This document shows positions 1 through 64,000 of a stretch of 64,000 bases of DNA, piece by piece. How positions within the stretch are numbered: position 1 is the stretch's first letter; each line of letters opens with the position of its first letter. A program made the translations under genes and the position numbers. Source of the stretch: Elusimicrobia bacterium RIFCSPLOWO2_02_FULL_39_32 (GTDB lineage: Bacteria; Elusimicrobiota; Elusimicrobia; 2-02-FULL-39-32); NCBI GenBank assembly GCA_001800135.1, contig MGUU01000008.1, positions 62,001 through 126,000 of the forward strand, read 5' to 3'. Under the pieces are notes generated by a model. That model was given only the letters and a program-made list of their open reading frames with translations, had not been told where the DNA came from and searched no databases.

Positions 1-1
1 T

Positions 2-898
2 GTTTTCACCAATTTAACCCAAGACCACTTAGACTATCATGAAAATATGGAAAACTATTTTGAAGCAAAACTAAAATTATTTAAAAATTTAAACTCAAAT
101 AAAAAAGAGAGCCCACAAGCTCAAAATAAATTTAGCATCCTAAATATGGATGATCCTTATAGCCAAAGGATTCAACTCAACTCTTTCTTGCCAGTAACAG
201 GCTATGGAATAAAAAATAAAACTGATTTTTCCATTGAGGAACTGCATCTTGACCCCCATGGCTCAAGCTTTATTTTAGTTGCCAAAGATAAAAAATTCCC
301 TATTCACACGCAACTTCTTGGAGAACATAACGTCTATAATATTTTAGCTGCAATTGCCGCAAGTTCTCAACTTAAAATTCCTATCCTTAAGGCTATTAAA
401 GGGATAGAAAAAATTAAAATGATTCCAGGCCGGCTAGAAAAATTAATCTGCGGCCAAAATTTTAACGTAGTCATAGATTATGCCCATACGGAAGACGCAT
501 TAAAAAATGTGCTTTTCTCTTTAAAACAATTTGCTCCTAAAAGGATTCTTACGGTTTTTGGCTGCGGGGGGGACAGGGACCGCTCCAAACGTCCTCTCAT
601 GGGAGCTGTCGCAGCTGCTTTTAGCGACTGGGTGATCCTTACCTCAGACAACCCCAGGTCAGAAGATCCAGAAAAAATTATTTTAGACATCGAAGTGGGT
701 GTGCGAAGAGTTGGAAAAAATAATTATGAAATTATTTTAGATAGGGAGACTGCGATAGAAAAAATTTTGAAAAGCGCGAGAAAAGATGATTTAGTTCTTA
801 TTGCGGGCAAAGGCCATGAAACGGTTCAAATCTTTAAGAATCAAACCGTCCATTTTGATGACCGGGAAATAACAAGGAAATTTTTGTGCAAGCCTTAA
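2..898 (+). CDS. murE: MurE, UDP-MurNAc-L-Ala-D-Glu:meso-DAP ligase (5'-truncated by the window)
   Basis: Cytoplasmic ATP-dependent ligase that adds the third amino acid of the peptidoglycan stem peptide. The reading frame is open from base 2 through the first ATG at 47, and the residues before that ATG (FTNLTQDHLDYH) are the conserved MurE segment just after the ATP site, so the true start lies outside the window. The motif DNPR at 647-658 is the family signature for meso-diaminopimelate as substrate rather than lysine. The C-terminal ligase domain is complete, including GKGHET near 808-825. It overlaps murF by 13 bases, which implies co-translation in the cell-wall operon. Identification is firm; substrate choice follows from the motif. 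Confidence 0.96.
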   Translation, partial: VFTNLTQDHLDYHENMENYFEAKLKLFKNLNSNKKESPQAQNKFSILNMDDPYSQRIQLNSFLPVTGYGIKNKTDFSIEELHLDPHGSSFILVAKDKKFPIHTQLLGEHNVYNILAAIAASSQLKIPILKAIKGIEKIKMIPGRLEKLICGQNFNVVIDYAHTEDALKNVLFSLKQFAPKRILTVFGCGGDRDRSKRPLMGAVAAAFSDWVILTSDNPRSEDPEKIILDIEVGVRRVGKNNYEIILDRETAIEKILKSARKDDLVLIAGKGHETVQIFKNQTVHFDDREITRKFLCKP

Positions 899-2352
899 CT
901 CTTTCTGAAATCGTAAAAGCAACTGAAGGGACTCTTATTCTGGGGGACCCGGAAATCAAGATTGGAGAATCAGAAATCCAGAATAAAATGAATGACTTAG
1001 GAAGTTCAGGAATATCCATTGATACTAGACGCTTAAAACCAGGGGACATTTTTTTTGCTTTAAAAGGAACTAGGAGTGATGGCCATGCCTTTATTAAAGA
1101 TGCCGCAAAAAAAGGCGCAAAGCTCTGCATGATAGAAACCATCCCTCAAGATTTAAGTTTTTATCTCACAAATTTTCCAGCGATCATCCAAGTTCCTGAC
1201 ACTAAAAAATCCTTAGGCAAACTGGCTCAATATTACAGAAAAAAAGTTGGCGCTCAAACAAAAATCATCAGCATTAATGGTTCTTGCGGAAAGACCACGG
1301 TCAAAGAAATGACGGCGCAAATCCTGAAAAATGTTGCCCCCACAGTTTGGAGTCCCGGGAATTTCAATAATGAAATCGGTTGTCCATTATCCATTTTTTT
1401 ATTAAACCAAAACCACTTGTTTGGGGTCTTTGAAATTGGGAGTTCTGCGGTTGGCGAGGTAGGGCATTTAAGCAAAATAGTTTGTCCTAATCTCTCCATT
1501 CTTACCCAAATCAGCTTGGAACATACCGCAACCTTTGGGAATTTGGAAAATATCGCTGAGGGAGAATCAGAAGTTTTTTCCTATTTAACTCCTTCAGGAA
1601 TCGCAGTTTTGCCTAGAGACGACGCTTATTTTGAATTTTTAAAAACCAAGGTCCCAAAAGAATGCGAAATAAGAACTTTTGGATTCTCTAAAGATTCTTC
1701 TTGCTCTATTCAAAACTACACAACTTCTCAAGAAGGGGCTCAATTTAAGTTAAATTTTATGGAAGAAAAATTTAAAGATTTAAAAAACATGGTTTTTAAA
1801 ATTCCTTCGATGGGAAAAATAAATGTACTGAATGCGTGCGCTAGTATTACGGCCTGTTTAAGCTTAAATGTGCCGCCAGACTCTATTCAAAAAAGTCTTC
1901 AAAACTTTATTCCGCCTGATATGAGATTTCAAAAAATCCAGCTTAAATGTGGAACCCTATTAGTTAATGACAGTTATAATTCCAATCCTAGTTCTTTAAA
2001 GTCAAGCCTGGAGTGTTTTATGGAATCTTTTGCAGACAAAAAAAAAATCGCTGTTTTGGGAGATATGCTAGAATTAGGTAAAATTTCTAAAGAAGAACAT
2101 TTTAAAATTGGACAATTTTTAAAAAGTTGTGATTTTAAAAAAATTTTGCTTTATGGAAAAGAGTCTTATGAAATTATGAGAGGTTATAAAGAAAATAACC
2201 CAAACCAAGATAAAATGCTTCATTGTGAAAATAAAAATTCATTATTTTTAGAGACAAAAAAAACATTGGGTAAAAATCATGCGATTCTATTTAAGGCTTC
2301 TAGGTCACTTCATCTGGAAGAAGTGATAGAAGAGATTATTAAAACCTCATAA
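886..2352 (+). CDS. murF: MurF, UDP-MurNAc-tripeptide:D-Ala-D-Ala ligase
   Basis: Adds D-Ala-D-Ala to the UDP-MurNAc-tripeptide made by MurE, the last cytoplasmic step of the stem peptide. 488 residues, the usual MurF length. An N-terminal MurF-type domain is followed by the ATP loop NGSCGKTT (about residues 131-138; the more common form is TGSNGKTT) and a C-terminal domain with NDSYNSNPSS and LGDMLELG, both typical of MurF. I chose the GTG at 886, inside the end of murE, because the protein then starts with the family-like MQALTLSEIVKATEG; no strong Shine-Dalgarno site is visible, which fits translational coupling. mraY follows after 9 bases. Confidence 0.96.
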   Translation: MQALTLSEIVKATEGTLILGDPEIKIGESEIQNKMNDLGSSGISIDTRRLKPGDIFFALKGTRSDGHAFIKDAAKKGAKLCMIETIPQDLSFYLTNFPAIIQVPDTKKSLGKLAQYYRKKVGAQTKIISINGSCGKTTVKEMTAQILKNVAPTVWSPGNFNNEIGCPLSIFLLNQNHLFGVFEIGSSAVGEVGHLSKIVCPNLSILTQISLEHTATFGNLENIAEGESEVFSYLTPSGIAVLPRDDAYFEFLKTKVPKECEIRTFGFSKDSSCSIQNYTTSQEGAQFKLNFMEEKFKDLKNMVFKIPSMGKINVLNACASITACLSLNVPPDSIQKSLQNFIPPDMRFQKIQLKCGTLLVNDSYNSNPSSLKSSLECFMESFADKKKIAVLGDMLELGKISKEEHFKIGQFLKSCDFKKILLYGKESYEIMRGYKENNPNQDKMLHCENKNSLFLETKKTLGKNHAILFKASRSLHLEEVIEEIIKTS

Positions 2353-2361
2353 AAAAAGTTC

Positions 2362-3450
2362 ATGCTTTATTTCTTAAGCTATTTTAAAGATACTTTCTCG
2401 CCCCTTAATCTTCTGACCTACATTACTTTTAGGGCAGGGGGGGCTATATTAACTTCTATGATATTTACTTGGTTCTTAGCTCCAAAATTTATTGCCTGCT
2501 TGCGCAAAGCAAAAATGTCCCAGCCTATTCGGAATGATGGCCCACCCACGCATCAAGTAAAATCAGGAACCCCAAGCATGGGGGGAATTCTTATACTTTC
2601 TGCAACCCTTGGTTCTACTCTCCTGTGGGCTAAGCTAGACAACCGTTTTATTATTTTAAGCTTGATGAGCGCATTATACTTAGGGTTGTTGGGGTTTTTG
2701 GATGATTTTCTAAAATGGAAAGATTCTCTTCATTATCCCAAAGGATTGAGCCCGCTCATAAAAATAAGCGCCCAGCTTTTTCTAGCCATCATCATTTCCG
2801 CTTATTTTTTTTACTTTCCTCCTAATCACGAGTATGCGACTAAAATTAACGTGCCTTATTTTAAAAGCTTATTTATTAATTTAGGAATCTGGACTATCTT
2901 TTTTTCAGTGATGATCATTGTTGGGTCCTCCAATGCAGTCAATCTCACAGATGGTTTAGACGGCCTTGCAATTGGATCTCTCATCATCTCTTCCTTAACC
3001 TATGCCCTATTTGCTTATCTAGCGGGACATGCGAAATTCTCTCAGTATCTAGGGATTATCCCGGTGCCAGGAGCTGGAGAACTGACAGTTTTTTTAGCCG
3101 CTAGTATTGGAGCAGGGCTTGGTTTCTTATGGTATAACTGTTATCCTGCAGAGATTTTTATGGGAGATACCGGTTCTCTTTTTTTAGGAGGGGTGCTGGG
3201 GATCACTGCTGTGTCCATAAAGCAAGAACTTATTTTAATAATTGTAGGCGGTCTTTTTGTAAGCGAAGCGCTTTCAGTCTTGCTACAGGTCTATTCTTTT
3301 AGAGCAAGAGGAAAAAGAATATTTAAAATGGCTCCTCTACACCATCATTTTGAATTGCTTGGTTGGCAAGAGCCAAAAGTGACAGCTAGATTTTTAATTG
3401 TTGCGATTGTTCTCTCATTGATCGCTCTTGCTTCTTTAAAGATTCGGTAA
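2362..3450 (+). CDS. mraY: MraY, phospho-MurNAc-pentapeptide transferase
   Basis: Integral membrane enzyme that transfers phospho-MurNAc-pentapeptide to undecaprenyl phosphate, giving lipid I. 362 residues with about ten hydrophobic segments. Family motifs are present in order: GTPSMGG near the N-terminus, NLTDGLDG from residue 194 with the catalytic and metal-binding aspartates, AEIFMGDTGSLFLGG at about 260, and the HHHFE loop at about 327. The start codon has only a weak purine stretch before it, and the gene sits 9 bases after murF and 10 before murD, so it is operonic. Nothing is unusual in the sequence. Confidence 0.97.
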   Translation: MLYFLSYFKDTFSPLNLLTYITFRAGGAILTSMIFTWFLAPKFIACLRKAKMSQPIRNDGPPTHQVKSGTPSMGGILILSATLGSTLLWAKLDNRFIILSLMSALYLGLLGFLDDFLKWKDSLHYPKGLSPLIKISAQLFLAIIISAYFFYFPPNHEYATKINVPYFKSLFINLGIWTIFFSVMIIVGSSNAVNLTDGLDGLAIGSLIISSLTYALFAYLAGHAKFSQYLGIIPVPGAGELTVFLAASIGAGLGFLWYNCYPAEIFMGDTGSLFLGGVLGITAVSIKQELILIIVGGLFVSEALSVLLQVYSFRARGKRIFKMAPLHHHFELLGWQEPKVTARFLIVAIVLSLIALASLKIR

Positions 3451-3460
3451 ATTTTATCTC

Positions 3461-4864
3461 ATGCAAAAAAAGCATGAATCATTCCAAAATTTAGAAGGAG
3501 AGAAACTAAAAACATCTCTAAGATTTAAAAACGTTGCTGTTTTAGGGTTAGGTAAATCCGGACTTGCAGTCAGTAACCTGCTAATAAAATGTAAAGCGAA
3601 TGTTTTCCTAAGCGAATTAAAAGATGACCCTGCCTTAAAAAAAAGGTTTAAAAATAAAAAAATTAGTTGTGAATTTGGATCTCATTCAGATCAGATTCTT
3701 AAAAATGACCTGATACTTATTTCTCCCGGGGTCCCTCTGGAACTTCCGATCCTTCAAAAAGCAAGGAGGCGCGGCATTCCTGTTTGGAATGAACTGGAAT
3801 TAGGACTGCGTCTCCTTAAAGCTAAAACAATCGCTAGTATCACAGGAACCAATGGAAAAACTACCACTGTTTCTTTATTGGCGGATATTTGTAAAAATGC
3901 GGGTAGAAAAGTTATCTTGGCTGGCAATGTAGGTCAACCTCTTACTCTGTTTGTAAAAAATCAGAAAAAAAACGATTGCGTGATTTTAGAGGTATCCTCC
4001 TATCAACTGGAAGCCCTAAACAAATTTCACTTTCAGGCAGCCTGCGTCTTAAATTTAACTAATGACCATCTCCATCGTCATAAAACCATGCAGCGTTACG
4101 CAAAAATTAAGCAGAAAATTTTTTTAAATCAAGACCCGTCAGATATTTCTGTTCTAAATTGGGATGATCCCTGGTGCATAAAAATGGCAAGAAAAGTAAA
4201 AGGGAAAAAAATTTGGTTTTCCACTAGAAAAGTTTTAAAACACGGAGTTTATTGGGACAAAGAGAAAAAAAAAATCATTGCTAAATTTAAGCAAAATAAC
4301 CAGATTCTTTCATTTAATAACCCAAAATATTTACTTGGATTGCATAATAGTGCAAATGCCTGCGCTTCCATAGCCTTAAGCCTTGGCTTAAAAATTAAAC
4401 CAAAAGCGATAAGACACTCTCTGGAACATTTTAAAGGCGTTGCCCATCGCCTTGAAAAAGTAAGGGTATTTAAAGGCATCTCTTTCCTAAATGATTCAAA
4501 AGCAACTAATGTGGATTCAACTCTCAAAGCATTGGAAGCTCTTGATTCCCCGCTCTGGCTTATTTTAGGAGGAGAAGATAAAGGCGGATCTTATTTGCCT
4601 TTAAAAAAAATAATTCAAGAAAAAAAGAATGTTAGAGGAATTTTATTGATTGGAGGAGCTTCCAAAAAAATATATTCAGAAGTTCAAGGCGCGTGTAAAA
4701 TGTTCTTCTCTACAACATTGCAAAATGCAATAAAAAAAACAGTTAAGCTGGCTCAAAAAGGAGAAACAGTCTTACTCTCTCCAGCCTGCGCTTCCTTTGA
4801 CCAATTTAAAAATTTTGAAGATAGAGGCGATCAATTTAAAACGATTGTTAAAAATTTAAAATGA
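3461..4864 (+). CDS. murD: MurD, UDP-MurNAc-L-alanine:D-glutamate ligase
   Basis: Adds D-glutamate to UDP-MurNAc-L-Ala in the cytoplasm. 467 residues. An N-terminal Rossmann-like UDP-binding domain begins at about residue 25 (VAVLGLGKSGLAVSNLL), the ATP loop TGTNGKTTT is at about residue 128, and NDSKATNVDST and SPACASFDQF lie in the C-terminal domain. The chosen ATG gives about 20 residues ahead of the conserved core, a little longer than usual; no better in-frame start with a ribosome site is seen. Its stop overlaps the ftsW start in an ATGA, a sign of translational coupling. Confidence 0.95.
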   Translation: MQKKHESFQNLEGEKLKTSLRFKNVAVLGLGKSGLAVSNLLIKCKANVFLSELKDDPALKKRFKNKKISCEFGSHSDQILKNDLILISPGVPLELPILQKARRRGIPVWNELELGLRLLKAKTIASITGTNGKTTTVSLLADICKNAGRKVILAGNVGQPLTLFVKNQKKNDCVILEVSSYQLEALNKFHFQAACVLNLTNDHLHRHKTMQRYAKIKQKIFLNQDPSDISVLNWDDPWCIKMARKVKGKKIWFSTRKVLKHGVYWDKEKKKIIAKFKQNNQILSFNNPKYLLGLHNSANACASIALSLGLKIKPKAIRHSLEHFKGVAHRLEKVRVFKGISFLNDSKATNVDSTLKALEALDSPLWLILGGEDKGGSYLPLKKIIQEKKNVRGILLIGGASKKIYSEVQGACKMFFSTTLQNAIKKTVKLAQKGETVLLSPACASFDQFKNFEDRGDQFKTIVKNLK

Positions 4865-5955
4865 AAACGCGTTATCCGCCGGATCCAATTCTCTTGAGCA
4901 TTATTCTTGCCCTGCTTGGCTTAGGGTTAGTTGCGAACTATTCCTCCAGCGCTATTTTTGCTTTAGAGCGGTATGGCAGCTCAACCTATTTTCTTTGGAA
5001 ACAGTTTCTCTGGATTGTGATTGGAATTGCCCTTGCTTTATTTTTTATAAATTACGATCATCGAAAATTAAAATCCATGGTTAGACCTTTATTAGTTCTA
5101 AATATCATTCTATTAATTCTAGTGCTTATTTTGGGGAGGGAAGTGGGCGGGGCTAAAAGATGGCTTAGGTTTCTTGGGCTTGGTTTTCAGCCTTCAGAAA
5201 TTACTAAACTTTCACTCATTATTTTCGTCGCATATTATTGCGATAAGAAAAGAAGCAAAATTGAAAACTTTTCCAAAGGACTTCTGCCACTTTTGCTGGT
5301 CATTGGTTTTTTCTGCGGCATGATATTTTTGCAGCCAGATTTAGGCACACCTGTTTTAATTGGTTTTACCTGCATTGTGATCAGTTTTATTGGAGGCGCA
5401 AAATTAAAACAAATCCTCTCCTTAGGGATGCTTTTATTGCCGCTCATAAGCCTTGCAGCATGGGCAGAGCCTTATAGAAGAAAAAGGATCCTTTCTTTTT
5501 TACACCCTTGGGATGACCCTCAAGGAAGCGGATATCAATTAGTACAATCTCTTTTAGCTTTAGGCTCAGGCGGACTTAAAGGGGTGGGCTTAGGCCAATC
5601 CCATTCAAAATTACTCTATCTTCCAGAGCCCCACACGGATTTTATATTCCCTATCCTAGCTGAAGAATTAGGGCTGCTAGGATCATTGAGTCTCCTTTTA
5701 CTCTATGGGCTGCTGGGTTGGATAGGCTTTCGCATAGCCACAAGAACAAAAAATATGTTTAGCTCTTTACTCGCCTCTGGGATTACATTAATTATTGTTT
5801 TACAAGCGCTCTTTAATATTGGAGCAGTTTCTGGCTGCATCCCTACCAAAGGACTGCCTCTGCCCCTTATTTCTTTTGGAGGTTCTTCCTTAGTGATCAC
5901 TTTAATGAGTTTAGGAATCCTCTCAAATATCTCCCGCTATGCCAGAAAAGAATAA
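4861..5955 (+). CDS. ftsW: FtsW, SEDS-family septal peptidoglycan polymerase
   Basis: Polytopic membrane glycosyltransferase of the SEDS family, which polymerises lipid II at the division site together with a class B penicillin-binding protein. 364 residues with about ten hydrophobic segments. Diagnostic stretches are GGAKRWLRFLGLGFQPSEITKL in the first half, and PEPHTDFIFPILAEELG and GLPLPLISFGGSS in the second. FtsW and RodA are hard to separate by eye; I choose FtsW because of its position between murD and murG in the dcw run. It overlaps murD by 4 bases and murG by 17. Confidence 0.93.
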   Translation: MKTRYPPDPILLSIILALLGLGLVANYSSSAIFALERYGSSTYFLWKQFLWIVIGIALALFFINYDHRKLKSMVRPLLVLNIILLILVLILGREVGGAKRWLRFLGLGFQPSEITKLSLIIFVAYYCDKKRSKIENFSKGLLPLLLVIGFFCGMIFLQPDLGTPVLIGFTCIVISFIGGAKLKQILSLGMLLLPLISLAAWAEPYRRKRILSFLHPWDDPQGSGYQLVQSLLALGSGGLKGVGLGQSHSKLLYLPEPHTDFIFPILAEELGLLGSLSLLLLYGLLGWIGFRIATRTKNMFSSLLASGITLIIVLQALFNIGAVSGCIPTKGLPLPLISFGGSSLVITLMSLGILSNISRYARKE

Positions 5956-7060
5956 AATCATCATCGCTTCTGGAGGAACAGGAGGACATCTAATTCCTTC
6001 TATTGTTTTAGCTAAAGAACTTCAAAAAAGAGGCTATATAATCCTTTTTACGGTACGCAAGAATGATCCAAACCGCCAACTTCTTTTTAAAGAGGGATTT
6101 AATTTTTTAGAAACGCTTGCCTCCCCTTTTTTTGGTCAAAATCTTAACAATATTTTTAAAAATTTATTTTTAAATTTTACTGCTCTTTTTCAGGGATTAA
6201 AAATCTGTTTTCAATTTAAAGCCAATGGGGCGATTGGATTTGGAGCCTATACCAGCGTGCCTTTAGTCATTGCTGCCTTTATAAAAGGAATTCCCATACT
6301 CCTGCATGAACAGAACTTAATTCCTGGATTAGCTAACAGGTTTTGCGCTCCTTTTGCTAAAAAGATAGCGATTAGTTTTGTTGAAACAGAAAAATATTTT
6401 CCGGGAAAATCATTTTATACAGGGAACCTCATTCGTGAGGAATTTTTTGAAAAAATCACTGAATCCACTAAAAAGAATTTTTTAAAATCATTCCTCTTAT
6501 CTTCTGAAAAAATCACCATTTTAATCTTTGGCGGTAGCCTTGGAGCAAAAGCAATTAATGCTTGCCTGATACAAATCCTGCCTCAACTTAAATCCCTAAA
6601 AGAAAAAATCCAGTTTATTCATCTATCTGGCAAGGATGATGAAACATTGGAACTAAAAGAACAATACAACCATTTTCAAATTCAAGCTCTGGTTCAAAGC
6701 TTTTCTACTGAAATAGCGCGACTTTATCAATGCTCAGATTTTTGTATTGCCCGAGCTGGAGCTACCACCATTGCTGAACTGATTCAAACCCAAACACCCG
6801 CGATTCTCATTCCATACCCATTTGCCGCAAAAAATCATCAGGCTAAAAATGGGGAAATCCTGCAAAATTTAGGCGCAGCCAAAGTTATCCTAGAAAGTCC
6901 ATCTCTTTCTCATGAACTCTACACTGCAATCATTGAAATGGTAGAATCAAGGGAAAAAAGAATGCAAATGAAAGAAGCATACAAAAAAATTCCTATTCCT
7001 TTGCAAAATGCCGCGATTAGATTTGCTGATGCTATTGCAGATATAATAAATTCAATATGA
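5939..7060 (+). CDS. murG: MurG, lipid II-forming GlcNAc transferase
   Basis: Peripheral membrane GT-B glycosyltransferase that adds GlcNAc to lipid I, giving lipid II. 373 residues. The N-terminal glycine-rich loop ASGGTGGHLIPS (residues 10-21), LLHEQNLIPGLANR in the acceptor domain, FGGSLGAKAIN, and the donor-binding RAGATTIAEL and YPFAAKNHQAKNG stretches are all present. The start lies inside ftsW and the stop overlaps nadE in an ATGA. In many bacteria murG is followed by murC, murB, ddl, ftsQ, ftsA and ftsZ; here that tail is absent and NAD synthetase follows. Confidence 0.96.
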   Translation: MPEKNKIIIASGGTGGHLIPSIVLAKELQKRGYIILFTVRKNDPNRQLLFKEGFNFLETLASPFFGQNLNNIFKNLFLNFTALFQGLKICFQFKANGAIGFGAYTSVPLVIAAFIKGIPILLHEQNLIPGLANRFCAPFAKKIAISFVETEKYFPGKSFYTGNLIREEFFEKITESTKKNFLKSFLLSSEKITILIFGGSLGAKAINACLIQILPQLKSLKEKIQFIHLSGKDDETLELKEQYNHFQIQALVQSFSTEIARLYQCSDFCIARAGATTIAELIQTQTPAILIPYPFAAKNHQAKNGEILQNLGAAKVILESPSLSHELYTAIIEMVESREKRMQMKEAYKKIPIPLQNAAIRFADAIADIINSI

Positions 7061-8697
7061 AAATAGCGCTCTGCCAAATTAATTCAACCGTTGGGGATAT
7101 TGAAAGCAACGCCAAAAAAATACTCGATTTTCACCATAGAGCTGTATCTCAATTTGGCGCTGATCTCACCATATTCCCTGAGTGCGCTCTTCCCGGATAT
7201 CCTGCTGAAGATCTGCTTTTAAGAAAAAACTTTATTCAAAAGAACATGGATTGCCTTAAAGAACTTGCTTTCCAAATAAAAGATTCTTTTGCCATTGTAG
7301 GGTTTATAAATAAAGATAAAAATGGACTTTATAATTCTGCCGCGCTTCTAGGTTCATCAAAAATATTGGAGCTTTATTCTAAGCAGGCTCTTCCCAACTA
7401 TGGGGTTTTTGATGAAAAAAGATATTTTGAGCCGGGTCAAAAAACAAAAATTTTTAAAATTTTAAACATCCCCATGGGAATTTCTATCTGTGAGGATATT
7501 TGGGTCAAGCATCAGCCTAATATCTGCGTAAAACAATCTAAACTTGGCGCAAAAATTTTAATTAACATATCTTCCTCTCCATTTTTTGCCGGAAAATTTA
7601 AACTTCGTTTGAACCTCTTAAAAAAGAGAGTGAAAGAAAGTAAATGCCCTTTGATTTATGTAAATTTAGTTGGCGGACAGGATGAACTTATTTTTGATGG
7701 AAGAAGCACGGCAATTGACCATAGAGGAAATCTTATTGCCCTAGCCAAGTCATTTGAGGAAGATATAAAAATTGTGCAAGTTGAATCCTCCAAAAAATCA
7801 AACCTATCCTTTATAAAAGTTGAAAAAAACAAGGAAGAATTGATTCTAGAGGTGGAAGAAATTTATAAAGCCCTGGTACTAGGAACAAAAGACTATGTTG
7901 AAAAAAATCATTTTAAATCAGTTTTGATCGGCCTTTCCGGAGGGATAGATTCCGCGCTAACAGCAGTGATTGCAAAAGAAGCTTTAGGCAAGGAGAAAGT
8001 GATTGGGGTCACCATGCCCAGCCGTTATTCCTCTAATGAAACTTTGGATGACGCTAAAAAAATAGCTGAAAATCTAAATATAAAATTCATGAGAATACCA
8101 ATAGAAAATCTTTTTAAGACCTATTTAGAAACCTTAACTCCTCATTTTAAAGAGTTAAAACCTGACATCACTGAAGAAAATCTTCAGTCCAGGATTCGCG
8201 GCACAATCCTTATGGCTCTATCCAACAAATTTGGTTCTTTAGTGCTAACCACAGGGAATAAATCTGAAATTTCCGTAGGTTACTGCACACTTTATGGAGA
8301 TACCGCAGGGGGATTTGCTGTTTTAAAAGATGTGCCTAAAACTTTAGTCTATAAGCTGGCTGAATTTATCAATAAAAAAGAAGGTAAAGAAATAATCCCT
8401 GCAACAACTATTAAACGAGCTCCAACCGCTGAACTAAAACCCAACCAAAAAGATCAGGATTCTCTTCCGCCTTATGACTTATTAGACCAGATGATCCAAT
8501 ATTATGTGGAAGAAGATCAGGGATATAAAGAACTTCTTAAAAAAGGATTTGAGAGTGGCATAGTCTCCAGAGTTATCAAGTTAATTGATTCAAATGAATA
8601 TAAAAGAAGACAATCTCCTCCTGGCATTAAAATTACTCCAAAATCTTTTGGCAAGGACCGCAGAATGCCCATTACCAACGGCTTCTCTCAGTTTTAA
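7057..8697 (+). CDS. nadE: NadE, glutamine-hydrolysing NAD+ synthetase
   Basis: Converts nicotinate adenine dinucleotide to NAD+ with ATP, taking ammonia from glutamine. 546 residues in two domains. An N-terminal nitrilase-type glutaminase (about 1-250) has the Glu-Lys-Cys triad visible as E42 in FPECALPGYP, K109 in SKQALPNYG and C145 in SICEDIW. The C-terminal NAD synthetase domain has the PP-loop SGGIDS from residue 294 and TTGNKSEISVGYCTLYGD. Having its own glutaminase, it does not depend on free ammonia. It is coupled to murG by a 4-base overlap, an unusual partner for a dcw cluster, and a perfect hairpin follows its stop by two bases. Confidence 0.96.
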   Translation: MKIALCQINSTVGDIESNAKKILDFHHRAVSQFGADLTIFPECALPGYPAEDLLLRKNFIQKNMDCLKELAFQIKDSFAIVGFINKDKNGLYNSAALLGSSKILELYSKQALPNYGVFDEKRYFEPGQKTKIFKILNIPMGISICEDIWVKHQPNICVKQSKLGAKILINISSSPFFAGKFKLRLNLLKKRVKESKCPLIYVNLVGGQDELIFDGRSTAIDHRGNLIALAKSFEEDIKIVQVESSKKSNLSFIKVEKNKEELILEVEEIYKALVLGTKDYVEKNHFKSVLIGLSGGIDSALTAVIAKEALGKEKVIGVTMPSRYSSNETLDDAKKIAENLNIKFMRIPIENLFKTYLETLTPHFKELKPDITEENLQSRIRGTILMALSNKFGSLVLTTGNKSEISVGYCTLYGDTAGGFAVLKDVPKTLVYKLAEFINKKEGKEIIPATTIKRAPTAELKPNQKDQDSLPPYDLLDQMIQYYVEEDQGYKELLKKGFESGIVSRVIKLIDSNEYKRRQSPPGIKITPKSFGKDRRMPITNGFSQF

Positions 8698-8699
8698 AG

Positions 8700-8721
8700 G
8701 GGTGTGACTTTTGTCACACCC
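8700..8721 (+). terminator. Perfect 9-bp hairpin just after nadE
   Basis: GGGTGTGAC (8700-8708), loop TTTT, then GTCACACCC (8713-8721). It begins two bases after the nadE stop. No T-run follows, so it is not a textbook intrinsic terminator; it may protect or process the 3' end, act in Rho-dependent termination, or be an operator for the next gene. Confidence 0.5.
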
Positions 8722-8788
8722 TGCCACACAGATTGCATCCAACCATTAGCTCAAAAATAAATGTATAGTATTCTCCACAAAAAAGCGT

Positions 8789-8794
8789 TATAAT
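8789..8794 (+). promoter_or_regulatory. -10 box of the GAF-ANTAR gene (short leader)
   Basis: Perfect TATAAT, 11 bases before the ATG at 8806. The region 16-18 bases upstream holds no good -35 box. Initiation at the normal distance would leave only about 4-5 leader nucleotides, and no Shine-Dalgarno sequence is present. Confidence 0.6.
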
Positions 8795-8805
8795 AGTTAT
8801 TCTCA

Positions 8806-10014
8806 ATGATAAAATCTCTCTCTGCCAAGAAAGAGTTAGACTTACTCCATAGAATAACCAACATCCTTTCTAGCACCATTGAACTGCCAGAGCTTCTGCA
8901 TAAGATCTCAAAAATGATCGTAGATGTTCTGGGCAGCAATTCTTGCTTAATCTTCCTTTATGACGACCAAAAAGAATATCTTGTCCTTTCTGGCGCGCAT
9001 AACCCTCATTCTGAAACACTTGGCAAGATAAAAATGAAAATGGGAGAAGGCATCACAGGCTGGGTAGCTGAACACAAAGAACCAGTCTCTATTAGTGAAA
9101 AAGCTTATGAAGATCCTAGATTCAAACATTTTCCTTCTTTAAGTGAAGATAAGTTTGAATCGCTTCTCTCACTTCCACTGTTGCTTAAATCCCAGCTGAT
9201 TGGGGTTATTAATTTACAAAATAAAAAACCTCACCATTATAGAGACTCGGAAATTGAGTTGCTTTCCACTATCTCTAAACAGGTAGCTGGATCTATTGAA
9301 AATGCCCGGCTTTATACTCAAACCAAAGCCTGGGCAAAACAGATTGAGACCCTAGCTCAAGTTTCACGATTGGTTGCAGGAAAATCTTATTTAGAGGAGA
9401 TACTGAGATTGATTGTCTCAATTACCGCGCAATCCTTAGGTTTTAAAATATGCTCTTTAATGCTAGTAGATCAAAAGAATGAAGAACTTGCGATCGTGGC
9501 TACTCAATCTCTCTCTGAAGACTATCGAACTAAACCAGCTTTAAAAATTAAAGAGAGCCTTTCTGGTAGGGCTGTGCTTGAAAGAAAGCCTATACTGATC
9601 CATGACATTCATAAAGAACCTGAGTACCAGTATCCGGAAATAGCTCGAGCTGAAGGTTTATGTTCTTTAGTTTCTGTGCCCATGATGGTTAAAGACAAAT
9701 GTATTGGAGTTCTCAATTGTTATACGCCTAAACCTCATCACTTTACAGAAATGGAAACTAAAATGCTCACCTCTGTAGCCCAACAAGCCGCGATTGCCAT
9801 TGAACACACCCGTCTAACACAAGAAGCCCTATCCACAAAAGAGGAGCTGGAAGCAAGGAAACTCATTGAAAAAGCTAAAGGGATTTTAATGAAAGAAAAA
9901 AAATTAACAGAAGAGGATGCTTTTCGGGAAATGAGAAAAACTTCCATGGACAAACGAAAGACTATGAAAGAAATTTCAGAAGCTATTATTCTTTCTTCTG
10001 AAATTAAAAATTAA
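8806..10014 (+). CDS. GAF-GAF-ANTAR putative transcription antiterminator
   Basis: Probable RNA-binding regulator with ligand-sensing domains. 402 residues: GAF domain 1 at about 24-160 (ELLHKISKMIVDVLGSNSC), GAF domain 2 at about 185-330 (EEILRLIVSITAQSLGF), a short coiled linker, then an ANTAR domain at about 343-395 (IEKAKGILM, EEDAFREMRK, KEISEAII). ANTAR domains bind paired RNA hairpins with six-base loops and stop an overlapping terminator from forming. There is no receiver domain or adjacent histidine kinase, so a small molecule or redox signal sensed by the GAF domains is likely. No RNA target is seen beside the gene itself, but the ammonium-channel leader at 16758-16941 has suitable hairpins. 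The domain assignment is firm; the target is inferred. Confidence 0.9.
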   Translation: MIKSLSAKKELDLLHRITNILSSTIELPELLHKISKMIVDVLGSNSCLIFLYDDQKEYLVLSGAHNPHSETLGKIKMKMGEGITGWVAEHKEPVSISEKAYEDPRFKHFPSLSEDKFESLLSLPLLLKSQLIGVINLQNKKPHHYRDSEIELLSTISKQVAGSIENARLYTQTKAWAKQIETLAQVSRLVAGKSYLEEILRLIVSITAQSLGFKICSLMLVDQKNEELAIVATQSLSEDYRTKPALKIKESLSGRAVLERKPILIHDIHKEPEYQYPEIARAEGLCSLVSVPMMVKDKCIGVLNCYTPKPHHFTEMETKMLTSVAQQAAIAIEHTRLTQEALSTKEELEARKLIEKAKGILMKEKKLTEEDAFREMRKTSMDKRKTMKEISEAIILSSEIKN

Positions 10015-10064
10015 TTTTTTACTGTCTCTAAAATTCTAATCATGCGGCTAAAATTAATTTTTAA
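10004..10064. terminator. AT-only inverted repeat between convergent genes
   Basis: The 15-base TTAAAAATTAATTTT (10004-10018) recurs exactly as its reverse complement at 10050-10064. Each copy covers the stop codon of one of the two convergent genes (GAF-ANTAR and carB). It could act as a weak bidirectional terminator, but the stem has no G or C. Confidence 0.3.
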
Positions 10065-13000
10065 CCTGAAAATAATCTTGTAAAGACTGGACTTCAGGAC
10101 GATATTTCTGTCGGATGATCTCTAAGATGCTTTCATTTAAAGCTTTTAACGCGGAAAGGGTCGTAAATATCGGCACCTGAAACTGAATGGCTGCGCCCCT
10201 AATTTGAGAACCATCTGTTTGCGCTCTCTCACTTTGAGAAGGGGTGTTCACCACCATCTGTACCTGCCTATTTTTAATTAAATCCACAACATGGGGCCTT
10301 CCCTCTGAAATTTTCTTAACGCATTCCACAATCAGTCCAGAATCCTTAAAATAACGATAAGTTCCTTCTGTTGCAACCACCTTAAATCCAGCCTGAATGA
10401 ACTCATTTATAATTGGCAGAGCTTGCCTTTTATCCTGATCTCGTAAAGAACAGAGAATAGTGCCCTGTAATGGAACTGGGGTTCCAGAGGCCACTTGGCT
10501 CTTTAAAAAAGCAGAGGCGAAATTAAAATCTAATCCCATCACCTCTCCTGTGGATTTCATTTCAGGAGATAGTAAGGCATCTGTGCCGGGAAATTTTACC
10601 CAAGGAAGCACTGCTTCCTTGACCGCAATATGTTTAAGAGTCAAAAAATCATAATTCAAAAGATCAAAATGATAAATTCCTTTTAACTCTTTTAAGGTCT
10701 GTCCAATCATTAACCTTGCCGCAATTTTAGCTATGGGAATGCCAGTGGCTTTACTAATAAAAGGAACTGTGCGGGAAGCTCTTGGATTCACCTCTAAAAC
10801 ATAAACTTTTTTATCCTGAATTGCGAATTGAATATTCAAAAGTCCGCGCACCTCAAGTTTTCTTGCCAATTTTTTTGTGATCTCAACAATCGCTTGGATT
10901 TCATTTTTAGAAAGATTTTTAGGAGGCAAAATACAAGCAGAATCTCCTGAATGAATTCCAGCCTCTTCAATGTGTTCCAAAATACCGCCGATATAGACAT
11001 CTTCTCCATCAGATAAAGCATCCACGTCCACTTCTTTGGCAGAATTCAAAAAACGATCTATTAAAATAGGATGATCTCCTAACTGTTTTGTGTAATGATC
11101 CATTTGACTTAAAACATATTGATTGAGCATCTCCTCATCGTAAACCACTTTCATGCCTCTGCCTCCTAAAACATAGGAGGGTCTTACGATTACTGGATAG
11201 CCAATATTTTGAGCGACATTTTTTGCTTCTTGAATAGTCTTTGCAATTCCATAAGCAGGATGAAGAATCTCTAGCCCTTCTAATAGTTTTCCGAATCTCA
11301 TCCTATCTTCAGAAATATCAATTGAATCTGGAGAGGTTCCTAAAATTTTTACTCCTGCTTTTTCCAAAGGAAGAGTAAGATTTAAGGGGGTTTGTCCCCC
11401 AAATTGAACAATTAACCCAAGAGGTTTTTCTTTTTCCACAATATGCATCACATCCTCAAAAGTTAAAGGCTCAAAATAAAGACGATCGGAAATATCATAA
11501 TCCGTGGAAACAGTTTCAGGATTACAATTCACCATAATGGTTCTAAAACCCGCTTCATGCAAGGCCATCACAGCATGCACGCAGCAATAGTCAAATTCAA
11601 TCCCTTGTCCAATTCTGTTAGGTCCGCCTCCAAGAATAATCACCTTTTGACCTTCTTCCACTTCACCTTCATCCTCTTCTTCATAGGTAGAATAAAAATA
11701 GGGGGTCATGGCTGGGAACTCGCCCGCGCAGGTGTCCACAACCTTATAAGTTGGAAGCACATTCAAACTCTTTCTTAATTTTCTAATTTCTAATTCCTTT
11801 TCATTCTTTAGATAAGCAATTTGCTTGTCTGAAAACCCATTTCTTTTTGCCTCCAATAAATTCTCTTTAGAAAGCGGAAAAGGAGCTTTTAGCAAAGTTT
11901 GCTCAAACCTAAAAATTTCCTCCAGTTGTTGAATAAACCAAGGATCTACAGACGATAATTCTGCAATTTCTGAAATGGATAAACCCTGTTGGAAAGCGTA
12001 ACGAATATAAAAAACTCGATCGCAGTTAGGTATTCTTAATTTCTGTTTTATATCTTCTAAGGTTGGCTGGTTGTCTTTACCATCTGCTCCTAGCCCTGCT
12101 CTGCCAATTTCTAATCCACGCAGAGCTTTTTGTAAAGATTCTTTAAAAGTTCTGCCTATGGCCATAACTTCTCCTACAGACTTCATCTGGCTGTTTAAAG
12201 TTTGATTGGTCTTAGAGAATTTCTCAAAGGCAAAACGAGGGATTTTAACTACGCAATAATCAATAGTGGGTTCAAAAGAAGCTGGGGTCTTTTTAGTAAT
12301 ATCATTTGGAATTTCATCTAAGGTGTAACCTACTGCAAGCTTAGCCGCAATCTTAGCTATTGGAAAACCAGTGGCTTTAGAAGCTAAGGCGCTGGAACGG
12401 GATACCCGCGGATTCATCTCAATCACTACCATTCTACCGGTTTTTGGATGAACTGCAAATTGGATGTTTGATCCGCCTGTTTCTACCCCAATAGCTCTGA
12501 TACATTTAAAAGCCATGTCTCTCATAAGTTGATATTCTTTGTCTGTCAATGTCTGGATAGGCGCCACAGTAATGGAATCTCCTGTATGCACTCCCATAGA
12601 ATCAAAATTTTCTATGGAACAGATCACAACGCAATTATCGCGAACATCCCTCATCACTTCCAGTTCAAACTCTTTCCAGCCTAAAACAGACTCTTCGATT
12701 AAAATTTCGCTAATGGGACTAGAGTCTAAAGCATTGGTAGCTGCTTCAATGAATTCGTCCTGCGAATAAACAATGGAAGAACCGCTGCCAGCAAGGGTAA
12801 AAGAGGGTCTAATAATAAGTGGAAAACCAAGCATCTTAGCAATGTTTTGAGCTTCATCTAAATTATAAGCTATGCCGGATTTGGGCAGATCAAGTCCTGC
12901 TTTGATCATGGTTTCCTTAAATAGTTTGCGATCTTCAGCTTTATGAATTGACTCTAATTTTGCTCCAATCAGTTCTACGCCCCATTTTTTTAAAATCCCT

Positions 13001-13314
13001 TTTTCTGCTAGTGCCACTGCCAAATTTAAAGCGGTTTGACCTCCCAAAGTAGGTAAAAGAGCCTGAGGTCTCTCTTTTTCTATTACCATTTCCACATATT
13101 CCGGAGTTAAAGGCTCTATATAAGTGGCGTCTGCTATTTCTGGATCTGTCATGATGGTTGCAGGATTAGAATTAATTAAAACAACTTTATACCCCTCATT
13201 TTTTAATGCCCTGACCGCCTGTGTCCCAGAATAGTCAAACTCACAAGCTTGTCCTATAATAATAGGACCGCTGCCAATAATTAATATTTTCTCAATATCA
13301 GTTCTTTTAGCCAT
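10054..13314 (-). CDS. carB: CarB, carbamoyl-phosphate synthase large subunit
   Basis: Makes carbamoyl phosphate from bicarbonate, ammonia passed from CarA, and two ATP, feeding arginine and pyrimidine synthesis. 1086 residues, full length. Two homologous ATP-grasp halves are visible: the N-terminal carboxyphosphate half ([19 protein letters not shown] near the start, [18 protein letters not shown]) and the carbamate half ([16 protein letters not shown] at about 560, [18 protein letters not shown]). They are followed by a C-terminal MGS-type allosteric domain from about 940. It lies 41 bases downstream of carA on the minus strand, forming carAB. Nothing is missing. Confidence 0.97.
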
Positions 13315-13355
13315 TAAATTTTATCCCAAATATTCCATTTTTATAGGTGCAAGAT

Positions 13356-14534
13356 TCAGGTTCTATCTTTTTTAGATTGTTGGATAAGATGAATAAAACG
13401 GTCAAACAAATAACGAGAATCGTGCGGGCCAGCTGAGGATTCTGGGTGGTACTGAACAGAAAATATGGGTAAATGTTTATGTTTCATTCCTTCTAAAGTC
13501 TGGTCATTTAAATTAATATGGGTCAGTTCAACCTCTTTATTAGCTAAAGATTCAATATCCACACAAAATCCATGATTTTGTGTGGTAATTTCAATTTTTC
13601 CAGTTACTAAATCCTTCACAGGATGGTTAGCTCCCCTATGGCCAAACTTTAATTTAAAAGTCTTGCCTCCTAAGGCTAAGCCTAATAGTTGATGTCCCAA
13701 ACAGATGCCAAAGATTGGAAACATGTTTTTTTTAGAACTTCCTATGGAGTTTATTAACTCACCTATGGTTTCAATAGCGTAAGTCACACTAGCTGGATCA
13801 CCGGGTCCATTTGAAAGCATAACTCCATCTGGTCTTAAAGAAAGAATTTCATCCTTAGAGGTTTTAGCAGGAACTACAGTTACTTTACAGCCTCTTTCTC
13901 TTAAACAACGCAAAATATTTTGTTTAGCTCCGAAATCCATCACAATTACATGCGACTCTAGTTGAGGGAGCTCTTTTTGACCTTCCCATCGCCATTCAGA
14001 CAAATCCCAATCATATTTTTCCTTTGAAGAAACTTCTCTAACAAGATCTTGACCAACCATTGCGCTAGATTTCTGCGCTTTATTCATTAAACTTTTAGGA
14101 TCAAAATCCAAGGTAGAGATGATGCCTCTCATAACCCCTGCTTCCCTTAAATGCTTAGTTAAGGATCGAGTATCAATTCCAGAAATGGCAGGCAAGTCTC
14201 TTTTCTTTAAAAAATCAGGCAAACTAGATACTGCTCTCCAATTAGAAACCACAGGACTGATCTCTCTTACAATCAATCCTTCAGCAAAAATCTGGTCACA
14301 CTCTATATCTTCCTTATTAACCCCAACATTGCCAATATGGGGTTCTGTCATCACAATGATCTGTCCTTTATAGGAAGGATCTGTCAATATCTCTTGATAC
14401 CCTGTCATGGAAGTATTAAAAACAACCTCTCCACAACGCTCTACTTGCGCACCAAAGGATTCACCCAGATAAGATTTTCCTGATTCTAACAACAGAATTG
14501 CTTTTTTATTGGATTTCAAGGTAAGATTTTCCAT
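13356..14534 (-). CDS. carA: CarA, carbamoyl-phosphate synthase small (glutaminase) subunit
   Basis: Hydrolyses glutamine and delivers ammonia to CarB. The N-terminal CPSase domain (VFNTSMTGYQEILTDPSYKGQI) is followed by a class I glutamine amidotransferase domain with the nucleophile in GICLGHQLLG and the His/Glu pair in QYHPESSAGP. I start the protein at the ATG ending at 14534 (MENLTLKSNKK, 392 residues) and not at 14555, because the -10 box of a good promoter (14547-14552) lies between the two. The mRNA leader is then only about six nucleotides, without a Shine-Dalgarno site. It is divergent from the permease gene and shares promoter DNA with it. Confidence 0.95.
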   Translation of the reverse strand: MENLTLKSNKKAILLLESGKSYLGESFGAQVERCGEVVFNTSMTGYQEILTDPSYKGQIIVMTEPHIGNVGVNKEDIECDQIFAEGLIVREISPVVSNWRAVSSLPDFLKKRDLPAISGIDTRSLTKHLREAGVMRGIISTLDFDPKSLMNKAQKSSAMVGQDLVREVSSKEKYDWDLSEWRWEGQKELPQLESHVIVMDFGAKQNILRCLRERGCKVTVVPAKTSKDEILSLRPDGVMLSNGPGDPASVTYAIETIGELINSIGSSKKNMFPIFGICLGHQLLGLALGGKTFKLKFGHRGANHPVKDLVTGKIEITTQNHGFCVDIESLANKEVELTHINLNDQTLEGMKHKHLPIFSVQYHPESSAGPHDSRYLFDRFIHLIQQSKKDRT

Positions 14535-14546
14535 ATTTAGCGGGAT

Positions 14547-14575
14547 ATAATACAAAAGATTTAAGTTCTTGACAA
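14547..14575 (-). promoter_or_regulatory. carAB promoter (TTGTCA-17-TATTAT)
   Basis: Read on the minus strand: -35 TTGTCA (14575-14570), 17-base spacer, -10 TATTAT (14552-14547). Predicted start at about 14540, six bases before the carA ATG. Its -35 overlaps the -35 of the permease promoter on the other strand, so the two polymerases should compete. Confidence 0.75.
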
Positions 14576-14597
14576 CTCTTCAATTTTGCAATATAAT
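14569..14597 (+). promoter_or_regulatory. Permease promoter (TTGACA-17-TATAAT)
   Basis: Both hexamers match the sigma-70 consensus exactly: TTGACA at 14569-14574 and TATAAT at 14592-14597, with a 17-base spacer. The predicted start at about 14604 leaves a leader of about 67 bases before the ATG at 14671, in which I see no clear Shine-Dalgarno site and no riboswitch-sized fold. Confidence 0.85.
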
Positions 14598-14670
14598 TCA
14601 TCAAATATGACCCGTGAATTTAAACAGCGCCAGCCTTTATTCTAATCCAATAAAATCATAAATTATTAAT

Positions 14671-16656
14671 ATGGAACCAAAGCCATCTTTGGCTGAACGC
14701 ATAAAAACTTTTCTTTTTGGCACAGCCCTTAACCCATTTGACCGAAATGTCTATCACAGGCTCTCCTTGGTTGCCTTCTTTGCCTGGGTAGGCTTAGGAG
14801 CAGACGGTCTTTCCTCCTCTTGCTATGGACCAGAAGAGGCATTCCTTGCTTTAAACGGTCATATCTACCTTTCTATCTTTGTTGGCCTATGCTCAGTCTT
14901 AACTATTTTTATGATCAGCGCCAGTTACTCCCAACTAATAGAACTTTTTCCTAGTGGCGGTGGGGGATATTTAGTTGCAAGTAAACTGCTAAACCCTACC
15001 TTAGGCATGATTTCAGGCTGCGCTTTGATTATTGACTACATCCTCACTATTACTATCTCCATAGCGAGCGGAGCAGACGCGCTTTTCAGCTTTTTACCAA
15101 TGGAATGGTACCATTTAAAACTTGAATTCGCGTTTCTAGGGATTATTTTACTCATGATTTTAAATTCAAGAGGGGTAAAAGAGAGCGTTGTTCCCCTTGT
15201 TCCTATTTTTTTAATTTTTGTTATAACCCATGTTTTTTTCATTCTCTATGGAATATTTGCCCATATTAATAACTTGCCAGATATTGTTATTTCCACAGCA
15301 AATGATATACAAACCGCTCATTCAGAATTAGGAACATGGGGCATGATTTTCTTAATATTAAGAGCTTACAGCCTTGGAGCAGGTACTTTCACAGGGATAG
15401 AAGCTGTCTCTAATGGATTGCCTATTTTAAGAGAGCCTAGGGTAACTACAGGAAAAAGAACAATGACCTATATGGCAGTATCTCTTTCTTTTACAGTTAT
15501 GGGCTTAATCATTGCTTATCTTCTTTATGGGGTCCAACCTGTTGCAGGAAAAACATTAAATGCTGTTCTTTTTGAAAAAATAGCGAATCAGTGGAGTGGG
15601 AATAGCGGCGCTATCCTTGTTTTAATTACCCTGGTTTCTGAAGCTGCAATTCTTTTTATAGCGGCTCAAGCTGGTTTTATTGATGGGCCTCGGGTTCTTG
15701 CAAACATGTCTTTAGACCGCTGGTTCCCTTCCAGATTTACCATGCTAAGCGACCGGTTTGTCAGCCAAAATGGTGTTCTAATCATGGGAATAGCAGGGTT
15801 AGTTCTCATGCTTTTTACTGGCGGCTCAGTTAAATATCTAGTGGTGCTTTACAGTATTAACGTGTTTATCACTTTTGTGCTCTCTCAATTAGGCATGGTC
15901 AAGTATTGGTGGAAATCACGCGCTAATGGAACGAGTTGGCGCAAAAAATTTTTTATCAATGGTTTGGGATTGGTTCTTTGTAGTTTTATTCTTGTTTCTG
16001 TAATTGTATTGAAATTTCATGAAGGAGCATGGCTAACACTGCTATTGACAGGCACATTAATTACAGCCTCCTTCCTTATTAAGAAGCATTACTATCATAC
16101 GGTACAACTCTTAAGAAGATTAGAAACTTTGGTGCTCTCTACTTTTAGCGCTGATTTTGTTCCAAATGTAAAGCCAGGGGAAAATTCTAGTATTGACCTA
16201 AAAGCTAAAACCGCTGTAATCTTGGTGAATGGGTTCAATGGTTTAGGATTGCACACGCTTTTTAATGTGATCCGTTTGTTTGGAGGCATCTATAAAAATT
16301 TTGTATTTGTGCAAGTTGGAATCATTGATTCAGGAAATTTTAAAGGAGCTAAAGAGGTAGAGCGCTTACAAACAAAGGTAAAAGCAGACATTGATCAATA
16401 TGTAAATTTTATGAAAAGAAATGGATTTTATGCTGAGGGTTATCATGTAGTAGGCAACGATGTGGTGGAAGAAGTCTCTGAACTTGCGCCTAAAATATTG
16501 CAGCGTTTTCCTCAGACAATATTTTTTGGAGGACAACTTGTTTTTCCGCATGACTCATTTTTTACCCGCCTCCTCCACAACTATACAGTTTTTGCAATGC
16601 AGCGAAAATTTTATCATCAGGGAATTACCATGGTTGTTTTGCCAATCCGAGTGTAA
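14671..16656 (+). CDS. KimA-like APC-superfamily permease (probable K+ or amino acid transporter)
   Basis: Inner-membrane secondary transporter. 661 residues: about 12 hydrophobic segments up to about residue 480, then a soluble C-terminal domain. Stretches such as LSSSCYGPEEA, FPSGGGGYLVASKLLNP, DYILTITISIASGADAL and FTGIEAVSNGLPIL match what I know of the Bacillus KimA (YdaO) potassium importer family better than classic amino acid permeases. The cytoplasmic tail also fits that family, where cyclic di-AMP acts in Bacillus. The substrate remains open: potassium is an inference from resemblance. It has its own consensus promoter divergent from carAB, and the next operon starts with a separate promoter. 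Confidence 0.8.
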   Translation: MEPKPSLAERIKTFLFGTALNPFDRNVYHRLSLVAFFAWVGLGADGLSSSCYGPEEAFLALNGHIYLSIFVGLCSVLTIFMISASYSQLIELFPSGGGGYLVASKLLNPTLGMISGCALIIDYILTITISIASGADALFSFLPMEWYHLKLEFAFLGIILLMILNSRGVKESVVPLVPIFLIFVITHVFFILYGIFAHINNLPDIVISTANDIQTAHSELGTWGMIFLILRAYSLGAGTFTGIEAVSNGLPILREPRVTTGKRTMTYMAVSLSFTVMGLIIAYLLYGVQPVAGKTLNAVLFEKIANQWSGNSGAILVLITLVSEAAILFIAAQAGFIDGPRVLANMSLDRWFPSRFTMLSDRFVSQNGVLIMGIAGLVLMLFTGGSVKYLVVLYSINVFITFVLSQLGMVKYWWKSRANGTSWRKKFFINGLGLVLCSFILVSVIVLKFHEGAWLTLLLTGTLITASFLIKKHYYHTVQLLRRLETLVLSTFSADFVPNVKPGENSSIDLKAKTAVILVNGFNGLGLHTLFNVIRLFGGIYKNFVFVQVGIIDSGNFKGAKEVERLQTKVKADIDQYVNFMKRNGFYAEGYHVVGNDVVEEVSELAPKILQRFPQTIFFGGQLVFPHDSFFTRLLHNYTVFAMQRKFYHQGITMVVLPIRV

Positions 16657-16696
16657 TTTCCAAATTCGCAGTTGTAAAAAAAAATTAATAAAACAC

Positions 16697-16725
16697 TTGA
16701 CAACTATTTTTGATTTTATTAATAT
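16697..16725 (+). promoter_or_regulatory. Promoter of the ammonium-channel operon (TTGACA-17-TAATAT)
   Basis: TTGACA at 16697-16702, 17-base spacer, TAATAT at 16720-16725; predicted start at about 16732. It sits about 250 bases ahead of the amt start codon, leaving an unusually long leader for this window. I see no sigma-54 type GG/GC promoter, which many nitrogen genes use elsewhere. Confidence 0.8.
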
Positions 16726-16757
16726 TAGCGCAAGTACAAAGTAGTATTGTTTCTTAA

Positions 16758-16805
16758 AGGACAACGCAGTCCTCAAGGTTCTCTGAATAGAACTAAGAGG
16801 TTTTT
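16758..16805 (+). promoter_or_regulatory. Attenuator 1 of the amt leader: A1/G4 hexaloop hairpin overlapping a terminator
   Basis: Hairpin AGGAC (16758-16762), loop AACGCA, GTCCT (16769-16773). The loop has A at position 1 and G at position 4, as in ANTAR targets. Its 3' arm supplies the CCT of a second, exclusive structure: CCTC (16771-16774) pairs with GAGG (16797-16800) around an inner GGTTCT/AGAACT stem with two A-A mismatches, directly followed by TTTTT (16801-16805). The first hairpin and the terminator cannot form fully at the same time. Confidence 0.65.
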
Positions 16806-16874
16806 ATGCGCAGTGGAAACATTATTCAATCCTGTTTTAACCTAAATCCACTAAAATAAAATTCTCAAAATAAA

Positions 16875-16941
16875 AAATTTGGACAAAGAGGTCCTAAATT
16901 TTAAGGTATGTTTACTTAAAAAATTTAGGACTTTTTATTTT
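16875..16941 (+). promoter_or_regulatory. Attenuator 2 of the amt leader: A1/G4 hexaloop hairpin overlapping a strong terminator
   Basis: Hairpin AAATTTGGAC (16875-16884), loop AAAGAG, GTCC (16891-16894), one bulged T, AAATTT (16896-16901). The closing GGAC/GTCC stem and the A1/G4 loop repeat those of attenuator 1. The 3' arm doubles as the 5' arm of a perfect 12-bp stem, GTCCTAAATTTT (16891-16902) with AAAATTTAGGAC (16920-16931), followed by TTTTTATTTT. This intrinsic terminator ends 34 bases before the amt ATG, so the operon can only be expressed if it is overcome. Confidence 0.75.
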
Positions 16942-16975
16942 ATCTATTCACTAAATAAACAAGGAGGCAGCACAA

Positions 16976-18409
16976 ATGAAAAGCATGTTAAAAAGATTCG
17001 GCAAGAAGCTTTTTATCGCTTTGGGAATTGTTGTGACTTTAATTCCTTTAGCTCTTGCAGAAGGAGAAGGGGTAGCTTTCACTCAGGAATTAGCAGATTC
17101 TATTTCTGGTGGAAAAGTAGCGGCAGATACAGTATGGACCTTAGTTACAGCGATGCTGGTATTTTGGATGAACGCGGGTTTCGGCATGTTGGAAGCTGGC
17201 TTACAACAAGCCAAAAACTGCGTTAATATTTGCTCTAAAAACTTTGTAGTATTTGCCATAGCTTCTTTAGCTTTTTGGGCACTGGGCTGGGGTTTAATGT
17301 TTGGCAATGGCAATGGTTTTATGGGAACTGAAGGTCTCTGGTTTGTAGGCGGAGTAGATAATAGTCCTTTAACAGGTGATGCTTATCAAGGAGCTTATTC
17401 TTCTATTGCTTGGACAGGAGTTCCACTCTGGGCTAAATTTTTCTTTCAATTAGTGTTTGCAGGAACAGCGGCAACCATTGTCTCTGGAGCAGTTGGCGGC
17501 AGAATTATTTTCAACTCCTTTGTGGTTTTCTCCTTTGTTCTAGTTGCGATCATGTACCCTCTTACAGGCCACTGGATTTGGGGCGGCGGATGGTTAGCAA
17601 CCAGAGGATTCTGGGATTTTGCAGGCTCTACTGTTGTGCACTCTGTAGGCGGATGGGCTGCTTTAGCTGGCATCATAGCTCTCGGACCAAGAATTGGAAA
17701 ATATCGCGCAGACGGAAGCGTAAATCCAATTTATGGTCACAACATGGCTCTTGCAACTTTAGGCTGTTTTATCCTTTGGTTAGGCTGGTTTGGTTTTAAT
17801 CCAGGTTCAACCATGGCTGCAGTGCCTGCAGATATTGCTCGCATTTGCGTAACCACAAACTCAGCAGCTGCAGCAGGCACGGTTGCTGCTTATATCACTG
17901 CTTCCATACTTCTTGGCAAACCAGATCTTTCCATGATCTTAAATGGCTGCTTAGCTGGCCTGGTTGCAATCACAGCTCCTTGCGCATGGGTAAGTGTAGG
18001 TTCTTCAGTTGTCATTGGTTTGATTGCTGGAGTACTAGTAGTTTTTGCCGTGCTTTTCTTTGACAAAGTAAAACTAGATGATCCAGTAGGCGCTCTTTCC
18101 GTGCATTTAGTTAATGGAATTTGGGGAACCCTTGCAGTTGGACTTTTTGCATCCGCTCCTTATGCAGGTGGATCAGCGCAACCTCCTTTAGGACTCCTTT
18201 TTGGCGGCGGATTTAAATCCTTTACTGATCAACTTATAGGAGTTGTTGGGGTGGGAGCATTTACCTTTATTATCAGTTTAGTTGTTTGGTATGCAATTAA
18301 AGCAATAATGGGTATTAGAGTTAGCCGCGAAGAAGAAATTAGGGGCTTAGATATTGGCGAGCATGGAATGGAAGCTTATGCAGACTTCCAAATCTTTACA
18401 GCCAAATAA
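16976..18409 (+). CDS. amt: Amt/GlnK-linked ammonium channel
   Basis: Inner-membrane ammonium channel. 477 residues: a cleavable signal-like segment at 1-28 (ending PLALAEGE), then about 11 membrane segments. Family marks are [15 protein letters not shown], the pore histidine in [38 protein letters not shown], and the second pore histidine in [15 protein letters not shown]. The Shine-Dalgarno sequence AAGGAGG at 16961-16967 is strong. It is the first gene of amt-PII-PII-porin. Its leader holds two attenuators, so expression is probably set by transcription antitermination. PII proteins gate such channels according to nitrogen status. Confidence 0.96.
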
Positions 18410-18453
18410 ACTAATATTAAATTAAAAATTCCATTATTATTTAAGGAGGATTT

Positions 18454-18795
18454 ATGAAACTTATAACTGCAATGATTCAACCGGAAAAACTACCGGATGT
18501 TAAAAAAGCATTGTTTGACGCTCAAGTGCACAAAATGACAGTTACCAATGTGGTTGGCGCAGGACAACAAAAAGGTTTTACTGAAAGCTACCGAGGAGCG
18601 ATTGAAGAGATTAACCTTTTAAAAAAAGTTAGAGTTGAGATCGCGGTCAATGATAACTTTGTTCAACCCACGATTGACGCCATTATTAAAGGCGCAAGAA
18701 CCGGAAATATTGGTGATGGAAAAATCATGGTAACAAATATGGAACAATGTATTCGCATTCGCACAGGTGAAACTGGCAGCGCGGCTATTGGTTAA
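18454..18795 (+). CDS. glnK: PII signalling protein (GlnK/GlnB type)
   Basis: Small trimeric nitrogen sensor that binds ATP/ADP and 2-oxoglutarate and gates Amt. 113 residues. The T-loop is full length ([26 protein letters not shown]), the B-loop ATP motif is TGNIGDGKI, and the C-terminal signature is RIRTGETG. The tyrosine that is uridylylated in enteric GlnB (Tyr51, in YRGAEY) is Glu here, although the preceding tyrosine is kept; control by uridylylation is therefore unlikely, and ligand binding alone is expected. It has a strong AAGGAGG site 44 bases after amt. Confidence 0.93.
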
Positions 18796-18819
18796 ATCTA
18801 TAATCTATGAAAAGCGTGA

Positions 18820-18847
18820 ACGCGAATTTTCTGAAATGAAAATGCGT
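18820..18847 (+). other. Hairpin 1 between the two PII genes
   Basis: ACGC, two unpaired bases, ATTTTC, loop TGAAAT, GAAAAT, GCGT. No T-run follows. The loop has six bases but not the A1/G4 pattern. It may be an mRNA processing or stability structure together with the stronger hairpin at 18902. Confidence 0.4.
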
Positions 18848-18901
18848 CCGCATCCATGGAAATTCTATCTGCATCTTGATGCCTAGTAACTATTTAAGGA
18901 A

Positions 18902-18937
18902 CTATCTTCATGGCCTTTTCAAAAGCCATGAAGATAG
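18902..18937 (+). other. Perfect 13-bp hairpin just upstream of the second PII gene
   Basis: CTATCTTCATGGC (18902-18914), ten-base loop, GCCATGAAGATAG (18925-18937), ending 22 bases before the next ATG. There is no T-run, so it is not an intrinsic terminator. A stem this long could separate the two PII messages by RNase III cleavage or protect the upstream amt-glnK transcript from exonucleases. Confidence 0.55.
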
Positions 18938-18959
18938 ACAATCCTTATAGGAAACAAAA

Positions 18960-19277
18960 ATGAAAAAAATCGAATGTATCTTACGCGAAGAAAAACTGAA
19001 AACCGCGATTGATTCATTGCTTTTAGCAGGTGTGCCGGGTGTGACTGTAACTAAAGTCCAAGGTTTTGGCAGGCAAAGAGTTACTCCAGAACCTATTTTA
19101 AAGCCAAAGGTAAAAATTGAAATCTACCTAGAAGATAACGAGGTGGACACGATTGCTAAAACACTCATTCTTGCAGGTAGAACTGGTAAAAATGGGGATG
19201 GAAAAATCGCAGTTGTAGAAGTAGATGATTTGGTTCGAATTCGAACTGAGGAAAGAGATAAAGAAGCGCTCTATTAA
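18960..19277 (+). CDS. Divergent PII protein with a shortened T-loop
   Basis: A second PII-family protein, 105 residues. It keeps the nucleotide-binding parts: QGFGRQ after the second strand, the B-loop TGKNGDGKIAV, and the C-terminal VRIRTEERDKEAL. The T-loop is cut to about VTPEPILKPK, roughly seven or eight residues shorter than in GlnB/GlnK, with no KGHTELYRGAE-like stretch and no modifiable tyrosine. The T-loop is the part that enters Amt and contacts other partners, so this protein probably has a different partner or modulates the first PII, perhaps through mixed trimers. The start has only a weak purine-rich AGGAAAC stretch ahead of it. Confidence 0.88.
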   Translation: MKKIECILREEKLKTAIDSLLLAGVPGVTVTKVQGFGRQRVTPEPILKPKVKIEIYLEDNEVDTIAKTLILAGRTGKNGDGKIAVVEVDDLVRIRTEERDKEALY

Positions 19278-19314
19278 TAAAATAAAGCAATAAAACTAAA
19301 CAAGGAGGAAGGAA

Positions 19315-20475
19315 ATGAAAAAGACAATTGTAAAAACTGCAAAGTTGTGGGCTTTCATCGCAGCCATGCTCAGCACAACCGCAATCTATGCAGAAATGCC
19401 TAAACCAACCATTAGTGGATTCATTGATACCACCTACAACTATGATTTTAACAAACCTGTAGGGCGTGTCACTACAAATCGCTCGTTTGATCGCAGGACC
19501 GATTCTTTTCTTTTAAACGCAATTCAGGTGAATATATCTGGAAATGGCGAAGAAGGAATTGGTTACTATGGAGAACTAGCTTTTGGAACTGATCCTTCCA
19601 ATTATAAATCTGCTGGAACTAATAATCCTGCAGAAGCCGTAAACTCGAATGTTGCCTATAACTTTGATATTCAGGAAGCCTTCCTTACCTACAAATGTCC
19701 AAATACCGGTATTCAGTTAAAAGCTGGTAAATTTGTGACTCTTCAAGGGATCGAAGTCATTGAGTCAAAGGACAACTTTACAATTTCTAGAGGAATAGTT
19801 TTCGGACTATTAGAACCTTTTACTCATGTTGGTGGCTTAGTAGGCTATCAATTCCCTCAAATCATAGATCTCTGGGTGGGAGCAGTTAATGGATGGGACT
19901 TACATGTGGACAACAACACTGGGAAGACATTACTTGCTAAAATGGGAATTAATTTTGGCGAAAAAGCATTCGGCGCAGTATCATTATCATACGGATCTGA
20001 ACAAGCCAATACCAATAACACAAGGACAAGTTTTGATACGACTTGGTTCCTAAAACCTATGGATAAAACCACAATTGGGTTACAGTTCAACGCGGGGCAA
20101 GAAAAAAATACCGCGGTCATTGATGCAAATTTGGATGGAGTGGAAGATAATCCAGTTACATCACGTCCCACCGCGCATTGGTATGGAGCAAGCATTCAAC
20201 CCAAATATGATCTTACAGAAAAATTATCAATTGGCGCTCGCTATGAATGGTTGCAGGATTTAGGAAATGCAAGAGCAGGCACTGATACTGGTTTTAATGG
20301 ACAAACCCTTCAAACCGCATCTGTTGCGCCAGCTTATAACTTAACAGAATCACTGATGTTTAGAACTGAATACCGTCATGATTGGGGTTCTAGACTTCAA
20401 TTTATAGATGATGTTCTAGCAGTATCAAAATCAGCAGTTAGCACAGTTCACGCTGAATTCATCTACAAGTTCTAA
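19315..20475 (+). CDS. Outer-membrane beta-barrel porin (OmpL/bbp2-like)
   Basis: 386 residues. A cleavable signal peptide ends at about residue 26 (ATTAIYA|EMP). The mature protein opens with ISGFIDTTYNYDFN and consists of alternating polar/apolar strands ending in a C-terminal Phe (AEFIYKF), as in outer-membrane barrels; the pattern resembles the beta-barrel porin-2 family. Position as last gene after amt and two PII genes suggests it admits ammonium or another small nitrogen compound through the outer membrane, though nothing in the sequence shows selectivity. It has a strong AAGGAGGAAGG site and a strong terminator follows. Confidence 0.85.
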   Translation: MKKTIVKTAKLWAFIAAMLSTTAIYAEMPKPTISGFIDTTYNYDFNKPVGRVTTNRSFDRRTDSFLLNAIQVNISGNGEEGIGYYGELAFGTDPSNYKSAGTNNPAEAVNSNVAYNFDIQEAFLTYKCPNTGIQLKAGKFVTLQGIEVIESKDNFTISRGIVFGLLEPFTHVGGLVGYQFPQIIDLWVGAVNGWDLHVDNNTGKTLLAKMGINFGEKAFGAVSLSYGSEQANTNNTRTSFDTTWFLKPMDKTTIGLQFNAGQEKNTAVIDANLDGVEDNPVTSRPTAHWYGASIQPKYDLTEKLSIGARYEWLQDLGNARAGTDTGFNGQTLQTASVAPAYNLTESLMFRTEYRHDWGSRLQFIDDVLAVSKSAVSTVHAEFIYKF

Positions 20476-20498
20476 ACTTAAATATTGTCATTTAATTA

Positions 20499-20540
20499 AA
20501 GAGACGCCTCCTATACTGTTATATAGGGGGCGTTTCTTTT
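20499..20540 (+). terminator. Intrinsic terminator of the amt-PII-porin operon
   Basis: A stem of about 15 bp begins GAGACGCC (20501) and closes with GGCGTTTC, with two G-T pairs, a loop of about six bases, and TTTT at the end (20537-20540). It lies 25 bases after the porin stop. Confidence 0.88.
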
Positions 20541-20626
20541 AAAACCCAACCTTCATACTCAATAATAATTTTTAGACGCCCTCTAAACTTCTAAAGCAAT
20601 GTTTTTTAAAAAATAAATAGGTGCAC

Positions 20627-20663
20627 TTGACTTATTATAATTAAGATATTATTATAATTAAGA
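20627..20663 (+). promoter_or_regulatory. Toxin-antitoxin promoter with tandem 15-bp repeats
   Basis: A -35 box TTGACT (20627-20632) is followed by two exact copies of TTATTATAATTAAGA (20632-20646 and 20649-20663), 17 bases apart. The second ends directly at the ATG of the toxin gene. TATTAT at 20650 is 17 bases from the -35; TATAAT is at 20653. The repeats cover the -10, so they are a likely operator for the downstream Xre-type antitoxin. Transcription would start at or next to the ATG. Confidence 0.65.
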
Positions 20664-20936
20664 ATGTGGCAGATCAGGGAACATCGCAAGATTGCAAAAA
20701 CCCTTCGCAAGGCGTCCCCATGGATCATCAAAGAATATGAGACTTGGAAGGATTTGGTTTACTGCCATGGTCCTGAAATTCTCAAACAGTTTTCAGGTTA
20801 CCATGATGAAAAATTAAAAGGTAAGAGGGATTGGCAACGATCTTCACGGCTAAGTTTAAAATACCGCGTAATCTACTCTATAGATCGAGGCGCCATCACG
20901 GTCTATGTATTAGAAATTACGCCCCATGATTATTAA
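20664..20936 (+). CDS. RelE/HigB-family toxin
   Basis: 90 residues, the size of RelE/ParE-superfamily ribosome-dependent mRNA interferases. The C-terminal half has the family pattern: HDEKLKG, SLKYRVIYSID and a terminal VLEITPHDY. The gene comes first and the Xre-type DNA-binding gene second, which is the HigB-HigA order. The start abuts a promoter repeat and lacks a Shine-Dalgarno site, so translation would be leaderless. The fold class is likely; the target and activity are inferred. Confidence 0.8.
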   Translation: MWQIREHRKIAKTLRKASPWIIKEYETWKDLVYCHGPEILKQFSGYHDEKLKGKRDWQRSSRLSLKYRVIYSIDRGAITVYVLEITPHDY

Positions 20937-20958
20937 ATAAGTTAAAGGAGGTTTATCA

Positions 20959-21234
20959 ATGCGGATAGATCATAAAAATTTTGTATCTGCTAAAACACAT
21001 ATCTATAGAACTACGGGAGAAGTCATTAAGATTCTTAGACAAAAAAAAGGATGGACTCAAATCTATCTTGCAAAGCAGTCTCACATCTCTGCCACAAACT
21101 TAAGTATGTTAGAAAATGATCGTATTGATATTGGTAAAAAAAGAGCTGAACAATTAGCTAAGGCTTTTGGAGTACATCCAGCTATTATTATGTTTCCTGA
21201 ATATGAGTTTCATGAAATTAGCCGAGCTGCATAA
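20959..21234 (+). CDS. HigA-like Xre-family antitoxin
   Basis: 91 residues. A helix-turn-helix of the Xre/Cro type lies at about residues 22-75 (TGEVIKILRQKKGWTQIYLAKQSHISATNLSMLENDR, then KRAEQLAKAFGV). It has a strong AAAGGAGG site, in contrast to the toxin gene, so more antitoxin than toxin should be made. It follows the toxin gene by 22 bases and probably represses the shared promoter through the paired 15-bp repeats. Confidence 0.85.
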   Translation: MRIDHKNFVSAKTHIYRTTGEVIKILRQKKGWTQIYLAKQSHISATNLSMLENDRIDIGKKRAEQLAKAFGVHPAIIMFPEYEFHEISRAA

Positions 21235-21258
21235 ATAGTCCAACAACATTTTAAATCC

Positions 21259-21813
21259 ATGAAGATAAAAATCCTTATGATTTCGTTTTTAACATTAGTG
21301 AGCTGCAGCTCAAAACCTTCGGAAGATATTGCTCCTCAAACCAAAGCTAAAGAAGCTAAAGAAAAAATAATTGCTTTAGCTGGAGCTAGGGTAGGATTTT
21401 CTGCTCCTAACTTTAGCTTAAAGAGCACAGAACAAAAAAAGTTTTCCCTTTCCAATTTTAAAGAAAAAGTGGTATTGCTCGATTTTTGGGCTACATGGTG
21501 TCCTCCCTGCAGATTTTCCACACCTGCCTTAGTGCGGATTAACAAAAAATTTAAAGATCAGGGATTAGCTGTTATTGGAATTAGTCTGGATGAAGAGCCG
21601 GAACCTGTTCCTCCATTCTTAAAAAAAGAAAAAGTGGAGCATCTTATTCTTTATGCTGAAGATAGTTCTGTGGCGCAAGATTATCAGGTAAGAGCTATCC
21701 CCTCTTTTTTTCTAATTGATAAAAATGGCATGATTAAAAAAAGATATGACGGCTTTTATCCTGATTTAGAAAAAGAGTGGGAAAAAGAAATTCCAAACCT
21801 TTTAAGTAAATAA
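21259..21813 (+). CDS. TlpA/ResA-like thioredoxin-fold lipoprotein
   Basis: 184 residues. A lipoprotein signal peptide ends in the lipobox LVSC with Cys16 as the lipidated residue; Ser at +2 favours outer-membrane placement if a Lol system acts. A thioredoxin fold follows, with the redox motif CPPC (C81-C84) in FWATWCPPC and a cis-proline loop AIPSFFLIDKNG. It probably reduces disulfides of periplasmic proteins or apocytochromes. No cytochrome-maturation genes are near. It starts 24 bases after the antitoxin gene. Confidence 0.88.
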   Translation: MKIKILMISFLTLVSCSSKPSEDIAPQTKAKEAKEKIIALAGARVGFSAPNFSLKSTEQKKFSLSNFKEKVVLLDFWATWCPPCRFSTPALVRINKKFKDQGLAVIGISLDEEPEPVPPFLKKEKVEHLILYAEDSSVAQDYQVRAIPSFFLIDKNGMIKKRYDGFYPDLEKEWEKEIPNLLSK

Positions 21814-21856
21814 TCCATTTAGTTAATTGCGCAACTACAGCAGACTAAAATTTTAA

Positions 21857-24541
21857 ATGGATAAACTCATCATAGTAGATGCTCACGGGTACCTGCATCG
21901 AGCTTACCATGCCCTGCCGCCTTTAACCACTTCCAAAGGAATGCCGGTCAATGCGATCTATGGCTTTGCAAGAATGTTATTTAAGCTTATTGAAGAATAT
22001 AAACCAGAATACTTTGTTCTCTGTTTTGATTCTCCGGGGCCTACTTTCAGGGAAAAAATTTATCCTGAATACAAAGCTACCAGGAAAGAAACCGAGGAAA
22101 ATCTAAAAACTCAATTTCCTTTGTCCAGAGAACTAGCTCAAAATCTAGAACTTAAGTCCTATGAAATGCAGGGTTTTGAAGCGGATGATTTAATCGCTAC
22201 GATTGCGGAAAAAGCAAAAAAATCAAATATTGAGATCATAATTGTCAGCGGAGATAAAGATCTTCTTCAGATTGTAAATGGTCAAATAAAAGTTTTAAAT
22301 GAGCCTAAACAGAGCCTTTTTGACGCAAATAAAGTCCTTGAAAAATGGGGGTTTGAACCAAATCGTCTAGTAGATTTTTTAAGTCTTGTAGGAGACGCTT
22401 CAGACAATGTGCCCGGGGTCCCAGGCATTGGAGAAAAAACCGCAATTAAATTAATTCAAGAATATGGATCAATTAAAAATCTATTGAGCCAAATTGAAAC
22501 TGTCCCTCCAAAAATCAAAGAGAAAATTAAAGAAAACCAAACCAATCTCCTTAAAAGTCAATCTTTGATCACTTTAAATAAAGAAGCTCCTATAGAATTT
22601 AAATTGGAAGAATGTAAGTTAAAGCCATTTAAAAGTGATTTGCTCTATCCATTTTTTAAAAAACTGGAATTCCATAGTTTACTAAACGAACTAAATGTAA
22701 AAGGTCTGCTTCAACCTTCCCAACAATCTTCTAAACCAAATCAAAATTATCAAGTCATCTTTGAATGCCAAGCATTAGAAAAATTAATTAATAGTTTAAA
22801 CTCTTCAAAAATTGCAATTTCTCTTGAAACTGAAAAGGAATCTTCAGGAGAGATTCATTGGGTTGGATTTGCCTTTTCTTGGGGAGTTGGTCATGCAGCT
22901 TATGTTCCTTTAAGTCACCTCTATTTAAATGCGCCAAAGCAGATCGAGCTAAAAAAAATGCTTGAAATATTTAAACCTATTTTAGAAAATGAAAAAGTTC
23001 AAATCATTGGGCACGACCTTAAATCCTCCTGTTCCCTTTTATATTCTCATGGCATTCAAATAAAAAATCTTTACTTTGACAGCATGATAGCCTCCTACTG
23101 TTTAGACCCTTCCAGAAAAAGTTTTAAATTAAATGATTTGGCCTCTGAATTCCTTAATCAAGAAATAAGTTCAATAGAAACATTTGAAAAAACGAGCTCG
23201 TTAGGGGAAATAGAAATTGAAAAGTTTAAAGATGGGGCTTGCCAAAAAGCGGATTTTGCGTTTCACCTCTCAAACGCGCTTGCCAGTGAGCTTAAAGAAA
23301 AAAAATGCGAGGAACTCTTTTATAAAATTGAAATGCCCTTGATTGATCTTCTTTCAAAAATGGAGTCAACCGGAATAAAAATTGATACGAATTATCTTCA
23401 GACATTAAATAAATCTTTTAGCGCTGAACTTCAAATTTTGGAACAAAAAGTTTATAAACTTGCGGAACAGGAGTTTAATTTAAATTCTAGCAAACAACTC
23501 TCGTTTATCCTTTTTGAGAAACTTAAACTCCCTCCTTTAAAAAGAAAAAAGACTCAAATTTCAACAGATGAGGAGACGCTCAACTTTTTAGCTGACTTGC
23601 ATGAACTTCCCAAACATCTTTTGAAATTTAGAGAAATCTCTAAGCTAAAATCCACCTATGTTGAAGGTCTTTTATCAGCTGTGAATAAAAAAAATTCAAC
23701 TATTCATACATCCTTTAACCAAAATGGGACAGCCACTGGCAGGCTTTCTTCCTCGAATCCCAACCTGCAAAATATCCCTATCCGCACTGAACTTGGGAAA
23801 AGCATTCGCAGAGCCTTTATCCCAGAAGATGGCAGCTTATTTTTATCCGCAGACTATTCTCAAATTGATCTTAGAGTCTTAGCTCATTTATCTCAAGACT
23901 CAAAACTAATAGAAGCCTTTAAAAATGGGGAGGATATTCATAGAGCCACTGCGGCCCAAGTAGCTCATATTTCTTTAGATGCTGTTACTGAGGAACAAAG
24001 AAAGAATGCAAAAGCCATTAATTTTGGCATTGTCTATGGCCAACAGGCTTATGGTCTTTCTCAAGGTCTAAAGATTTCTGTTAGTCAAGCTCAAGAAATG
24101 ATTGATCTTTATTTTTTAAAATATTCAGGAGTCAAAGCTTGGATGGATAAAACCATTGAGGAGGCAAGGGAAAATGGTTGCGTAAGAACTCTTCTAGGAA
24201 GAATCCGCTCTATTCCAGAATTACATGCAAAAAACTCTTCAATTCGCTCATTTGCAGAACGCATTGCCATGAACACGCCTGTGCAAGGAACTTCTGCGGA
24301 TATTATTAAAATAGCGATGATTAATATTGCTCAAAAGCTAAAAAATCAACTCTCAAAAAATATTGTTAAAATGCTTTTACAGGTGCATGATGACCTTCTC
24401 TTTGAGGTTTCAGAAAAAGCTCTTGACGAAATCTCTAAAATCATTAAAATTGAAATGGAGAGCGCTGTAGAACTTTCTGTGCCGCTCATAGCAGACCTAA
24501 AAATCGGAAAAAATTGGGCGGAGATGGAGCCTAAAAAATAA
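21857..24541 (+). CDS. polA: PolA, DNA polymerase I
   Basis: Repair and Okazaki-fragment polymerase. 894 residues: 5'-3' exonuclease at about 1-290 (VDAHGYLHRAYHALPPL, GDASDNVPGVPGIGEKTA), a 3'-5' exonuclease-like domain at about 300-480, and polymerase A from about 500 with motif A DYSQIDLR (from 666), motif B KNAKAINFGIVYGQ and motif C QVHDDLLFE (842-850). The 3'-5' domain is degenerate: the first metal-binding Asp is Glu (ETE, 324-326) and the position of E. coli Asp424 is Ser391, so proofreading is probably lost. Motif C has HDD in place of the usual HDE. A weak TAAAAT box precedes the ATG. Confidence 0.96.
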   Translation: MDKLIIVDAHGYLHRAYHALPPLTTSKGMPVNAIYGFARMLFKLIEEYKPEYFVLCFDSPGPTFREKIYPEYKATRKETEENLKTQFPLSRELAQNLELKSYEMQGFEADDLIATIAEKAKKSNIEIIIVSGDKDLLQIVNGQIKVLNEPKQSLFDANKVLEKWGFEPNRLVDFLSLVGDASDNVPGVPGIGEKTAIKLIQEYGSIKNLLSQIETVPPKIKEKIKENQTNLLKSQSLITLNKEAPIEFKLEECKLKPFKSDLLYPFFKKLEFHSLLNELNVKGLLQPSQQSSKPNQNYQVIFECQALEKLINSLNSSKIAISLETEKESSGEIHWVGFAFSWGVGHAAYVPLSHLYLNAPKQIELKKMLEIFKPILENEKVQIIGHDLKSSCSLLYSHGIQIKNLYFDSMIASYCLDPSRKSFKLNDLASEFLNQEISSIETFEKTSSLGEIEIEKFKDGACQKADFAFHLSNALASELKEKKCEELFYKIEMPLIDLLSKMESTGIKIDTNYLQTLNKSFSAELQILEQKVYKLAEQEFNLNSSKQLSFILFEKLKLPPLKRKKTQISTDEETLNFLADLHELPKHLLKFREISKLKSTYVEGLLSAVNKKNSTIHTSFNQNGTATGRLSSSNPNLQNIPIRTELGKSIRRAFIPEDGSLFLSADYSQIDLRVLAHLSQDSKLIEAFKNGEDIHRATAAQVAHISLDAVTEEQRKNAKAINFGIVYGQQAYGLSQGLKISVSQAQEMIDLYFLKYSGVKAWMDKTIEEARENGCVRTLLGRIRSIPELHAKNSSIRSFAERIAMNTPVQGTSADIIKIAMINIAQKLKNQLSKNIVKMLLQVHDDLLFEVSEKALDEISKIIKIEMESAVELSVPLIADLKIGKNWAEMEPKK

Positions 24542-24542
24542 T

Positions 24543-25334
24543 ATGTTTCACCTTCCTTTTTCTTATCGGGCATTGCCTAAAGGAATCAAATGTTTGCTTT
24601 GGGCTAATCTCCTGACTTTCATCCTTCAATTTCTTTTTAAAGGTGTTCTGGAAAATAGTTTTGCTCTCATTCCCATTCAAACTACCAGACATCTTGAACT
24701 CTGGAGACTCTTCACCTATTTATTTTTGCATGGAAGTTTTTTTCACATATTTTTTAACCTTTTTACTCTCTGGGCCTTTGGCAAAGAATTGGAGCTCTCA
24801 TGGGGTACAAAAGATTTTTTACGCTATTACTTTCTTTGCGGGATAGGAGCAGGACTATTTAACATCCTTTTTGAGCCTTTCTCCCCAATCCCAATCATAG
24901 GAGCAAGCGGAGCGTTGTATGGAATACTGCTTGCTTTTGGGCTAGCATTTCCTGATGCGCTTATTTATCTTTATGGCATATTCCCATTGCGCGCAAAACA
25001 TTTTCTTCTTCTCATAGGCGCAATAGAATTTTTAACTAGTTTGGACAACTCAACACCTCGAGCAAGTTTTGCTCATCTAGGAGGCATGCTCGTTGGATTT
25101 CTTTATTTAAAACATTTCCATTTTAGAAATTTTATTAACAGTTTTTTTAAAAAAATCCTAAGTCTAATTATTTATAAAGAAAAAATTATTTCCAGAGCTG
25201 CGCCTTTTAAAAAAGAGGAGGATTTGAATCAGCAGGTGGATAAAATTCTAGATAAAGTGCTTCAGCATGGACCTGGCAGCTTGACGGAAAAAGAAAGAGA
25301 GATCATGCGCAACTATTCTTCCAAGAAAAAGTAA
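24543..25334 (+). CDS. Rhomboid-family intramembrane serine protease
   Basis: 263 residues with six or seven hydrophobic segments. The catalytic Ser122 lies in GASGALYG and the partner His178 in AHLGGMLVG, the usual rhomboid dyad; the L1-loop motif is partly visible as ELWRLFTYLFLHGSFFH. A charged cytoplasmic tail of about 60 residues ends the protein (DKILDKVLQHGPGSLTEKEREIMRNY), a tail also common in PVC-type rhomboids. The substrate is unknown. It starts one base after the polA stop, so it is co-transcribed with polA. A terminator begins on its stop codon. Confidence 0.9.
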   Translation: MFHLPFSYRALPKGIKCLLWANLLTFILQFLFKGVLENSFALIPIQTTRHLELWRLFTYLFLHGSFFHIFFNLFTLWAFGKELELSWGTKDFLRYYFLCGIGAGLFNILFEPFSPIPIIGASGALYGILLAFGLAFPDALIYLYGIFPLRAKHFLLLIGAIEFLTSLDNSTPRASFAHLGGMLVGFLYLKHFHFRNFINSFFKKILSLIIYKEKIISRAAPFKKEEDLNQQVDKILDKVLQHGPGSLTEKEREIMRNYSSKKK

Positions 25335-25358
25335 GTTGGGGGGAAAACCAACTTTTTA
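25333..25358 (+). terminator. Intrinsic terminator after the rhomboid gene
   Basis: AAGTTGG (25333-25339), loop GGGGAAAA, CCAACTT (25348-25354), T-run 25353-25357. The first bases are part of the rhomboid stop codon. coaE starts only ten bases later, leaving no room for a promoter in between. Confidence 0.75.
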
Positions 25359-25367
25359 TAGCTGTCT

Positions 25368-25970
25368 ATGGAAAAGAAAATGAACCTTGGCTTAACCGGC
25401 GGAATAGCTTCTGGCAAAACAACAGTTCTTAAAATGTTTAAAGAGCTGGGTTGTAAGACATTGGATTGCGATAAAATCGCAAGGGAGGTGGTTCGACCCA
25501 AAACAACTGGACTAAAAGAAATTGTAAAAATCTTTGGAAAAAAGATCCTTAAAAAAAACGGATCGCTCAATCGTTCTAAACTTGGGCCCCTGGTTTTTAA
25601 AAACCAAAAAAAAAGAAAACTTCTTGAAAAGATCATTCATCCAAAAGTAATCCAAGTGTTACAAAAAAAAATTTCTGCGCACACCTCTGGACTTCTAGTT
25701 ATTGACATTCCTCTCCTTTTTGAAGCGAATCTGAAAAACTTAACTGACAAAACCATCGTGGTCTGGGCGCCAAAAAAACTACAAATTCAGCGTCTTATTC
25801 AAAGATCTGGGATCAATCAAATGGAAGCCAATCTTCGCATCCTCTGCCAATGGCCTCTTTCTAAAAAGAAAGAGCTGTCTGACTTTTTGATTGATAATTC
25901 TGGGACGATCCTTAAAACAAAAAAACAGGTGAAAAAATGCTTGACAAAAATTTCTCAATTAGTAGAATAA
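25368..25970 (+). CDS. coaE: CoaE, dephospho-CoA kinase
   Basis: Phosphorylates the ribose 3'-OH of dephospho-CoA, the last step of coenzyme A synthesis. 200 residues. The P-loop GLTGGIASGKTT is at residues 8-19, CDKIAREVV follows, and the substrate-binding VIDIPLLFE is in the middle. The start could also be the ATG at 25380 (MNLGLTGG), which has purine-rich sequence ahead of it. The gene is packed directly behind a terminator, so its transcription must come from readthrough or from a promoter inside the rhomboid gene. Confidence 0.92.
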   Translation: MEKKMNLGLTGGIASGKTTVLKMFKELGCKTLDCDKIAREVVRPKTTGLKEIVKIFGKKILKKNGSLNRSKLGPLVFKNQKKRKLLEKIIHPKVIQVLQKKISAHTSGLLVIDIPLLFEANLKNLTDKTIVVWAPKKLQIQRLIQRSGINQMEANLRILCQWPLSKKKELSDFLIDNSGTILKTKKQVKKCLTKISQLVE

Positions 25971-26057
25971 GCTTTGTTAGGCGCCTCCATAAGACGATTC
26001 CAACCCATTGAACCAACTACAAAAAACCAGGTGCCCTTCACGTGAACGAATTCTCTT

Positions 26058-26063
26058 TATAAT
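26058..26063 (+). promoter_or_regulatory. Probable -10 box for rho
   Basis: Perfect TATAAT in the 210-base gap between coaE and rho; the sequence 17 bases upstream (CCTTCA) is a poor -35. The rest of the gap upstream (25971-26057) holds short palindromes only (AGGCGCCT, TTCACGTGAA) and no gene I can recognise. Confidence 0.5.
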
Positions 26064-26079
26064 CACAAAATCAAATTAA

Positions 26080-26152
26080 AACCTGATATTGCATTAAAAA
26101 ATATTAGGTTAAAAAAAGTAACTAACCTTAAAATATCTTTCTATTAAAGGTT
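26080..26152 (+). promoter_or_regulatory. Two AT-rich hairpins in the rho leader
   Basis: Hairpin 1: AACCTGATATT (26080-26090) with AATATTAGGTT (26100-26110), 11 bp including one G-T pair. Hairpin 2: AACCTT (26124-26129) with AAGGTT (26147-26152). Both end in A-runs, not T-runs, so they are not intrinsic terminators. The AACCT/AGGTT arms are shared, so alternative pairings are possible. rho is autoregulated in other bacteria; a role here is a guess. Confidence 0.4.
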
Positions 26153-26180
26153 AAAAAAAAGCAGGAGGATGGAAATCTCG

Positions 26181-27461
26181 ATGAATCAAACTACGGATGT
26201 ATCTGTACTCTCTAGAATGAAGTTGCCGGACCTTCTTAAAATGGCAACGGATCTTAAAATAGACACGATCTCTAATTTAAGGAAACAGGAATTGATCGCA
26301 AGTATATTAGAAGCTCAGGCCGCAAAATCTCAAGGAAATCTTTATGATGAAGGGGTATTAGAAATCCTGCCTGATGGTTTTGGTTTTTTGCGCTCCCCAA
26401 ATTATAATTATCTGCCCGGACCAGATGACATTTATATTTCCCCTTCCCAAATTAAAAAATTCGCTTTGCGCAAAGGAGATACCGTAGCAGGAGATGTGCG
26501 TCCTCCTAAAGAAGGGGAGAGATTTTTCGCGCTTCTGCAAGTAAAAAACATCAATGGTGAATCTCCAGACAATATTCGTGAACGGCATCTCTTTGACAAC
26601 TTAACCCCGCTTTATCCAAATAACAGGCTTACGCTTGAGACTATAAAATCAGAAATTAATATGAGAGTCTTGGATTTAGTTGCCCCTATTGGAAAAGGAC
26701 AAAGAGGCCTAATTGTAGCAGCGCCTAGAACAGGTAAAACCATTATTTTGCAAAAAATCGCTAATGCAATTACCACCAACCATCCGGAAGTTACTTTAAT
26801 GGTACTCTTGATTGATGAACGTCCGGAAGAGGTCACGGACATGCAAAGGTCTGTTAAAGGGGAAGTGATCTCCTCTACTTTTGATGAGCCTGCGGATCGT
26901 CATATACAAGTAGCTGAAATGGTGTTAGAAAAGGCTAAACGCTGTGTGGAACATGGCAAAGATGTGGTGATTTTATTGGATTCCATTACCCGTCTTGCGC
27001 GAGCTTATAATACAACCACCCCTTCCAGTGGAAGAGTCCTTTCTGGGGGACTCGATTCCAATGCTTTACAAAGGCCAAAAAGATTTTTTGGAGCGGCAAG
27101 AAATATTGAAGAGGGGGGAAGTTTAACCATTTTAGCAACAGCCTTGGTTGAAACAGGTTCAAGAATGGATGATGTTATTTTTGAAGAATTTAAAGGCACA
27201 GGCAACATGGAAGTATATCTCGATAGAAAACTTGCGGAAAGAAGAATTTTTCCAGCGATAGATATTAACCGTTCAGGCACCAGAAAAGAAGAACTCCTTT
27301 TAGGTGAAGATGAGCTGAACAAAATTTGGGTCTTAAGAAAAGTTCTTGCCTCTTTAAATCCAATAGAAGCGATGGAACTTTTAATTGAAAAATTATCAGC
27401 CACCAAATCCAATAAAGATTTTATACGCGCCATGGAAAACTCCAGCATGGAAAAAATGTAA
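26181..27461 (+). CDS. rho: Rho, transcription termination factor
   Basis: Hexameric RNA helicase that ends transcription. The predicted protein has 426 residues: an N-terminal Rho domain ([14 protein letters not shown]), a cold-shock-like RNA-binding domain ([26 protein letters not shown]), and a RecA-type ATPase with P-loop PRTGKT at about 182-187, [12 protein letters not shown] and a Q-loop/R-loop region. The ATG at 26169 sits directly on the AGGAGG (26163-26168) and cannot use it; the ATG at 26181, 12 bases on, is the better start. Length and motifs are normal. Confidence 0.95.
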
Positions 27462-27493
27462 AATTCCAGCCTGATTACACCGATTAGGAAGAT

Positions 27494-27530
27494 ACTTCTA
27501 CTTTGGCAGAAAAATGACACTTCTACTTTG
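27494..27530 (+). mobile_element. Possible remnant of an IS21-type transposon end
   Basis: The 12-base ACTTCTACTTTG occurs twice, at 27494-27505 and 27519-27530, 25 bases apart, each preceded or followed by TGACAC/GGCAG-type sequence. Tandem repeats of this kind, TGACACTT-TACTTTGG, remind me of the multiple transposase-binding repeats at IS21-family ends. No istA/istB-like gene is nearby, so this would be an orphan end. The assignment rests on pattern memory only. Confidence 0.35.
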
Positions 27531-27554
27531 CCTTGACACTACTCTCCTAAAGGA

Positions 27555-27583
27555 TTGACAGCAAAAGGTTCAAGGGTTATAAT
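27555..27583 (+). promoter_or_regulatory. Consensus promoter of the M23 peptidase gene
   Basis: TTGACA (27555-27560), 17-base spacer, TATAAT (27578-27583): an exact sigma-70 consensus. The ATG at 27594 is ten bases after the -10, so the leader would be about 3-4 nucleotides. Confidence 0.88.
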
Positions 27584-27593
27584 TAAACATCTT

Positions 27594-28520
27594 ATGAAAC
27601 TGCCTAGTAAAAAGCTTCTATTGTCGCTTTCTCTTTTATTTTTTCTGGGACTTGCCTTCACTAAAGTCTTCAGTTTAAATCTTTCTAAACAAACTCCTAA
27701 AGCGCTTGAGCAAGAGCTCCTGCTCACCTCCTCAAATGGGATTCTGCCTGAAAGGGAAGCAAATGCTATTTTAGGCCGTATTGAAAATCTGGAAGTGAAA
27801 ACTCATGATGTTAAGCCTTATGAATGGTTAGAAAAAATTGCAAAAGATGTTGGAATTCCAGCCATTGCCATTAGAAGCACAAATAATTTAGAAGATCCTC
27901 ACTTAAGACCCCATCAAAAAATTATGCTTCAAAATAAAAAAGGAATGGTGCATATCGCTAAAGAAGGCGAATCTTTAGAAAGCATTATAAAAGCCTATGA
28001 AAGGATGGGAGGAAAAAGAGAGACAATCCTAAGCCTGAATGACCTTTCTCTAATTACCTATTTAGAGGCTGGACAACTCCTGCTAAGAGAAGGAACAAAA
28101 CTTTGGATTCCAACCGCTTATAGGAGTTATCCTTTTCTTGCGCGACCTGTCAATTGGTTAAGGATCTCTTCCCGTTTTGGAGTAAGACGACATCCAGTAA
28201 CGCGGGTTAGAAGATTTCATGAGGGAACTGATCTAGTTGCAAAATACGGAGCTCCAGTCTATGCAGGCCAAAATGGGGAGATTACTTTTGCAGGCTGGCA
28301 GGGCGGCTACGGCTACATGATTGATGTAAGACACTCTAAAATAACTACCCGCTATGGACATTTATCTCAAATTTATGTTAAAGTAGGTGATCAGGTAAAA
28401 AAGAAACAATTGATTGGCAGGGTAGGTTCCACAGGGCTTTCTACAGGACCCCATCTGCATTTTGAAGTCCGCAGAAATTCTGATGGCCGCTCAGTTAAAC
28501 CAAGTAAATATCTATATTAA
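27594..28520 (+). CDS. LysM-like/M23 peptidoglycan endopeptidase
   Basis: Periplasmic or envelope-anchored murein hydrolase. The predicted protein has 308 residues: an N-terminal signal or anchor (MKLPSKKLLLSLSLLFFLGLAF), a middle region with LysM-like stretches (VHIAKEGESLESIIKAYERM), and a C-terminal M23 domain with zinc ligands H209 and D213 (HEGTD) and H287/H289 (HLHFE). All catalytic residues are present, so it is probably an active endopeptidase and not an EnvC-type activator. An upstream in-frame TTG at 27555 is part of the -35 box and is rejected as a start. rpmE follows after nine bases. Confidence 0.92.
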   Translation: MKLPSKKLLLSLSLLFFLGLAFTKVFSLNLSKQTPKALEQELLLTSSNGILPEREANAILGRIENLEVKTHDVKPYEWLEKIAKDVGIPAIAIRSTNNLEDPHLRPHQKIMLQNKKGMVHIAKEGESLESIIKAYERMGGKRETILSLNDLSLITYLEAGQLLLREGTKLWIPTAYRSYPFLARPVNWLRISSRFGVRRHPVTRVRRFHEGTDLVAKYGAPVYAGQNGEITFAGWQGGYGYMIDVRHSKITTRYGHLSQIYVKVGDQVKKKQLIGRVGSTGLSTGPHLHFEVRRNSDGRSVKPSKYLY

Positions 28521-28529
28521 TTAAATCGT

Positions 28530-28847
28530 ATGAGAACAGGAATTCATCCAAATTACGTTATTTCTACAGTTACTTGTGCTTGCGGGAACAGTTTCCAAAC
28601 GCGCAGCGTAAAAGAAAAATATCACTTAGAAATTTGTTCAGAGTGCCATCCATTTTTTACTGGCAAACAAAAATTAGTGGATTCTGCCGGCAGGGTGGAG
28701 CGCTTTCAAAAACGTTTTCAAAAAACTCAAGGCCAAACCATTCGCACCAAAGCTAAAACAAAAGAAGCAAAACTAAAAGTCACACCGCCAAGAGGATTGA
28801 CTACTACAGCAAGAAAAGTGGAAAAGAAAACAACTAAAACAAAGTAG
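28530..28847 (+). CDS. rpmE: RpmE, ribosomal protein L31 (zinc type)
   Basis: Large-subunit ribosomal protein. 105 residues: the L31 core ([22 protein letters not shown]... [27 protein letters not shown]) takes about 68, with four cysteines C16, C18, C36 and C39 as the zinc-binding set. A basic Lys/Thr-rich tail of about 35 residues follows, longer than in E. coli. It lies behind the M23 peptidase gene and is followed by a strong terminator placed against prfA. Confidence 0.95.
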
Positions 28848-28866
28848 TTTTCTTTAAATTTTATGA

Positions 28867-28902
28867 AACGACAGGGAAAAGGTTCTCTGTCGTTTTTATT
28901 TT
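28867..28902 (+). terminator. Intrinsic terminator between rpmE and prfA
   Basis: AACGACAGGGAA (28867-28878), loop AAGG, TTCTCTGTCGTT (28883-28894), then TTTATTTT: a 12-bp stem with one G-T pair. It ends eight bases before the prfA ATG, so prfA either lives on readthrough or is transcribed from a promoter upstream of the hairpin. Confidence 0.85.
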
Positions 28903-28909
28903 GTAAAAA

Positions 28910-30016
28910 ATGGAAAAAGAAAAAATTAAGAATCTTAATGATGTTTGGTTCAAGCGTTTTAAGGAGATTGAAACCTTAATGAGCCAACCTCTTTTTCACC
29001 AAAACCCCTCCTATGCTTCCTTGTCTAAAGAACATAGAAACCTTTCTCAAAATATTGAAAAAGCGACCCAATGGGAAAAAGGTTTGAATGAAATGTGCCA
29101 TTTGGAGGAAATGATCCAATCCTCTGATAAAGAGCTTTCTGAACTTGCAAAAATTGAGAAAGAAAACCTTGAGAAAAAAATAAACCTGATTGAACAAGAA
29201 TTGTTACAGTGCCTTATTCCTAAAGATCCTTTAGATGACAAAAATATTATCTTAGAAATAAGAGCAGGCACAGGTGGGGATGAATCTTCACTTTTTGCTC
29301 AGGAACTTGCGCGAATGTATGCTAGATTTGCGGAAATAAACGGATTTATCTGTGAAACAATCTCTCTTAGCCTTTCAGACAGAGGAGGCTTTAAAGAAGC
29401 TATTTTTTCCATAGAAGAAGGAGCAAACAAAAAAATAAATTGCGGAGCCTGGGGACTTTTGAAATATGAAAGAGGCGTTCATCGGGTTCAAAGAGTTCCA
29501 GTTACAGAATCAAGCGGCAGAATACATACCTCCACTGTTACAGTTGCTGTTTTGATTGAGGCAGAAGAGGTAGATGTTGCAATCTCACCTCAAGACCTAA
29601 GAATAGATACCTACCGCGCCTCTGGACATGGAGGTCAGCATTTACAAAAAACTGATTCTGCCGTGCGCATCACCCATTTGCCTACCTCCATTGTGGTTCA
29701 GTGTCAGGATGAAAGAAGCCAGCAAAGGAATAGAGAAAAAGCGATGAAATTTTTACGAGCTAAGCTCTATCAAGCGGCAAAAGAGGCTAAAGAAAAAGAA
29801 CTTAGAGAAAATAGAAAAAAACAGGTGGGGACAGGAGAGCGTTCAGAAAAAATTAGAACCTACAATTTTCCTCAGGACAGGATTACAGACCACAGGATTG
29901 GAGAATCCATCCATCATATTCAAGAAGTTTTAGATGGGAACCTAGGTCCAATGGTAAAGTTACTTCAACTCGCTGAAAATGATAAACGTGAAAGAGAATC
30001 CTTGGACCATTCATAA
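28910..30016 (+). CDS. prfA: PrfA, peptide chain release factor 1
   Basis: Releases finished proteins at UAA and UAG. 368 residues. An N-terminal helical domain is followed by the stop-codon-reading tripeptide PVT in RVQRVPVTESSGRIHTS (RF1 type is P-x-T; RF2 has SPF), the catalytic GGQ at 241-243, and a basic C-terminal part. The ATG at 28910 is preceded by A-rich sequence without a Shine-Dalgarno site and by a terminator. It overlaps prmC by 38 bases, the classic prfA-prmC pairing of release factor and its methylase. Confidence 0.95.
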   Translation: MEKEKIKNLNDVWFKRFKEIETLMSQPLFHQNPSYASLSKEHRNLSQNIEKATQWEKGLNEMCHLEEMIQSSDKELSELAKIEKENLEKKINLIEQELLQCLIPKDPLDDKNIILEIRAGTGGDESSLFAQELARMYARFAEINGFICETISLSLSDRGGFKEAIFSIEEGANKKINCGAWGLLKYERGVHRVQRVPVTESSGRIHTSTVTVAVLIEAEEVDVAISPQDLRIDTYRASGHGGQHLQKTDSAVRITHLPTSIVVQCQDERSQQRNREKAMKFLRAKLYQAAKEAKEKELRENRKKQVGTGERSEKIRTYNFPQDRITDHRIGESIHHIQEVLDGNLGPMVKLLQLAENDKRERESLDHS

Positions 30017-30854
30017 AGCTCTTAACTGGGGAGAAGAAAAATGTTCCCCTCAGTCTAGCTTTAATTCAAAGCTTGAACCTCTCTGGTTATTATCAGAAGT
30101 GCTTTGCCAAAAACCTTCTAACCTTTATTTAAATAAAGAGGAAAATTTAGAATTACCACAACAAAAAGAATATAGAAAATTGATCCAAAAAAGATCCCTT
30201 GGTTTTCCATTGGCATATCTCCTAAAGCAAGAAGAGTTTATGGGACTTAAATTCAAGATTAATTCTTCTGTTCTTATTCCCAGACCAGAAACAGAACTTC
30301 TTGTTAAAGAAGCGATAAAATGGGGTGCGCAAAAAAAGAATTTAGGAATTCTTGAAATTGGCACGGGTTCTGGTATTATTGCAATATCTTTGGCTAAACA
30401 TTTGCCTCAATCTAGGATTCTGGCAACAGACATATCAAAAAAAGCGCTTAAAGTCGCTAAAGAAAACTCTTGTTTCAATAAGGTAAAAAACCAAATCATT
30501 TTTATCTTAGGCGACCTCTTTTCAATACCTAATTTAAAAGCTTCAGAATTTGATCTTATTATTTCTAACCCTCCTTATATAAGATCAAAAGAGATACCCT
30601 TGCTTCAAAAAGAGATCCAATATGAACCAAAATGCGCCTTAAATGGAGGCGAGGATGGATTAAAGATCATCAAGCCATTAATCCAAAATTCAGGAAAATA
30701 TTTAAAGAAAAATGGGCTTTTAATATTTGAAATTGGAACCCATCAGGCTAAAGAAATAAAAATTCTATTAAAGTCATTCGGATTTAAAAAAATTAAAATT
30801 CTTAAAGATGATTCTGATCATGATCGAATCGCAATGGGGGAGTGGAATGGATAA
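29979..30854 (+). CDS. prmC: PrmC, release factor glutamine methyltransferase
   Basis: Methylates the glutamine of the GGQ motif in release factors using S-adenosylmethionine. 291 residues. A helical N-terminal domain includes LLKQEEFMGLKFKINSSVLIPRPETELL; the SAM-binding loop is EIGTGSGIIAISLAK and the substrate motif is NPPY (197-200) in DLIISNPPYI. The start lies within prfA, and the stop overlaps the murA start by eight bases (ATGGATAA), so the three genes are translated together. Confidence 0.95.
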   Translation: MINVKENPWTIHKALNWGEEKCSPQSSFNSKLEPLWLLSEVLCQKPSNLYLNKEENLELPQQKEYRKLIQKRSLGFPLAYLLKQEEFMGLKFKINSSVLIPRPETELLVKEAIKWGAQKKNLGILEIGTGSGIIAISLAKHLPQSRILATDISKKALKVAKENSCFNKVKNQIIFILGDLFSIPNLKASEFDLIISNPPYIRSKEIPLLQKEIQYEPKCALNGGEDGLKIIKPLIQNSGKYLKKNGLLIFEIGTHQAKEIKILLKSFGFKKIKILKDDSDHDRIAMGEWNG

Positions 30855-32121
30855 AATTATTATTGAGGGAGGAAGACGTCTTAAAGGGAGTGTGGAGATT
30901 TCAGGATCAAAAAATGCAAGCCTTCCTTGCCTCTTTGCCACGCTTTTAACAGATGAACCTTGCACCCTCAACAATGTTCCAGAACTGAACGACATTGATA
31001 CCACTTGTAAGCTGTTAGAGCACTTAGGAAAAAAAGTTGAAAGAAAAGATCACTCCATTCAAGTGACATCTAGAAAACCTTTAAAAACTGAAGCTCCTTA
31101 TGAACTTGTAAAAAGAATGAGGGCCTCTGTATTAGTTTTAGGACCCTTGTTAGCCCGGTTTGGCAAAGCCTCTTGCTCTATGCCTGGAGGATGCGCAATA
31201 GGAGTTAGGCCAATCAATATTCACTTAAGTTCCTTTCAAGCCCTTGGCGCAGAAACAGAATTTTCTCAAGGAATGGTGCGTTTAAAATCAAATGGTTTAA
31301 AAGGGAAAAAAATTGTGTTAGATTTCCCAAGCGTGGGGGCTACGGAAAATGCTTTAATGGCTTGCGTGCTTGCCAAAGGTCAAACCATCCTGGAAAACGT
31401 GGCTAAAGAGCCAGAAATTGAGGATTGCGCTAAATTTTTAAATGCAATGGGTGCTGAAATTAAAGGAGCTGGAACAAGTAAAATTGTTGTGCAAGGCAAA
31501 GATTTTCTTCATGGAGCAACCCACCAAGTAATTCCAGACAGAATAGAAACTGCCACTTACCTTATAGCTTCTGCTGCAACCAAAGGAGAAGTTGAGTTAT
31601 CTCATACTTATCCCAAACACTTAAAAGTTATTATTAATCACCTGATTAAAGCTGGAATAAAAATTCAAATCAAAGAGGACAAACTAAATAGAGAGTATGC
31701 AACCATATTTTGCAAAGTTCAAAAAGCGATTAAACCAGTTTACATAAAAACCGGACCCTACCCTAAATTCCCAACAGATGTCCAAGCTCAATGGATGTCT
31801 CTCATGTCTTTAGCAGATGGAAATTCATTGATTCAAGAAACGATTTTTGAAAATCGTTTTGTGCATGCGGCTGAGCTTGGCAGAATGGGCGCAAAAATAA
31901 AAATTAAGGGGAATCAGGCAAAAGTCAGCGGCTCTGGAAGATTATCTGGAGCAGAGGTGATGGTTTCTGATTTAAGAGCAGGAGCAGCCTTAGTTATCGC
32001 AGCTTTGGCGGCAAAAGGAAAATCAGTAATTCAAAGAGTCTATCATCTAGACCGTGGTTATGAAAAATTAGAACAAAAATTAAGTCGTCTTGGAGCTAGA
32101 ATCTATAGGGTTCATGGTTAA
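30847..32121 (+). CDS. murA: MurA, UDP-GlcNAc 1-carboxyvinyltransferase
   Basis: First committed step of peptidoglycan synthesis: transfers enolpyruvate from PEP to UDP-GlcNAc. The protein has 424 residues from the ATG at 30847 (MDKIIIEGGRRLKG), which overlaps prmC by eight bases and has GGGGGAGTGG ahead of it; the in-frame ATG at 30808 is less likely. The active-site Cys116 lies in MPGGCAIGVRP, so the enzyme should be of the fosfomycin-sensitive type. The last eight bases of the gene form the outer end of a long inverted repeat (32114-32248). Confidence 0.94.
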   Translation: MDKIIIEGGRRLKGSVEISGSKNASLPCLFATLLTDEPCTLNNVPELNDIDTTCKLLEHLGKKVERKDHSIQVTSRKPLKTEAPYELVKRMRASVLVLGPLLARFGKASCSMPGGCAIGVRPINIHLSSFQALGAETEFSQGMVRLKSNGLKGKKIVLDFPSVGATENALMACVLAKGQTILENVAKEPEIEDCAKFLNAMGAEIKGAGTSKIVVQGKDFLHGATHQVIPDRIETATYLIASAATKGEVELSHTYPKHLKVIINHLIKAGIKIQIKEDKLNREYATIFCKVQKAIKPVYIKTGPYPKFPTDVQAQWMSLMSLADGNSLIQETIFENRFVHAAELGRMGAKIKIKGNQAKVSGSGRLSGAEVMVSDLRAGAALVIAALAAKGKSVIQRVYHLDRGYEKLEQKLSRLGARIYRVHG

Positions 32122-32248
32122 AACTATTAACAAAATCTTTATCTTGAGGACGCTCGTTAGAGCTCGCTCACAAAAAAATTTTCAACAAAAAGAAAGTAAA
32201 ATTTTTTTTAAGCCTCAAGATAAAGATTTTGTTAATAGTTTTAACCAT
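32114..32248 (+). repeat. Palindromic element, copy A (36-bp perfect arms, 63-nt core)
   Basis: Left arm 32114-32149 and right arm 32213-32248 are perfect reverse complements over 36 bases; the outer end reads ATGGTTAA and the inner end CTTGAGG. The core between them is 63 nt (32150-32212), begins ACGCTCG, contains GAGCTC and two AAAATTTT blocks, and matches the core of the copy at 45785-45915 at 49 of 63 positions without a gap. Apart from the innermost few bases (TCTTG), the arms of the two copies are unrelated. The element starts on the murA stop codon and is read in frame by the next gene. Confidence 0.9.
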
Positions 32249-35200
32249 CATCTTTATATCTTTCTCTCCTTATTTATAATTTTATCATTCAAGATTACTC
32301 CAGCCTCTGATTTAAGGGCAGAAGAGGAATTTATTTCTAAAGTCCGCCAAGGAAAGGAAAAAATTGTTGAGAAATTGCCATCTCTTCGTTTAAAAGAAGA
32401 AGATTTTTACAGCCCTCCCAGATGGGTTTTACCTCATACTATTTCAAAAGTAGAAGAGCTATTGGCTTCCCCTTTGGAAGCGCCGATCCAAATTTCTCAG
32501 TGGAATATGTCTCTCTTAAACAATACATCTTTTGCTTCATTCATCCAATTTGCGCAAGATTCTCTTTCCCTTTCTTTAGATGAAGAACCATACTCAAATT
32601 TTTCAGCCGCAAAGTTTAAACTTCCAAAAAAATTAGATCCTCAAATTCAAAACTCAGTAAGTGAAATTTTTAGGTCAATAGAAAAAGCAATTCCCATATT
32701 AAAACAATCTTATGAGGAACTCTCAGAAGAAGAACAAAAAGAGATCCTTCGCTATTTTAATTTTCCTATTGAGTCCCTGAAGTTCTCCTCCAAAGAAGTT
32801 GACAACATTGGATTGTTGAATTCACCCCAACTCTCACAGCCAACCACGATTCTGGACCATGAAAACAAGTTTAAAACTGATGCATTGGCAAAAAGCAAGG
32901 ATTCTAAAACTAGCAAAGGACTAAATGTTAGACTCCCAAAATCAAAAATAAAAATCTTTAAATCCTTAAGTAAATTCAAGCAAGACAAACTCTTTAAAGC
33001 AGGTGAGATTCTCTTAAAACAAATAGATCAAGAAATAAAGGGTCTTGAAAAATGGTCAAAAGAGTTAAATGATCCTAAAAGAACTCCTTTTAAAACTTTA
33101 GAATGGCAAAGCCCTATTGGAAAAGTTCTTATCTCAGGCAATGAAGACAATTCGTATGATCAAGAACAATTAAAAGATGTGGTATTGCTGATTGATGGCG
33201 GAGGAAAAAATAGTTATACCTCTAACCCCGGCGCAGCAGGCCCAGGAGAAATTAAAATCGTAATTGATTTTGGAGATGATGTCACCATTATTTCCAGCCA
33301 AACCGCCGCTTCTTCAGGAGCTGGAATTTTTGGGATTGGCTTTCTTTTTCTTCCTAACCCCTCTGGAATGAAGATCATCAGAACAAATTCATTTTCTCAA
33401 GGCTTAGGGCTTTGCGGAATAGGCGGGATCTTTGTCAATGGAAAAGGTTTCTTCAAAGGACAAAGATATGCGCAAGGAGTGGGATCCTTTGGACTAGGTG
33501 TTTTCCAGAATACGAGGGGTGAAGAGAGTTTCTATGAAGCAGAACTTTATGGACAAGGAGCCGGCCTTAGCAAAGGATTAGGGCTATTTATTCACCACGG
33601 TTCCAGTTCCACTTTTCACGCTGGATTAGTGGATCCGGATCCAAGGGAATCATTAGGCGCCACTAGCCTTTGCCAAGGAGTGGGATATGGCCCAAGAGGA
33701 TACGCGGGAGGAGGCATTGGAATCTGCGCTTTAAAAGGAGATTCTTTGACACTTGAAAGCAGTTATTTTGCTCAAGGAGCAGGTTATTGGCATGGGCTTG
33801 GTTCTTTTTATTTAGAGGGGAATGCAAATATGATTCAATCTCGACGTTATGCTAAAGGTTCAGGAATTCATAGCGCGCTAGGCTCATTTTTTGTTAAGGG
33901 GGATGATAATGCGATAGTCAACTGGGGCGTTGGCCCTGCATATGGCTGGGATTCCGGCACTGGCTGGGCATTCTTATTTGGAGATAGAAATCGTCTGCAA
34001 ACAGAATGGGGCGCAGGCACAGCAAATATAAATAGCTCTAAATCCTTTTCTTTTTTTTCAGGCAATCAAAATAAATTTGACCTGCCAGCTCTTGGCAGCG
34101 CTCAACTTTCCCATGATTTACCTGATTATGCTATCAGCATGATTGAAGGACAAGATAATTTTTTTAAACTAAATTCCATAAAAAAAGAAAAAAAAGTGTC
34201 AGAAACTATTTTTACCTCTCCTTGGGGAGAAATCTCTTTTAATGAAGTCCTATTTAAAAAAGAGTTAGCTTTTCCTAAACTGGAATGGAAAAAACTACCG
34301 CAACTACAACCTTCAGAAAACGCGCAAACTGATTTGGGCAAAGAGGTTGAAGAATCTCTTCTACTTCCTCCAGATCAAAAAATCGAGAACCTTCTTCAAA
34401 TTGCAGCTAGTTTTAGTGTGGATCAAGTTAATCCGAAAAAAGCTTTTGAAGGGCTTTCTTACTTAAAAGAGGATGAATTGCCTACTATCCTGGATTCATT
34501 TGTTCCGGAAGATATGGATGGCTTCTTTCAGGTTCGAGCCTTAGTTGCTCTTTGGGGTAAAAATATTTCTAAATTTGTTATAGAAAATATTCAAAATGAA
34601 ACAAACCCCCAAAGAAAAGCTTTTTTAATCACACTCTTAAGTCTCTCTAGTATGGAAGAATCATGGCCTACCCTAAAAAAAGCGTTAGATGATTCGGATT
34701 GGAGAATCCAACTTCAGGCTTTAAGGGTTTTGGGATCTCTATTAAATAAAGACAAAGCTCTTCCTGGAAGACTCTATTTGCTAGAGAAGCTTGAAAAATT
34801 TCTTTCTTATAAGACTCCGCCTAAAAAAATTTCTAAAACTTTTATAGATGAGCTTAATTCTTTACAACTGGTTGAATCCCTATCTCTTTTTTCTTTGATT
34901 AAAACCTGGTCTAACGACCAAAGGTTATTAATTGCTAAAGCTCTTCCCAATGATAAAACCTCTCCAATGGATGAAAAAACCTTAAAAAACATCTTAGAAC
35001 AAATAAGAAAAACTAGGGAAGAATCCCTTGAAAAAGTTAAACGAGAAATAGAATTTTCTACTAGCCAAAGAGAAATTATTAGGGAAAAAATCAAAGAACT
35101 ATTAAACCCCACAACCGAGATTGGATCGTGGAATTTGTCCCATCTGCCCCAAGCTGAGTTGAGGGGAGTCTCACAACCCATGACGACCCCGGGGTTAAAA

Positions 35201-35647
35201 AAGGATCAGGAGACTAGAAAAGAGATCATTCATTCTGCTTTAATCGCTCTGGGAAAAATTGGAGATAAAAAAGATTTAAAGACAATCCTCCCTTATTTAG
35301 AACATCCATCTGCCCTAGTTAAAGAAAGCGCTTTAATTTCTATAGGAAGGATTGGAAAAGATTCTTTAAAAACATTAGAAGAAATGAATCGTTCCTCTGA
35401 TCCTCAAAAAAGAATTCAATCCATATTAGTCTTGCCTAAAACCACGGACAAATCTCTTTTAGCTATTCTAAAGCAAGGTCTTAAAGATAAGGATGAAAAA
35501 ATCCTTCAACTTTCTTTAACGATAATAGAACAGCTGCCAGCAAGTTTAAGTAAAGATCGGAAAAAATTAAAAAAGATAGGAAAAAAATTAAAAACTAAAG
35601 AGGGCTCTTCTTCAGATGCTCAGAAATATTTTCTCTACGGGAATTAA
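32114..35647 (+). CDS. Large secreted protein: glycine-rich beta-repeats plus HEAT-like repeats
   Basis: Unrecognised family, 1178 residues from the ATG at 32114, which overlaps the murA stop by eight bases. Residues 1-45 are encoded by the palindromic element. A hydrophobic segment follows (HHLYIFLSLFIILSF, about 45-60), then AEEE, so the protein is probably exported although its signal has an unusually long N-region. Residues about 330-680 hold about eight imperfect repeats of 26-38 residues, of the form Y-A-Q-G-x-G-x-x-x-G-L-G-x-F, suggesting a beta-helix or solenoid. The C-terminal third (about 770-1170) looks like alpha-helical HEAT/PBS repeats (DSDWRIQLQALRVLGSL, HPSALVKESALISIGRIG). 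No catalytic motif is seen. A surface or scaffold role is a guess. Confidence 0.7.
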   Translation: MVKTINKIFILRTLVRARSQKNFQQKESKIFFKPQDKDFVNSFNHHLYIFLSLFIILSFKITPASDLRAEEEFISKVRQGKEKIVEKLPSLRLKEEDFYSPPRWVLPHTISKVEELLASPLEAPIQISQWNMSLLNNTSFASFIQFAQDSLSLSLDEEPYSNFSAAKFKLPKKLDPQIQNSVSEIFRSIEKAIPILKQSYEELSEEEQKEILRYFNFPIESLKFSSKEVDNIGLLNSPQLSQPTTILDHENKFKTDALAKSKDSKTSKGLNVRLPKSKIKIFKSLSKFKQDKLFKAGEILLKQIDQEIKGLEKWSKELNDPKRTPFKTLEWQSPIGKVLISGNEDNSYDQEQLKDVVLLIDGGGKNSYTSNPGAAGPGEIKIVIDFGDDVTIISSQTAASSGAGIFGIGFLFLPNPSGMKIIRTNSFSQGLGLCGIGGIFVNGKGFFKGQRYAQGVGSFGLGVFQNTRGEESFYEAELYGQGAGLSKGLGLFIHHGSSSTFHAGLVDPDPRESLGATSLCQGVGYGPRGYAGGGIGICALKGDSLTLESSYFAQGAGYWHGLGSFYLEGNANMIQSRRYAKGSGIHSALGSFFVKGDDNAIVNWGVGPAYGWDSGTGWAFLFGDRNRLQTEWGAGTANINSSKSFSFFSGNQNKFDLPALGSAQLSHDLPDYAISMIEGQDNFFKLNSIKKEKKVSETIFTSPWGEISFNEVLFKKELAFPKLEWKKLPQLQPSENAQTDLGKEVEESLLLPPDQKIENLLQIAASFSVDQVNPKKAFEGLSYLKEDELPTILDSFVPEDMDGFFQVRALVALWGKNISKFVIENIQNETNPQRKAFLITLLSLSSMEESWPTLKKALDDSDWRIQLQALRVLGSLLNKDKALPGRLYLLEKLEKFLSYKTPPKKISKTFIDELNSLQLVESLSLFSLIKTWSNDQRLLIAKALPNDKTSPMDEKTLKNILEQIRKTREESLEKVKREIEFSTSQREIIREKIKELLNPTTEIGSWNLSHLPQAELRGVSQPMTTPGLKKDQETRKEIIHSALIALGKIGDKKDLKTILPYLEHPSALVKESALISIGRIGKDSLKTLEEMNRSSDPQKRIQSILVLPKTTDKSLLAILKQGLKDKDEKILQLSLTIIEQLPASLSKDRKKLKKIGKKLKTKEGSSSDAQKYFLYGN

Positions 35648-35731
35648 ACTAAATCATTTAACTTAGATTATGGAATTATTTGGGTTAAACGCGAATATTT
35701 TTTTAAATCCCTGTCTAAAGCCAGATTAGGA

Positions 35732-36121
35732 TTATTCTTTAAGAACTAAAAGTTGTCCGCCAATATGAGCTGGGTGGAGCTGACAATAGATAGTAAATAA
35801 GCCTTCTTTATCCACAGTAAATTCAACTGTTGCAACCTCACCCCTGGCAACAACTTTTTTTACTCCAAACTCATCAATCGCAAAACCATGCGTGTTCGGA
35901 TCAGAATTAATATTATTAATCGCCGTAATTTTTACCTTGTCCCCTTTTCTCACAATAAGTGTGCCTGGCACCCAGACTTTAGTCCCACGATATTCAATGG
36001 CAACAATACTAAATTCTCGAACTCTTCCCTGATGAGCCGCATGATCCTCTTCTGAATAAATTTTGGCGTTTAATCCACTCCCCAAAAAAGTCAAAATTAA
36101 TAAAAGCAATATTTTATTCAC
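35732..36121 (-). CDS. Periplasmic cupredoxin-like protein
   Basis: 129 residues on the minus strand, GTG start with AAGGGGG upstream. A signal peptide (MNKILLLLILTFLGSGLNA) precedes a single cupredoxin domain. Likely type-1 copper ligands are His in DPNTHGFA and the Cys-His pair in YCQLHPAHIGG; the usual axial Met is not obvious near the C-terminus (GGQLLVLKE). It probably carries electrons or copper in the periplasm. No oxidase or reductase partner gene is adjacent, and it stands alone between two plus-strand genes. Confidence 0.82.
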   Translation of the reverse strand: MNKILLLLILTFLGSGLNAKIYSEEDHAAHQGRVREFSIVAIEYRGTKVWVPGTLIVRKGDKVKITAINNINSDPNTHGFAIDEFGVKKVVARGEVATVEFTVDKEGLFTIYCQLHPAHIGGQLLVLKE

Positions 36122-36139
36122 TATTTTTACCCCCTTGCT

Positions 36140-36159
36140 AAAGTTTAACCCGAAACTTT
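36140..36159. promoter_or_regulatory. Inverted repeat upstream of the cupredoxin gene
   Basis: AAAGTTT (36140-36146), six bases, AAACTTT (36153-36159), about 20-40 bases upstream of the cupredoxin GTG on the minus strand. The spacing suits a dimeric repressor or activator site. The rest of the 285-base gap up to 36406 shows only the promoter at 36364. Confidence 0.35.
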
Positions 36160-36360
36160 CATTGGAAAATAGCTTTCATCTCGATGCTCATCTCCTAAAA
36201 AAAGTATTGGTGTTCAATATTTAGTTTAATTTTATTGATTAAGTAACTTAAAATCAAGTAAGATGCATCTCTTCAAAACCACTGATCTAGCTTCGCTTTC
36301 CAAAACGTCTTATTTTAAGTTTACAGCTTTCTATTTCTGTCCTATTTCTTATATATAGTT

Positions 36361-36369
36361 TGGTATAAT
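36361..36369 (+). promoter_or_regulatory. Extended -10 promoter of the AlbA_2 gene
   Basis: TGGTATAAT: TATAAT at 36364-36369 with the TG of an extended -10 at 36361-36362. Predicted start at about 36376, giving a leader of about 30 bases that includes a weak AAGG site five bases before the ATG. Confidence 0.6.
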
Positions 36370-36406
36370 GAGCAAATTAATCATTATTGATTCAAAACTA
36401 TAAGGT

Positions 36407-37831
36407 ATGAAAATTAAAAATTCATCAAAACTAATTGGAAGATCAGAATCAACAACTGTTGAATGGAAGCAATCATTATCCGAAATCAATGAAATTATAG
36501 AAACAACCGCGGCTTTTGCTAATACTGAAGGTGGATCCATCTTTGTTGGAATATCTTCAGAAGGGAATGTTTTAGGGCTTCAGATTGGTAAAGGCACTGT
36601 AGAAAAAATGGTCAACCAAATTGCCCAAAGTACTGACCCTAAAATTCATCCTAAAGTTACAATAAAAAGAATTGGGAACAAAGATATAATCCTGATCGAA
36701 ATTAAGGAATCTTGCGATCATTTACTTCTAGCATTTGGACGACCTTATAAACGTGTAGGGCGATCAACAGTTCGTATGAGTAAGGATGAATATGAAAGAC
36801 TTATTCTCAATAAGTATAAAGAACGAATTCGCTTTGATGACCAAATTTGTAAAGGCGCAACATTTAAAGACATAAATCGCGATTTACTTAAAGAATTTAT
36901 TTTAAAAGGACGATTTGAACGGGGTTTGGATTTAAGTGAAAAGATGTCCGTTCAAGAGATATTAATGAGACTTAATCTGTTAAAAGATCATAAGCCAACA
37001 AATGCGTCAATTCTTTTATTTAGCTCTCCGCAGAGATTTTACCCTCAATGCGAAATAAAATGTGTAAGATTTAAGGGATTGAATGTGACTGAAGATATGA
37101 TAGATTTAAAATCAATTACTGGAAGCGTTATTCATCAACTGCAGGATGTAGAGAAATTTATCTTTAATCATATTGCCTTATCAGCATGGATTGAGCCAGG
37201 GAAGTTGGAAAGGCAAGAAAAGTGGGAGTATCCTTCTAAAGCTATTCGCGAAGCTCTGGCTAATGCGCTTGCGCACCGCGATTATTGGTCAACAGCTAAG
37301 ATTCAAGTAAGGATATTTAATGATCGTATCGAATTTTGGAATCCTGGAAAGTTGCCAAAAGGATGGACCACAGAGACGTTGCTAAAAAAACATGAGTCCC
37401 AGCCACCAAATCCTTTAATTGCTAAACAGTTCTTTTGGATTAAATATGTTGAAGAAGTTGGATCTGGGACGAATAAGATTGTTCAATGGTGTCGTGATTG
37501 GGGTTTGCCAGATCCAATTTTTGAATATACAGGAACCAGTGTTGTTGTGACAATTAAAAAGGCACAAGCAAACGCGAAAAAAAATGAGCTGCCTAGAATA
37601 GAGACTACCCAGAAAACTACCCAGAAAACTACCCAGAAAATAATAGAAGAAATTAAAAGGAATCCACAAATTACAAGAAAAGAACTTGCCGTAATTATTG
37701 GTTTAACAGAAGATGGCGTTAAATATCATTTAAATATTCTTCAAAAAAAAGGACTTCTCCATCGCATTGGTCCAGATAAAGGTGGACATTGGGGGCTAAA
37801 ATCCTCTTTAGGAACTTCTTTAAAAGTTTGA
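36407..37831 (+). CDS. AlbA_2/Schlafen-type putative DNA-binding ATPase-like regulator
   Basis: 474 residues. An N-terminal AlbA_2 (Schlafen AAA-like) domain (ESTTVEWKQSLSEINEIIETTAAFANTEGG, GRSTVRMSKDEYERL) is followed by a C-terminal HATPase-like region common in this family (REALANALAHRDY, NDRIEFWNPGKLPKG, EEVGSGTNKIVQW). A flexible linker of TTQK repeats joins it to a winged-helix domain (ITRKELAVIIGLTEDGVKYHLNILQKKGLLHRIG). Such proteins occur widely in accessory regions as transcription regulators. Its stop TGA is part of the extended -10 of hisD. No partner gene is evident. Confidence 0.82.
   Translation: MKIKNSSKLIGRSESTTVEWKQSLSEINEIIETTAAFANTEGGSIFVGISSEGNVLGLQIGKGTVEKMVNQIAQSTDPKIHPKVTIKRIGNKDIILIEIKESCDHLLLAFGRPYKRVGRSTVRMSKDEYERLILNKYKERIRFDDQICKGATFKDINRDLLKEFILKGRFERGLDLSEKMSVQEILMRLNLLKDHKPTNASILLFSSPQRFYPQCEIKCVRFKGLNVTEDMIDLKSITGSVIHQLQDVEKFIFNHIALSAWIEPGKLERQEKWEYPSKAIREALANALAHRDYWSTAKIQVRIFNDRIEFWNPGKLPKGWTTETLLKKHESQPPNPLIAKQFFWIKYVEEVGSGTNKIVQWCRDWGLPDPIFEYTGTSVVVTIKKAQANAKKNELPRIETTQKTTQKTTQKIIEEIKRNPQITRKELAVIIGLTEDGVKYHLNILQKKGLLHRIGPDKGGHWGLKSSLGTSLKV
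37604..37639 (+). repeat. Three tandem 12-bp repeats in the AlbA_2 gene
   Basis: ACTACCCAGAAA occurs three times without interruption (37604-37615, 37616-37627, 37628-37639), encoding TTQK three times in the linker before the winged helix. The exact identity suggests recent slippage; copy number changes would keep the frame. Confidence 0.9.
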
Positions 37832-37837
37832 TATAAT
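37829..37837 (+). promoter_or_regulatory. Extended -10 promoter of hisD, leaderless
   Basis: TGATATAAT: the TGA is the stop codon of the AlbA_2 gene and supplies the TG of an extended -10; TATAAT is at 37832-37837. The hisD ATG (37846) lies eight bases downstream, so transcription should start about one or two bases before it. No -35 box and no Shine-Dalgarno site are visible. Confidence 0.65.
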
Positions 37838-37845
37838 TTTTTCTT

Positions 37846-39027
37846 ATGGAATTTTCAGCAGAGATATCACAGATCCTTAAAAGAGTAGAAAAAGAGGGGG
37901 ATCGGGCAGTAGAATTCTATACTAAAAAATACGATAAAATTGAACTTCCTGCTAAGAAATTTTTAGTTCAGAAAAATGAATGGTCAAAAGCTTTAAAGCG
38001 CCTCTCCCCTCAATTCTTGTCTGCTTTAAAAATCGCTAAAAATAGGATAGAACAGTTTCACAAGCAAGAATTAAAAAGAATTAATAAAGATTGGAGAATC
38101 ACGCTAGATTCAATTACTCTTGGACAAATTTCTAATCCAATTGAAAAAGTTGGCTGTTATGTTCCAGGGGGAAGAAGCTGTTACCCTTCCACAGTATTAA
38201 TGACTGCGATCCCAGCTAAAGTCGCGGGGGTTAAAAAAGTGGTCATGGTCACTCCCTATAAAAATCTCAAAGATGAAATTTTAGCTGCCGCTCTTTATTC
38301 TGGAGTGGATCAAATTTTTAGCATTGGCGGACCCCAAGCGATTGCAGCTCTTGCGTTTGGCACAAAAACAATACCAAAAGTGGACAAAATCATTGGGCCA
38401 GGCAACCGCTATGTTACAGAAGCTAAAAGACAGGTTTTTGGAGTTGTAGGTATTGAAGGGCTCGCTGGCCCTAGTGAAATTGCAATCTGGGCAGACTCTA
38501 GCTCTAATCTTTTTAAGATCAGTCTAAATCTCTTAGCCCAAGCTGAACATGATCCTGATGCGCGCAGTTTCTTATTTACTAAAGATAAAAACTTGATAAA
38601 AAAAATTTTAAATGAGATTCCAAAAAAATTTAAAAATCAAATTCACCTTGAATGTTTACAGTCAGATCAGGCGATCATAAAAAAAATTAATGAAATTGCG
38701 CCAGAACATCTTTATCTTGCGATTCATGGTCCAAAACTTGTGCTTCCTTTTATAAAAAACGCAGGCGCTATTTTTTTAGGAGAAAATAGTCCTGTGGCAT
38801 TGGGGGATTATGTTGCAGGTCCAAGCCATGTGCTTCCTACAGGCAGGACCGCTCGCTTTAATTCAGCTCTTTCAGTTAAAGATTTTTTAAAATGGAGTTC
38901 AGTGATTGAAAATCGCTCTTCGAATAATAAAAAACTTTTTCAGGCGGCAAAGAGTTTAGCGGATGCTGAAGGGTTGAACTATCATTCACTTTCCTTATCT
39001 ATATTAAACTATAAAAGGAACATATGA
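37846..39027 (+). CDS. hisD: HisD, histidinol dehydrogenase
   Basis: Zinc enzyme that oxidises histidinol to histidine in two NAD-dependent steps, the end of the histidine pathway. 393 residues, about 35 shorter at the N-terminus than E. coli HisD; the promoter position excludes an earlier start. Conserved stretches are present: PGGRSCYPSTVLMTAIPAKVAGV, GPGNRYVTEAKRQVFG, GLAGPSEIAIWAD, the AEHDPDA zinc/active-site region and APEHLYLA. It is first in the operon hisD-B-H-A-F-I, which contains no hisG, hisE or hisC. Confidence 0.95.
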   Translation: MEFSAEISQILKRVEKEGDRAVEFYTKKYDKIELPAKKFLVQKNEWSKALKRLSPQFLSALKIAKNRIEQFHKQELKRINKDWRITLDSITLGQISNPIEKVGCYVPGGRSCYPSTVLMTAIPAKVAGVKKVVMVTPYKNLKDEILAAALYSGVDQIFSIGGPQAIAALAFGTKTIPKVDKIIGPGNRYVTEAKRQVFGVVGIEGLAGPSEIAIWADSSSNLFKISLNLLAQAEHDPDARSFLFTKDKNLIKKILNEIPKKFKNQIHLECLQSDQAIIKKINEIAPEHLYLAIHGPKLVLPFIKNAGAIFLGENSPVALGDYVAGPSHVLPTGRTARFNSALSVKDFLKWSSVIENRSSNNKKLFQAAKSLADAEGLNYHSLSLSILNYKRNI

Positions 39028-39620
39028 AATCAAATAAACGCAGTTGCTCTGTTCAGAGAAACACTAAAGAGACACAAATAAAACTTTCTTTGACTCTGGA
39101 TGGGAAAGGAAAGTCTAAAATAAAAACTACTCTTCCTTTTTTGGATCACATGCTAGAGCTTTTTTCTAAACATTCTGGAATTGATCTACTCCTTGAGGCT
39201 AAAGGGGATACCCATATTGATGATCATCACCTGGTAGAGGATATAGGAATTGTTTTGGGAGAGGGTTTAGAAAAAGCGCTAGGGAATAAAAAAGGAATTT
39301 ATCGTTATGGAAATTTTCTTTTGCCCATGGATGAAGCGCTCTCTTATATTGTGATTGATTGTGGAGGAAGGCCCTATTTTGAATATTCAGTGCCTTTTAA
39401 AGCTCAATCTAAATCTCCTTTTGGTTTTGAGCTGTTTGAGGATTTTTTTCAGGCATTAGCCATGAATGCAAAAATGAATTTACACATTCATCTTCTAAAA
39501 GGCAGGAACAATCACCATATTGCTGAATCCCTGTTTAAAGGTTTTGCAAAAGCTCTGGCTCAAGCGATTTCTTATAGCAAAAGAGGAGCGGGAATCCCAT
39601 CCACCAAAGGAGTCTTATAG
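39024..39620 (+). CDS. hisB: HisB, imidazoleglycerol-phosphate dehydratase
   Basis: Manganese enzyme removing water from imidazole glycerol phosphate. 198 residues, the monofunctional form without the histidinol-phosphatase domain of enteric HisB. Metal-binding motifs are PFLDHMLELFSKHSG, HIDDHHLVEDIG and NNHHIAESLFKGFAKAL. It overlaps hisD by four bases. A separate histidinol phosphatase must be encoded elsewhere. Confidence 0.96.
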   Translation: MKSNKRSCSVQRNTKETQIKLSLTLDGKGKSKIKTTLPFLDHMLELFSKHSGIDLLLEAKGDTHIDDHHLVEDIGIVLGEGLEKALGNKKGIYRYGNFLLPMDEALSYIVIDCGGRPYFEYSVPFKAQSKSPFGFELFEDFFQALAMNAKMNLHIHLLKGRNNHHIAESLFKGFAKALAQAISYSKRGAGIPSTKGVL

Positions 39621-40268
39621 ATGTTAAATGTCGCTCTGTTAGATTATGGGATGGGTAATTTAAGAAGCGTTTCCAAGGCGATTGAAACTTTCAAATGCAA
39701 GGTGAGATGGGTCAATGATCCTAGCAAACTTAAAATTGCGGATGTCTTAGTCCTGCCTGGTGTTGGAGCCTTTTCCTTAGCGGTCAAAAATCTAAAAAAA
39801 CTAAAACTTTTTGATCCTATTCAAAATTGGATAGCTCAAAAAAAACCTTTTTTAGGTATCTGTTTAGGCTATCAGCTCTTGTTTGAAAAAAGCCAAGAAA
39901 GTGAGGAAAAAAATTTAAGAGGATTGGAAATTTTTAAAGGGGAGGTGGTCAAATTTAAAAATAAGAATCTTAAAATTCCGCATATGGGATGGAATCAAAT
40001 TCAGATGAATAAAAATAAAAAATTAAACGATTCTATTTTTTCCGGAATAAAAGACCGCTCTTATTTTTATTTTGTGCACTCATACTATCCAGATCCTAAA
40101 GATCCTACTCTTAGCGCCAGTAAAACAGACTATTGTGTTCAATTTTCCTCAAGTATCTCTACAGATTATCTTTTTGCTTCTCAGTTCCATCCAGAAAAAA
40201 GCGGAAAGAATGGTTTAAAATTAATTCAAAATTTTTTGAATTTTGTTAAAGGAGACGATCTATGTTAA
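39621..40268 (+). CDS. hisH: HisH, glutaminase subunit of imidazole glycerol phosphate synthase
   Basis: Class I glutamine amidotransferase that feeds ammonia to HisF. 215 residues. It has PGVGAFSLA, the nucleophile Cys81 in GICLGYQLLFE, and the His190/Glu192 pair in QFHPEKSG. It begins one base after the hisB stop and overlaps hisA by seven bases. HisF lies one gene further down. Confidence 0.95.
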   Translation: MLNVALLDYGMGNLRSVSKAIETFKCKVRWVNDPSKLKIADVLVLPGVGAFSLAVKNLKKLKLFDPIQNWIAQKKPFLGICLGYQLLFEKSQESEEKNLRGLEIFKGEVVKFKNKNLKIPHMGWNQIQMNKNKKLNDSIFSGIKDRSYFYFVHSYYPDPKDPTLSASKTDYCVQFSSSISTDYLFASQFHPEKSGKNGLKLIQNFLNFVKGDDLC

Positions 40269-40969
40269 TTATTCCGGCAGTGGATATTAGAGCAGGCTCT
40301 TGCGTGCGCTTAGTTCGCGGGGATCCGAACCAAAGCACAATCTATTCTTCAGATCCAATTCAGATGGCCCGTCGCTGGGTAGAAGAAGGAGCCAAAAGAT
40401 TACATATTATTGATTTGGACGGCGCCTGGAGCGGGCAGCCGCACCATTTGGAAATCGCGGGAAAAATTAAAAAAGAGGTAGGTTGCGAGATTCAGTTTGG
40501 GGGCGGTTTAAGAGAAAAAGAGATGGTGAAGAGAGCTATTGATTTAGGACTTGATAAACTCATCTTAGGCACTGCTGCTTTAGATAATTTAACCTGGGTA
40601 AAAAGCGCTCTGGATTGGCATGCAGACCGCCTGATCGTGGCTTTAGATGCACTTAACAACCATGTGACCAAGGAAGGGTGGCAGGAAGACATTGCTTTTA
40701 CTGTTGAAGAGGCTCTGGCAAAAATGGAAGCCATGGGTTTTCAAGAAACCATTTTTACAGACATTAACAAAGATGGCACTTTAGAAGGTCCGAATCTGGA
40801 AGCGATCAAAAAGGTGGTTTCAAAAACTCGTATGAATGTCTATGCCTCTGGAGGGGTCTCCTGTTTAAAAGATGTTCAGGCTTTAAAACAGATTCCAGGA
40901 CTTAAAGGTGTAGTAATAGGCAAGGCGCTCTATACTGGAAATGTTGTTCTAAAAGAATGCTTTCAATAG
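40262..40969 (+). CDS. hisA: HisA, ProFAR isomerase
   Basis: TIM-barrel isomerase of the histidine pathway. 235 residues. The catalytic Asp near the N-terminus is in IPAVDIRAGSCVRL; GGGLRE and the second-half ALDALNN/TDINKDGTL stretches supply the other active-site Asp and phosphate-binding loops (ASGGVS, VIGKALY). The TrpF reaction is covered by a separate gene at 46720, so there is no sign of a dual HisA/TrpF (PriA) enzyme. Confidence 0.95.
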   Translation: MLIIPAVDIRAGSCVRLVRGDPNQSTIYSSDPIQMARRWVEEGAKRLHIIDLDGAWSGQPHHLEIAGKIKKEVGCEIQFGGGLREKEMVKRAIDLGLDKLILGTAALDNLTWVKSALDWHADRLIVALDALNNHVTKEGWQEDIAFTVEEALAKMEAMGFQETIFTDINKDGTLEGPNLEAIKKVVSKTRMNVYASGGVSCLKDVQALKQIPGLKGVVIGKALYTGNVVLKECFQ

Positions 40970-41028
40970 ATTTCAATTTCCAAGCCAATAGTTAAAAATT
41001 TAGAAAAAATGTTCTGGAACTTTAAAAA

Positions 41029-41784
41029 ATGGGTTTAGCGCTGCGAATTATTCCTTGCTTAGATGTGGACAAAGCACGGGTTGTAAAAGGGACAAAATTT
41101 CTTGAACTTAAAGATGCTGGAGATCCAGTGGCAGTTGCCAAAAGATATAATGAAGAGGGAGCAGATGAACTTGTCTTCCTAGATATCACAGCCAGCGCGG
41201 AAGATAGAGCAATTACTCTAAAAGTAGTTCAAAAAACAGCGGAGCAGGTTTTTATTCCCCTAACCGTTGGCGGAGGCATTAGGACGATTCAGGATATTAA
41301 GCTCTTGCTGCGTTCAGGAGCAGATAAAGTTTCCATCAATACAGCTGCGGCGCTAAACCCAAAACTAATTAAAGAAGCATCTTCTAAATTTGGCTCGCAA
41401 TGTATTGTAGTAGCTATTGACGCAAAAAAAGAGGATGGGAAATGGAGAGTTTATATTCATGGTGGAAGAACCCCTACAAAACTGGATGCTGTGCTCTGGG
41501 CTGAGAAAGCTGAAAAATATGGCGCGGGAGAAATTCTTCTTACCAGCATGGATAGAGATGGCACTCAAATGGGGTATGATTTAGATTTGCTCAAAATTTT
41601 ATCAAAAAAACTTGTCATTCCTCTTATCGCCTCCGGGGGAGCTGGGGAAAAAAAGGATTTCTATACCGCATGGAAAAGTGGCGCAAGCGCTTGTTTAGCC
41701 GCGTCCCTTTTTCATTACCAGAAATGTTCCATCAGAGCTGTTAAAAATTTTTTAAATAATAAAAAGGTTCCGGTGCGCTTATGA
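41029..41784 (+). CDS. hisF: HisF, cyclase subunit of imidazole glycerol phosphate synthase
   Basis: TIM-barrel cyclase that uses ammonia from HisH to make imidazole glycerol phosphate and AICAR. 251 residues. The catalytic Asp is in [18 protein letters not shown] and the second in [15 protein letters not shown]; phosphate loops are VGGGIR and ASGGAG. It follows hisA after 59 bases, the widest gap in this operon, and overlaps hisI by four bases. Confidence 0.96.
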
Positions 41785-42176
41785 AAAAAATAAAATTTCT
41801 TAAAAATTTAAAATTTGACTCTTCTGGGCTTATTCCGTGCGTTGTGCAGGATGCAAAAGACCGCACAGTCTTAATGGTAGCCTATATGAACCAAGATTCC
41901 CTGCAAAGGACTCTGCAAGAAAAAAAAGCCTGTTATTGGAGCCGTTCCCGTCAAAAATTTTGGCTTAAAGGAGAAGAATCTGGAAATTTTCAAATAGTTA
42001 AAGAGCTGGCGATTGATTGCGACGGAGATTGCATTCTAATTTTTGTGGAGCAAATTGGAGGAGCAGCCTGCCACACAGGCATGAGAAGCTGTTTCTACAG
42101 AAAAGTCTCTGCAAAGGGAAATTTAACTATTCATGGAAAAAAAATCTTTGATCCAAAAAAAGTTTATAAAAAATGA
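41781..42176 (+). CDS. hisI: HisI, phosphoribosyl-AMP cyclohydrolase
   Basis: Zinc enzyme opening the purine ring of PR-AMP. 131 residues, so it is the cyclohydrolase domain only; the PR-ATP pyrophosphatase (HisE) must be separate and is not in the window. Motifs are [31 protein letters not shown], the metal-binding DCDGDCI and [12 protein letters not shown]. It overlaps the next gene, lepB, by four bases. Confidence 0.95.
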
Positions 42177-42685
42177 AACGTTTTTTATATCTGATCCTCT
42201 TGGGAGTTGGGGGAGCCTTGCTTTTAAGGAGCTATGGAATAGAAGGCATTTATGTGGCAACGCCCTCCATGGAACCCACCCTGCCTGTAGGCACCCATTA
42301 CTTTGTGGATAAACTAAGTTTTTTCTTTCGCTCTCCCAAACATGGGGAAATTATTGTTTTTGTTTCTCCAGTCAATCCAGATAAGGATTTAATAAAACGT
42401 GTGATTGGCTGCCCTAAAGAAACCATTGCCATAGAGAAAAAAAAAGTGTTTCTAAACCACGAACCCTTAAATGAACCTTATGCGCGTTATACAAGAAAGG
42501 ATGAGATTTTGGTTGGTGATAATATCCCAGACATAGAGATCCCTGAGGATTCTTATTTTGTGATGGGAGACAATCGAGATGAATCCGGAGACAGCCGAGA
42601 TTGGAAAGATCCGGAAAGTGGAGAACAGCTCTATTTTGTTCATAAAAAATTAATTAAAGGGCGTATTTTAAACGTGCTGGAATGA
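42173..42685 (+). CDS. lepB: LepB, signal peptidase I
   Basis: Membrane-bound serine protease that cleaves signal peptides of exported proteins. 170 residues: one N-terminal membrane segment, the nucleophile Ser32 in TPSMEPTL, the general base Lys75 in LIKRVIGCP, and the box MGDNRDESGDSRDW. It is coupled by ATGA overlaps to hisI upstream and trpE downstream, so a housekeeping secretion enzyme is locked into an amino acid super-operon. Confidence 0.95.
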   Translation: MKRFLYLILLGVGGALLLRSYGIEGIYVATPSMEPTLPVGTHYFVDKLSFFFRSPKHGEIIVFVSPVNPDKDLIKRVIGCPKETIAIEKKKVFLNHEPLNEPYARYTRKDEILVGDNIPDIEIPEDSYFVMGDNRDESGDSRDWKDPESGEQLYFVHKKLIKGRILNVLE

Positions 42686-44163
42686 CTCCAGAACTAAAAA
42701 TTTTTAAAAGCTTAAGCAAAAAATATTCTCTGGTGCCTGTTTGCTTAGAGTGCTCAGCTGATTGTGACACCCCTGTCACGGTTTTTCTAAAGGTTGCGGC
42801 TCAAAAAAAATATAGCGCTCTTTTAGAAAGCGTGGAGGGAGGGGAAAAATTCGGACGATATTCCTTTATTGCGCTCAGCGATCACTTTAGATTTGAATCT
42901 TATGGAAATAAAATTATCCTAACCCATTCCGCCAGTGAAAAAAAAGAAATTAGAAAGGCTCAAGCCTTGGCAGAGTTAAAAAAAATATTTAAAGTTTTAA
43001 AAGCAGCTCCTCTGCCAGAACTGCCCCAGTTTTCCGGAGGCGCTGTGGGAATGATCAGCTATGATATGGTTAGGAATTTTGAAAAACTTCCAAATCTTTT
43101 ACCTAACGACCTCCATCTTCCAGATGCTTTGCTTTTATTTACGGATGAGGGGATTGTTTTTGACCATTGGAAACATAAAATGTTTTTAGTTAAATGGAAT
43201 CTGATTCAAAATCGTTCTGAATTTCATTTGGAGCAACTTTATAAAAAAGCCCAAGTTTCTTTAAAAAAAATAGAATCTAAAATCCGCGCTGGAAAAACAG
43301 TAAGTCCTCTTAAAACTACACAAAATAAAAAATTAGAAGATATGCTAAAATCTAATTTTTCTAAAAAAGAATATTGCAAAGCGGTTTTAAAAACAAAAAA
43401 ATATATTGAAGCAGGGGATGTGATCCAAACAGTTCTTTCTCAACGTTTTATGTTGGAGTCTAATGTGGATCCATTCCATGTCTATAGAGCTTTAAGGGTG
43501 ATCAATCCCTCCCCATATCTATATTTCTTTAAATTTAATGATTTTGCTTTAGCTGGCTCAAGTCCGGAGATATTAGTGAGAAAAGAGGGACATACTGCAA
43601 TAACCCGTCCAATTGCCGGCACCAGAAAAAGAGGAAAAAATTTGAATCAGGACTTAGCTTTAGAAAAAGAACTTATTTCTGATCCAAAGGAAAGGGCTGA
43701 ACATTTAATGTTAGTGGATTTGGGCAGAAATGATTTAGGAAGATGCTGTGAAGCAGGCACTGTAAAAGTAAAAGATTTTATGAGTGTGGAACGCTATTCC
43801 CATGTGATGCACCTTGTTTCCACAGTGGAAGGTTCTTTAAAACCTAAGGAAGATGCTTTTTCTCTTTTTAAAGCCTGTTTTCCAGCAGGCACAGTGACTG
43901 GCGCGCCAAAAATTAGAGCCATGGAGATCATAGAGGAGCTAGAAAAAAAGAAGCGCGCTAGTTATGCTGGTTCTGTGGGTTATTTTTCATATGCAGGAAA
44001 TATGGACATGGCTATTACCATTAGAACCATTCTTTTTAAAAAAAATAAAATTTATATACAGGCAGGAGCAGGCATTGTAGCAGATTCAGTTCCTGAGTAT
44101 GAAGAAAAAGAAACTCGTTCTAAAGCTAAAGCTATGATTAAGGCATTAGAATGCGCGCTTTAA
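42682..44163 (+). CDS. trpE: TrpE, anthranilate synthase component I
   Basis: Makes anthranilate from chorismate with ammonia from TrpG. 493 residues. The N-terminal domain carries the tryptophan feedback site ([19 protein letters not shown], where LLES is the usual inhibitor motif); the C-terminal chorismate-binding domain has [27 protein letters not shown] and [19 protein letters not shown]. Translation is coupled to lepB and trpG. I see no tryptophan-codon-rich leader peptide before it; the operon starts far upstream at hisD. Confidence 0.95.
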
Positions 44164-44168
44164 ACAAA

Positions 44169-44756
44169 ATGATTCTGGTCATAGATAATTTTGACTCTTT
44201 TACTTATAATCTTGTGCAAATTTTAGGTGAAATTGTAAAAAAAGAGAAAAAAATCCTGATTTTTAGAAATAACCAGCTTACTTTGCAACAAATTGAAAAA
44301 ATGAATCCAAATTCTATTGTTATTTCCCCGGGACCATGCACTCCCAATGAAGCCGGAATTTCTACTTCAATTTTTCAACATTTCCATAAAAAAAAGCCTA
44401 TTCTTGGGGTTTGCTTAGGACACCAATGTTTGGGAGCCGCATTTGGCGGAAAAATCGTTCGGGCAGAGAAGTTAATGCATGGAAAAACATCAGAAATTTA
44501 TCATCAGGGCATTTCTATTTTTAAAGGCATAAAAAATCCATTTACCGCAACACGCTACCACTCTCTTTTAGTGGAAAAGAAAAGTTGCCCGAAATCTTTA
44601 AAAGTGACTGCCTGGACCAAAGAAGGAGAAATCATGGGACTCATGCATCGAGATTTCCCTTGGATCGTTGGAGTTCAGTTTCATCCGGAATCTATTTTAA
44701 CTTTGGAAGGAAAAAAAATAATATCGAACTTTCTTAAAATATTGCCTCACAAATGA
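44169..44756 (+). CDS. trpG: TrpG, anthranilate synthase glutaminase component
   Basis: Glutamine amidotransferase partner of TrpE. The predicted protein has 195 residues from the ATG at 44169 (MILVIDNFDSFTYN), the usual family start; an in-frame ATG at 44151 inside trpE would add six residues. The nucleophile Cys82 is in GVCLGHQCLG and the His172/Glu174 pair in QFHPESIL. Such subunits often also serve 4-amino-4-deoxychorismate synthase (PabA) in folate synthesis, and folC lies further down the operon. Confidence 0.93.
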   Translation: MILVIDNFDSFTYNLVQILGEIVKKEKKILIFRNNQLTLQQIEKMNPNSIVISPGPCTPNEAGISTSIFQHFHKKKPILGVCLGHQCLGAAFGGKIVRAEKLMHGKTSEIYHQGISIFKGIKNPFTATRYHSLLVEKKSCPKSLKVTAWTKEGEIMGLMHRDFPWIVGVQFHPESILTLEGKKIISNFLKILPHK

Positions 44757-45790
44757 ATCATTTTTCTTCACTCATAGAACAGTTACTTTCTGGATCCCAT
44801 TTAACAGAGGGCAATGCTTTTTCTGCCATGCAAAGTATCCTTCAAGGCCAAGTTACACAAGTACAAATGGCGGGGTTTCTCACTGCCTTAAGATCTAAAA
44901 AAGAGAACCCCTATGAAATTATAGGTTTTGTAAAAGCCATGCGAGAATCCATGGTTAAGATTACGCCAAGAGTTCCTCTGGTACTAGATACCTGCGGCAC
45001 TGGCGGAGATGGAAAAGGGACTTTTAATATCTCTACCGCAGCTGCTTTTGTAGTTGCAGGAGCAGGAGTTCCAGTGGCAAAACATGGGAATCGTTCTGTC
45101 TCTAGCTCTTGCGGCAGCGCAGATGTTTTAGAAGCATTGGGAATTAAAATTGACTGCTCCAAAGAACAGGCTGAAAAATGTTTAAATGAAATTGGGATCA
45201 GCTTTCTTTTTGCGCCTCTTTATCACCCTGCCATGAAAAATGTTGCGCCTGTTCGCAAAGAATTAGGTATTCGAACTATTTTTAATATTTTAGGCCCATT
45301 GGTCAATCCAGCTTCTCCCAATGCTCAAATTATAGGAGTTGCAAATAAAAACATTCAAACCACTCTGGGAATTGCTCTAAGGAAATCAAATCTAGTAGAA
45401 AATAAAATCATCTGGATTATTCATGATTCAGGTTACGATGAGATCATACTTTCTGAAAAAGGGTTTGGATTAGAAATTAGGGGAAAAAAATTAACAGGCA
45501 AAACCTTAACCGCAAGTGAATTTGGACTTCAAATGATAGACCCAAAAGATTTAGGAGGAGGGGATGCTAAAAAAAATGCGGAACTTCTTAAAAACATTCT
45601 TTCAGGTCTAAAACATCCTTTAAAAAATGTTATTCTTGCAAATGCTGCTTGCGCTCTATTTTGCGCAGACCAAATCTCCATAAACCAATATAAAACTTTA
45701 AAGGATGCTGTATCCCATGCAAAAGAGTCTCTTGAAAAAGGAGCGGCTCTTAAGAAATTAGAAAATTTAATTGAATGGAGTAATCGCTGA
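44753..45790 (+). CDS. trpD: TrpD, anthranilate phosphoribosyltransferase
   Basis: Transfers phosphoribosyl from PRPP to anthranilate. 345 residues, monofunctional (not fused to trpG). Typical stretches are LDTCGTGGDGKGTFNISTAAAFVVAGAGVPVAKHGNRSVSSSCGSADVLEALG and RTIFNILGPLVNPA. It overlaps trpG by four bases. Its final two codons and stop form the outer edge of the second palindromic element, which separates it from trpC. Confidence 0.96.
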   Translation: MNHFSSLIEQLLSGSHLTEGNAFSAMQSILQGQVTQVQMAGFLTALRSKKENPYEIIGFVKAMRESMVKITPRVPLVLDTCGTGGDGKGTFNISTAAAFVVAGAGVPVAKHGNRSVSSSCGSADVLEALGIKIDCSKEQAEKCLNEIGISFLFAPLYHPAMKNVAPVRKELGIRTIFNILGPLVNPASPNAQIIGVANKNIQTTLGIALRKSNLVENKIIWIIHDSGYDEIILSEKGFGLEIRGKKLTGKTLTASEFGLQMIDPKDLGGGDAKKNAELLKNILSGLKHPLKNVILANAACALFCADQISINQYKTLKDAVSHAKESLEKGAALKKLENLIEWSNR

Positions 45791-45915
45791 TCAAGATGAT
45801 AAATTCTTCTTCTTGGAGACGTTCGCCAGAGCTCACTCTACCAAAAATTTTTAACAGAAAGAGAGTAAAAATTTTTTCAGGCTCCAAGAAGAAGAATTTA
45901 TCATCTTGATCAGCG
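45785..45915 (+). repeat. Palindromic element, copy B (34-bp perfect arms, 63-nt core)
   Basis: Left arm 45785-45818 and right arm 45882-45915 are perfect reverse complements over 34 bases, starting CGCTGATC and ending CTTGGAG on the inside. The 63-nt core (45819-45881) begins ACGTTCG, contains GAGCTC and two AAAAATTTTT blocks, and is homologous to the core at 32150-32212 in the same orientation. The left arm begins six bases before the end of trpD, including its stop. No gene reads through this copy; trpC starts 23 bases after it. Confidence 0.9.
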
Positions 45916-45937
45916 GCCATCCATATCAATTCTCATA

Positions 45938-46723
45938 ATGAACATATTAGAAAAAATTGTTGCTCTTAAAAAAAAGAGCTTAAAGGTATCAAAGGAAAAA
46001 ATTCCTTTGAAAAAATTAATTGTTGAATGTGAAAAAAGAAAAAAACCATCTTCTTTTAGAAACGCAATCTCTCTGCCTAATGAGCTTTCTATTATTGCGG
46101 AAATGAAAAAACAGAGTCCCTCAGCAGGATTGTTGGTCAAAGACTATTCTCCGGTTCAAATAGGAAAGCGTTATGAGGCTTGCGGCGCTAGAGCTCTCTC
46201 TATTCTCACAGAAGAAAATTTTTTCTTAGGAAGCCCAGATCACCTTAAAAAAGTGGCGGAATCTGTAAACCTGCCAATTTTGCGCAAAGATTTTATTATT
46301 GATCCTTATCAAATTTACGAATCTTTAGTCTTAGGAGCAGATGCGATATTGCTCATTATCTCAATCCTTACAACATCCAACTATTTAAAATTAATACAAT
46401 TAAGCAAAGAACTTCAATTAGATGCTTTGGTTGAAGTCCACACAGAAGAGGAACTAAAAATAGCGCTTAAAGGGGATCCTAATTTGATTGGCATCAATAA
46501 TAGGGATCTTAAAAATTTATCTTGCGATCTTAAGACAACTTTCAAACTTAAAAAAAAGATTCCAAAAGGGATTACGACCGTATCAGAAAGCGGGATTAAA
46601 AGCGTGGAGGATATAAATAAGCTAAAATCAGCGGGAATTCAGGCAGCGCTCATTGGAGAGACTTTATTGAAAAAAGAAAAAAAAGAACAAATTCTATCTT
46701 CTTTAGTAAAAGCAGGCTTATGA
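45938..46723 (+). CDS. trpC: TrpC, indole-3-glycerol phosphate synthase
   Basis: TIM-barrel enzyme closing the indole ring. 261 residues, separate from TrpF. Active-site stretches are IIAEMKKQSPSAG (catalytic Lys), ALSILTEENFFLG, LRKDFIIDPYQIYES (Lys), GINNRDLKN and VSESGI. It has no visible Shine-Dalgarno site and follows the 131-bp palindromic element, so its expression relative to trpD may be altered. It overlaps trpF by four bases. Confidence 0.95.
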   Translation: MNILEKIVALKKKSLKVSKEKIPLKKLIVECEKRKKPSSFRNAISLPNELSIIAEMKKQSPSAGLLVKDYSPVQIGKRYEACGARALSILTEENFFLGSPDHLKKVAESVNLPILRKDFIIDPYQIYESLVLGADAILLIISILTTSNYLKLIQLSKELQLDALVEVHTEEELKIALKGDPNLIGINNRDLKNLSCDLKTTFKLKKKIPKGITTVSESGIKSVEDINKLKSAGIQAALIGETLLKKEKKEQILSSLVKAGL

Positions 46724-47373
46724 AAAATAAAAATGTATTAGTAAAAATATGTGGGATTACCAATACAGAAGATGCTGTCTGGGCTGCAAATTTAGGAGCG
46801 GATTTTATTGGATTAAACTTTAGCGCATTAAGTAAACGCAAAATCAGCTTGGAAAAAGCTAAAGAAATTACTGAACAGCTGCCAAATTTTGTAAAAGTGG
46901 TGGGTGTATTTCTAGATCCCTTGCTCCCTGAACTGGAAAAAATTATAAAAACTGTAAAAATTTCTGTGATTCAACTGCATGGAAATGAATCTCCAGAAAC
47001 TACAAAAGAAATTAAAGAAAAGTTTGGGCTGGAACTCTGGAAAGCGATTCGCTTAAGCAATGAGAATTCTTTAAACTCAATCCAAAGCTTCTGCGGAATT
47101 ATAGATTCTTTAATGCTAGATACTTTTAAAGAAGAAGAGCCCGGTGGAACTGGCCAAACTTTTGACTGGGACTTAAGTCTTAAGGCTAAAAATTATAATG
47201 TGCCGCTTATTTTAGCAGGGGGGTTAAATCCAGATAATGTTCAGGCTGCAATTAAGAAAGTAGATCCAAAAGGGGTAGATGTTGCCAGCGGTGTGGAAAA
47301 AGAAAATCATCCAAGAAAAAAAGATATTGAAAAATTAAGACTCTTTATTCAAAAAGCAAAGGGGCTTCTATAA
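46720..47373 (+). CDS. trpF: TrpF, phosphoribosylanthranilate isomerase
   Basis: TIM-barrel isomerase. 217 residues. The catalytic Cys is in [12 protein letters not shown], followed by [24 protein letters not shown], the catalytic Asp region [19 protein letters not shown] (here MLDTF) and [10 protein letters not shown]. It overlaps trpC by four bases and trpB by one. Confidence 0.95.
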
Positions 47374-48569
47374 TGCATTTACCGGATCATCAGGGTCATT
47401 TTGGAATTTTTGGAGGACGCTATGTTCCTGAAACCCTGGTAAGCGCTTTAGAAGAACTTACCCTTGCCTATAAGACAATCTCTTTTTCTTTAGAATTTCA
47501 AAAAGAACTGCAAAACCTTCTTTCTCACTATGCAGGAAGACCAACCCCTTTATTTTTTGCTAAAAATCTCACTTCTTATTTTAAAGGAGCAAAAATCTAT
47601 CTTAAGAGAGAAGATCTTACCCATACCGGCTCTCACAAAATTAATAATACTTTAGGTCAATGTCTCTTAGCAAAAAAAATGGGGAAAAAAAGAGTGATTG
47701 CTGAAACTGGCGCGGGACAACATGGAGTAGCCACAGCCACAGCTTGCAGTCTTCTAGGGTTAGAGTGTGTAGTCTATATGGGAGAGGAAGATACTCGGCG
47801 CCAAAGTTTAAATCTTTTCCGCATGAGACTCTTGGGAGCAAAAGTAGTGCCAGTATCCTCAGGCAGCAAAACTCTTAAAGATGCGATTAACCAAGCGATG
47901 CGAGACTGGGTCACGAATGTGCGCAATACTTTTTATTGCTTAGGATCAGTGGTAGGCCCTCATCCTTACCCCTGGATGGTGCGAAATTTTCAATCTATTA
48001 TTGGAAAAGAAACCTATTCCCAAATCTTAAAATTAGAAGGTAAACTGCCCAGTCTTCTTTTAGCCTGTGTGGGAGGCGGATCAAATTCAATAGGTTTATT
48101 TCATCCCTTTTATCGTCATAAAAAAGTAAAATTTATTGGAGTTGAAGCTGCGGGTAAAGGGATCCATACATCTTTCCACGCAGCAACCCTATCCAAAGGT
48201 CATCCCGGTATTTTGCATGGAGCCTTATCCTATGTGCTTCAGGATAAAGAGGGACAGATCCAACCAACCCACTCTATTTCTGCAGGATTAGATTATCCCG
48301 GTGTGGGTCCGGAACATTCCTTTTACAAAAATTCAGGACGAGCAAAATATGTTTCAATTAAAGATGAAGAGGCTTTAAATGGACTTTTGTTGCTCTCTAA
48401 AATGGAAGGGATCATCCCTGCGCTTGAATCAGCCCATGCCATTGGTTATTTAAAAAAGGTGGCGCCCCAACTTTCTAAAAATGAGATTGTGATCGTATGT
48501 CTCTCTGGACGGGGAGACAAGGATGTGGCAGAAGTTCAAAAATGGATTTCAAATGGATCGGATCAGTAA
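47373..48569 (+). CDS. trpB: TrpB, tryptophan synthase beta chain
   Basis: PLP enzyme joining indole and serine. 398 residues, the TrpB1 type that pairs with TrpA. The N-terminus [15 protein letters not shown] is typical; the PLP-binding Lys89 is in [13 protein letters not shown], the phosphate loop is GGGSNSIG, and [12 protein letters not shown] is present. The end of trpB overlaps trpA. Confidence 0.97.
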
Positions 48570-49350
48570 AAAATTTAAGCAGCTAAAAGACAAAAAAAAG
48601 GCATTGTCAATTTTTCTTACTCTTGGATTTCCCAATCTTAAGATGACAGAAAAATTAGTTCTTGCCTTAGAGGAAAGCGGAGCTGACCTTTTTGAAATTG
48701 GCATGCCTTTTTCTGACCCAATTGCTGATGGTCCAGCCATTCAGCAATCTTCAGAAATAGCTTTAAAAAATGGAGTGGAATGGAAACATTTGATCCAGCT
48801 GGGAAAGAATTTGCGCAAAAAAACAGACGTGCCTCTTATTCTCATGAGTTATTCTAACCCGCTTTATCACAAAGGATGGAACAAAAGCGCCAAAGATTTA
48901 AAAACAGCTGGTTTTGATGGAGTGATTCTTCCTGATCTTATTCCAGAAGAAAATGAGGAAGCTAAAAATGCGTTTACAAAGTATGATCTTTCTTTAGTTC
49001 ATCTAGTAGCGCCTACCTCCGGAGAAGCTAGAGTTAAAAGGATTACAAAAGAATGTTCTGGCTTTGTCTATACAGTTTCAGTCACAGGAGTGACTGGCGC
49101 GAGAAAAGAGTTGCCTGTAAAAGAAGTTTCTAATTTCTTAAAAATAGTTAAAAAAAATTCTTCTTTACCGGTACTCCTTGGGTTTGGGATTTCAAAACCA
49201 GAACAACTTTCAAATTTTCAGGAAGCGGATGGTTTTATTATTGGTTCAGCGCTTGTAGAAATCCTTTTGCAGAAAAAAGAAGATGCCCTGCTTATTGAGG
49301 AAGCTAAAAAATTTATCAATTCCTTTGCAAAAAGTAGATTCATTGTTTAA
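48553..49350 (+). CDS. trpA: TrpA, tryptophan synthase alpha chain
   Basis: Cleaves indole-3-glycerol phosphate to indole, channelled to TrpB. The predicted protein has 265 residues from the ATG at 48553 ([12 protein letters not shown]), inside the end of trpB; the ATG at 48523 would add ten residues atypical for the family. Catalytic Glu48 ([11 protein letters not shown]) and Asp59 (IADGP) correspond to Glu49/Asp60 of the enteric enzyme. The stop codon is part of a hairpin ahead of accD. Confidence 0.94.
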
Positions 49351-49410
49351 CCGAAATGATGCATTAGGGACGGAGAACCAAGACGAAAAATATGGGTCAT
49401 CTCGGTTTAA
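49346..49410 (+). other. Hairpin between trpA and accD
   Basis: A 19-position imperfect stem joins TTTAACCGAAATGATGCAT (49346-49364) to ATGGGTCATCTCGGTTTAA (49392-49410) with three mismatches and one G-T pair; the loop of 27 nt is purine-rich (TAGGGACGGAGAACC...). The left arm covers the trpA stop and the right arm ends five bases before the accD Shine-Dalgarno site. The layout resembles the two palindromic elements, but the loop is not their core. Confidence 0.5.
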
Positions 49411-49427
49411 GATCAAGGAGCAAACCT

Positions 49428-50315
49428 ATGGCTGAAAACACTAAAAATGAAGGTCTCTGGATTGAATGTCCTCGCTGCGCGCAAATTATCTATAAAAAAG
49501 AGCTGAATGAAAATTTTAAAATCTGCCCTAAATGTAATTCCTACCTGCGCATGAACGCAAAAGAAAGGCTCTGCCTTCTTTTAGACAAAAAAGAAGATGG
49601 GACCCCTATTTTTGAAGAATTCGCGGCGAATCTTGCATCTCAAGATCCTTTAGATTTTGGAGAGCTAAATAAAGCTAAACATCCTGCTAAAGAAAGTCCT
49701 AAATTTAAGTCATCTTATCTTCTAAAGCTAGCTGCTGAACAAAAAAAAACCAGCAGCCTAGAGGCGGTCATTTGCGGAGAAGGAAAAATAGGAAACCATA
49801 ACATAAGCATTGCGCTTCTTAACTTTGAATTTATGGGCGGCAGCATGGGTTCTGTGGTAGGGGAAAAAGTGACAAAAGCGATTGAATTTTCACTTGAGAA
49901 AAAAATCCCATTGCTGCTTGTTTCTTCCTCCGGTGGAGCTCGCATGCAAGAGGGGGTTCTTTCCTTGATGCAAATGGCAAAAACATCCTGCGCCTTAAGC
50001 AGGCTGGATGAAAATAAAATTCTGGTTTTATCTTTGCTTACTGATCCCACCACTGGAGGAGTCACAGCTTCTTTTTCTATGTTAGGAGATCTATTGATCT
50101 CAGAGCCAAAAGCGCTGATCGCTTTTGCCGGCCCAAGAGTGATTGAACAGACCATTCGTCAAAAACTCCCGGAAGGGTTTCAACAATCAGAATTTTTGCT
50201 TAAACACGGCATGATGGACTGCATTTTTGAAAGAAAAGATTTAAGATCAAAACTGATTACCTTCTTAGATTTCTTTAACTCAACAAAACAGTTCACTTCT
50301 CTAAATATCTCTTAA
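49428..50315 (+). CDS. accD: AccD, acetyl-CoA carboxylase carboxyltransferase beta subunit
   Basis: Beta half of the carboxyltransferase that makes malonyl-CoA for fatty acid synthesis. The predicted protein has 295 residues from the ATG at 49428, which has AAGGAG eight bases ahead; an in-frame ATG at 49392 lies in the hairpin and is rejected. The N-terminal zinc ribbon has C14, C17, C33 and C36 (CPRC, CPKC), followed by the crotonase-like domain with SSSGGARMQEG and DPTTGGVTASF. The trp-accD-folC order is common in bacteria. accA is not in the window. Confidence 0.95.
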   Translation: MAENTKNEGLWIECPRCAQIIYKKELNENFKICPKCNSYLRMNAKERLCLLLDKKEDGTPIFEEFAANLASQDPLDFGELNKAKHPAKESPKFKSSYLLKLAAEQKKTSSLEAVICGEGKIGNHNISIALLNFEFMGGSMGSVVGEKVTKAIEFSLEKKIPLLLVSSSGGARMQEGVLSLMQMAKTSCALSRLDENKILVLSLLTDPTTGGVTASFSMLGDLLISEPKALIAFAGPRVIEQTIRQKLPEGFQQSEFLLKHGMMDCIFERKDLRSKLITFLDFFNSTKQFTSLNIS

Positions 50316-50401
50316 ACCCGAATATTACACTTAGTTGTCACCAATTGGCGCACATCCTAAAAACCATGAAAATAAAAACTTTTTATTAAAGATCATTTCT
50401 C

Positions 50402-51652
50402 ATGCTTACAAAAGAGGCACTTAATTCACTTGACAAGCGGGGAATAAAACCCGGTTTAGGAAGAATGAGAAAACTCCTTGAACTGCTGGACCATCCTGAA
50501 AAAAAAATTAGAGCCATTCATGTCACAGGCACCAATGGAAAGGGGTCCGTCTGCGCCATGTTAGAGATGATTTTACGTTCCAGCGGCTATAAAACAGCTC
50601 TCTACACCTCGCCTCATCTTTTAGATGTTCGTGAGCGCATCCAAGTTGCAGGGAAAAAAATAAACTTAAATGATTTTGACACTTGGCTTCATACTATTCT
50701 AAAAAAGGCAAAATCCTTAAAACAGGAACTTACCTTCTTTGAGGTCTTGACTGCAATCGCATTTTCCTATTTTGCTCATAGAAAAATAGAGATAGCAGTC
50801 ATAGAAGTGGGATTGGGAGGGCGTTGGGATGCGACTAATCTAATTCCTAAACCAGAAATTTCCATCATTACTAACATATCCCTAGAACATACAGACTATC
50901 TTGGGGCTTCCACCATAAAAATCACAAAAGAAAAGTGCGGAATTATCAAAAAAAATGGAATCTGCATTACAGGATTGGAACAAGGATCATTATTGCGAGA
51001 AATACGGGAAAACTGCAGAAAAAAAAATTCAAAATTAATTACAATTCTTAATTCTAAAACCATGCCTAACTGTAATCTTAAAGGTTTTTATCAAGCAAAA
51101 AATATTCAAATTGTTTTGAAAGCTGCTGAGGTTCTTAAAAAACAAGGATGGGTTATCCCAGAAAGGGCTCTAATCCAAGGCATTCAAAATGTTCACTGGC
51201 CCTGCAGGTTTGATTGGAAAAAACTAAAAATCAGTCAAAAAGAAATCCCCATACTTTTAGATGTCGCTCACAATCCAGGAGCCTGCTTAGGACTTATCGC
51301 CTCTATTAAAAAAACAAAATTTATTAAAAAAAAATGTTTGCTTATCTTTAATGCTCTTAAAGATAAAGACATCTCCTCCATGGCTAGAACCCTATCAAAA
51401 AATTTAAAACTATCCTCTATTTTAATCCCTAAATTAAAAACCCTTAGAAGTTCTGAAGTTCTGGATGTTAAAAAAATCTTTAGCCAATTTTTAAACAACT
51501 CTAAGATTTACACTTTTACAAATTTTAATTCTCTTTGGTATACTCTTAAAGAACATAAAAATAGTCTTAAATTTAACTGGATTTTAATCACAGGCTCACA
51601 CACTCTATGCGCTGAGGGTTTAAAAAAAATAAAAAGGAGTTGGATAGGATGA
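50402..51652 (+). CDS. folC: FolC, folylpolyglutamate/dihydrofolate synthase
   Basis: Mur-ligase-type enzyme adding glutamate to folates (and possibly making dihydrofolate). 416 residues. The P-loop VTGTNGKGSVCAMLE is at about residue 41, then YTSPHLLDVRERI, EVGLGGRWDATN, NISLEHTDYLG with the family Mg-binding residues, and LDVAHNPGA in the C-terminal domain. It follows accD after 86 bases; that gap holds an AT-rich palindrome but no clear promoter. Confidence 0.94.
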   Translation: MLTKEALNSLDKRGIKPGLGRMRKLLELLDHPEKKIRAIHVTGTNGKGSVCAMLEMILRSSGYKTALYTSPHLLDVRERIQVAGKKINLNDFDTWLHTILKKAKSLKQELTFFEVLTAIAFSYFAHRKIEIAVIEVGLGGRWDATNLIPKPEISIITNISLEHTDYLGASTIKITKEKCGIIKKNGICITGLEQGSLLREIRENCRKKNSKLITILNSKTMPNCNLKGFYQAKNIQIVLKAAEVLKKQGWVIPERALIQGIQNVHWPCRFDWKKLKISQKEIPILLDVAHNPGACLGLIASIKKTKFIKKKCLLIFNALKDKDISSMARTLSKNLKLSSILIPKLKTLRSSEVLDVKKIFSQFLNNSKIYTFTNFNSLWYTLKEHKNSLKFNWILITGSHTLCAEGLKKIKRSWIG

Positions 51653-52611
51653 AAAAAGAGTCTCAAGTTCTGGTTGGAATGGACTGCGGAGGTACCAATG
51701 TTAAATTTGCCATTGTCACACCTGAAGGAAAAATTTTAGAGTCAAAATGCGCGGCAGTGGATTATAAAGAGCCTGCGGAAAAAGTAATTAAAAAAATATC
51801 CTTGGTTTTTAAAAATTTTATTAAACAATCTGCTTTTAAAAAAATACAAGGCGTGGGGATCGGCATCGCGGGAGACATAGATCAAAAAAAAGGTTTGGTG
51901 CGTTTTTCTCCCAATTTAGGCTGGAATAACATAAATTTAAGGTGCCTGCTTTCAAAGGAGATCCCTTATCCGCTTTTAATTGAAAATGACGCGAATTGCG
52001 CTGCATGGGGAGCCTGGTGGCTAGACGCGAAAAAGGACTGTGAAAATTTAATTTGTCTAACCCTTGGAACAGGAATTGGAGGCGGGATCATTTTGAATTC
52101 CAAATTATACCGCGGGGCAACAGGTTCTGCGGGTGAAATTGGTCACATGACCATCCGTTATGATGGACAACCCTGTAAGTGCGGCAACTTTGGCTGCGCA
52201 GAAAGTTTCGTTGGCGCATGGGGACTTATTCGAGAGGCTGAATCTGGCTTAAAAAGAGAGCTTGCGCCAATTTTAAAAAAAATTTTAAAAGGAGCTCCAC
52301 AAAAAAAAATTGAACCTAAATCCATAGCTGAAGCAGCTAAAGCTGGCGACCCATTCTGCCAGCAATTATGGCAAGATACAGGAGAACGCTTAGGTTCAAT
52401 CTTATCTAATTGCGTCAATATCTTTAATCCAGAAAGAATTGTGCTTTGCGGCGGGGTCTCAAAAGCTGGTTCTCTACTTTTAGAACCCGCTCTCCATACC
52501 TTAGGCCGAAGAGCATTTGCTATCCCGGCAAAAAAAGTAAAAGTAACTGTTTCTCAATACGATGAAAATCTAGGAGTTGTAGGAGCTGCTCTACTTTTCC
52601 TTGAAAAATGA
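51649..52611 (+). CDS. ROK-family sugar kinase (probable glucokinase)
   Basis: 320 residues from the ATG at 51649, which has AAAGGAG nine bases upstream; it overlaps folC by four bases. The ROK fold has the ATP motif GMDCGGTNVKFAIV, catalytic Asp in IENDANCAAWGAWW, the GTGIGGGIIL loop, GEIGHMTI, and the zinc-binding CxCGxxGCxE motif (CKCGNFGCAE). There is no N-terminal helix-turn-helix, so it is an enzyme and not a repressor. Glucose is the most common substrate for this type; N-acetylated sugars are possible. Confidence 0.9.
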   Translation: MKKESQVLVGMDCGGTNVKFAIVTPEGKILESKCAAVDYKEPAEKVIKKISLVFKNFIKQSAFKKIQGVGIGIAGDIDQKKGLVRFSPNLGWNNINLRCLLSKEIPYPLLIENDANCAAWGAWWLDAKKDCENLICLTLGTGIGGGIILNSKLYRGATGSAGEIGHMTIRYDGQPCKCGNFGCAESFVGAWGLIREAESGLKRELAPILKKILKGAPQKKIEPKSIAEAAKAGDPFCQQLWQDTGERLGSILSNCVNIFNPERIVLCGGVSKAGSLLLEPALHTLGRRAFAIPAKKVKVTVSQYDENLGVVGAALLFLEK

Positions 52612-52661
52612 ACCTCCACACCCACGAAGGGCGATGAGGGTTCCAACAAAGGAAAACACTA

Positions 52662-54785
52662 ATGAATTTAAAATATTTTCTTGGTTGCAAGAGCCTCTCT
52701 CCCAATCTTGCGCGATGTCGCTTCTCGATTTTTTTACTTTTTTTTATTTTGATGCCGCATTGGTTTAAGACCCAAGGAAAAGCTCAAGAGACTCTCCAAA
52801 CCCCTATCCACTTTCAATCTGAGCAGCTGCGGTACCAGGAAAAAGATCAGGTTATTCTTGCTTCAGGCAATGTAACTGTGATTCAAAGTTCCTACACTTT
52901 TCATTCTGATCAAGCGCGAATTGATATCCCCAATAAAAAGATGGAGGCATGGGGACATGTGCGTTTTAAAGATTTACAAAAAAATGAAATTCGTTCTCAA
53001 TCTTTAAAATATGATTCAGGAGATGGTTCCGCTCAACTTTTAGAAGCAGAAGGCGCTTTTGGTCCTTGGCTTTTTTCCACTAAAAAAATTTCCCGCGACT
53101 CCTTTGGCAACCTGGTCTTAGAACGAGCTCGTCTTTCAACCTGTGAAACGGATCTCTCTAAATATCACCTCTATGGTTATCGCATAAAAGTCATGCCAAA
53201 AAAAAGATTAACAGTGCAGCACGCTCTTTTTAGAGTAGGCCCCATCCCTGTGCTCTATCTTCCCTACTATTATTATTCTTTAGGAGAAAGGCATCTCTCT
53301 TTTCAAATTTTTCCAGGACAAAATAATTCTGAGGGCGCCTTTGTCAGAACCATCTGGGGATATCCTCCCACAGATGAAATTTATTTAAAGCTCTATCTGG
53401 AGTTGCTCAGTAAAAGAGGATTTGGAACTGGTGGGGAGATTAACTATTATTCAGATGACATAAAAGGAAGCATTTATGGATTTAGAATTAGAGACAAGCT
53501 AAATGAGAGAGAGCGATGGAATGCTCGAATTTTTCATCGCCAGGAATTTTTAAATCATTGGCTTTTGCAAATCAATGGCAATCAAATGTCAGACGATTCA
53601 TTTTCCAATGATTTCTTTAGAGAAGATTTTGACCGAGTGGTGAAGGAACTCAACTCCTCTGTAAGCCTCACCTATCAGAAAAAAACGAATATTTTTAGAA
53701 TCGTAAGCCAAAGAGAAGATGCTTTTGACTCAAAAACAAATGAGTTCTTTGCCAATGAGATCCTTACCCCAAAAATAGAATTTCAAAAAACGCAAAGCAA
53801 GCTTGGTTTATTCAGTCTGGAAAAAATCTATTCGTTAAGCTTTACTAACCGGTTTGCAGGCCAAAGCCCATTAGGAGGAACATTGACCCGCTCCTATCGA
53901 AAAGAGTTTAACGCTCAATTTTCTCTTATAGACCACTTCCGGCTTTTATCTAATACAAATTTAACTCCTAAAATTACAATTCAAAATGATTGGATAGACC
54001 GTCCCCAAGGCAATGAATTAAATGAAAAATCAGTCCAACGCGTGACTGGTGAAACAACTTTACGCCAGGGACTTTCTTCCCTGGATATTGACCTAACCCA
54101 TAAAATCGTTCAGCGGTTGCAAAATAATCTTGGGGCTGATCAAGGGCGTGAGGAACATCTTTTGTCTTTCTTATCTTGGTTTAGGCCAAAAGAAACTCTT
54201 TCTATTCGTTTAGAAACAGCCTTTGAATTGCCGCGTCAAAAGGGGGAGTCTCTCTCATTTTTGAATAAATCAAAGGTTCGTCCTATTAAAGGAGAAATTT
54301 CTATTTTTCCTAAAGAAAATCTTGAAATTTTTTTTAGAGAAGAGTATACACTTTCTGACCCGATTACAGGATCCAAACACCCCTTAAGCAGCATGAGTGA
54401 AATCTCTTGGGGACAACGCGCTTTGGGAGGAGACTATTTTTCTCTAGGCACTAACTATCTTTCTTCCAGAGATCATAGTTTTGAACTAAAATCTTCTGCC
54501 AGGATTAGTCCCAATAAAAAATGGCAAATAGAAGGATCTTTAAGAAACCTCTTCCAATATAGAAATCAAAATATGTTCTATATTCAAAAAGGTGAATTTT
54601 TAGAGAAAGAAGCGATGGTAAAAACTGAATGGAGATGCTGGAATTTTTCTTTTATATTTAGGGAAAGAAAAGGGGTTTATGAATTTTTATTTAACTTAGA
54701 ATTACAGTTAGAGCGCTCACAAAGAGATAAAATCCCAGTCAATCAAAACGGCGGAGAATGGTATCCTTGGCGCTCTTTGCAATAA
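52662..54785 (+). CDS. lptD: LptD (OstA/Imp), LPS-assembly outer-membrane protein
   Basis: Outer-membrane barrel that inserts lipopolysaccharide at the cell surface with LptE. 707 residues: a signal peptide (hydrophobic SIFLLFFILMPHW), an N-terminal LptA-like jellyroll at about 45-160 (HFQSEQLRYQEKDQVILASGNVTVIQSSYTFHSDQARID), then LptD barrel strands with the conserved PVLYLPYYYYSLG region at about 200. It shows directly that the organism has an LPS-type outer membrane. It follows the ROK gene after 50 bases with an AAAGGAAA site. Confidence 0.92.
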   Translation: MNLKYFLGCKSLSPNLARCRFSIFLLFFILMPHWFKTQGKAQETLQTPIHFQSEQLRYQEKDQVILASGNVTVIQSSYTFHSDQARIDIPNKKMEAWGHVRFKDLQKNEIRSQSLKYDSGDGSAQLLEAEGAFGPWLFSTKKISRDSFGNLVLERARLSTCETDLSKYHLYGYRIKVMPKKRLTVQHALFRVGPIPVLYLPYYYYSLGERHLSFQIFPGQNNSEGAFVRTIWGYPPTDEIYLKLYLELLSKRGFGTGGEINYYSDDIKGSIYGFRIRDKLNERERWNARIFHRQEFLNHWLLQINGNQMSDDSFSNDFFREDFDRVVKELNSSVSLTYQKKTNIFRIVSQREDAFDSKTNEFFANEILTPKIEFQKTQSKLGLFSLEKIYSLSFTNRFAGQSPLGGTLTRSYRKEFNAQFSLIDHFRLLSNTNLTPKITIQNDWIDRPQGNELNEKSVQRVTGETTLRQGLSSLDIDLTHKIVQRLQNNLGADQGREEHLLSFLSWFRPKETLSIRLETAFELPRQKGESLSFLNKSKVRPIKGEISIFPKENLEIFFREEYTLSDPITGSKHPLSSMSEISWGQRALGGDYFSLGTNYLSSRDHSFELKSSARISPNKKWQIEGSLRNLFQYRNQNMFYIQKGEFLEKEAMVKTEWRCWNFSFIFRERKGVYEFLFNLELQLERSQRDKIPVNQNGGEWYPWRSLQ

Positions 54786-54823
54786 ACTAGACTTAAATTA
54801 AAGATTTTTTACATTTTTTTTTA

Positions 54824-54829
54824 TATACT
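54824..54829 (+). promoter_or_regulatory. Possible -10 box of the sugar-nucleotide operon
   Basis: TATACT, 16 bases before the rfbA ATG, in a T-rich stretch after lptD. No convincing -35 is found at 16-18 bases. The operon could also be read through from lptD. Confidence 0.35.
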
Positions 54830-54845
54830 ATGATGATTAATTTTT

Positions 54846-55907
54846 ATGAAAGCATTAGTACTCTCAGGTGGCAAAGGCACACGCCTGCGCCCTATAACTC
54901 ATACGTCTGCAAAGCAATTAGTGCCAATTGCAAATAAACCTATTCTATTTTATGGATTAGAAGCAATTGCAGAATCCGGCATTAAAGAAGTTGGCATTGT
55001 AGTGGGAGAAACTGCTTTAGAAATAAAAAATGCGGTTGGAAATGGCCAAAAATGGGGACTAAAAATAACTTATATTGTCCAAGAATCTCCTTTAGGACTT
55101 GCGCATGCTGTTAAAATTTCTGAAAATTTTTTAAAAAATGATGAGTTTGTCATGTATTTAGGAGACAATCTCTTGAGAGATGGGATCAGTCAATTTGTAC
55201 AGGAATTTAAAAAAAAAAAGGCAGATGCGCAAATCCTTTTAGCCAAGGTCTCAAATCCTGCACAATTTGGAGTGGCAGAGCTTTCTAAGGGTAAAGTGGT
55301 TCAACTGGAAGAAAAACCTAAAAAGCCAAAAAGCAATTTAGCGCTAGTAGGGGTTTACATGTTTAATTCTAAAATTTTTAAAGCGATTCAACATATTAAA
55401 CCCTCAAAAAGAGAAGAACTAGAAATAACAGATGCGATCCAATATCTGATTGATCAAAAATATAATGTCATCCCGCATATAGTTAATGGTTGGTGGAAAG
55501 ATACAGGAAAGTTAGAAGATCTCCTAGAAGCTAATCGCCTTGTTCTAGATTCTTGCAAACAAAATATTCTAGGAAGCATGGATAAAGAGAGTAAAATAGA
55601 AGGCAAGGTTATTCTAGAAGAAGGTGCAAAAATTATTAATTCTATTATTCGCGGTCCAGCGATTATTGGCCAAAATTCAAGCATTAAAAATTCTTATGTT
55701 GGACCATTTACTTCTATCTATCACCACTCAATCTTAGATAATTCCGAAATTGAACATTCAATCGTGTTAGAATATTCAATGGTGCAAAATATAAAGCGGA
55801 TCTCAGATTCACTTATTGGCCAGAATGCGACCGTGATTCAATCTCCTTCCAAACCAAGCGCTTACCGTATTATGATTGGCGACTCTTCCCGGATCGAAAT
55901 TCCTTAA
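54846..55907 (+). CDS. rfbA: Glucose-1-phosphate thymidylyltransferase, long form (RmlA-like)
   Basis: Activates glucose 1-phosphate to dTDP-glucose. 353 residues: nucleotidyltransferase domain with LSGGKGTRLRPITHTSAKQLVPIANKP at the N-terminus and MYLGDNLL, followed by a C-terminal left-handed beta-helix of hexapeptide-like repeats (about 245-345). This long type, known from antibiotic-sugar clusters and archaea, lacks the short C-terminal allosteric tail of enteric RmlA. It opens the operon and supplies RmlB two genes on. Uridylyl activity cannot be excluded. Confidence 0.88.
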   Translation: MKALVLSGGKGTRLRPITHTSAKQLVPIANKPILFYGLEAIAESGIKEVGIVVGETALEIKNAVGNGQKWGLKITYIVQESPLGLAHAVKISENFLKNDEFVMYLGDNLLRDGISQFVQEFKKKKADAQILLAKVSNPAQFGVAELSKGKVVQLEEKPKKPKSNLALVGVYMFNSKIFKAIQHIKPSKREELEITDAIQYLIDQKYNVIPHIVNGWWKDTGKLEDLLEANRLVLDSCKQNILGSMDKESKIEGKVILEEGAKIINSIIRGPAIIGQNSSIKNSYVGPFTSIYHHSILDNSEIEHSIVLEYSMVQNIKRISDSLIGQNATVIQSPSKPSAYRIMIGDSSRIEIP

Positions 55908-55913
55908 AACACC

Positions 55914-56867
55914 ATGGCTAACTGGTTAATTACAGGCGGCGCGGGTTTTATTGGTTCTAGCATTGTAGAAACCTTAGTCCTTAAGGGTGAAAATGTGAGA
56001 GTCTTAGATAATCTATCCTCAGGTAAAAAAGAGAATCTAAATAATGTACTCAACAAAATTGAACTTTTTATTGGGGATATTCGAGATCAAAAAATAGTTA
56101 AAAAAGCGGTCCAAGATAGCGACTATATTCTTCATCAGGCAGCTATGCGTTCTGTCCCTCAATCCGTAGAATACCCTGAAACATGCAATTCAATTAATAT
56201 CTCAGGAACTTTGGATTGTCTTATGGCAGCTAAAAAGGCAGGGGTTAAAAAATTTGTTTTCGCTTCTTCCTCTAGCATTTATGGCGATTCCCTGATTTTT
56301 CCTCAAAGGGAAAAAAATTTACCTCAACCTATTTCTCCATACGCAGTTTCAAAATTATGCGGAGAATATTATGCAAAAGTCTTTGCGAAAACTTACGGCC
56401 TTCCGACAATTGCTTTACGCTATTTCAATGTATATGGTCCTAAACAGGATCCAAAATCTAAATATGCGGCTGTTATCCCTAAATTCATCATTTCTGCTCT
56501 TAAAGGAGAAAAAATAGAGGTTCACTGGGACGGCAAACAATCAAGAGATTTCTCATATGTCATGGATGTGGCACAAGCAAATATTAAAGCTGCTCTTGCC
56601 AAAACAAGTTCCTTTGGCGTTTATAATGTAGCTTGCGGTCAAACCACATCTTTACTAGAAATTATTACCCTTTTAGAAAAACTATTGGGTAAAAAACTCT
56701 GTAAAGAATTCTATCCTAAAAGAGCAGGGGATGTAAAAAAGACTTTCGCTGACATCAGCTCCATTAAAAAAGATTTAAACTTCAAACCTCAGTTTAATTT
56801 TAAAATTGGATTAAGACAAACTTTGGAATATTTTTCTAAAAATGACCGATGGAAGGATTATGAATGA
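55914..56867 (+). CDS. Nucleotide-sugar epimerase/dehydratase (extended SDR, WbpP/TviC-like)
   Basis: 317 residues, extended short-chain dehydrogenase fold. The NAD-binding GGAGFIG is near the N-terminus and the catalytic SSS...YAVSK pair (YxxxK) is in ISPYAVSKLCGEYY; SVPQSVEYPETCNSINISGTL resembles UDP-GlcNAc/UDP-Glc 4-epimerases of surface polysaccharide loci. The exact substrate cannot be read from sequence. It overlaps rfbB by four bases. Confidence 0.85.
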   Translation: MANWLITGGAGFIGSSIVETLVLKGENVRVLDNLSSGKKENLNNVLNKIELFIGDIRDQKIVKKAVQDSDYILHQAAMRSVPQSVEYPETCNSINISGTLDCLMAAKKAGVKKFVFASSSSIYGDSLIFPQREKNLPQPISPYAVSKLCGEYYAKVFAKTYGLPTIALRYFNVYGPKQDPKSKYAAVIPKFIISALKGEKIEVHWDGKQSRDFSYVMDVAQANIKAALAKTSSFGVYNVACGQTTSLLEIITLLEKLLGKKLCKEFYPKRAGDVKKTFADISSIKKDLNFKPQFNFKIGLRQTLEYFSKNDRWKDYE

Positions 56868-57880
56868 AAATTTTAGTTACTGGCGGAGCGGGTTTTATTG
56901 GCTCTAACTTTGTTCGATATTGGCAGACTCATTATCCTAAAGATTTTATAACAATACTGGATTCTTTAAGTTATGCGGGACAGGAAAAAAATCTAGATGA
57001 ATTTAAAAAAAATTCAAGAATCTCTTTTGTCAAGGGAGATATTTGTAATAAAAATCTGGTCGATTCTCTCGTAAAAAATAAAGAACTTCTTTTTCATTTT
57101 GCAGCTGAAACGCATGTGGACCGTTCCATTGCTAATAGTCAAATTTTTCTTCAAACTAATATTTTAGGCACTCAAGTTCTATTAGAGAGCTCTAAATTAA
57201 ACAAGGTAAAAAAATTTGTTTTTATTTCTACGGATGAAGTCTATGGTTCAATTAAAAAAGGTCATTTTAGGGAGGATTCTCATTTACAACCTAATAGCCC
57301 TTACGCAGCTTCCAAAGCTTCTGCAGATCTGCTTTGTAGAGCATATTGGAAAACATTTTCTTTACCTATTTTGGTTACCCGCTGCTGCAATAACTTTGGA
57401 CATTATCAATTCCCAGAAAAAGTGATTCCACTTTTTATCACTAACCTGATTGAAGGGAAAAAAATTCCTATATATGGAAATGGCAGGAATGTAAGGGAAT
57501 GGATTTATGTTTTAGACCATTGCAAGGCGATTGACCTCATATCTAAAAAAGGGAAGTTAGGTGAAATCTATAATATTGGAACGAATTTTGAAATTTCTAA
57601 TATTGAGCTGGCTAAAACCCTTCTGCAATTTTTTAATAAAGAACCTCAAGCGCTTGATTTTGTGCAAGATCGTTTGGGCCATGACTTTAGATATTCCCTA
57701 GATTCATCCAAATTAAGAAAATTAGGCTGGAAACCAGAATATAATTTTAAGCAGGCATTAGAAAAAACTGTTCATTGGTATAAAAAAAATTCATCCTGGT
57801 GGAAAGAATTAAAAGAAAGCAAAAAATTCAAAAATTATTATAAGAGTAATTATCATTCAGATTCAAAGGGAATTCACTAA
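56864..57880 (+). CDS. rfbB: dTDP-glucose 4,6-dehydratase (RmlB)
   Basis: Converts dTDP-glucose to dTDP-4-keto-6-deoxyglucose. 338 residues, extended SDR. NAD loop TGGAGFIGSNFVRYW, AAETHVDRSI, the STDEVYGS active-site stretch with the Asp-Glu dehydratase pair, and SPYAASKASADLL (YxxxK); CCNNFGHYQFPEKVIPLFI is the RmlB signature. It uses the product of the RmlA-like enzyme. No rmlC (3,5-epimerase) is seen in the window. Confidence 0.92.
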   Translation: MKILVTGGAGFIGSNFVRYWQTHYPKDFITILDSLSYAGQEKNLDEFKKNSRISFVKGDICNKNLVDSLVKNKELLFHFAAETHVDRSIANSQIFLQTNILGTQVLLESSKLNKVKKFVFISTDEVYGSIKKGHFREDSHLQPNSPYAASKASADLLCRAYWKTFSLPILVTRCCNNFGHYQFPEKVIPLFITNLIEGKKIPIYGNGRNVREWIYVLDHCKAIDLISKKGKLGEIYNIGTNFEISNIELAKTLLQFFNKEPQALDFVQDRLGHDFRYSLDSSKLRKLGWKPEYNFKQALEKTVHWYKKNSSWWKELKESKKFKNYYKSNYHSDSKGIH

Positions 57881-58765
57881 ATGCGCATTGTCCTAACTGG
57901 AGCTGGAGGTTTAGTAGGGAAAGATTTGTGGTTAAAACTTGAACCTCACTCTGAGCTCTGGGCAGTGGGCAGAAAAAAGCCGGAAACTATTCCAGCCTCT
58001 CAATGGAAGTCTTTGGATATTATTGACCCAGAGCTTACAATAAAGACAATCCAACAGATTAATCCAGATTGTGTGATCCATTCTGCTGCTCTTTCTAATC
58101 CAGATCAATGTGAAGATAATCCAGATTTAGGCTATAAAACAAATGCCTTGGGCACCAGAAATATCGCTTTAGCTTGTCAAAAATTTGACACTGAACTCCT
58201 CTATATCTCCAGTGATCAAATTTTTGATGGAACTAAAAAAACACCTTATCGGGAAAATGACTCCCCAAACCCAATCAACCAGTACGGATTTTCTAAATTT
58301 TGGGGGGAAAATATGATTCAAACTCTGCTGCATAGGTTTTATATCGTGCGCACATCCTTAATTTTTGGAACCTTAAGACCAACTTATATAGATAAGGTGG
58401 TCGCCTCTGCCCTGAAGCAAGAACCTTTAATTGCGGCAACGGATATCGTCAATTCCCTAACCTATTCAAAAGATTTAGCAGATGCCATAAGTTTTTTAAT
58501 CGTCAAACACCTTTACGGAATTTACCATATTGCCAATGAAGGATTTACAAGCCGCTACGCGCTTTCTAAAACGATTGCTTCAATTTTAAAAAAAAAATTC
58601 GATTTCATTAAAAAAGGAAATAAAAATGATTTAAAATTAAAAGCTCCTAGGCCAGGATTTACCCCACTAGAAAATTTTGTTTGGAATCTAAATGAATTCC
58701 CTAAAATAGCTCCATGGGAAGATGCATTAATAAGATTTTTAAAGGAGAAAGGAACTCTTTCATGA
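57881..58765 (+). CDS. rfbD: RmlD-like dTDP-4-keto-6-deoxysugar reductase
   Basis: 294 residues, SDR fold. The loop TGAGGLVGKDL, HSAALSNPDQCEDNPDLGYKTNALGTRNIA, the serine stretch YISSDQIFDGT and the YGFSKFWGE YxxxK motif match RmlD-type reductases. It probably reduces the 4-keto sugar made by RfbB; without rmlC the product may be a 6-deoxysugar other than L-rhamnose. The start follows the rfbB stop directly and the end overlaps ugd in ATGA. Confidence 0.82.
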   Translation: MRIVLTGAGGLVGKDLWLKLEPHSELWAVGRKKPETIPASQWKSLDIIDPELTIKTIQQINPDCVIHSAALSNPDQCEDNPDLGYKTNALGTRNIALACQKFDTELLYISSDQIFDGTKKTPYRENDSPNPINQYGFSKFWGENMIQTLLHRFYIVRTSLIFGTLRPTYIDKVVASALKQEPLIAATDIVNSLTYSKDLADAISFLIVKHLYGIYHIANEGFTSRYALSKTIASILKKKFDFIKKGNKNDLKLKAPRPGFTPLENFVWNLNEFPKIAPWEDALIRFLKEKGTLS

Positions 58766-60060
58766 AACTAGCGATTATTGGATCGGGATATGTAGGTCTT
58801 GTAAGCGGCACCTGTTTTGCCGAAATCGGACATAAGGTCGTTTGCGTGGATAATGATCTTAAAAAAATTAAATCCCTTCAAAATGGAAAACTTCCGATTT
58901 TTGAACCTGGGCTGGAAAATCTACTGCATAAAAATGTAAAAGAAAAAAGGCTCTTCTTCACAAACTCTATTGCTGAGAGCATTGAAAATGCGGACCTTGC
59001 CTTTATTGCTGTGGGTACGCCTCCTAGATCGGATGGTTCCGCTGATCTATCTTATGTAGAAAACGTGGCCAGAAATATTGCTGTTCACCTTAAAAAATAT
59101 TTGGTGGTTGTGGAAAAATCCACTGTTCCGGTTGAAACCTGCGAATGGATCAAAAAAACTATTCAAAGATACCGGAAAAAAAATATATCGTTTGATGTAG
59201 TTTCCAATCCTGAGTTTTTAAGAGAGGGAACTGCTGTAAATGATTTTTTGAAACCAGACCGAATCGTGGTTGGAGTTGATTCCCTAAAAGCTAAAAATGT
59301 GATGAATCGTCTCTATGCACCTTTAAAATGTCCTATCCTTTTTACAGATCCCAAAAGCTCTGAGCTGATCAAACACGCGTCCAACTCATTCTTAGCAATG
59401 AAAATTTCATATATCAATGCGGTTGCTAAAGTCTGCGAAAAAGTAGGAGCTAATGTGGAGGAAGTGGCAGAAGGCATGGGCTTAGATAAAAGAATTAGCC
59501 GCTCTTTCTTAAACGCTGGCTGTGGCTTTGGCGGATTTTGTTTCCCTAAAGATCTGGAAGCATTTTTATGGATTTCTAAAAAAATTGGAATTGATTTTCA
59601 GCTTCTTGAAAGCGTAAGAAAGATCAATGAGGAACAAAAATTTCACTTAATTCATAAAGTTGAAGAAGCGCTTTGGATACTTCAGGGTAAAAATATAGGA
59701 ATCCTTGGACTAGCTTTTAAACCTAATACAGATGACATGCGATTTGCTCCATCCCTTGACATTATCCGTATGCTAGAAGAAAGAGGTGCAAAAATTTCTG
59801 TTTATGACCCTATTGCCATGCCTAATGCAAAAAAAATCTTAAAAAATGTGTTGTTTAAAAAATCAGTTTACGAGGTTGCGCATAAATCTGATTGTCTGGT
59901 CATTCTCACAGAATGGGATGAATTTAAAAAAATGGATCTTAAGCGGCTTAAGAAATTAATGAATCACCCCACAATAGTGGATGGACGAAACCTCTTTAAA
60001 CCAATGGAAATGAAGGAGCTGAATTTTCACTACTATTCCATTGGACGAAAGAATAGCTAA
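58762..60060 (+). CDS. ugd: UDP-glucose 6-dehydrogenase
   Basis: Oxidises UDP-glucose to UDP-glucuronate. The predicted protein has 432 residues from the ATG at 58762 ([16 protein letters not shown]), preceded by AAAGGAGAAAGGAA; the in-frame ATG at 58714 lies within the previous gene. Catalytic Cys260 is in [13 protein letters not shown], and [11 protein letters not shown] and [12 protein letters not shown] are the other signatures. UDP-glucuronate is the substrate of the next gene. Confidence 0.95.
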
Positions 60061-60062
60061 CC

Positions 60063-60998
60063 ATGCGCATTCTTGTAACTGGAGGAGCAGGATTCCTAGG
60101 AAGCCACCTTTGTGAATTCTTGCTAGCGCATAGCCATCAAGTTATTTGCATGGATAATCTTGTGACTAGCAAAATTGAAAATATTGAGCCTCTTTTTAAA
60201 AAAGATAAATTTACTTTTCTTAAACAGGATGTAACGAACTACATTCATGTGGATGGTCCTTTAGACGCTGTTCTCCATTTCGCAAGTCCTGCAAGCCCTC
60301 AGGATTATTTAAAATTTCCAATTCCCACATTAAAAGTTGGCTCCCTGGGAACGCATAAAGCCTTGGGGCTTGCAAAAGAAAAAAAAGCTACTTTCATGCT
60401 TGCTTCTACTTCTGAAGTTTATGGGGATCCGCTGATCAACCCGCAAAAAGAGGACTATTGGGGAAATGTCAATCCCATTGGCCCTAGAGGAGTCTATGAT
60501 GAAGCAAAAAGATTTGCTGAAGCCATGACCATGGCTTATCATAGGTATCACAAGGTCCCGATAAGAATAGTAAGGATTTTTAATACTTATGGCCCTCGCA
60601 TGCGCATGAATGATGGCAGAGCTGTGCCAAATTTTGTATCCCAGGCGTTAAAAGGAAATCCAATAACAGTTTATGGAAAAGGAACACAAACCAGAAGTCT
60701 CTGTTATGTATCAGACCTTATCCTAGGCATCTACAAACTATTACTTTCTAACATAAATCATCCTGTAAATATTGGAAACCCTCAAGAGATAAAACTGATT
60801 GAGCTTGCAAAAATAATTAAAAATTTGACAAAAAGCAAAAGTAAAATTATCTATGAATCTTTGCCAATAGATGACCCTAAGGTGCGTTGTCCAGATATTA
60901 GAGTTGCTAAAAAACAGTTAAAGTGGCATCCAAAAACAGATTTGAAAAATGGGCTGTCTCATACGATCTCTTATTTTAAAAAAGAACTTTTTGATTAA
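60063..60998 (+). CDS. UDP-glucuronate decarboxylase (UDP-xylose synthase)
   Basis: 311 residues, extended SDR. The sequence [33 protein letters not shown] and [19 protein letters not shown] and [22 protein letters not shown] are the UXS signature. It turns UDP-glucuronate from Ugd into UDP-xylose, which implies xylose or a derivative in the exported polysaccharide. It lies two bases after ugd. Confidence 0.92.
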
Positions 60999-61017
60999 AT
61001 CATAAGGAGAAAAAAAA

Positions 61018-61770
61018 ATGAAGGAATCATTAACCTGTGAACCAAAAAAATCTTTGGAGTGGAAAAAAAATTTAAAAATACAGATTTACGCTGACGGGGC
61101 TAACTTGTCTGAAATGGTTTGGGCCCAGGAGAATGGCATTGTAGATGGTTTCACCACTAATCCAAGTCTAATGAGAAAAGCAGGTATCACAAATTATGAG
61201 AATTTTGCCAAGGAGGTACTCTCTAAAATCCAGGATTTACCAATTTCTTTTGAGGTTTTTTCAGATGATTTTGACCAAATGGAAGAGCAGGCAAGAAAGA
61301 TACATGACTGGGGCAAAAATGTCAATGTTAAAATTCCAATTACTGACACCAAAGGAAGTTCTTCTTGTCCACTGATAAAAAAATTAACAAAAGATGGAAT
61401 TCCTTTAAATATTACTGCTATTTTTACCTTTGAACAAGTGAAAGATGTTGCAAAAGTCCTTGAGCCTGGGGTATTTTCCATTATTTCTGTTTTTGCTGGA
61501 AGGCTAGCAGACGCTGGCATTGACCCCATCCCCTTAATGCAAAAAAGCTCTTCAATTCTAGAAAATAATTCATCAGCGCATCTTCTCTGGGCAAGCACCA
61601 GAGAGATTTTAAACATTGTTCAGGCAGAGAGTTGCGGCTGTAAAATAATTACTATTCCCAATGATCTATTAAAAAAAATGAATTTGCTTGGAAAAGATGC
61701 AAAGGCGCTCTCTCTTGATGCTGTGAACACTTTTTATCAAGATGGCTTAAAATCAAACTATTCGATTTGA
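61018..61770 (+). CDS. tal: Transaldolase-family protein
   Basis: 250 residues. A TIM-barrel transaldolase of the short type: FYADGANL-like start (IYADGANLSEM), DGFTTNPSLMRKAGI, the Schiff-base Lys in NVNVKIPIT, and SVFAGRLADAGIDPIP. An N-terminal extension of about 20 residues precedes the barrel. Transaldolases of this short type are sometimes fructose-6-phosphate aldolases. Its place inside a nucleotide-sugar operon suggests it supplies a sugar phosphate for the polysaccharide. AAGGAG lies upstream. Confidence 0.88.
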   Translation: MKESLTCEPKKSLEWKKNLKIQIYADGANLSEMVWAQENGIVDGFTTNPSLMRKAGITNYENFAKEVLSKIQDLPISFEVFSDDFDQMEEQARKIHDWGKNVNVKIPITDTKGSSSCPLIKKLTKDGIPLNITAIFTFEQVKDVAKVLEPGVFSIISVFAGRLADAGIDPIPLMQKSSSILENNSSAHLLWASTREILNIVQAESCGCKIITIPNDLLKKMNLLGKDAKALSLDAVNTFYQDGLKSNYSI

Positions 61771-61785
61771 AATTTAAATAATCCT

Positions 61786-62775
61786 ATGAAAAAAGCTCTT
61801 ATTACTGGAATTACAGGTCAGGATGGATCCTATTTGGCGGAGTTTTTGTTAGAAAAAGGATATGAGGTTCACGGCATTGTACGTCGTGTCGCGATTGAAG
61901 ACACAGAACACCGCTTATGGCGCATTAAACATCTCTTAAATAAAATCTATCTAGAAGCGGCGTCTCTAGAAAGTTTCCCTAGTATCTATAATGTAATCAA
62001 ACAAGTTAAACCAGATGAATGTTATCATCTAGCTGCTCAAAGCTTTGTGAGTTATTCTTTTGATGATGCATTCTCCACACTTAATACTAATATTAATGGA
62101 ACACACTATTGCTTAGCTGCAATTAAAGATTTAAAACCAGATTGTAAATTCTATTTTGCGGCTTCCAGTGAAATGTTTGGGAAGGTTGAGGAAGTTCCTC
62201 AAACAGAAAAGACTAAATTTCACCCACGTTCAGCTTACGGCATCTCAAAAGTTACAGGATATGAATTAACCCGGAATTATCGAGAGGCATATGGTCTTCA
62301 TGCTTCCAGCGGCATCCTTTATAACCATGAATCACCTCGCAGAGGATACGAATTCGTAACTCGGAAGATTACCTCCTATGTAGCAAAAATAAAAAAAGGC
62401 TTAGAAAAAGAATTGAACCTAGGTAATCTAGACGCAAAAAGAGACTGGGGTCATGCTAAGGAATATGTAAGAGCTATGTGGATGATGCTTCAACAAGAAA
62501 AGGGGGATGATTTTGTGATCGCTACAGGAGAAACTCATTCAGTACTAGAATTCCTTGAACTTGCCTTTCAAACCGCGGACTTAGATTACAAAAAATATGT
62601 AAAAATAGACCCGAAACTCTTAAGACCTGCGGAAGTGGACATTTTGATTGGAGACTCTAAGAAAGCAAGAAAAATACTTGGTTGGAAGAATAATATTCTT
62701 TTTAAGGATCTTGTTAAAGAAATGGTTGAGAATGACTTAAGTTCCTTAATGCCATTACGCTATGTTCAAACTTAA
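61786..62775 (+). CDS. gmd: GDP-mannose 4,6-dehydratase
   Basis: Converts GDP-mannose to GDP-4-keto-6-deoxymannose, precursor of GDP-fucose, -rhamnose or -perosamine. 329 residues. GITGQDGSYLAEFLLEKGYEVHGIVRR at the N-terminus, SSEMFGKVEEVPQTE, SAYGISK (YxxxK) and NHESPRRGYEFVTRKIT are specific for this family. No fcl or rmd reductase follows in the window. It overlaps the permease gene by 14 bases. Confidence 0.93.
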   Translation: MKKALITGITGQDGSYLAEFLLEKGYEVHGIVRRVAIEDTEHRLWRIKHLLNKIYLEAASLESFPSIYNVIKQVKPDECYHLAAQSFVSYSFDDAFSTLNTNINGTHYCLAAIKDLKPDCKFYFAASSEMFGKVEEVPQTEKTKFHPRSAYGISKVTGYELTRNYREAYGLHASSGILYNHESPRRGYEFVTRKITSYVAKIKKGLEKELNLGNLDAKRDWGHAKEYVRAMWMMLQQEKGDDFVIATGETHSVLEFLELAFQTADLDYKKYVKIDPKLLRPAEVDILIGDSKKARKILGWKNNILFKDLVKEMVENDLSSLMPLRYVQT

Positions 62776-63541
62776 TCGCTCCCTGCAAAGAAAATTTGAC
62801 CTTCTCTACCTGCTCACCTACAAAGAAATTACTTTAAAATATAAAAGGACTGTCCTTGGAATTTTCTGGTCTTTGCTCAATCCAATTTTTTCAGCCCTGG
62901 TGTTTATGGTTGCCTTTAAAATCTTCATGCGTTTTAAAATTGAAAACTATACTTTTTTTTTATTGTCAGCGCTTTTCCCCTGGAATTGGTTTCTTTCCTC
63001 TATTACTATTTCAGCCAGGTCATTGGTTGACAACGTCACCTTAATAAAAAAAGTTATTTTTCCAAGACAATATCTGATCATCTCAGTAATCCTTGCCCAA
63101 TTAGTTCACCTTTTTTTTTCCATGCCTATCCTTTTTGTTTTTTCACTTTATAGCAATCATGGCATCTCGTTCCTTGCATGGGGAATTGGAATTCCACTTA
63201 TTATTTTGATCCAATTCGTTTTTACATTTGGTGTGTCATTAATTATTTCCATTTCTAATACATTTTATAGAGACATAGAGTACTTAATAGCAGTGCTCAT
63301 CAACCTTGCCTTTTGGATGACCCCCATCACCTATCCAATGAGCTCAATCCCTGAAAAATTTCGTTCCCTGTTTCTTTTGAACCCACTAACAAGCATTATG
63401 TCTGTCTGGCGCGGACTATTATTTGAAAATAAAATCTTATGGGATTATCTATTCATCGCTTTAGGAATTGCGATCGCTCTTTTAACGCTGGGAACTATGA
63501 TTTTTAAAAAAATGGAAAAAAGGCTGGATGAGGTGCTTTAA
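62762..63541 (+). CDS. wzm: Wzm-like polysaccharide ABC transporter permease
   Basis: 259 residues, ABC-2 type permease with six hydrophobic segments and an amphipathic N-terminus (DLLYLLTYKEITLKYKRTVLGIFWSLLNPI), typical of exporters of O-antigen, teichoic acid or capsule. It ends in a TAATG overlap with the ATPase gene. With that gene it exports a finished, lipid-linked glycan across the inner membrane. Confidence 0.92.
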   Translation: MFKLNRSLQRKFDLLYLLTYKEITLKYKRTVLGIFWSLLNPIFSALVFMVAFKIFMRFKIENYTFFLLSALFPWNWFLSSITISARSLVDNVTLIKKVIFPRQYLIISVILAQLVHLFFSMPILFVFSLYSNHGISFLAWGIGIPLIILIQFVFTFGVSLIISISNTFYRDIEYLIAVLINLAFWMTPITYPMSSIPEKFRSLFLLNPLTSIMSVWRGLLFENKILWDYLFIALGIAIALLTLGTMIFKKMEKRLDEVL

Positions 63542-64000
63542 TGTCAAAGATTATTGAAGTCAAACATCTCATTAAAAAATTTCCAATGATAAAAAATCAA
63601 AGGGCATTCAAAGAAATGGTGGTTAATCTGCATCGCTTTTCTCCAAAAAAAAATAATGAACATTTTATTGCTCTAAATTCCATAAATTTCAGCGTAGAAA
63701 AAGGGGAATGTTTGGGAATCATTGGAAAAAATGGGGCTGGCAAAAGCACACTCCTGTCCCTTCTTCTAGGAACCAGCTATCCAACTGAAGGAGAATTAAA
63801 AGTTTATGGAAAAAGAACCCCTCTTTTAGAATTGGGAGCTGGATTTCATCCGGATCTTACCGGCAGAGAAAACATCGTATTAAATGGAGTCCTCTTAGGA
63901 TTAACCAAAAAAGAGGTGCTGGCGCGACAAGAAGAGATCATTCAATTTTCTGAAATATCCGAATTCATTGATATGCCGGTAAGAACCTACTCAGCAGGCA
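63541..64000 (+). CDS. wzt: Wzt-like polysaccharide ABC transporter ATPase (3'-truncated by the window)
   Basis: The first 153 residues are visible; the gene runs off the right edge. The Walker A loop GKNGAGKST lies at about residues 62-70, and the characteristic LLELGAGFHPDLTGRENI of polysaccharide-export ATPases follows; the frame is still open at TYSAG, the start of the ABC signature. Whether a C-terminal carbohydrate-binding domain is present cannot be told here. Confidence 0.93.
   Translation, partial: MSKIIEVKHLIKKFPMIKNQRAFKEMVVNLHRFSPKKNNEHFIALNSINFSVEKGECLGIIGKNGAGKSTLLSLLLGTSYPTEGELKVYGKRTPLLELGAGFHPDLTGRENIVLNGVLLGLTKKEVLARQEEIIQFSEISEFIDMPVRTYSAG

Follow-up and report, generated by a model that had tools for sequence, protein, structure and literature searches.

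Antitermination by EutV at the Enterococcus faecalis eutP leader requires two hairpins, P1 and P2 (PMC3369931, PMC8934654). Each EutV dimer engages a single hexaloop, and single hexaloops are bound about equally well (Walshe et al., PMC8934654). The structure poses a puzzle: why are two hairpins needed if the dimer grips only one hexaloop at once? One proposal is that P1 serves as a recruitment hairpin (Walshe et al., PMC8934654). In many bacteria, ANTAR elements precede ammonium-transporter, P-II, and glutamine-synthase-type genes (Ramesh et al., PMC3369931).

Here we describe an ammonium channel (amt) leader from the Elusimicrobiota that bears on this puzzle. Its likely organization is a serial two-gate ANTAR attenuator, in which a dual-hairpin gate (P1-P2-T1) is followed by a single-hairpin gate (P3-T2), both opened by a GAF-GAF-ANTAR protein.

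Locus and Transcription Unit

The window analyzed, a stretch of 64,000 nucleotides (G000:C8:62001-126000), is part of a 2.52-Mb genome in 27 contigs. Judged by amt, the closest named relative is an Elusimicrobia groundwater MAG, whose Amt protein is 97% identical. The controlled unit is headed by amt, encoding a 477-aa ammonium channel (16976..18409, + strand; PF00909, 9.2e-117). Two P-II genes follow on the same strand, the first of GlnK/GlnB type (18454..18795; PF00543, 1.7e-27) and the second at 18960..19277 (PF00543, 8e-22); both probably are co-transcribed with amt. The adjoining gene for a BBP2-type beta-barrel porin (19315..20475, + strand; PF07642, 2.5e-61) possibly belongs to the unit as well. 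Beyond it, at 20664-21234, neighboring small genes resemble by eye a RelE/HigB-type toxin and an XRE-type antitoxin.

A sigma-70-type promoter, TTGACA-17-TAATAT (16697..16725, + strand), has 10 of 12 consensus matches and a predicted transcription start at about 16732, which puts P1 at approximately +1. The promoter position is a prediction, since the pattern scan returned three sites versus 2.3 expected in shuffled sequences. Searches of Rfam at both gathering and loose thresholds matched neither the window leader nor the clostridial leaders described below to any family. A generic terminator scan of the leader region was negative as well, probably because terminators such as T1 and T2 fall outside the loop sizes and stem compositions that it allows.

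A Canonical First Gate

Gate 1 is, in its predicted anatomy, a canonical ANTAR dual-hexaloop element. Hairpins P1, AGTAC[AAAGTA]GTATT (16733..16748, + strand), and P2, AGGAC[AACGCA]GTCCT (16758..16773, + strand; -6.3 kcal/mol), are adjacent, with stems of at least 3 bp and six-base loops (in brackets) that carry A at position 1 (A1) and G at position 4 (G4). The 9-nt linker between them is inside the 5-12 range of the E. faecalis eut leaders (PMC3369931). Terminator T1, CCTC..GGTTCT/AGAACT..GAGG followed by TTTTT (16771..16805, + strand; -11.1 kcal/mol), occupies 16771-16800 with a U-tract running to 16805. It overlaps P2 by three bases, 16771-16773, and the two structures therefore are mutually exclusive. 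The remaining hallmarks, stem covariation and a genome-encoded ANTAR protein, are present also.

An earlier note on this DNA had described two hairpins with a common GGAC/GTCC stem and the A1/G4 loops AACGCA and AAAGAG (P2 and P3 in our nomenclature), along with intrinsic terminators ending at 16805 and 16941. All of these are where it placed them, position 16941 falling within the T2 U-tract. It further assigned one hairpin to each gate, about 115 bases apart. That description fits gate 2 but not gate 1, where P1, nine bases before P2, had been missed. Similarly, the idea that each hairpin contributes its 3' arm to a terminator is correct for the whole GTCC arm of P3, whereas P2 contributes only three bases.

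Covariance model R1 was built from 13 dual-hairpin elements. It matches P1 together with P2 at E = 9.1e-6 for the genome, the sequence itself being in the model. Within the 13 elements, the P1 stem is 100% paired, with both-side changes at three pairs. For the dual stems overall, both-side changes occur in six of nine pairs, yielding 14 double-change cells versus 4.5 in shuffled alignments (0/500 as high). The stem covariation that the earlier note had asked for among orthologous leaders is clear for the dual stems and, as described below, modest for P3.

The motif also is rare. The sequence GGACANNGNNGTCC has only three copies in the 2.52-Mb genome: two in the amt leader, and one in an apparent rpoB gene on the opposite strand. 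At E <= 1, R1 finds only two sites in this genome, both preceding amt genes and both in the training set. The second site, on contig C16, comprises GTTCATAC[AATGGC]GTATGAAC and CGAAC[ATAGGC]GTTCG; the second amt gene accordingly has a canonical one-gate ANTAR leader (L030; G000:C16:70653-70693), so the ANTAR regulon in this genome seems to consist of the two amt units. We give almost no credence to the notion that both hairpins are coincidences within AT-rich terminators. Scans of the region for promoter-like and terminator-like patterns are indeed no better than shuffles, but the rarity of the motif genome-wide, the covariance-model E-values, the covariation, and the conservation in other families of the class all stand against chance, which for gate 1 is refuted in practice.

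Searching related genomes by structure, as the earlier note had proposed, recovered elements before both amt and glnA. Outside the training set, R1 matches lie upstream of glnA (G022) and of a NifA-like gene (G036) and, in another class, before a porin-amt pair (G078). Weaker matches in other classes precede two genes that each have glnA next in line: one in G062, and a GAF-ANTAR gene in G085. The G036 element (L121; G036:C333:10005) is a dual element, and its position before a NifA-like gene (GAF plus AAA+) suggests ANTAR control of nitrogen fixation. The G085 locus (L166; G085:C81:100378) has three A1/G4 hexaloops upstream of the GAF-ANTAR gene and then glnA, an arrangement that suggests autoregulation of the GAF-ANTAR gene. 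A weak match (E = 0.22) precedes a porin gene of sister genome G001. There (L139; G001:C18:597553), a third hexaloop, AGAC[AAAGAA]GTCT, comes after the dual element, with no second terminator clearly recognizable; this perhaps is a second gate decaying or forming. Weak matches in the Endomicrobia-like genomes G177, G196, and G271 overlap the starts of pilin-like genes and were set aside, since several chance matches are expected at this threshold among 235 genomes.

A Probable Second Gate with a Single Hexaloop

In the window leader, approximately 75 bases separate T1 from the second gate. This stretch includes a helix, AGTGGA (16812-16817)/TCCACT (16847-16852), spanning 16812..16852 on the + strand; leaders in G008 and G003 also have a helix here. 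As a conjecture, it might act as a spacer and bring gate 2 closer to gate 1. Hairpin P3, GGAC[AAAGAG]GTCC (16881..16894, + strand; -5.1 kcal/mol), again has an A1/G4 hexaloop. Terminator T2 pairs GTCCTAAATTTT (16891-16902) with AAAATTTAGGAC (16920-16931), and its U-tract begins at 16932 (16891..16939 in all, + strand; -16.2 kcal/mol); none of 200 shuffled sequences was as stable. T2 contains the entire GTCC arm of P3, making P3 and T2 mutually exclusive. Both terminators are predicted to be more stable than the competing hairpins (-11.1 and -16.2 kcal/mol for T1 and T2, versus -6.3 and -5.1 for P2 and P3), so termination should be the default.

P3 stands by itself. The interval 16806-16880 holds no A1/G4 hairpin with a stem of at least 3 bp that could be its partner, even when relaxed stems are tried. 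P2 is 107 nt away; for comparison, a linker 20 nt longer abolishes antitermination in E. faecalis eutP (PMC8934654). Gate 2 therefore is not classed as a dual-hexaloop element. What it has instead is a terminal A1/G4 hexaloop whose 3' arm forms the base of the terminator. A second promoter between the gates was considered as an explanation for gate 2, and the promoter scan gave no site there.

The order P1-P2-T1, then a single hexaloop with T2, is repeated before amt in relatives with Amt identities of only 36-84%. All nine genomes of the order were examined; in seven of them an ANTAR leader precedes amt, each time with the extra gate. The arrangement is found also in three genomes from other families of the class (G022, G033, and G028), although the G028 copy stands before a gene other than amt. 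The second terminator carries a single hexaloop with G4 and with A or G at position 1 in G001, G003, G004, G005, G006, G008, G022, G033, and G028. The P3 loops are AAAGAG, AAAGAA, AAAGAT, AACGAA, GATGAA, AAAGGC, AACGGC, AAAGCA, and GACGCG: G4 is present in all nine and A1 in seven, with G at position 1 in G004 and G028. The P3 stems vary among leaders (GGAC, AGGC, GAGAC, GGGAC), and the surrounding sequence is otherwise unconserved. By itself, the P3 stem covariation is modest: in ten sequences, three of five positions show double changes, and 33 of 500 shuffles have as many double-change cells. Only G008 has a candidate P3 partner, GGA[AGAGTA]TCC, with a 3-bp A1/G4 structure; most relatives lack one. 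The distance from T1 to P3 ranges from 5 to 75 bases, so fixed spacing is not conserved, and the separation of only five bases in G004 leads us to read the gates as serial. With both gates of the Elusimicrobiota amt leaders taken together, terminator-overlapping hexaloops are of the A1/G4 type in 15 of 20 cases. Loops of five or eight bases in the same position never are, and loops of seven are in two of four.

Might gate 1 be the only ANTAR element? T2 then would be an ordinary second terminator or an unregulated attenuator, and P3 a relic of an earlier dual element or a chance hairpin at the T2 base. P3 does lack a P1 partner, the EutV rule is two hairpins (PMC3369931), and gate 1 is used alone in the amt2 leader of the window genome and in several relatives. 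Nevertheless, we regard this explanation as unlikely. A single A1/G4 hexaloop is retained on T2 despite differing stems and unconserved surroundings, and shuffling mostly puts the chance of such a hairpin on T2 at a few percent per leader (p, 0.002-0.15; G006, with a bulged P3 stem, was not scored as a match). Moreover, a strong unregulated T2 would block amt expression even with gate 1 open, and terminators of the P1-less A1/G4 type are usual before amt in sampled clostridia, as described in the next section.

Another alternative is that gate 2 is opened by some other factor (a ribosome on a leader peptide, another protein, or a metabolite), and that the ANTAR fit of the hexaloop is accidental. 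The host is uncultured, and such leaders can carry other controls, as an extra anti-Shine-Dalgarno hairpin in G008 and G007 illustrates. This hairpin, GGTAACCTCCTTGTTTACC, lies upstream of amt (L005 and L006, respectively; reverse complement of the locus, approximately 1400-1500). Its complementarity to the Shine-Dalgarno region (GGAGGTTACC or AACAAGGAGGT) is perfect for 10-11 bases and suggests an extra translational switch for amt in these two genomes. However, conservation of G4, and mostly of A1, in the gate 2 loop fits ANTAR recognition rather than translation or ligand sensing, and the window matches no Rfam family; we therefore rate an unrelated factor as highly improbable. The loop rules and their conservation suggest instead that gate 2 would depend upon the ANTAR protein. 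Two ANTAR gates in series, as the earlier note had suggested, thus are well supported by the stem covariation, the class-wide conservation, and the single ANTAR gene in the genome.

Single-Hexaloop Terminators in Clostridia

A protein search led to Bacillota amt leaders, and there too lone A1/G4 hexaloops lie on terminators. The sample comprises 30 clostridial amt leaders from relatives of Anaerosporobacter. Hexaloops that overlap the terminator and have stems of at least 4 bp are A1/G4 in 15 of 15 cases, where 1/16 would be expected if the positions were free. Terminator-overlapping loops of five, seven, or eight bases show no such bias. Among 24 hand-collected elements, G4 is invariant and A1 is present in 22; this loop conservation is partly by construction, because a terminator-borne G4 hexaloop was the basis for choosing the elements. 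Free of that selection are the 15-of-15 result, the stem covariation past the innermost pairs, and the absence of P1. Covariation is strong (43 double-change cells versus 14.2 in shuffled alignments, 0/500 as high; 24 elements), and none of the 24 elements has a P1 candidate within 40 bases of the hexaloop. Indeed, where a promoter was called, most hairpins begin 7-13 bases past the predicted start, so most such leaders leave no room for P1.

ANTAR proteins accompany amt in these clostridia. In the clostridial set of 61 genomes, they are encoded by 34 of 35 genomes with amt versus 11 of 26 without (p = 1.4e-6). NitR is a clostridial glnA antiterminator. Three clostridial amt leaders (L171, L187, and L195) have two single-hexaloop terminators in series upstream of amt, so serial gating probably arose more than once.

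Judged by these leaders, the amt genes of the sampled clostridial genomes usually are preceded by P1-less A1/G4 terminators. On balance, we favor the view that ANTAR attenuators with a single hexaloop and no P1 form a real functional class of wide distribution, encompassing the clostridial amt leaders and the second gate in the Elusimicrobiota. The need for two hairpins, established with EutV, then would be specific to some systems.

The ANTAR Protein

The GAF-GAF-ANTAR regulator (8806..10014, + strand; PF03861, 5.2e-20) is proposed to bind P1, P2, and P3; the genome search turned up no other ANTAR protein. The earlier note had named it the candidate binder. This assignment is well supported by its being the sole ANTAR gene and by linkage: the ANTAR gene lies within approximately 2-8 kb of amt or of an ANTAR element in G000, G001, G004, G006, G010, G033, and G036. 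Eight of 11 EutV contact residues are identical in the window protein (R142, K143, K147, K149, E160, R168, M172, and R175); the others are altered (Y164 to F, N173 to D, and R177 to T). These contacts were assigned by hand from the 6WSH alignment, with the offset inferred. Phenylalanine in place of Tyr164 is aromatic, so stacking on G4 could still be possible.

Elements and ANTAR genes also co-occur. At E < 0.01, R1 matches 11 of 60 relatives: 10 of 22 with an ANTAR gene versus one of 38 without (Fisher p = 7e-5, a test not independent of training, because many matched sequences built the model). The sole ANTAR-less relative matched at this threshold is an 80%-complete MAG, and many of the relatives are incomplete MAGs. 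In G005, an 80%-complete MAG, the leader is present and the ANTAR gene was not found; G007 has an ANTAR gene, and an amt gene without such a leader.

Proposed Mechanism and Implications

By default, RNA polymerase would halt at T1, and polymerases that leak past it would halt at T2. The active GAF-GAF-ANTAR protein, presumably responding to nitrogen shortage, would bind the hexaloops of the nascent RNA. At gate 1, following the EutV proposal, P1 would act as the recruitment hairpin and P2 as the antiterminator. At gate 2, the protein would hold the lone P3, the 3' arm of which otherwise forms the base of T2. With T1 and T2 both prevented, transcription would proceed into amt and both P-II genes, and perhaps into the porin gene. 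Serial gates should reduce basal leakage and give a steeper response to active protein. With P1 as a recruitment hairpin, the protein would be loaded at gate 1, and gate 2 would either use protein already bound to that RNA or need no P1. The clostridial P1-less leaders favor the latter reading, for at least some ANTAR proteins.

Dual-hairpin and single-hairpin gates on one RNA, with one ANTAR protein per cell, provide a natural within-molecule test. The window leader could show whether P1 serves for recruitment and is required at the first gate alone, and the clostridial leaders bring the single-hexaloop question to culturable bacteria. Because the dual-hairpin models used to date would miss single-hexaloop elements, ANTAR regulons probably have been under-counted.

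Comparison with Known Systems

Desulfotomaculum acetoxidans also has ANTAR elements before nitrogen genes, and its 13 elements outnumber its six transcription units (PMC3369931). Tandem ANTAR elements per se thus look already implied rather than new. Those elements were found with a dual-hairpin model (PMC3369931). Our literature search met no report of terminator-coupled single-hexaloop ANTAR elements; most subscription papers were outside its reach, and an earlier description is possible.

The NasR-nasF (Klebsiella oxytoca) and AmiR-amiE (Pseudomonas aeruginosa) systems likewise control nitrogen genes through A1/G4 hexaloops that overlap a terminator. Unlike the window leader, each has one dual element and one terminator. 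In work on EutV binding to single hexaloops in vitro and on the EutX sRNA with its extra hexaloop (PMC8934654), a single hexaloop is enough for ANTAR binding; that study describes no single-hexaloop terminator, and its authors called for bioinformatic analysis of single hexaloops.

The closest likeness to gate 1 is in the E. faecalis EutV/EutVW leaders (eutP, eutG, eutS, and eutA): two short-stem A1/G4 hexaloops, with P2 on an intrinsic terminator. The 9-nt linker and the mostly conserved ANTAR contacts extend this resemblance. Unlike these leaders, that of the window adds a serial second terminator with a single hexaloop; in addition, its sensor is GAF-GAF rather than a receiver domain, and its target is amt. 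The predicted mechanism, ANTAR attenuation, therefore is a known one, and what is new is a dual gate followed by a putative gate without P1.
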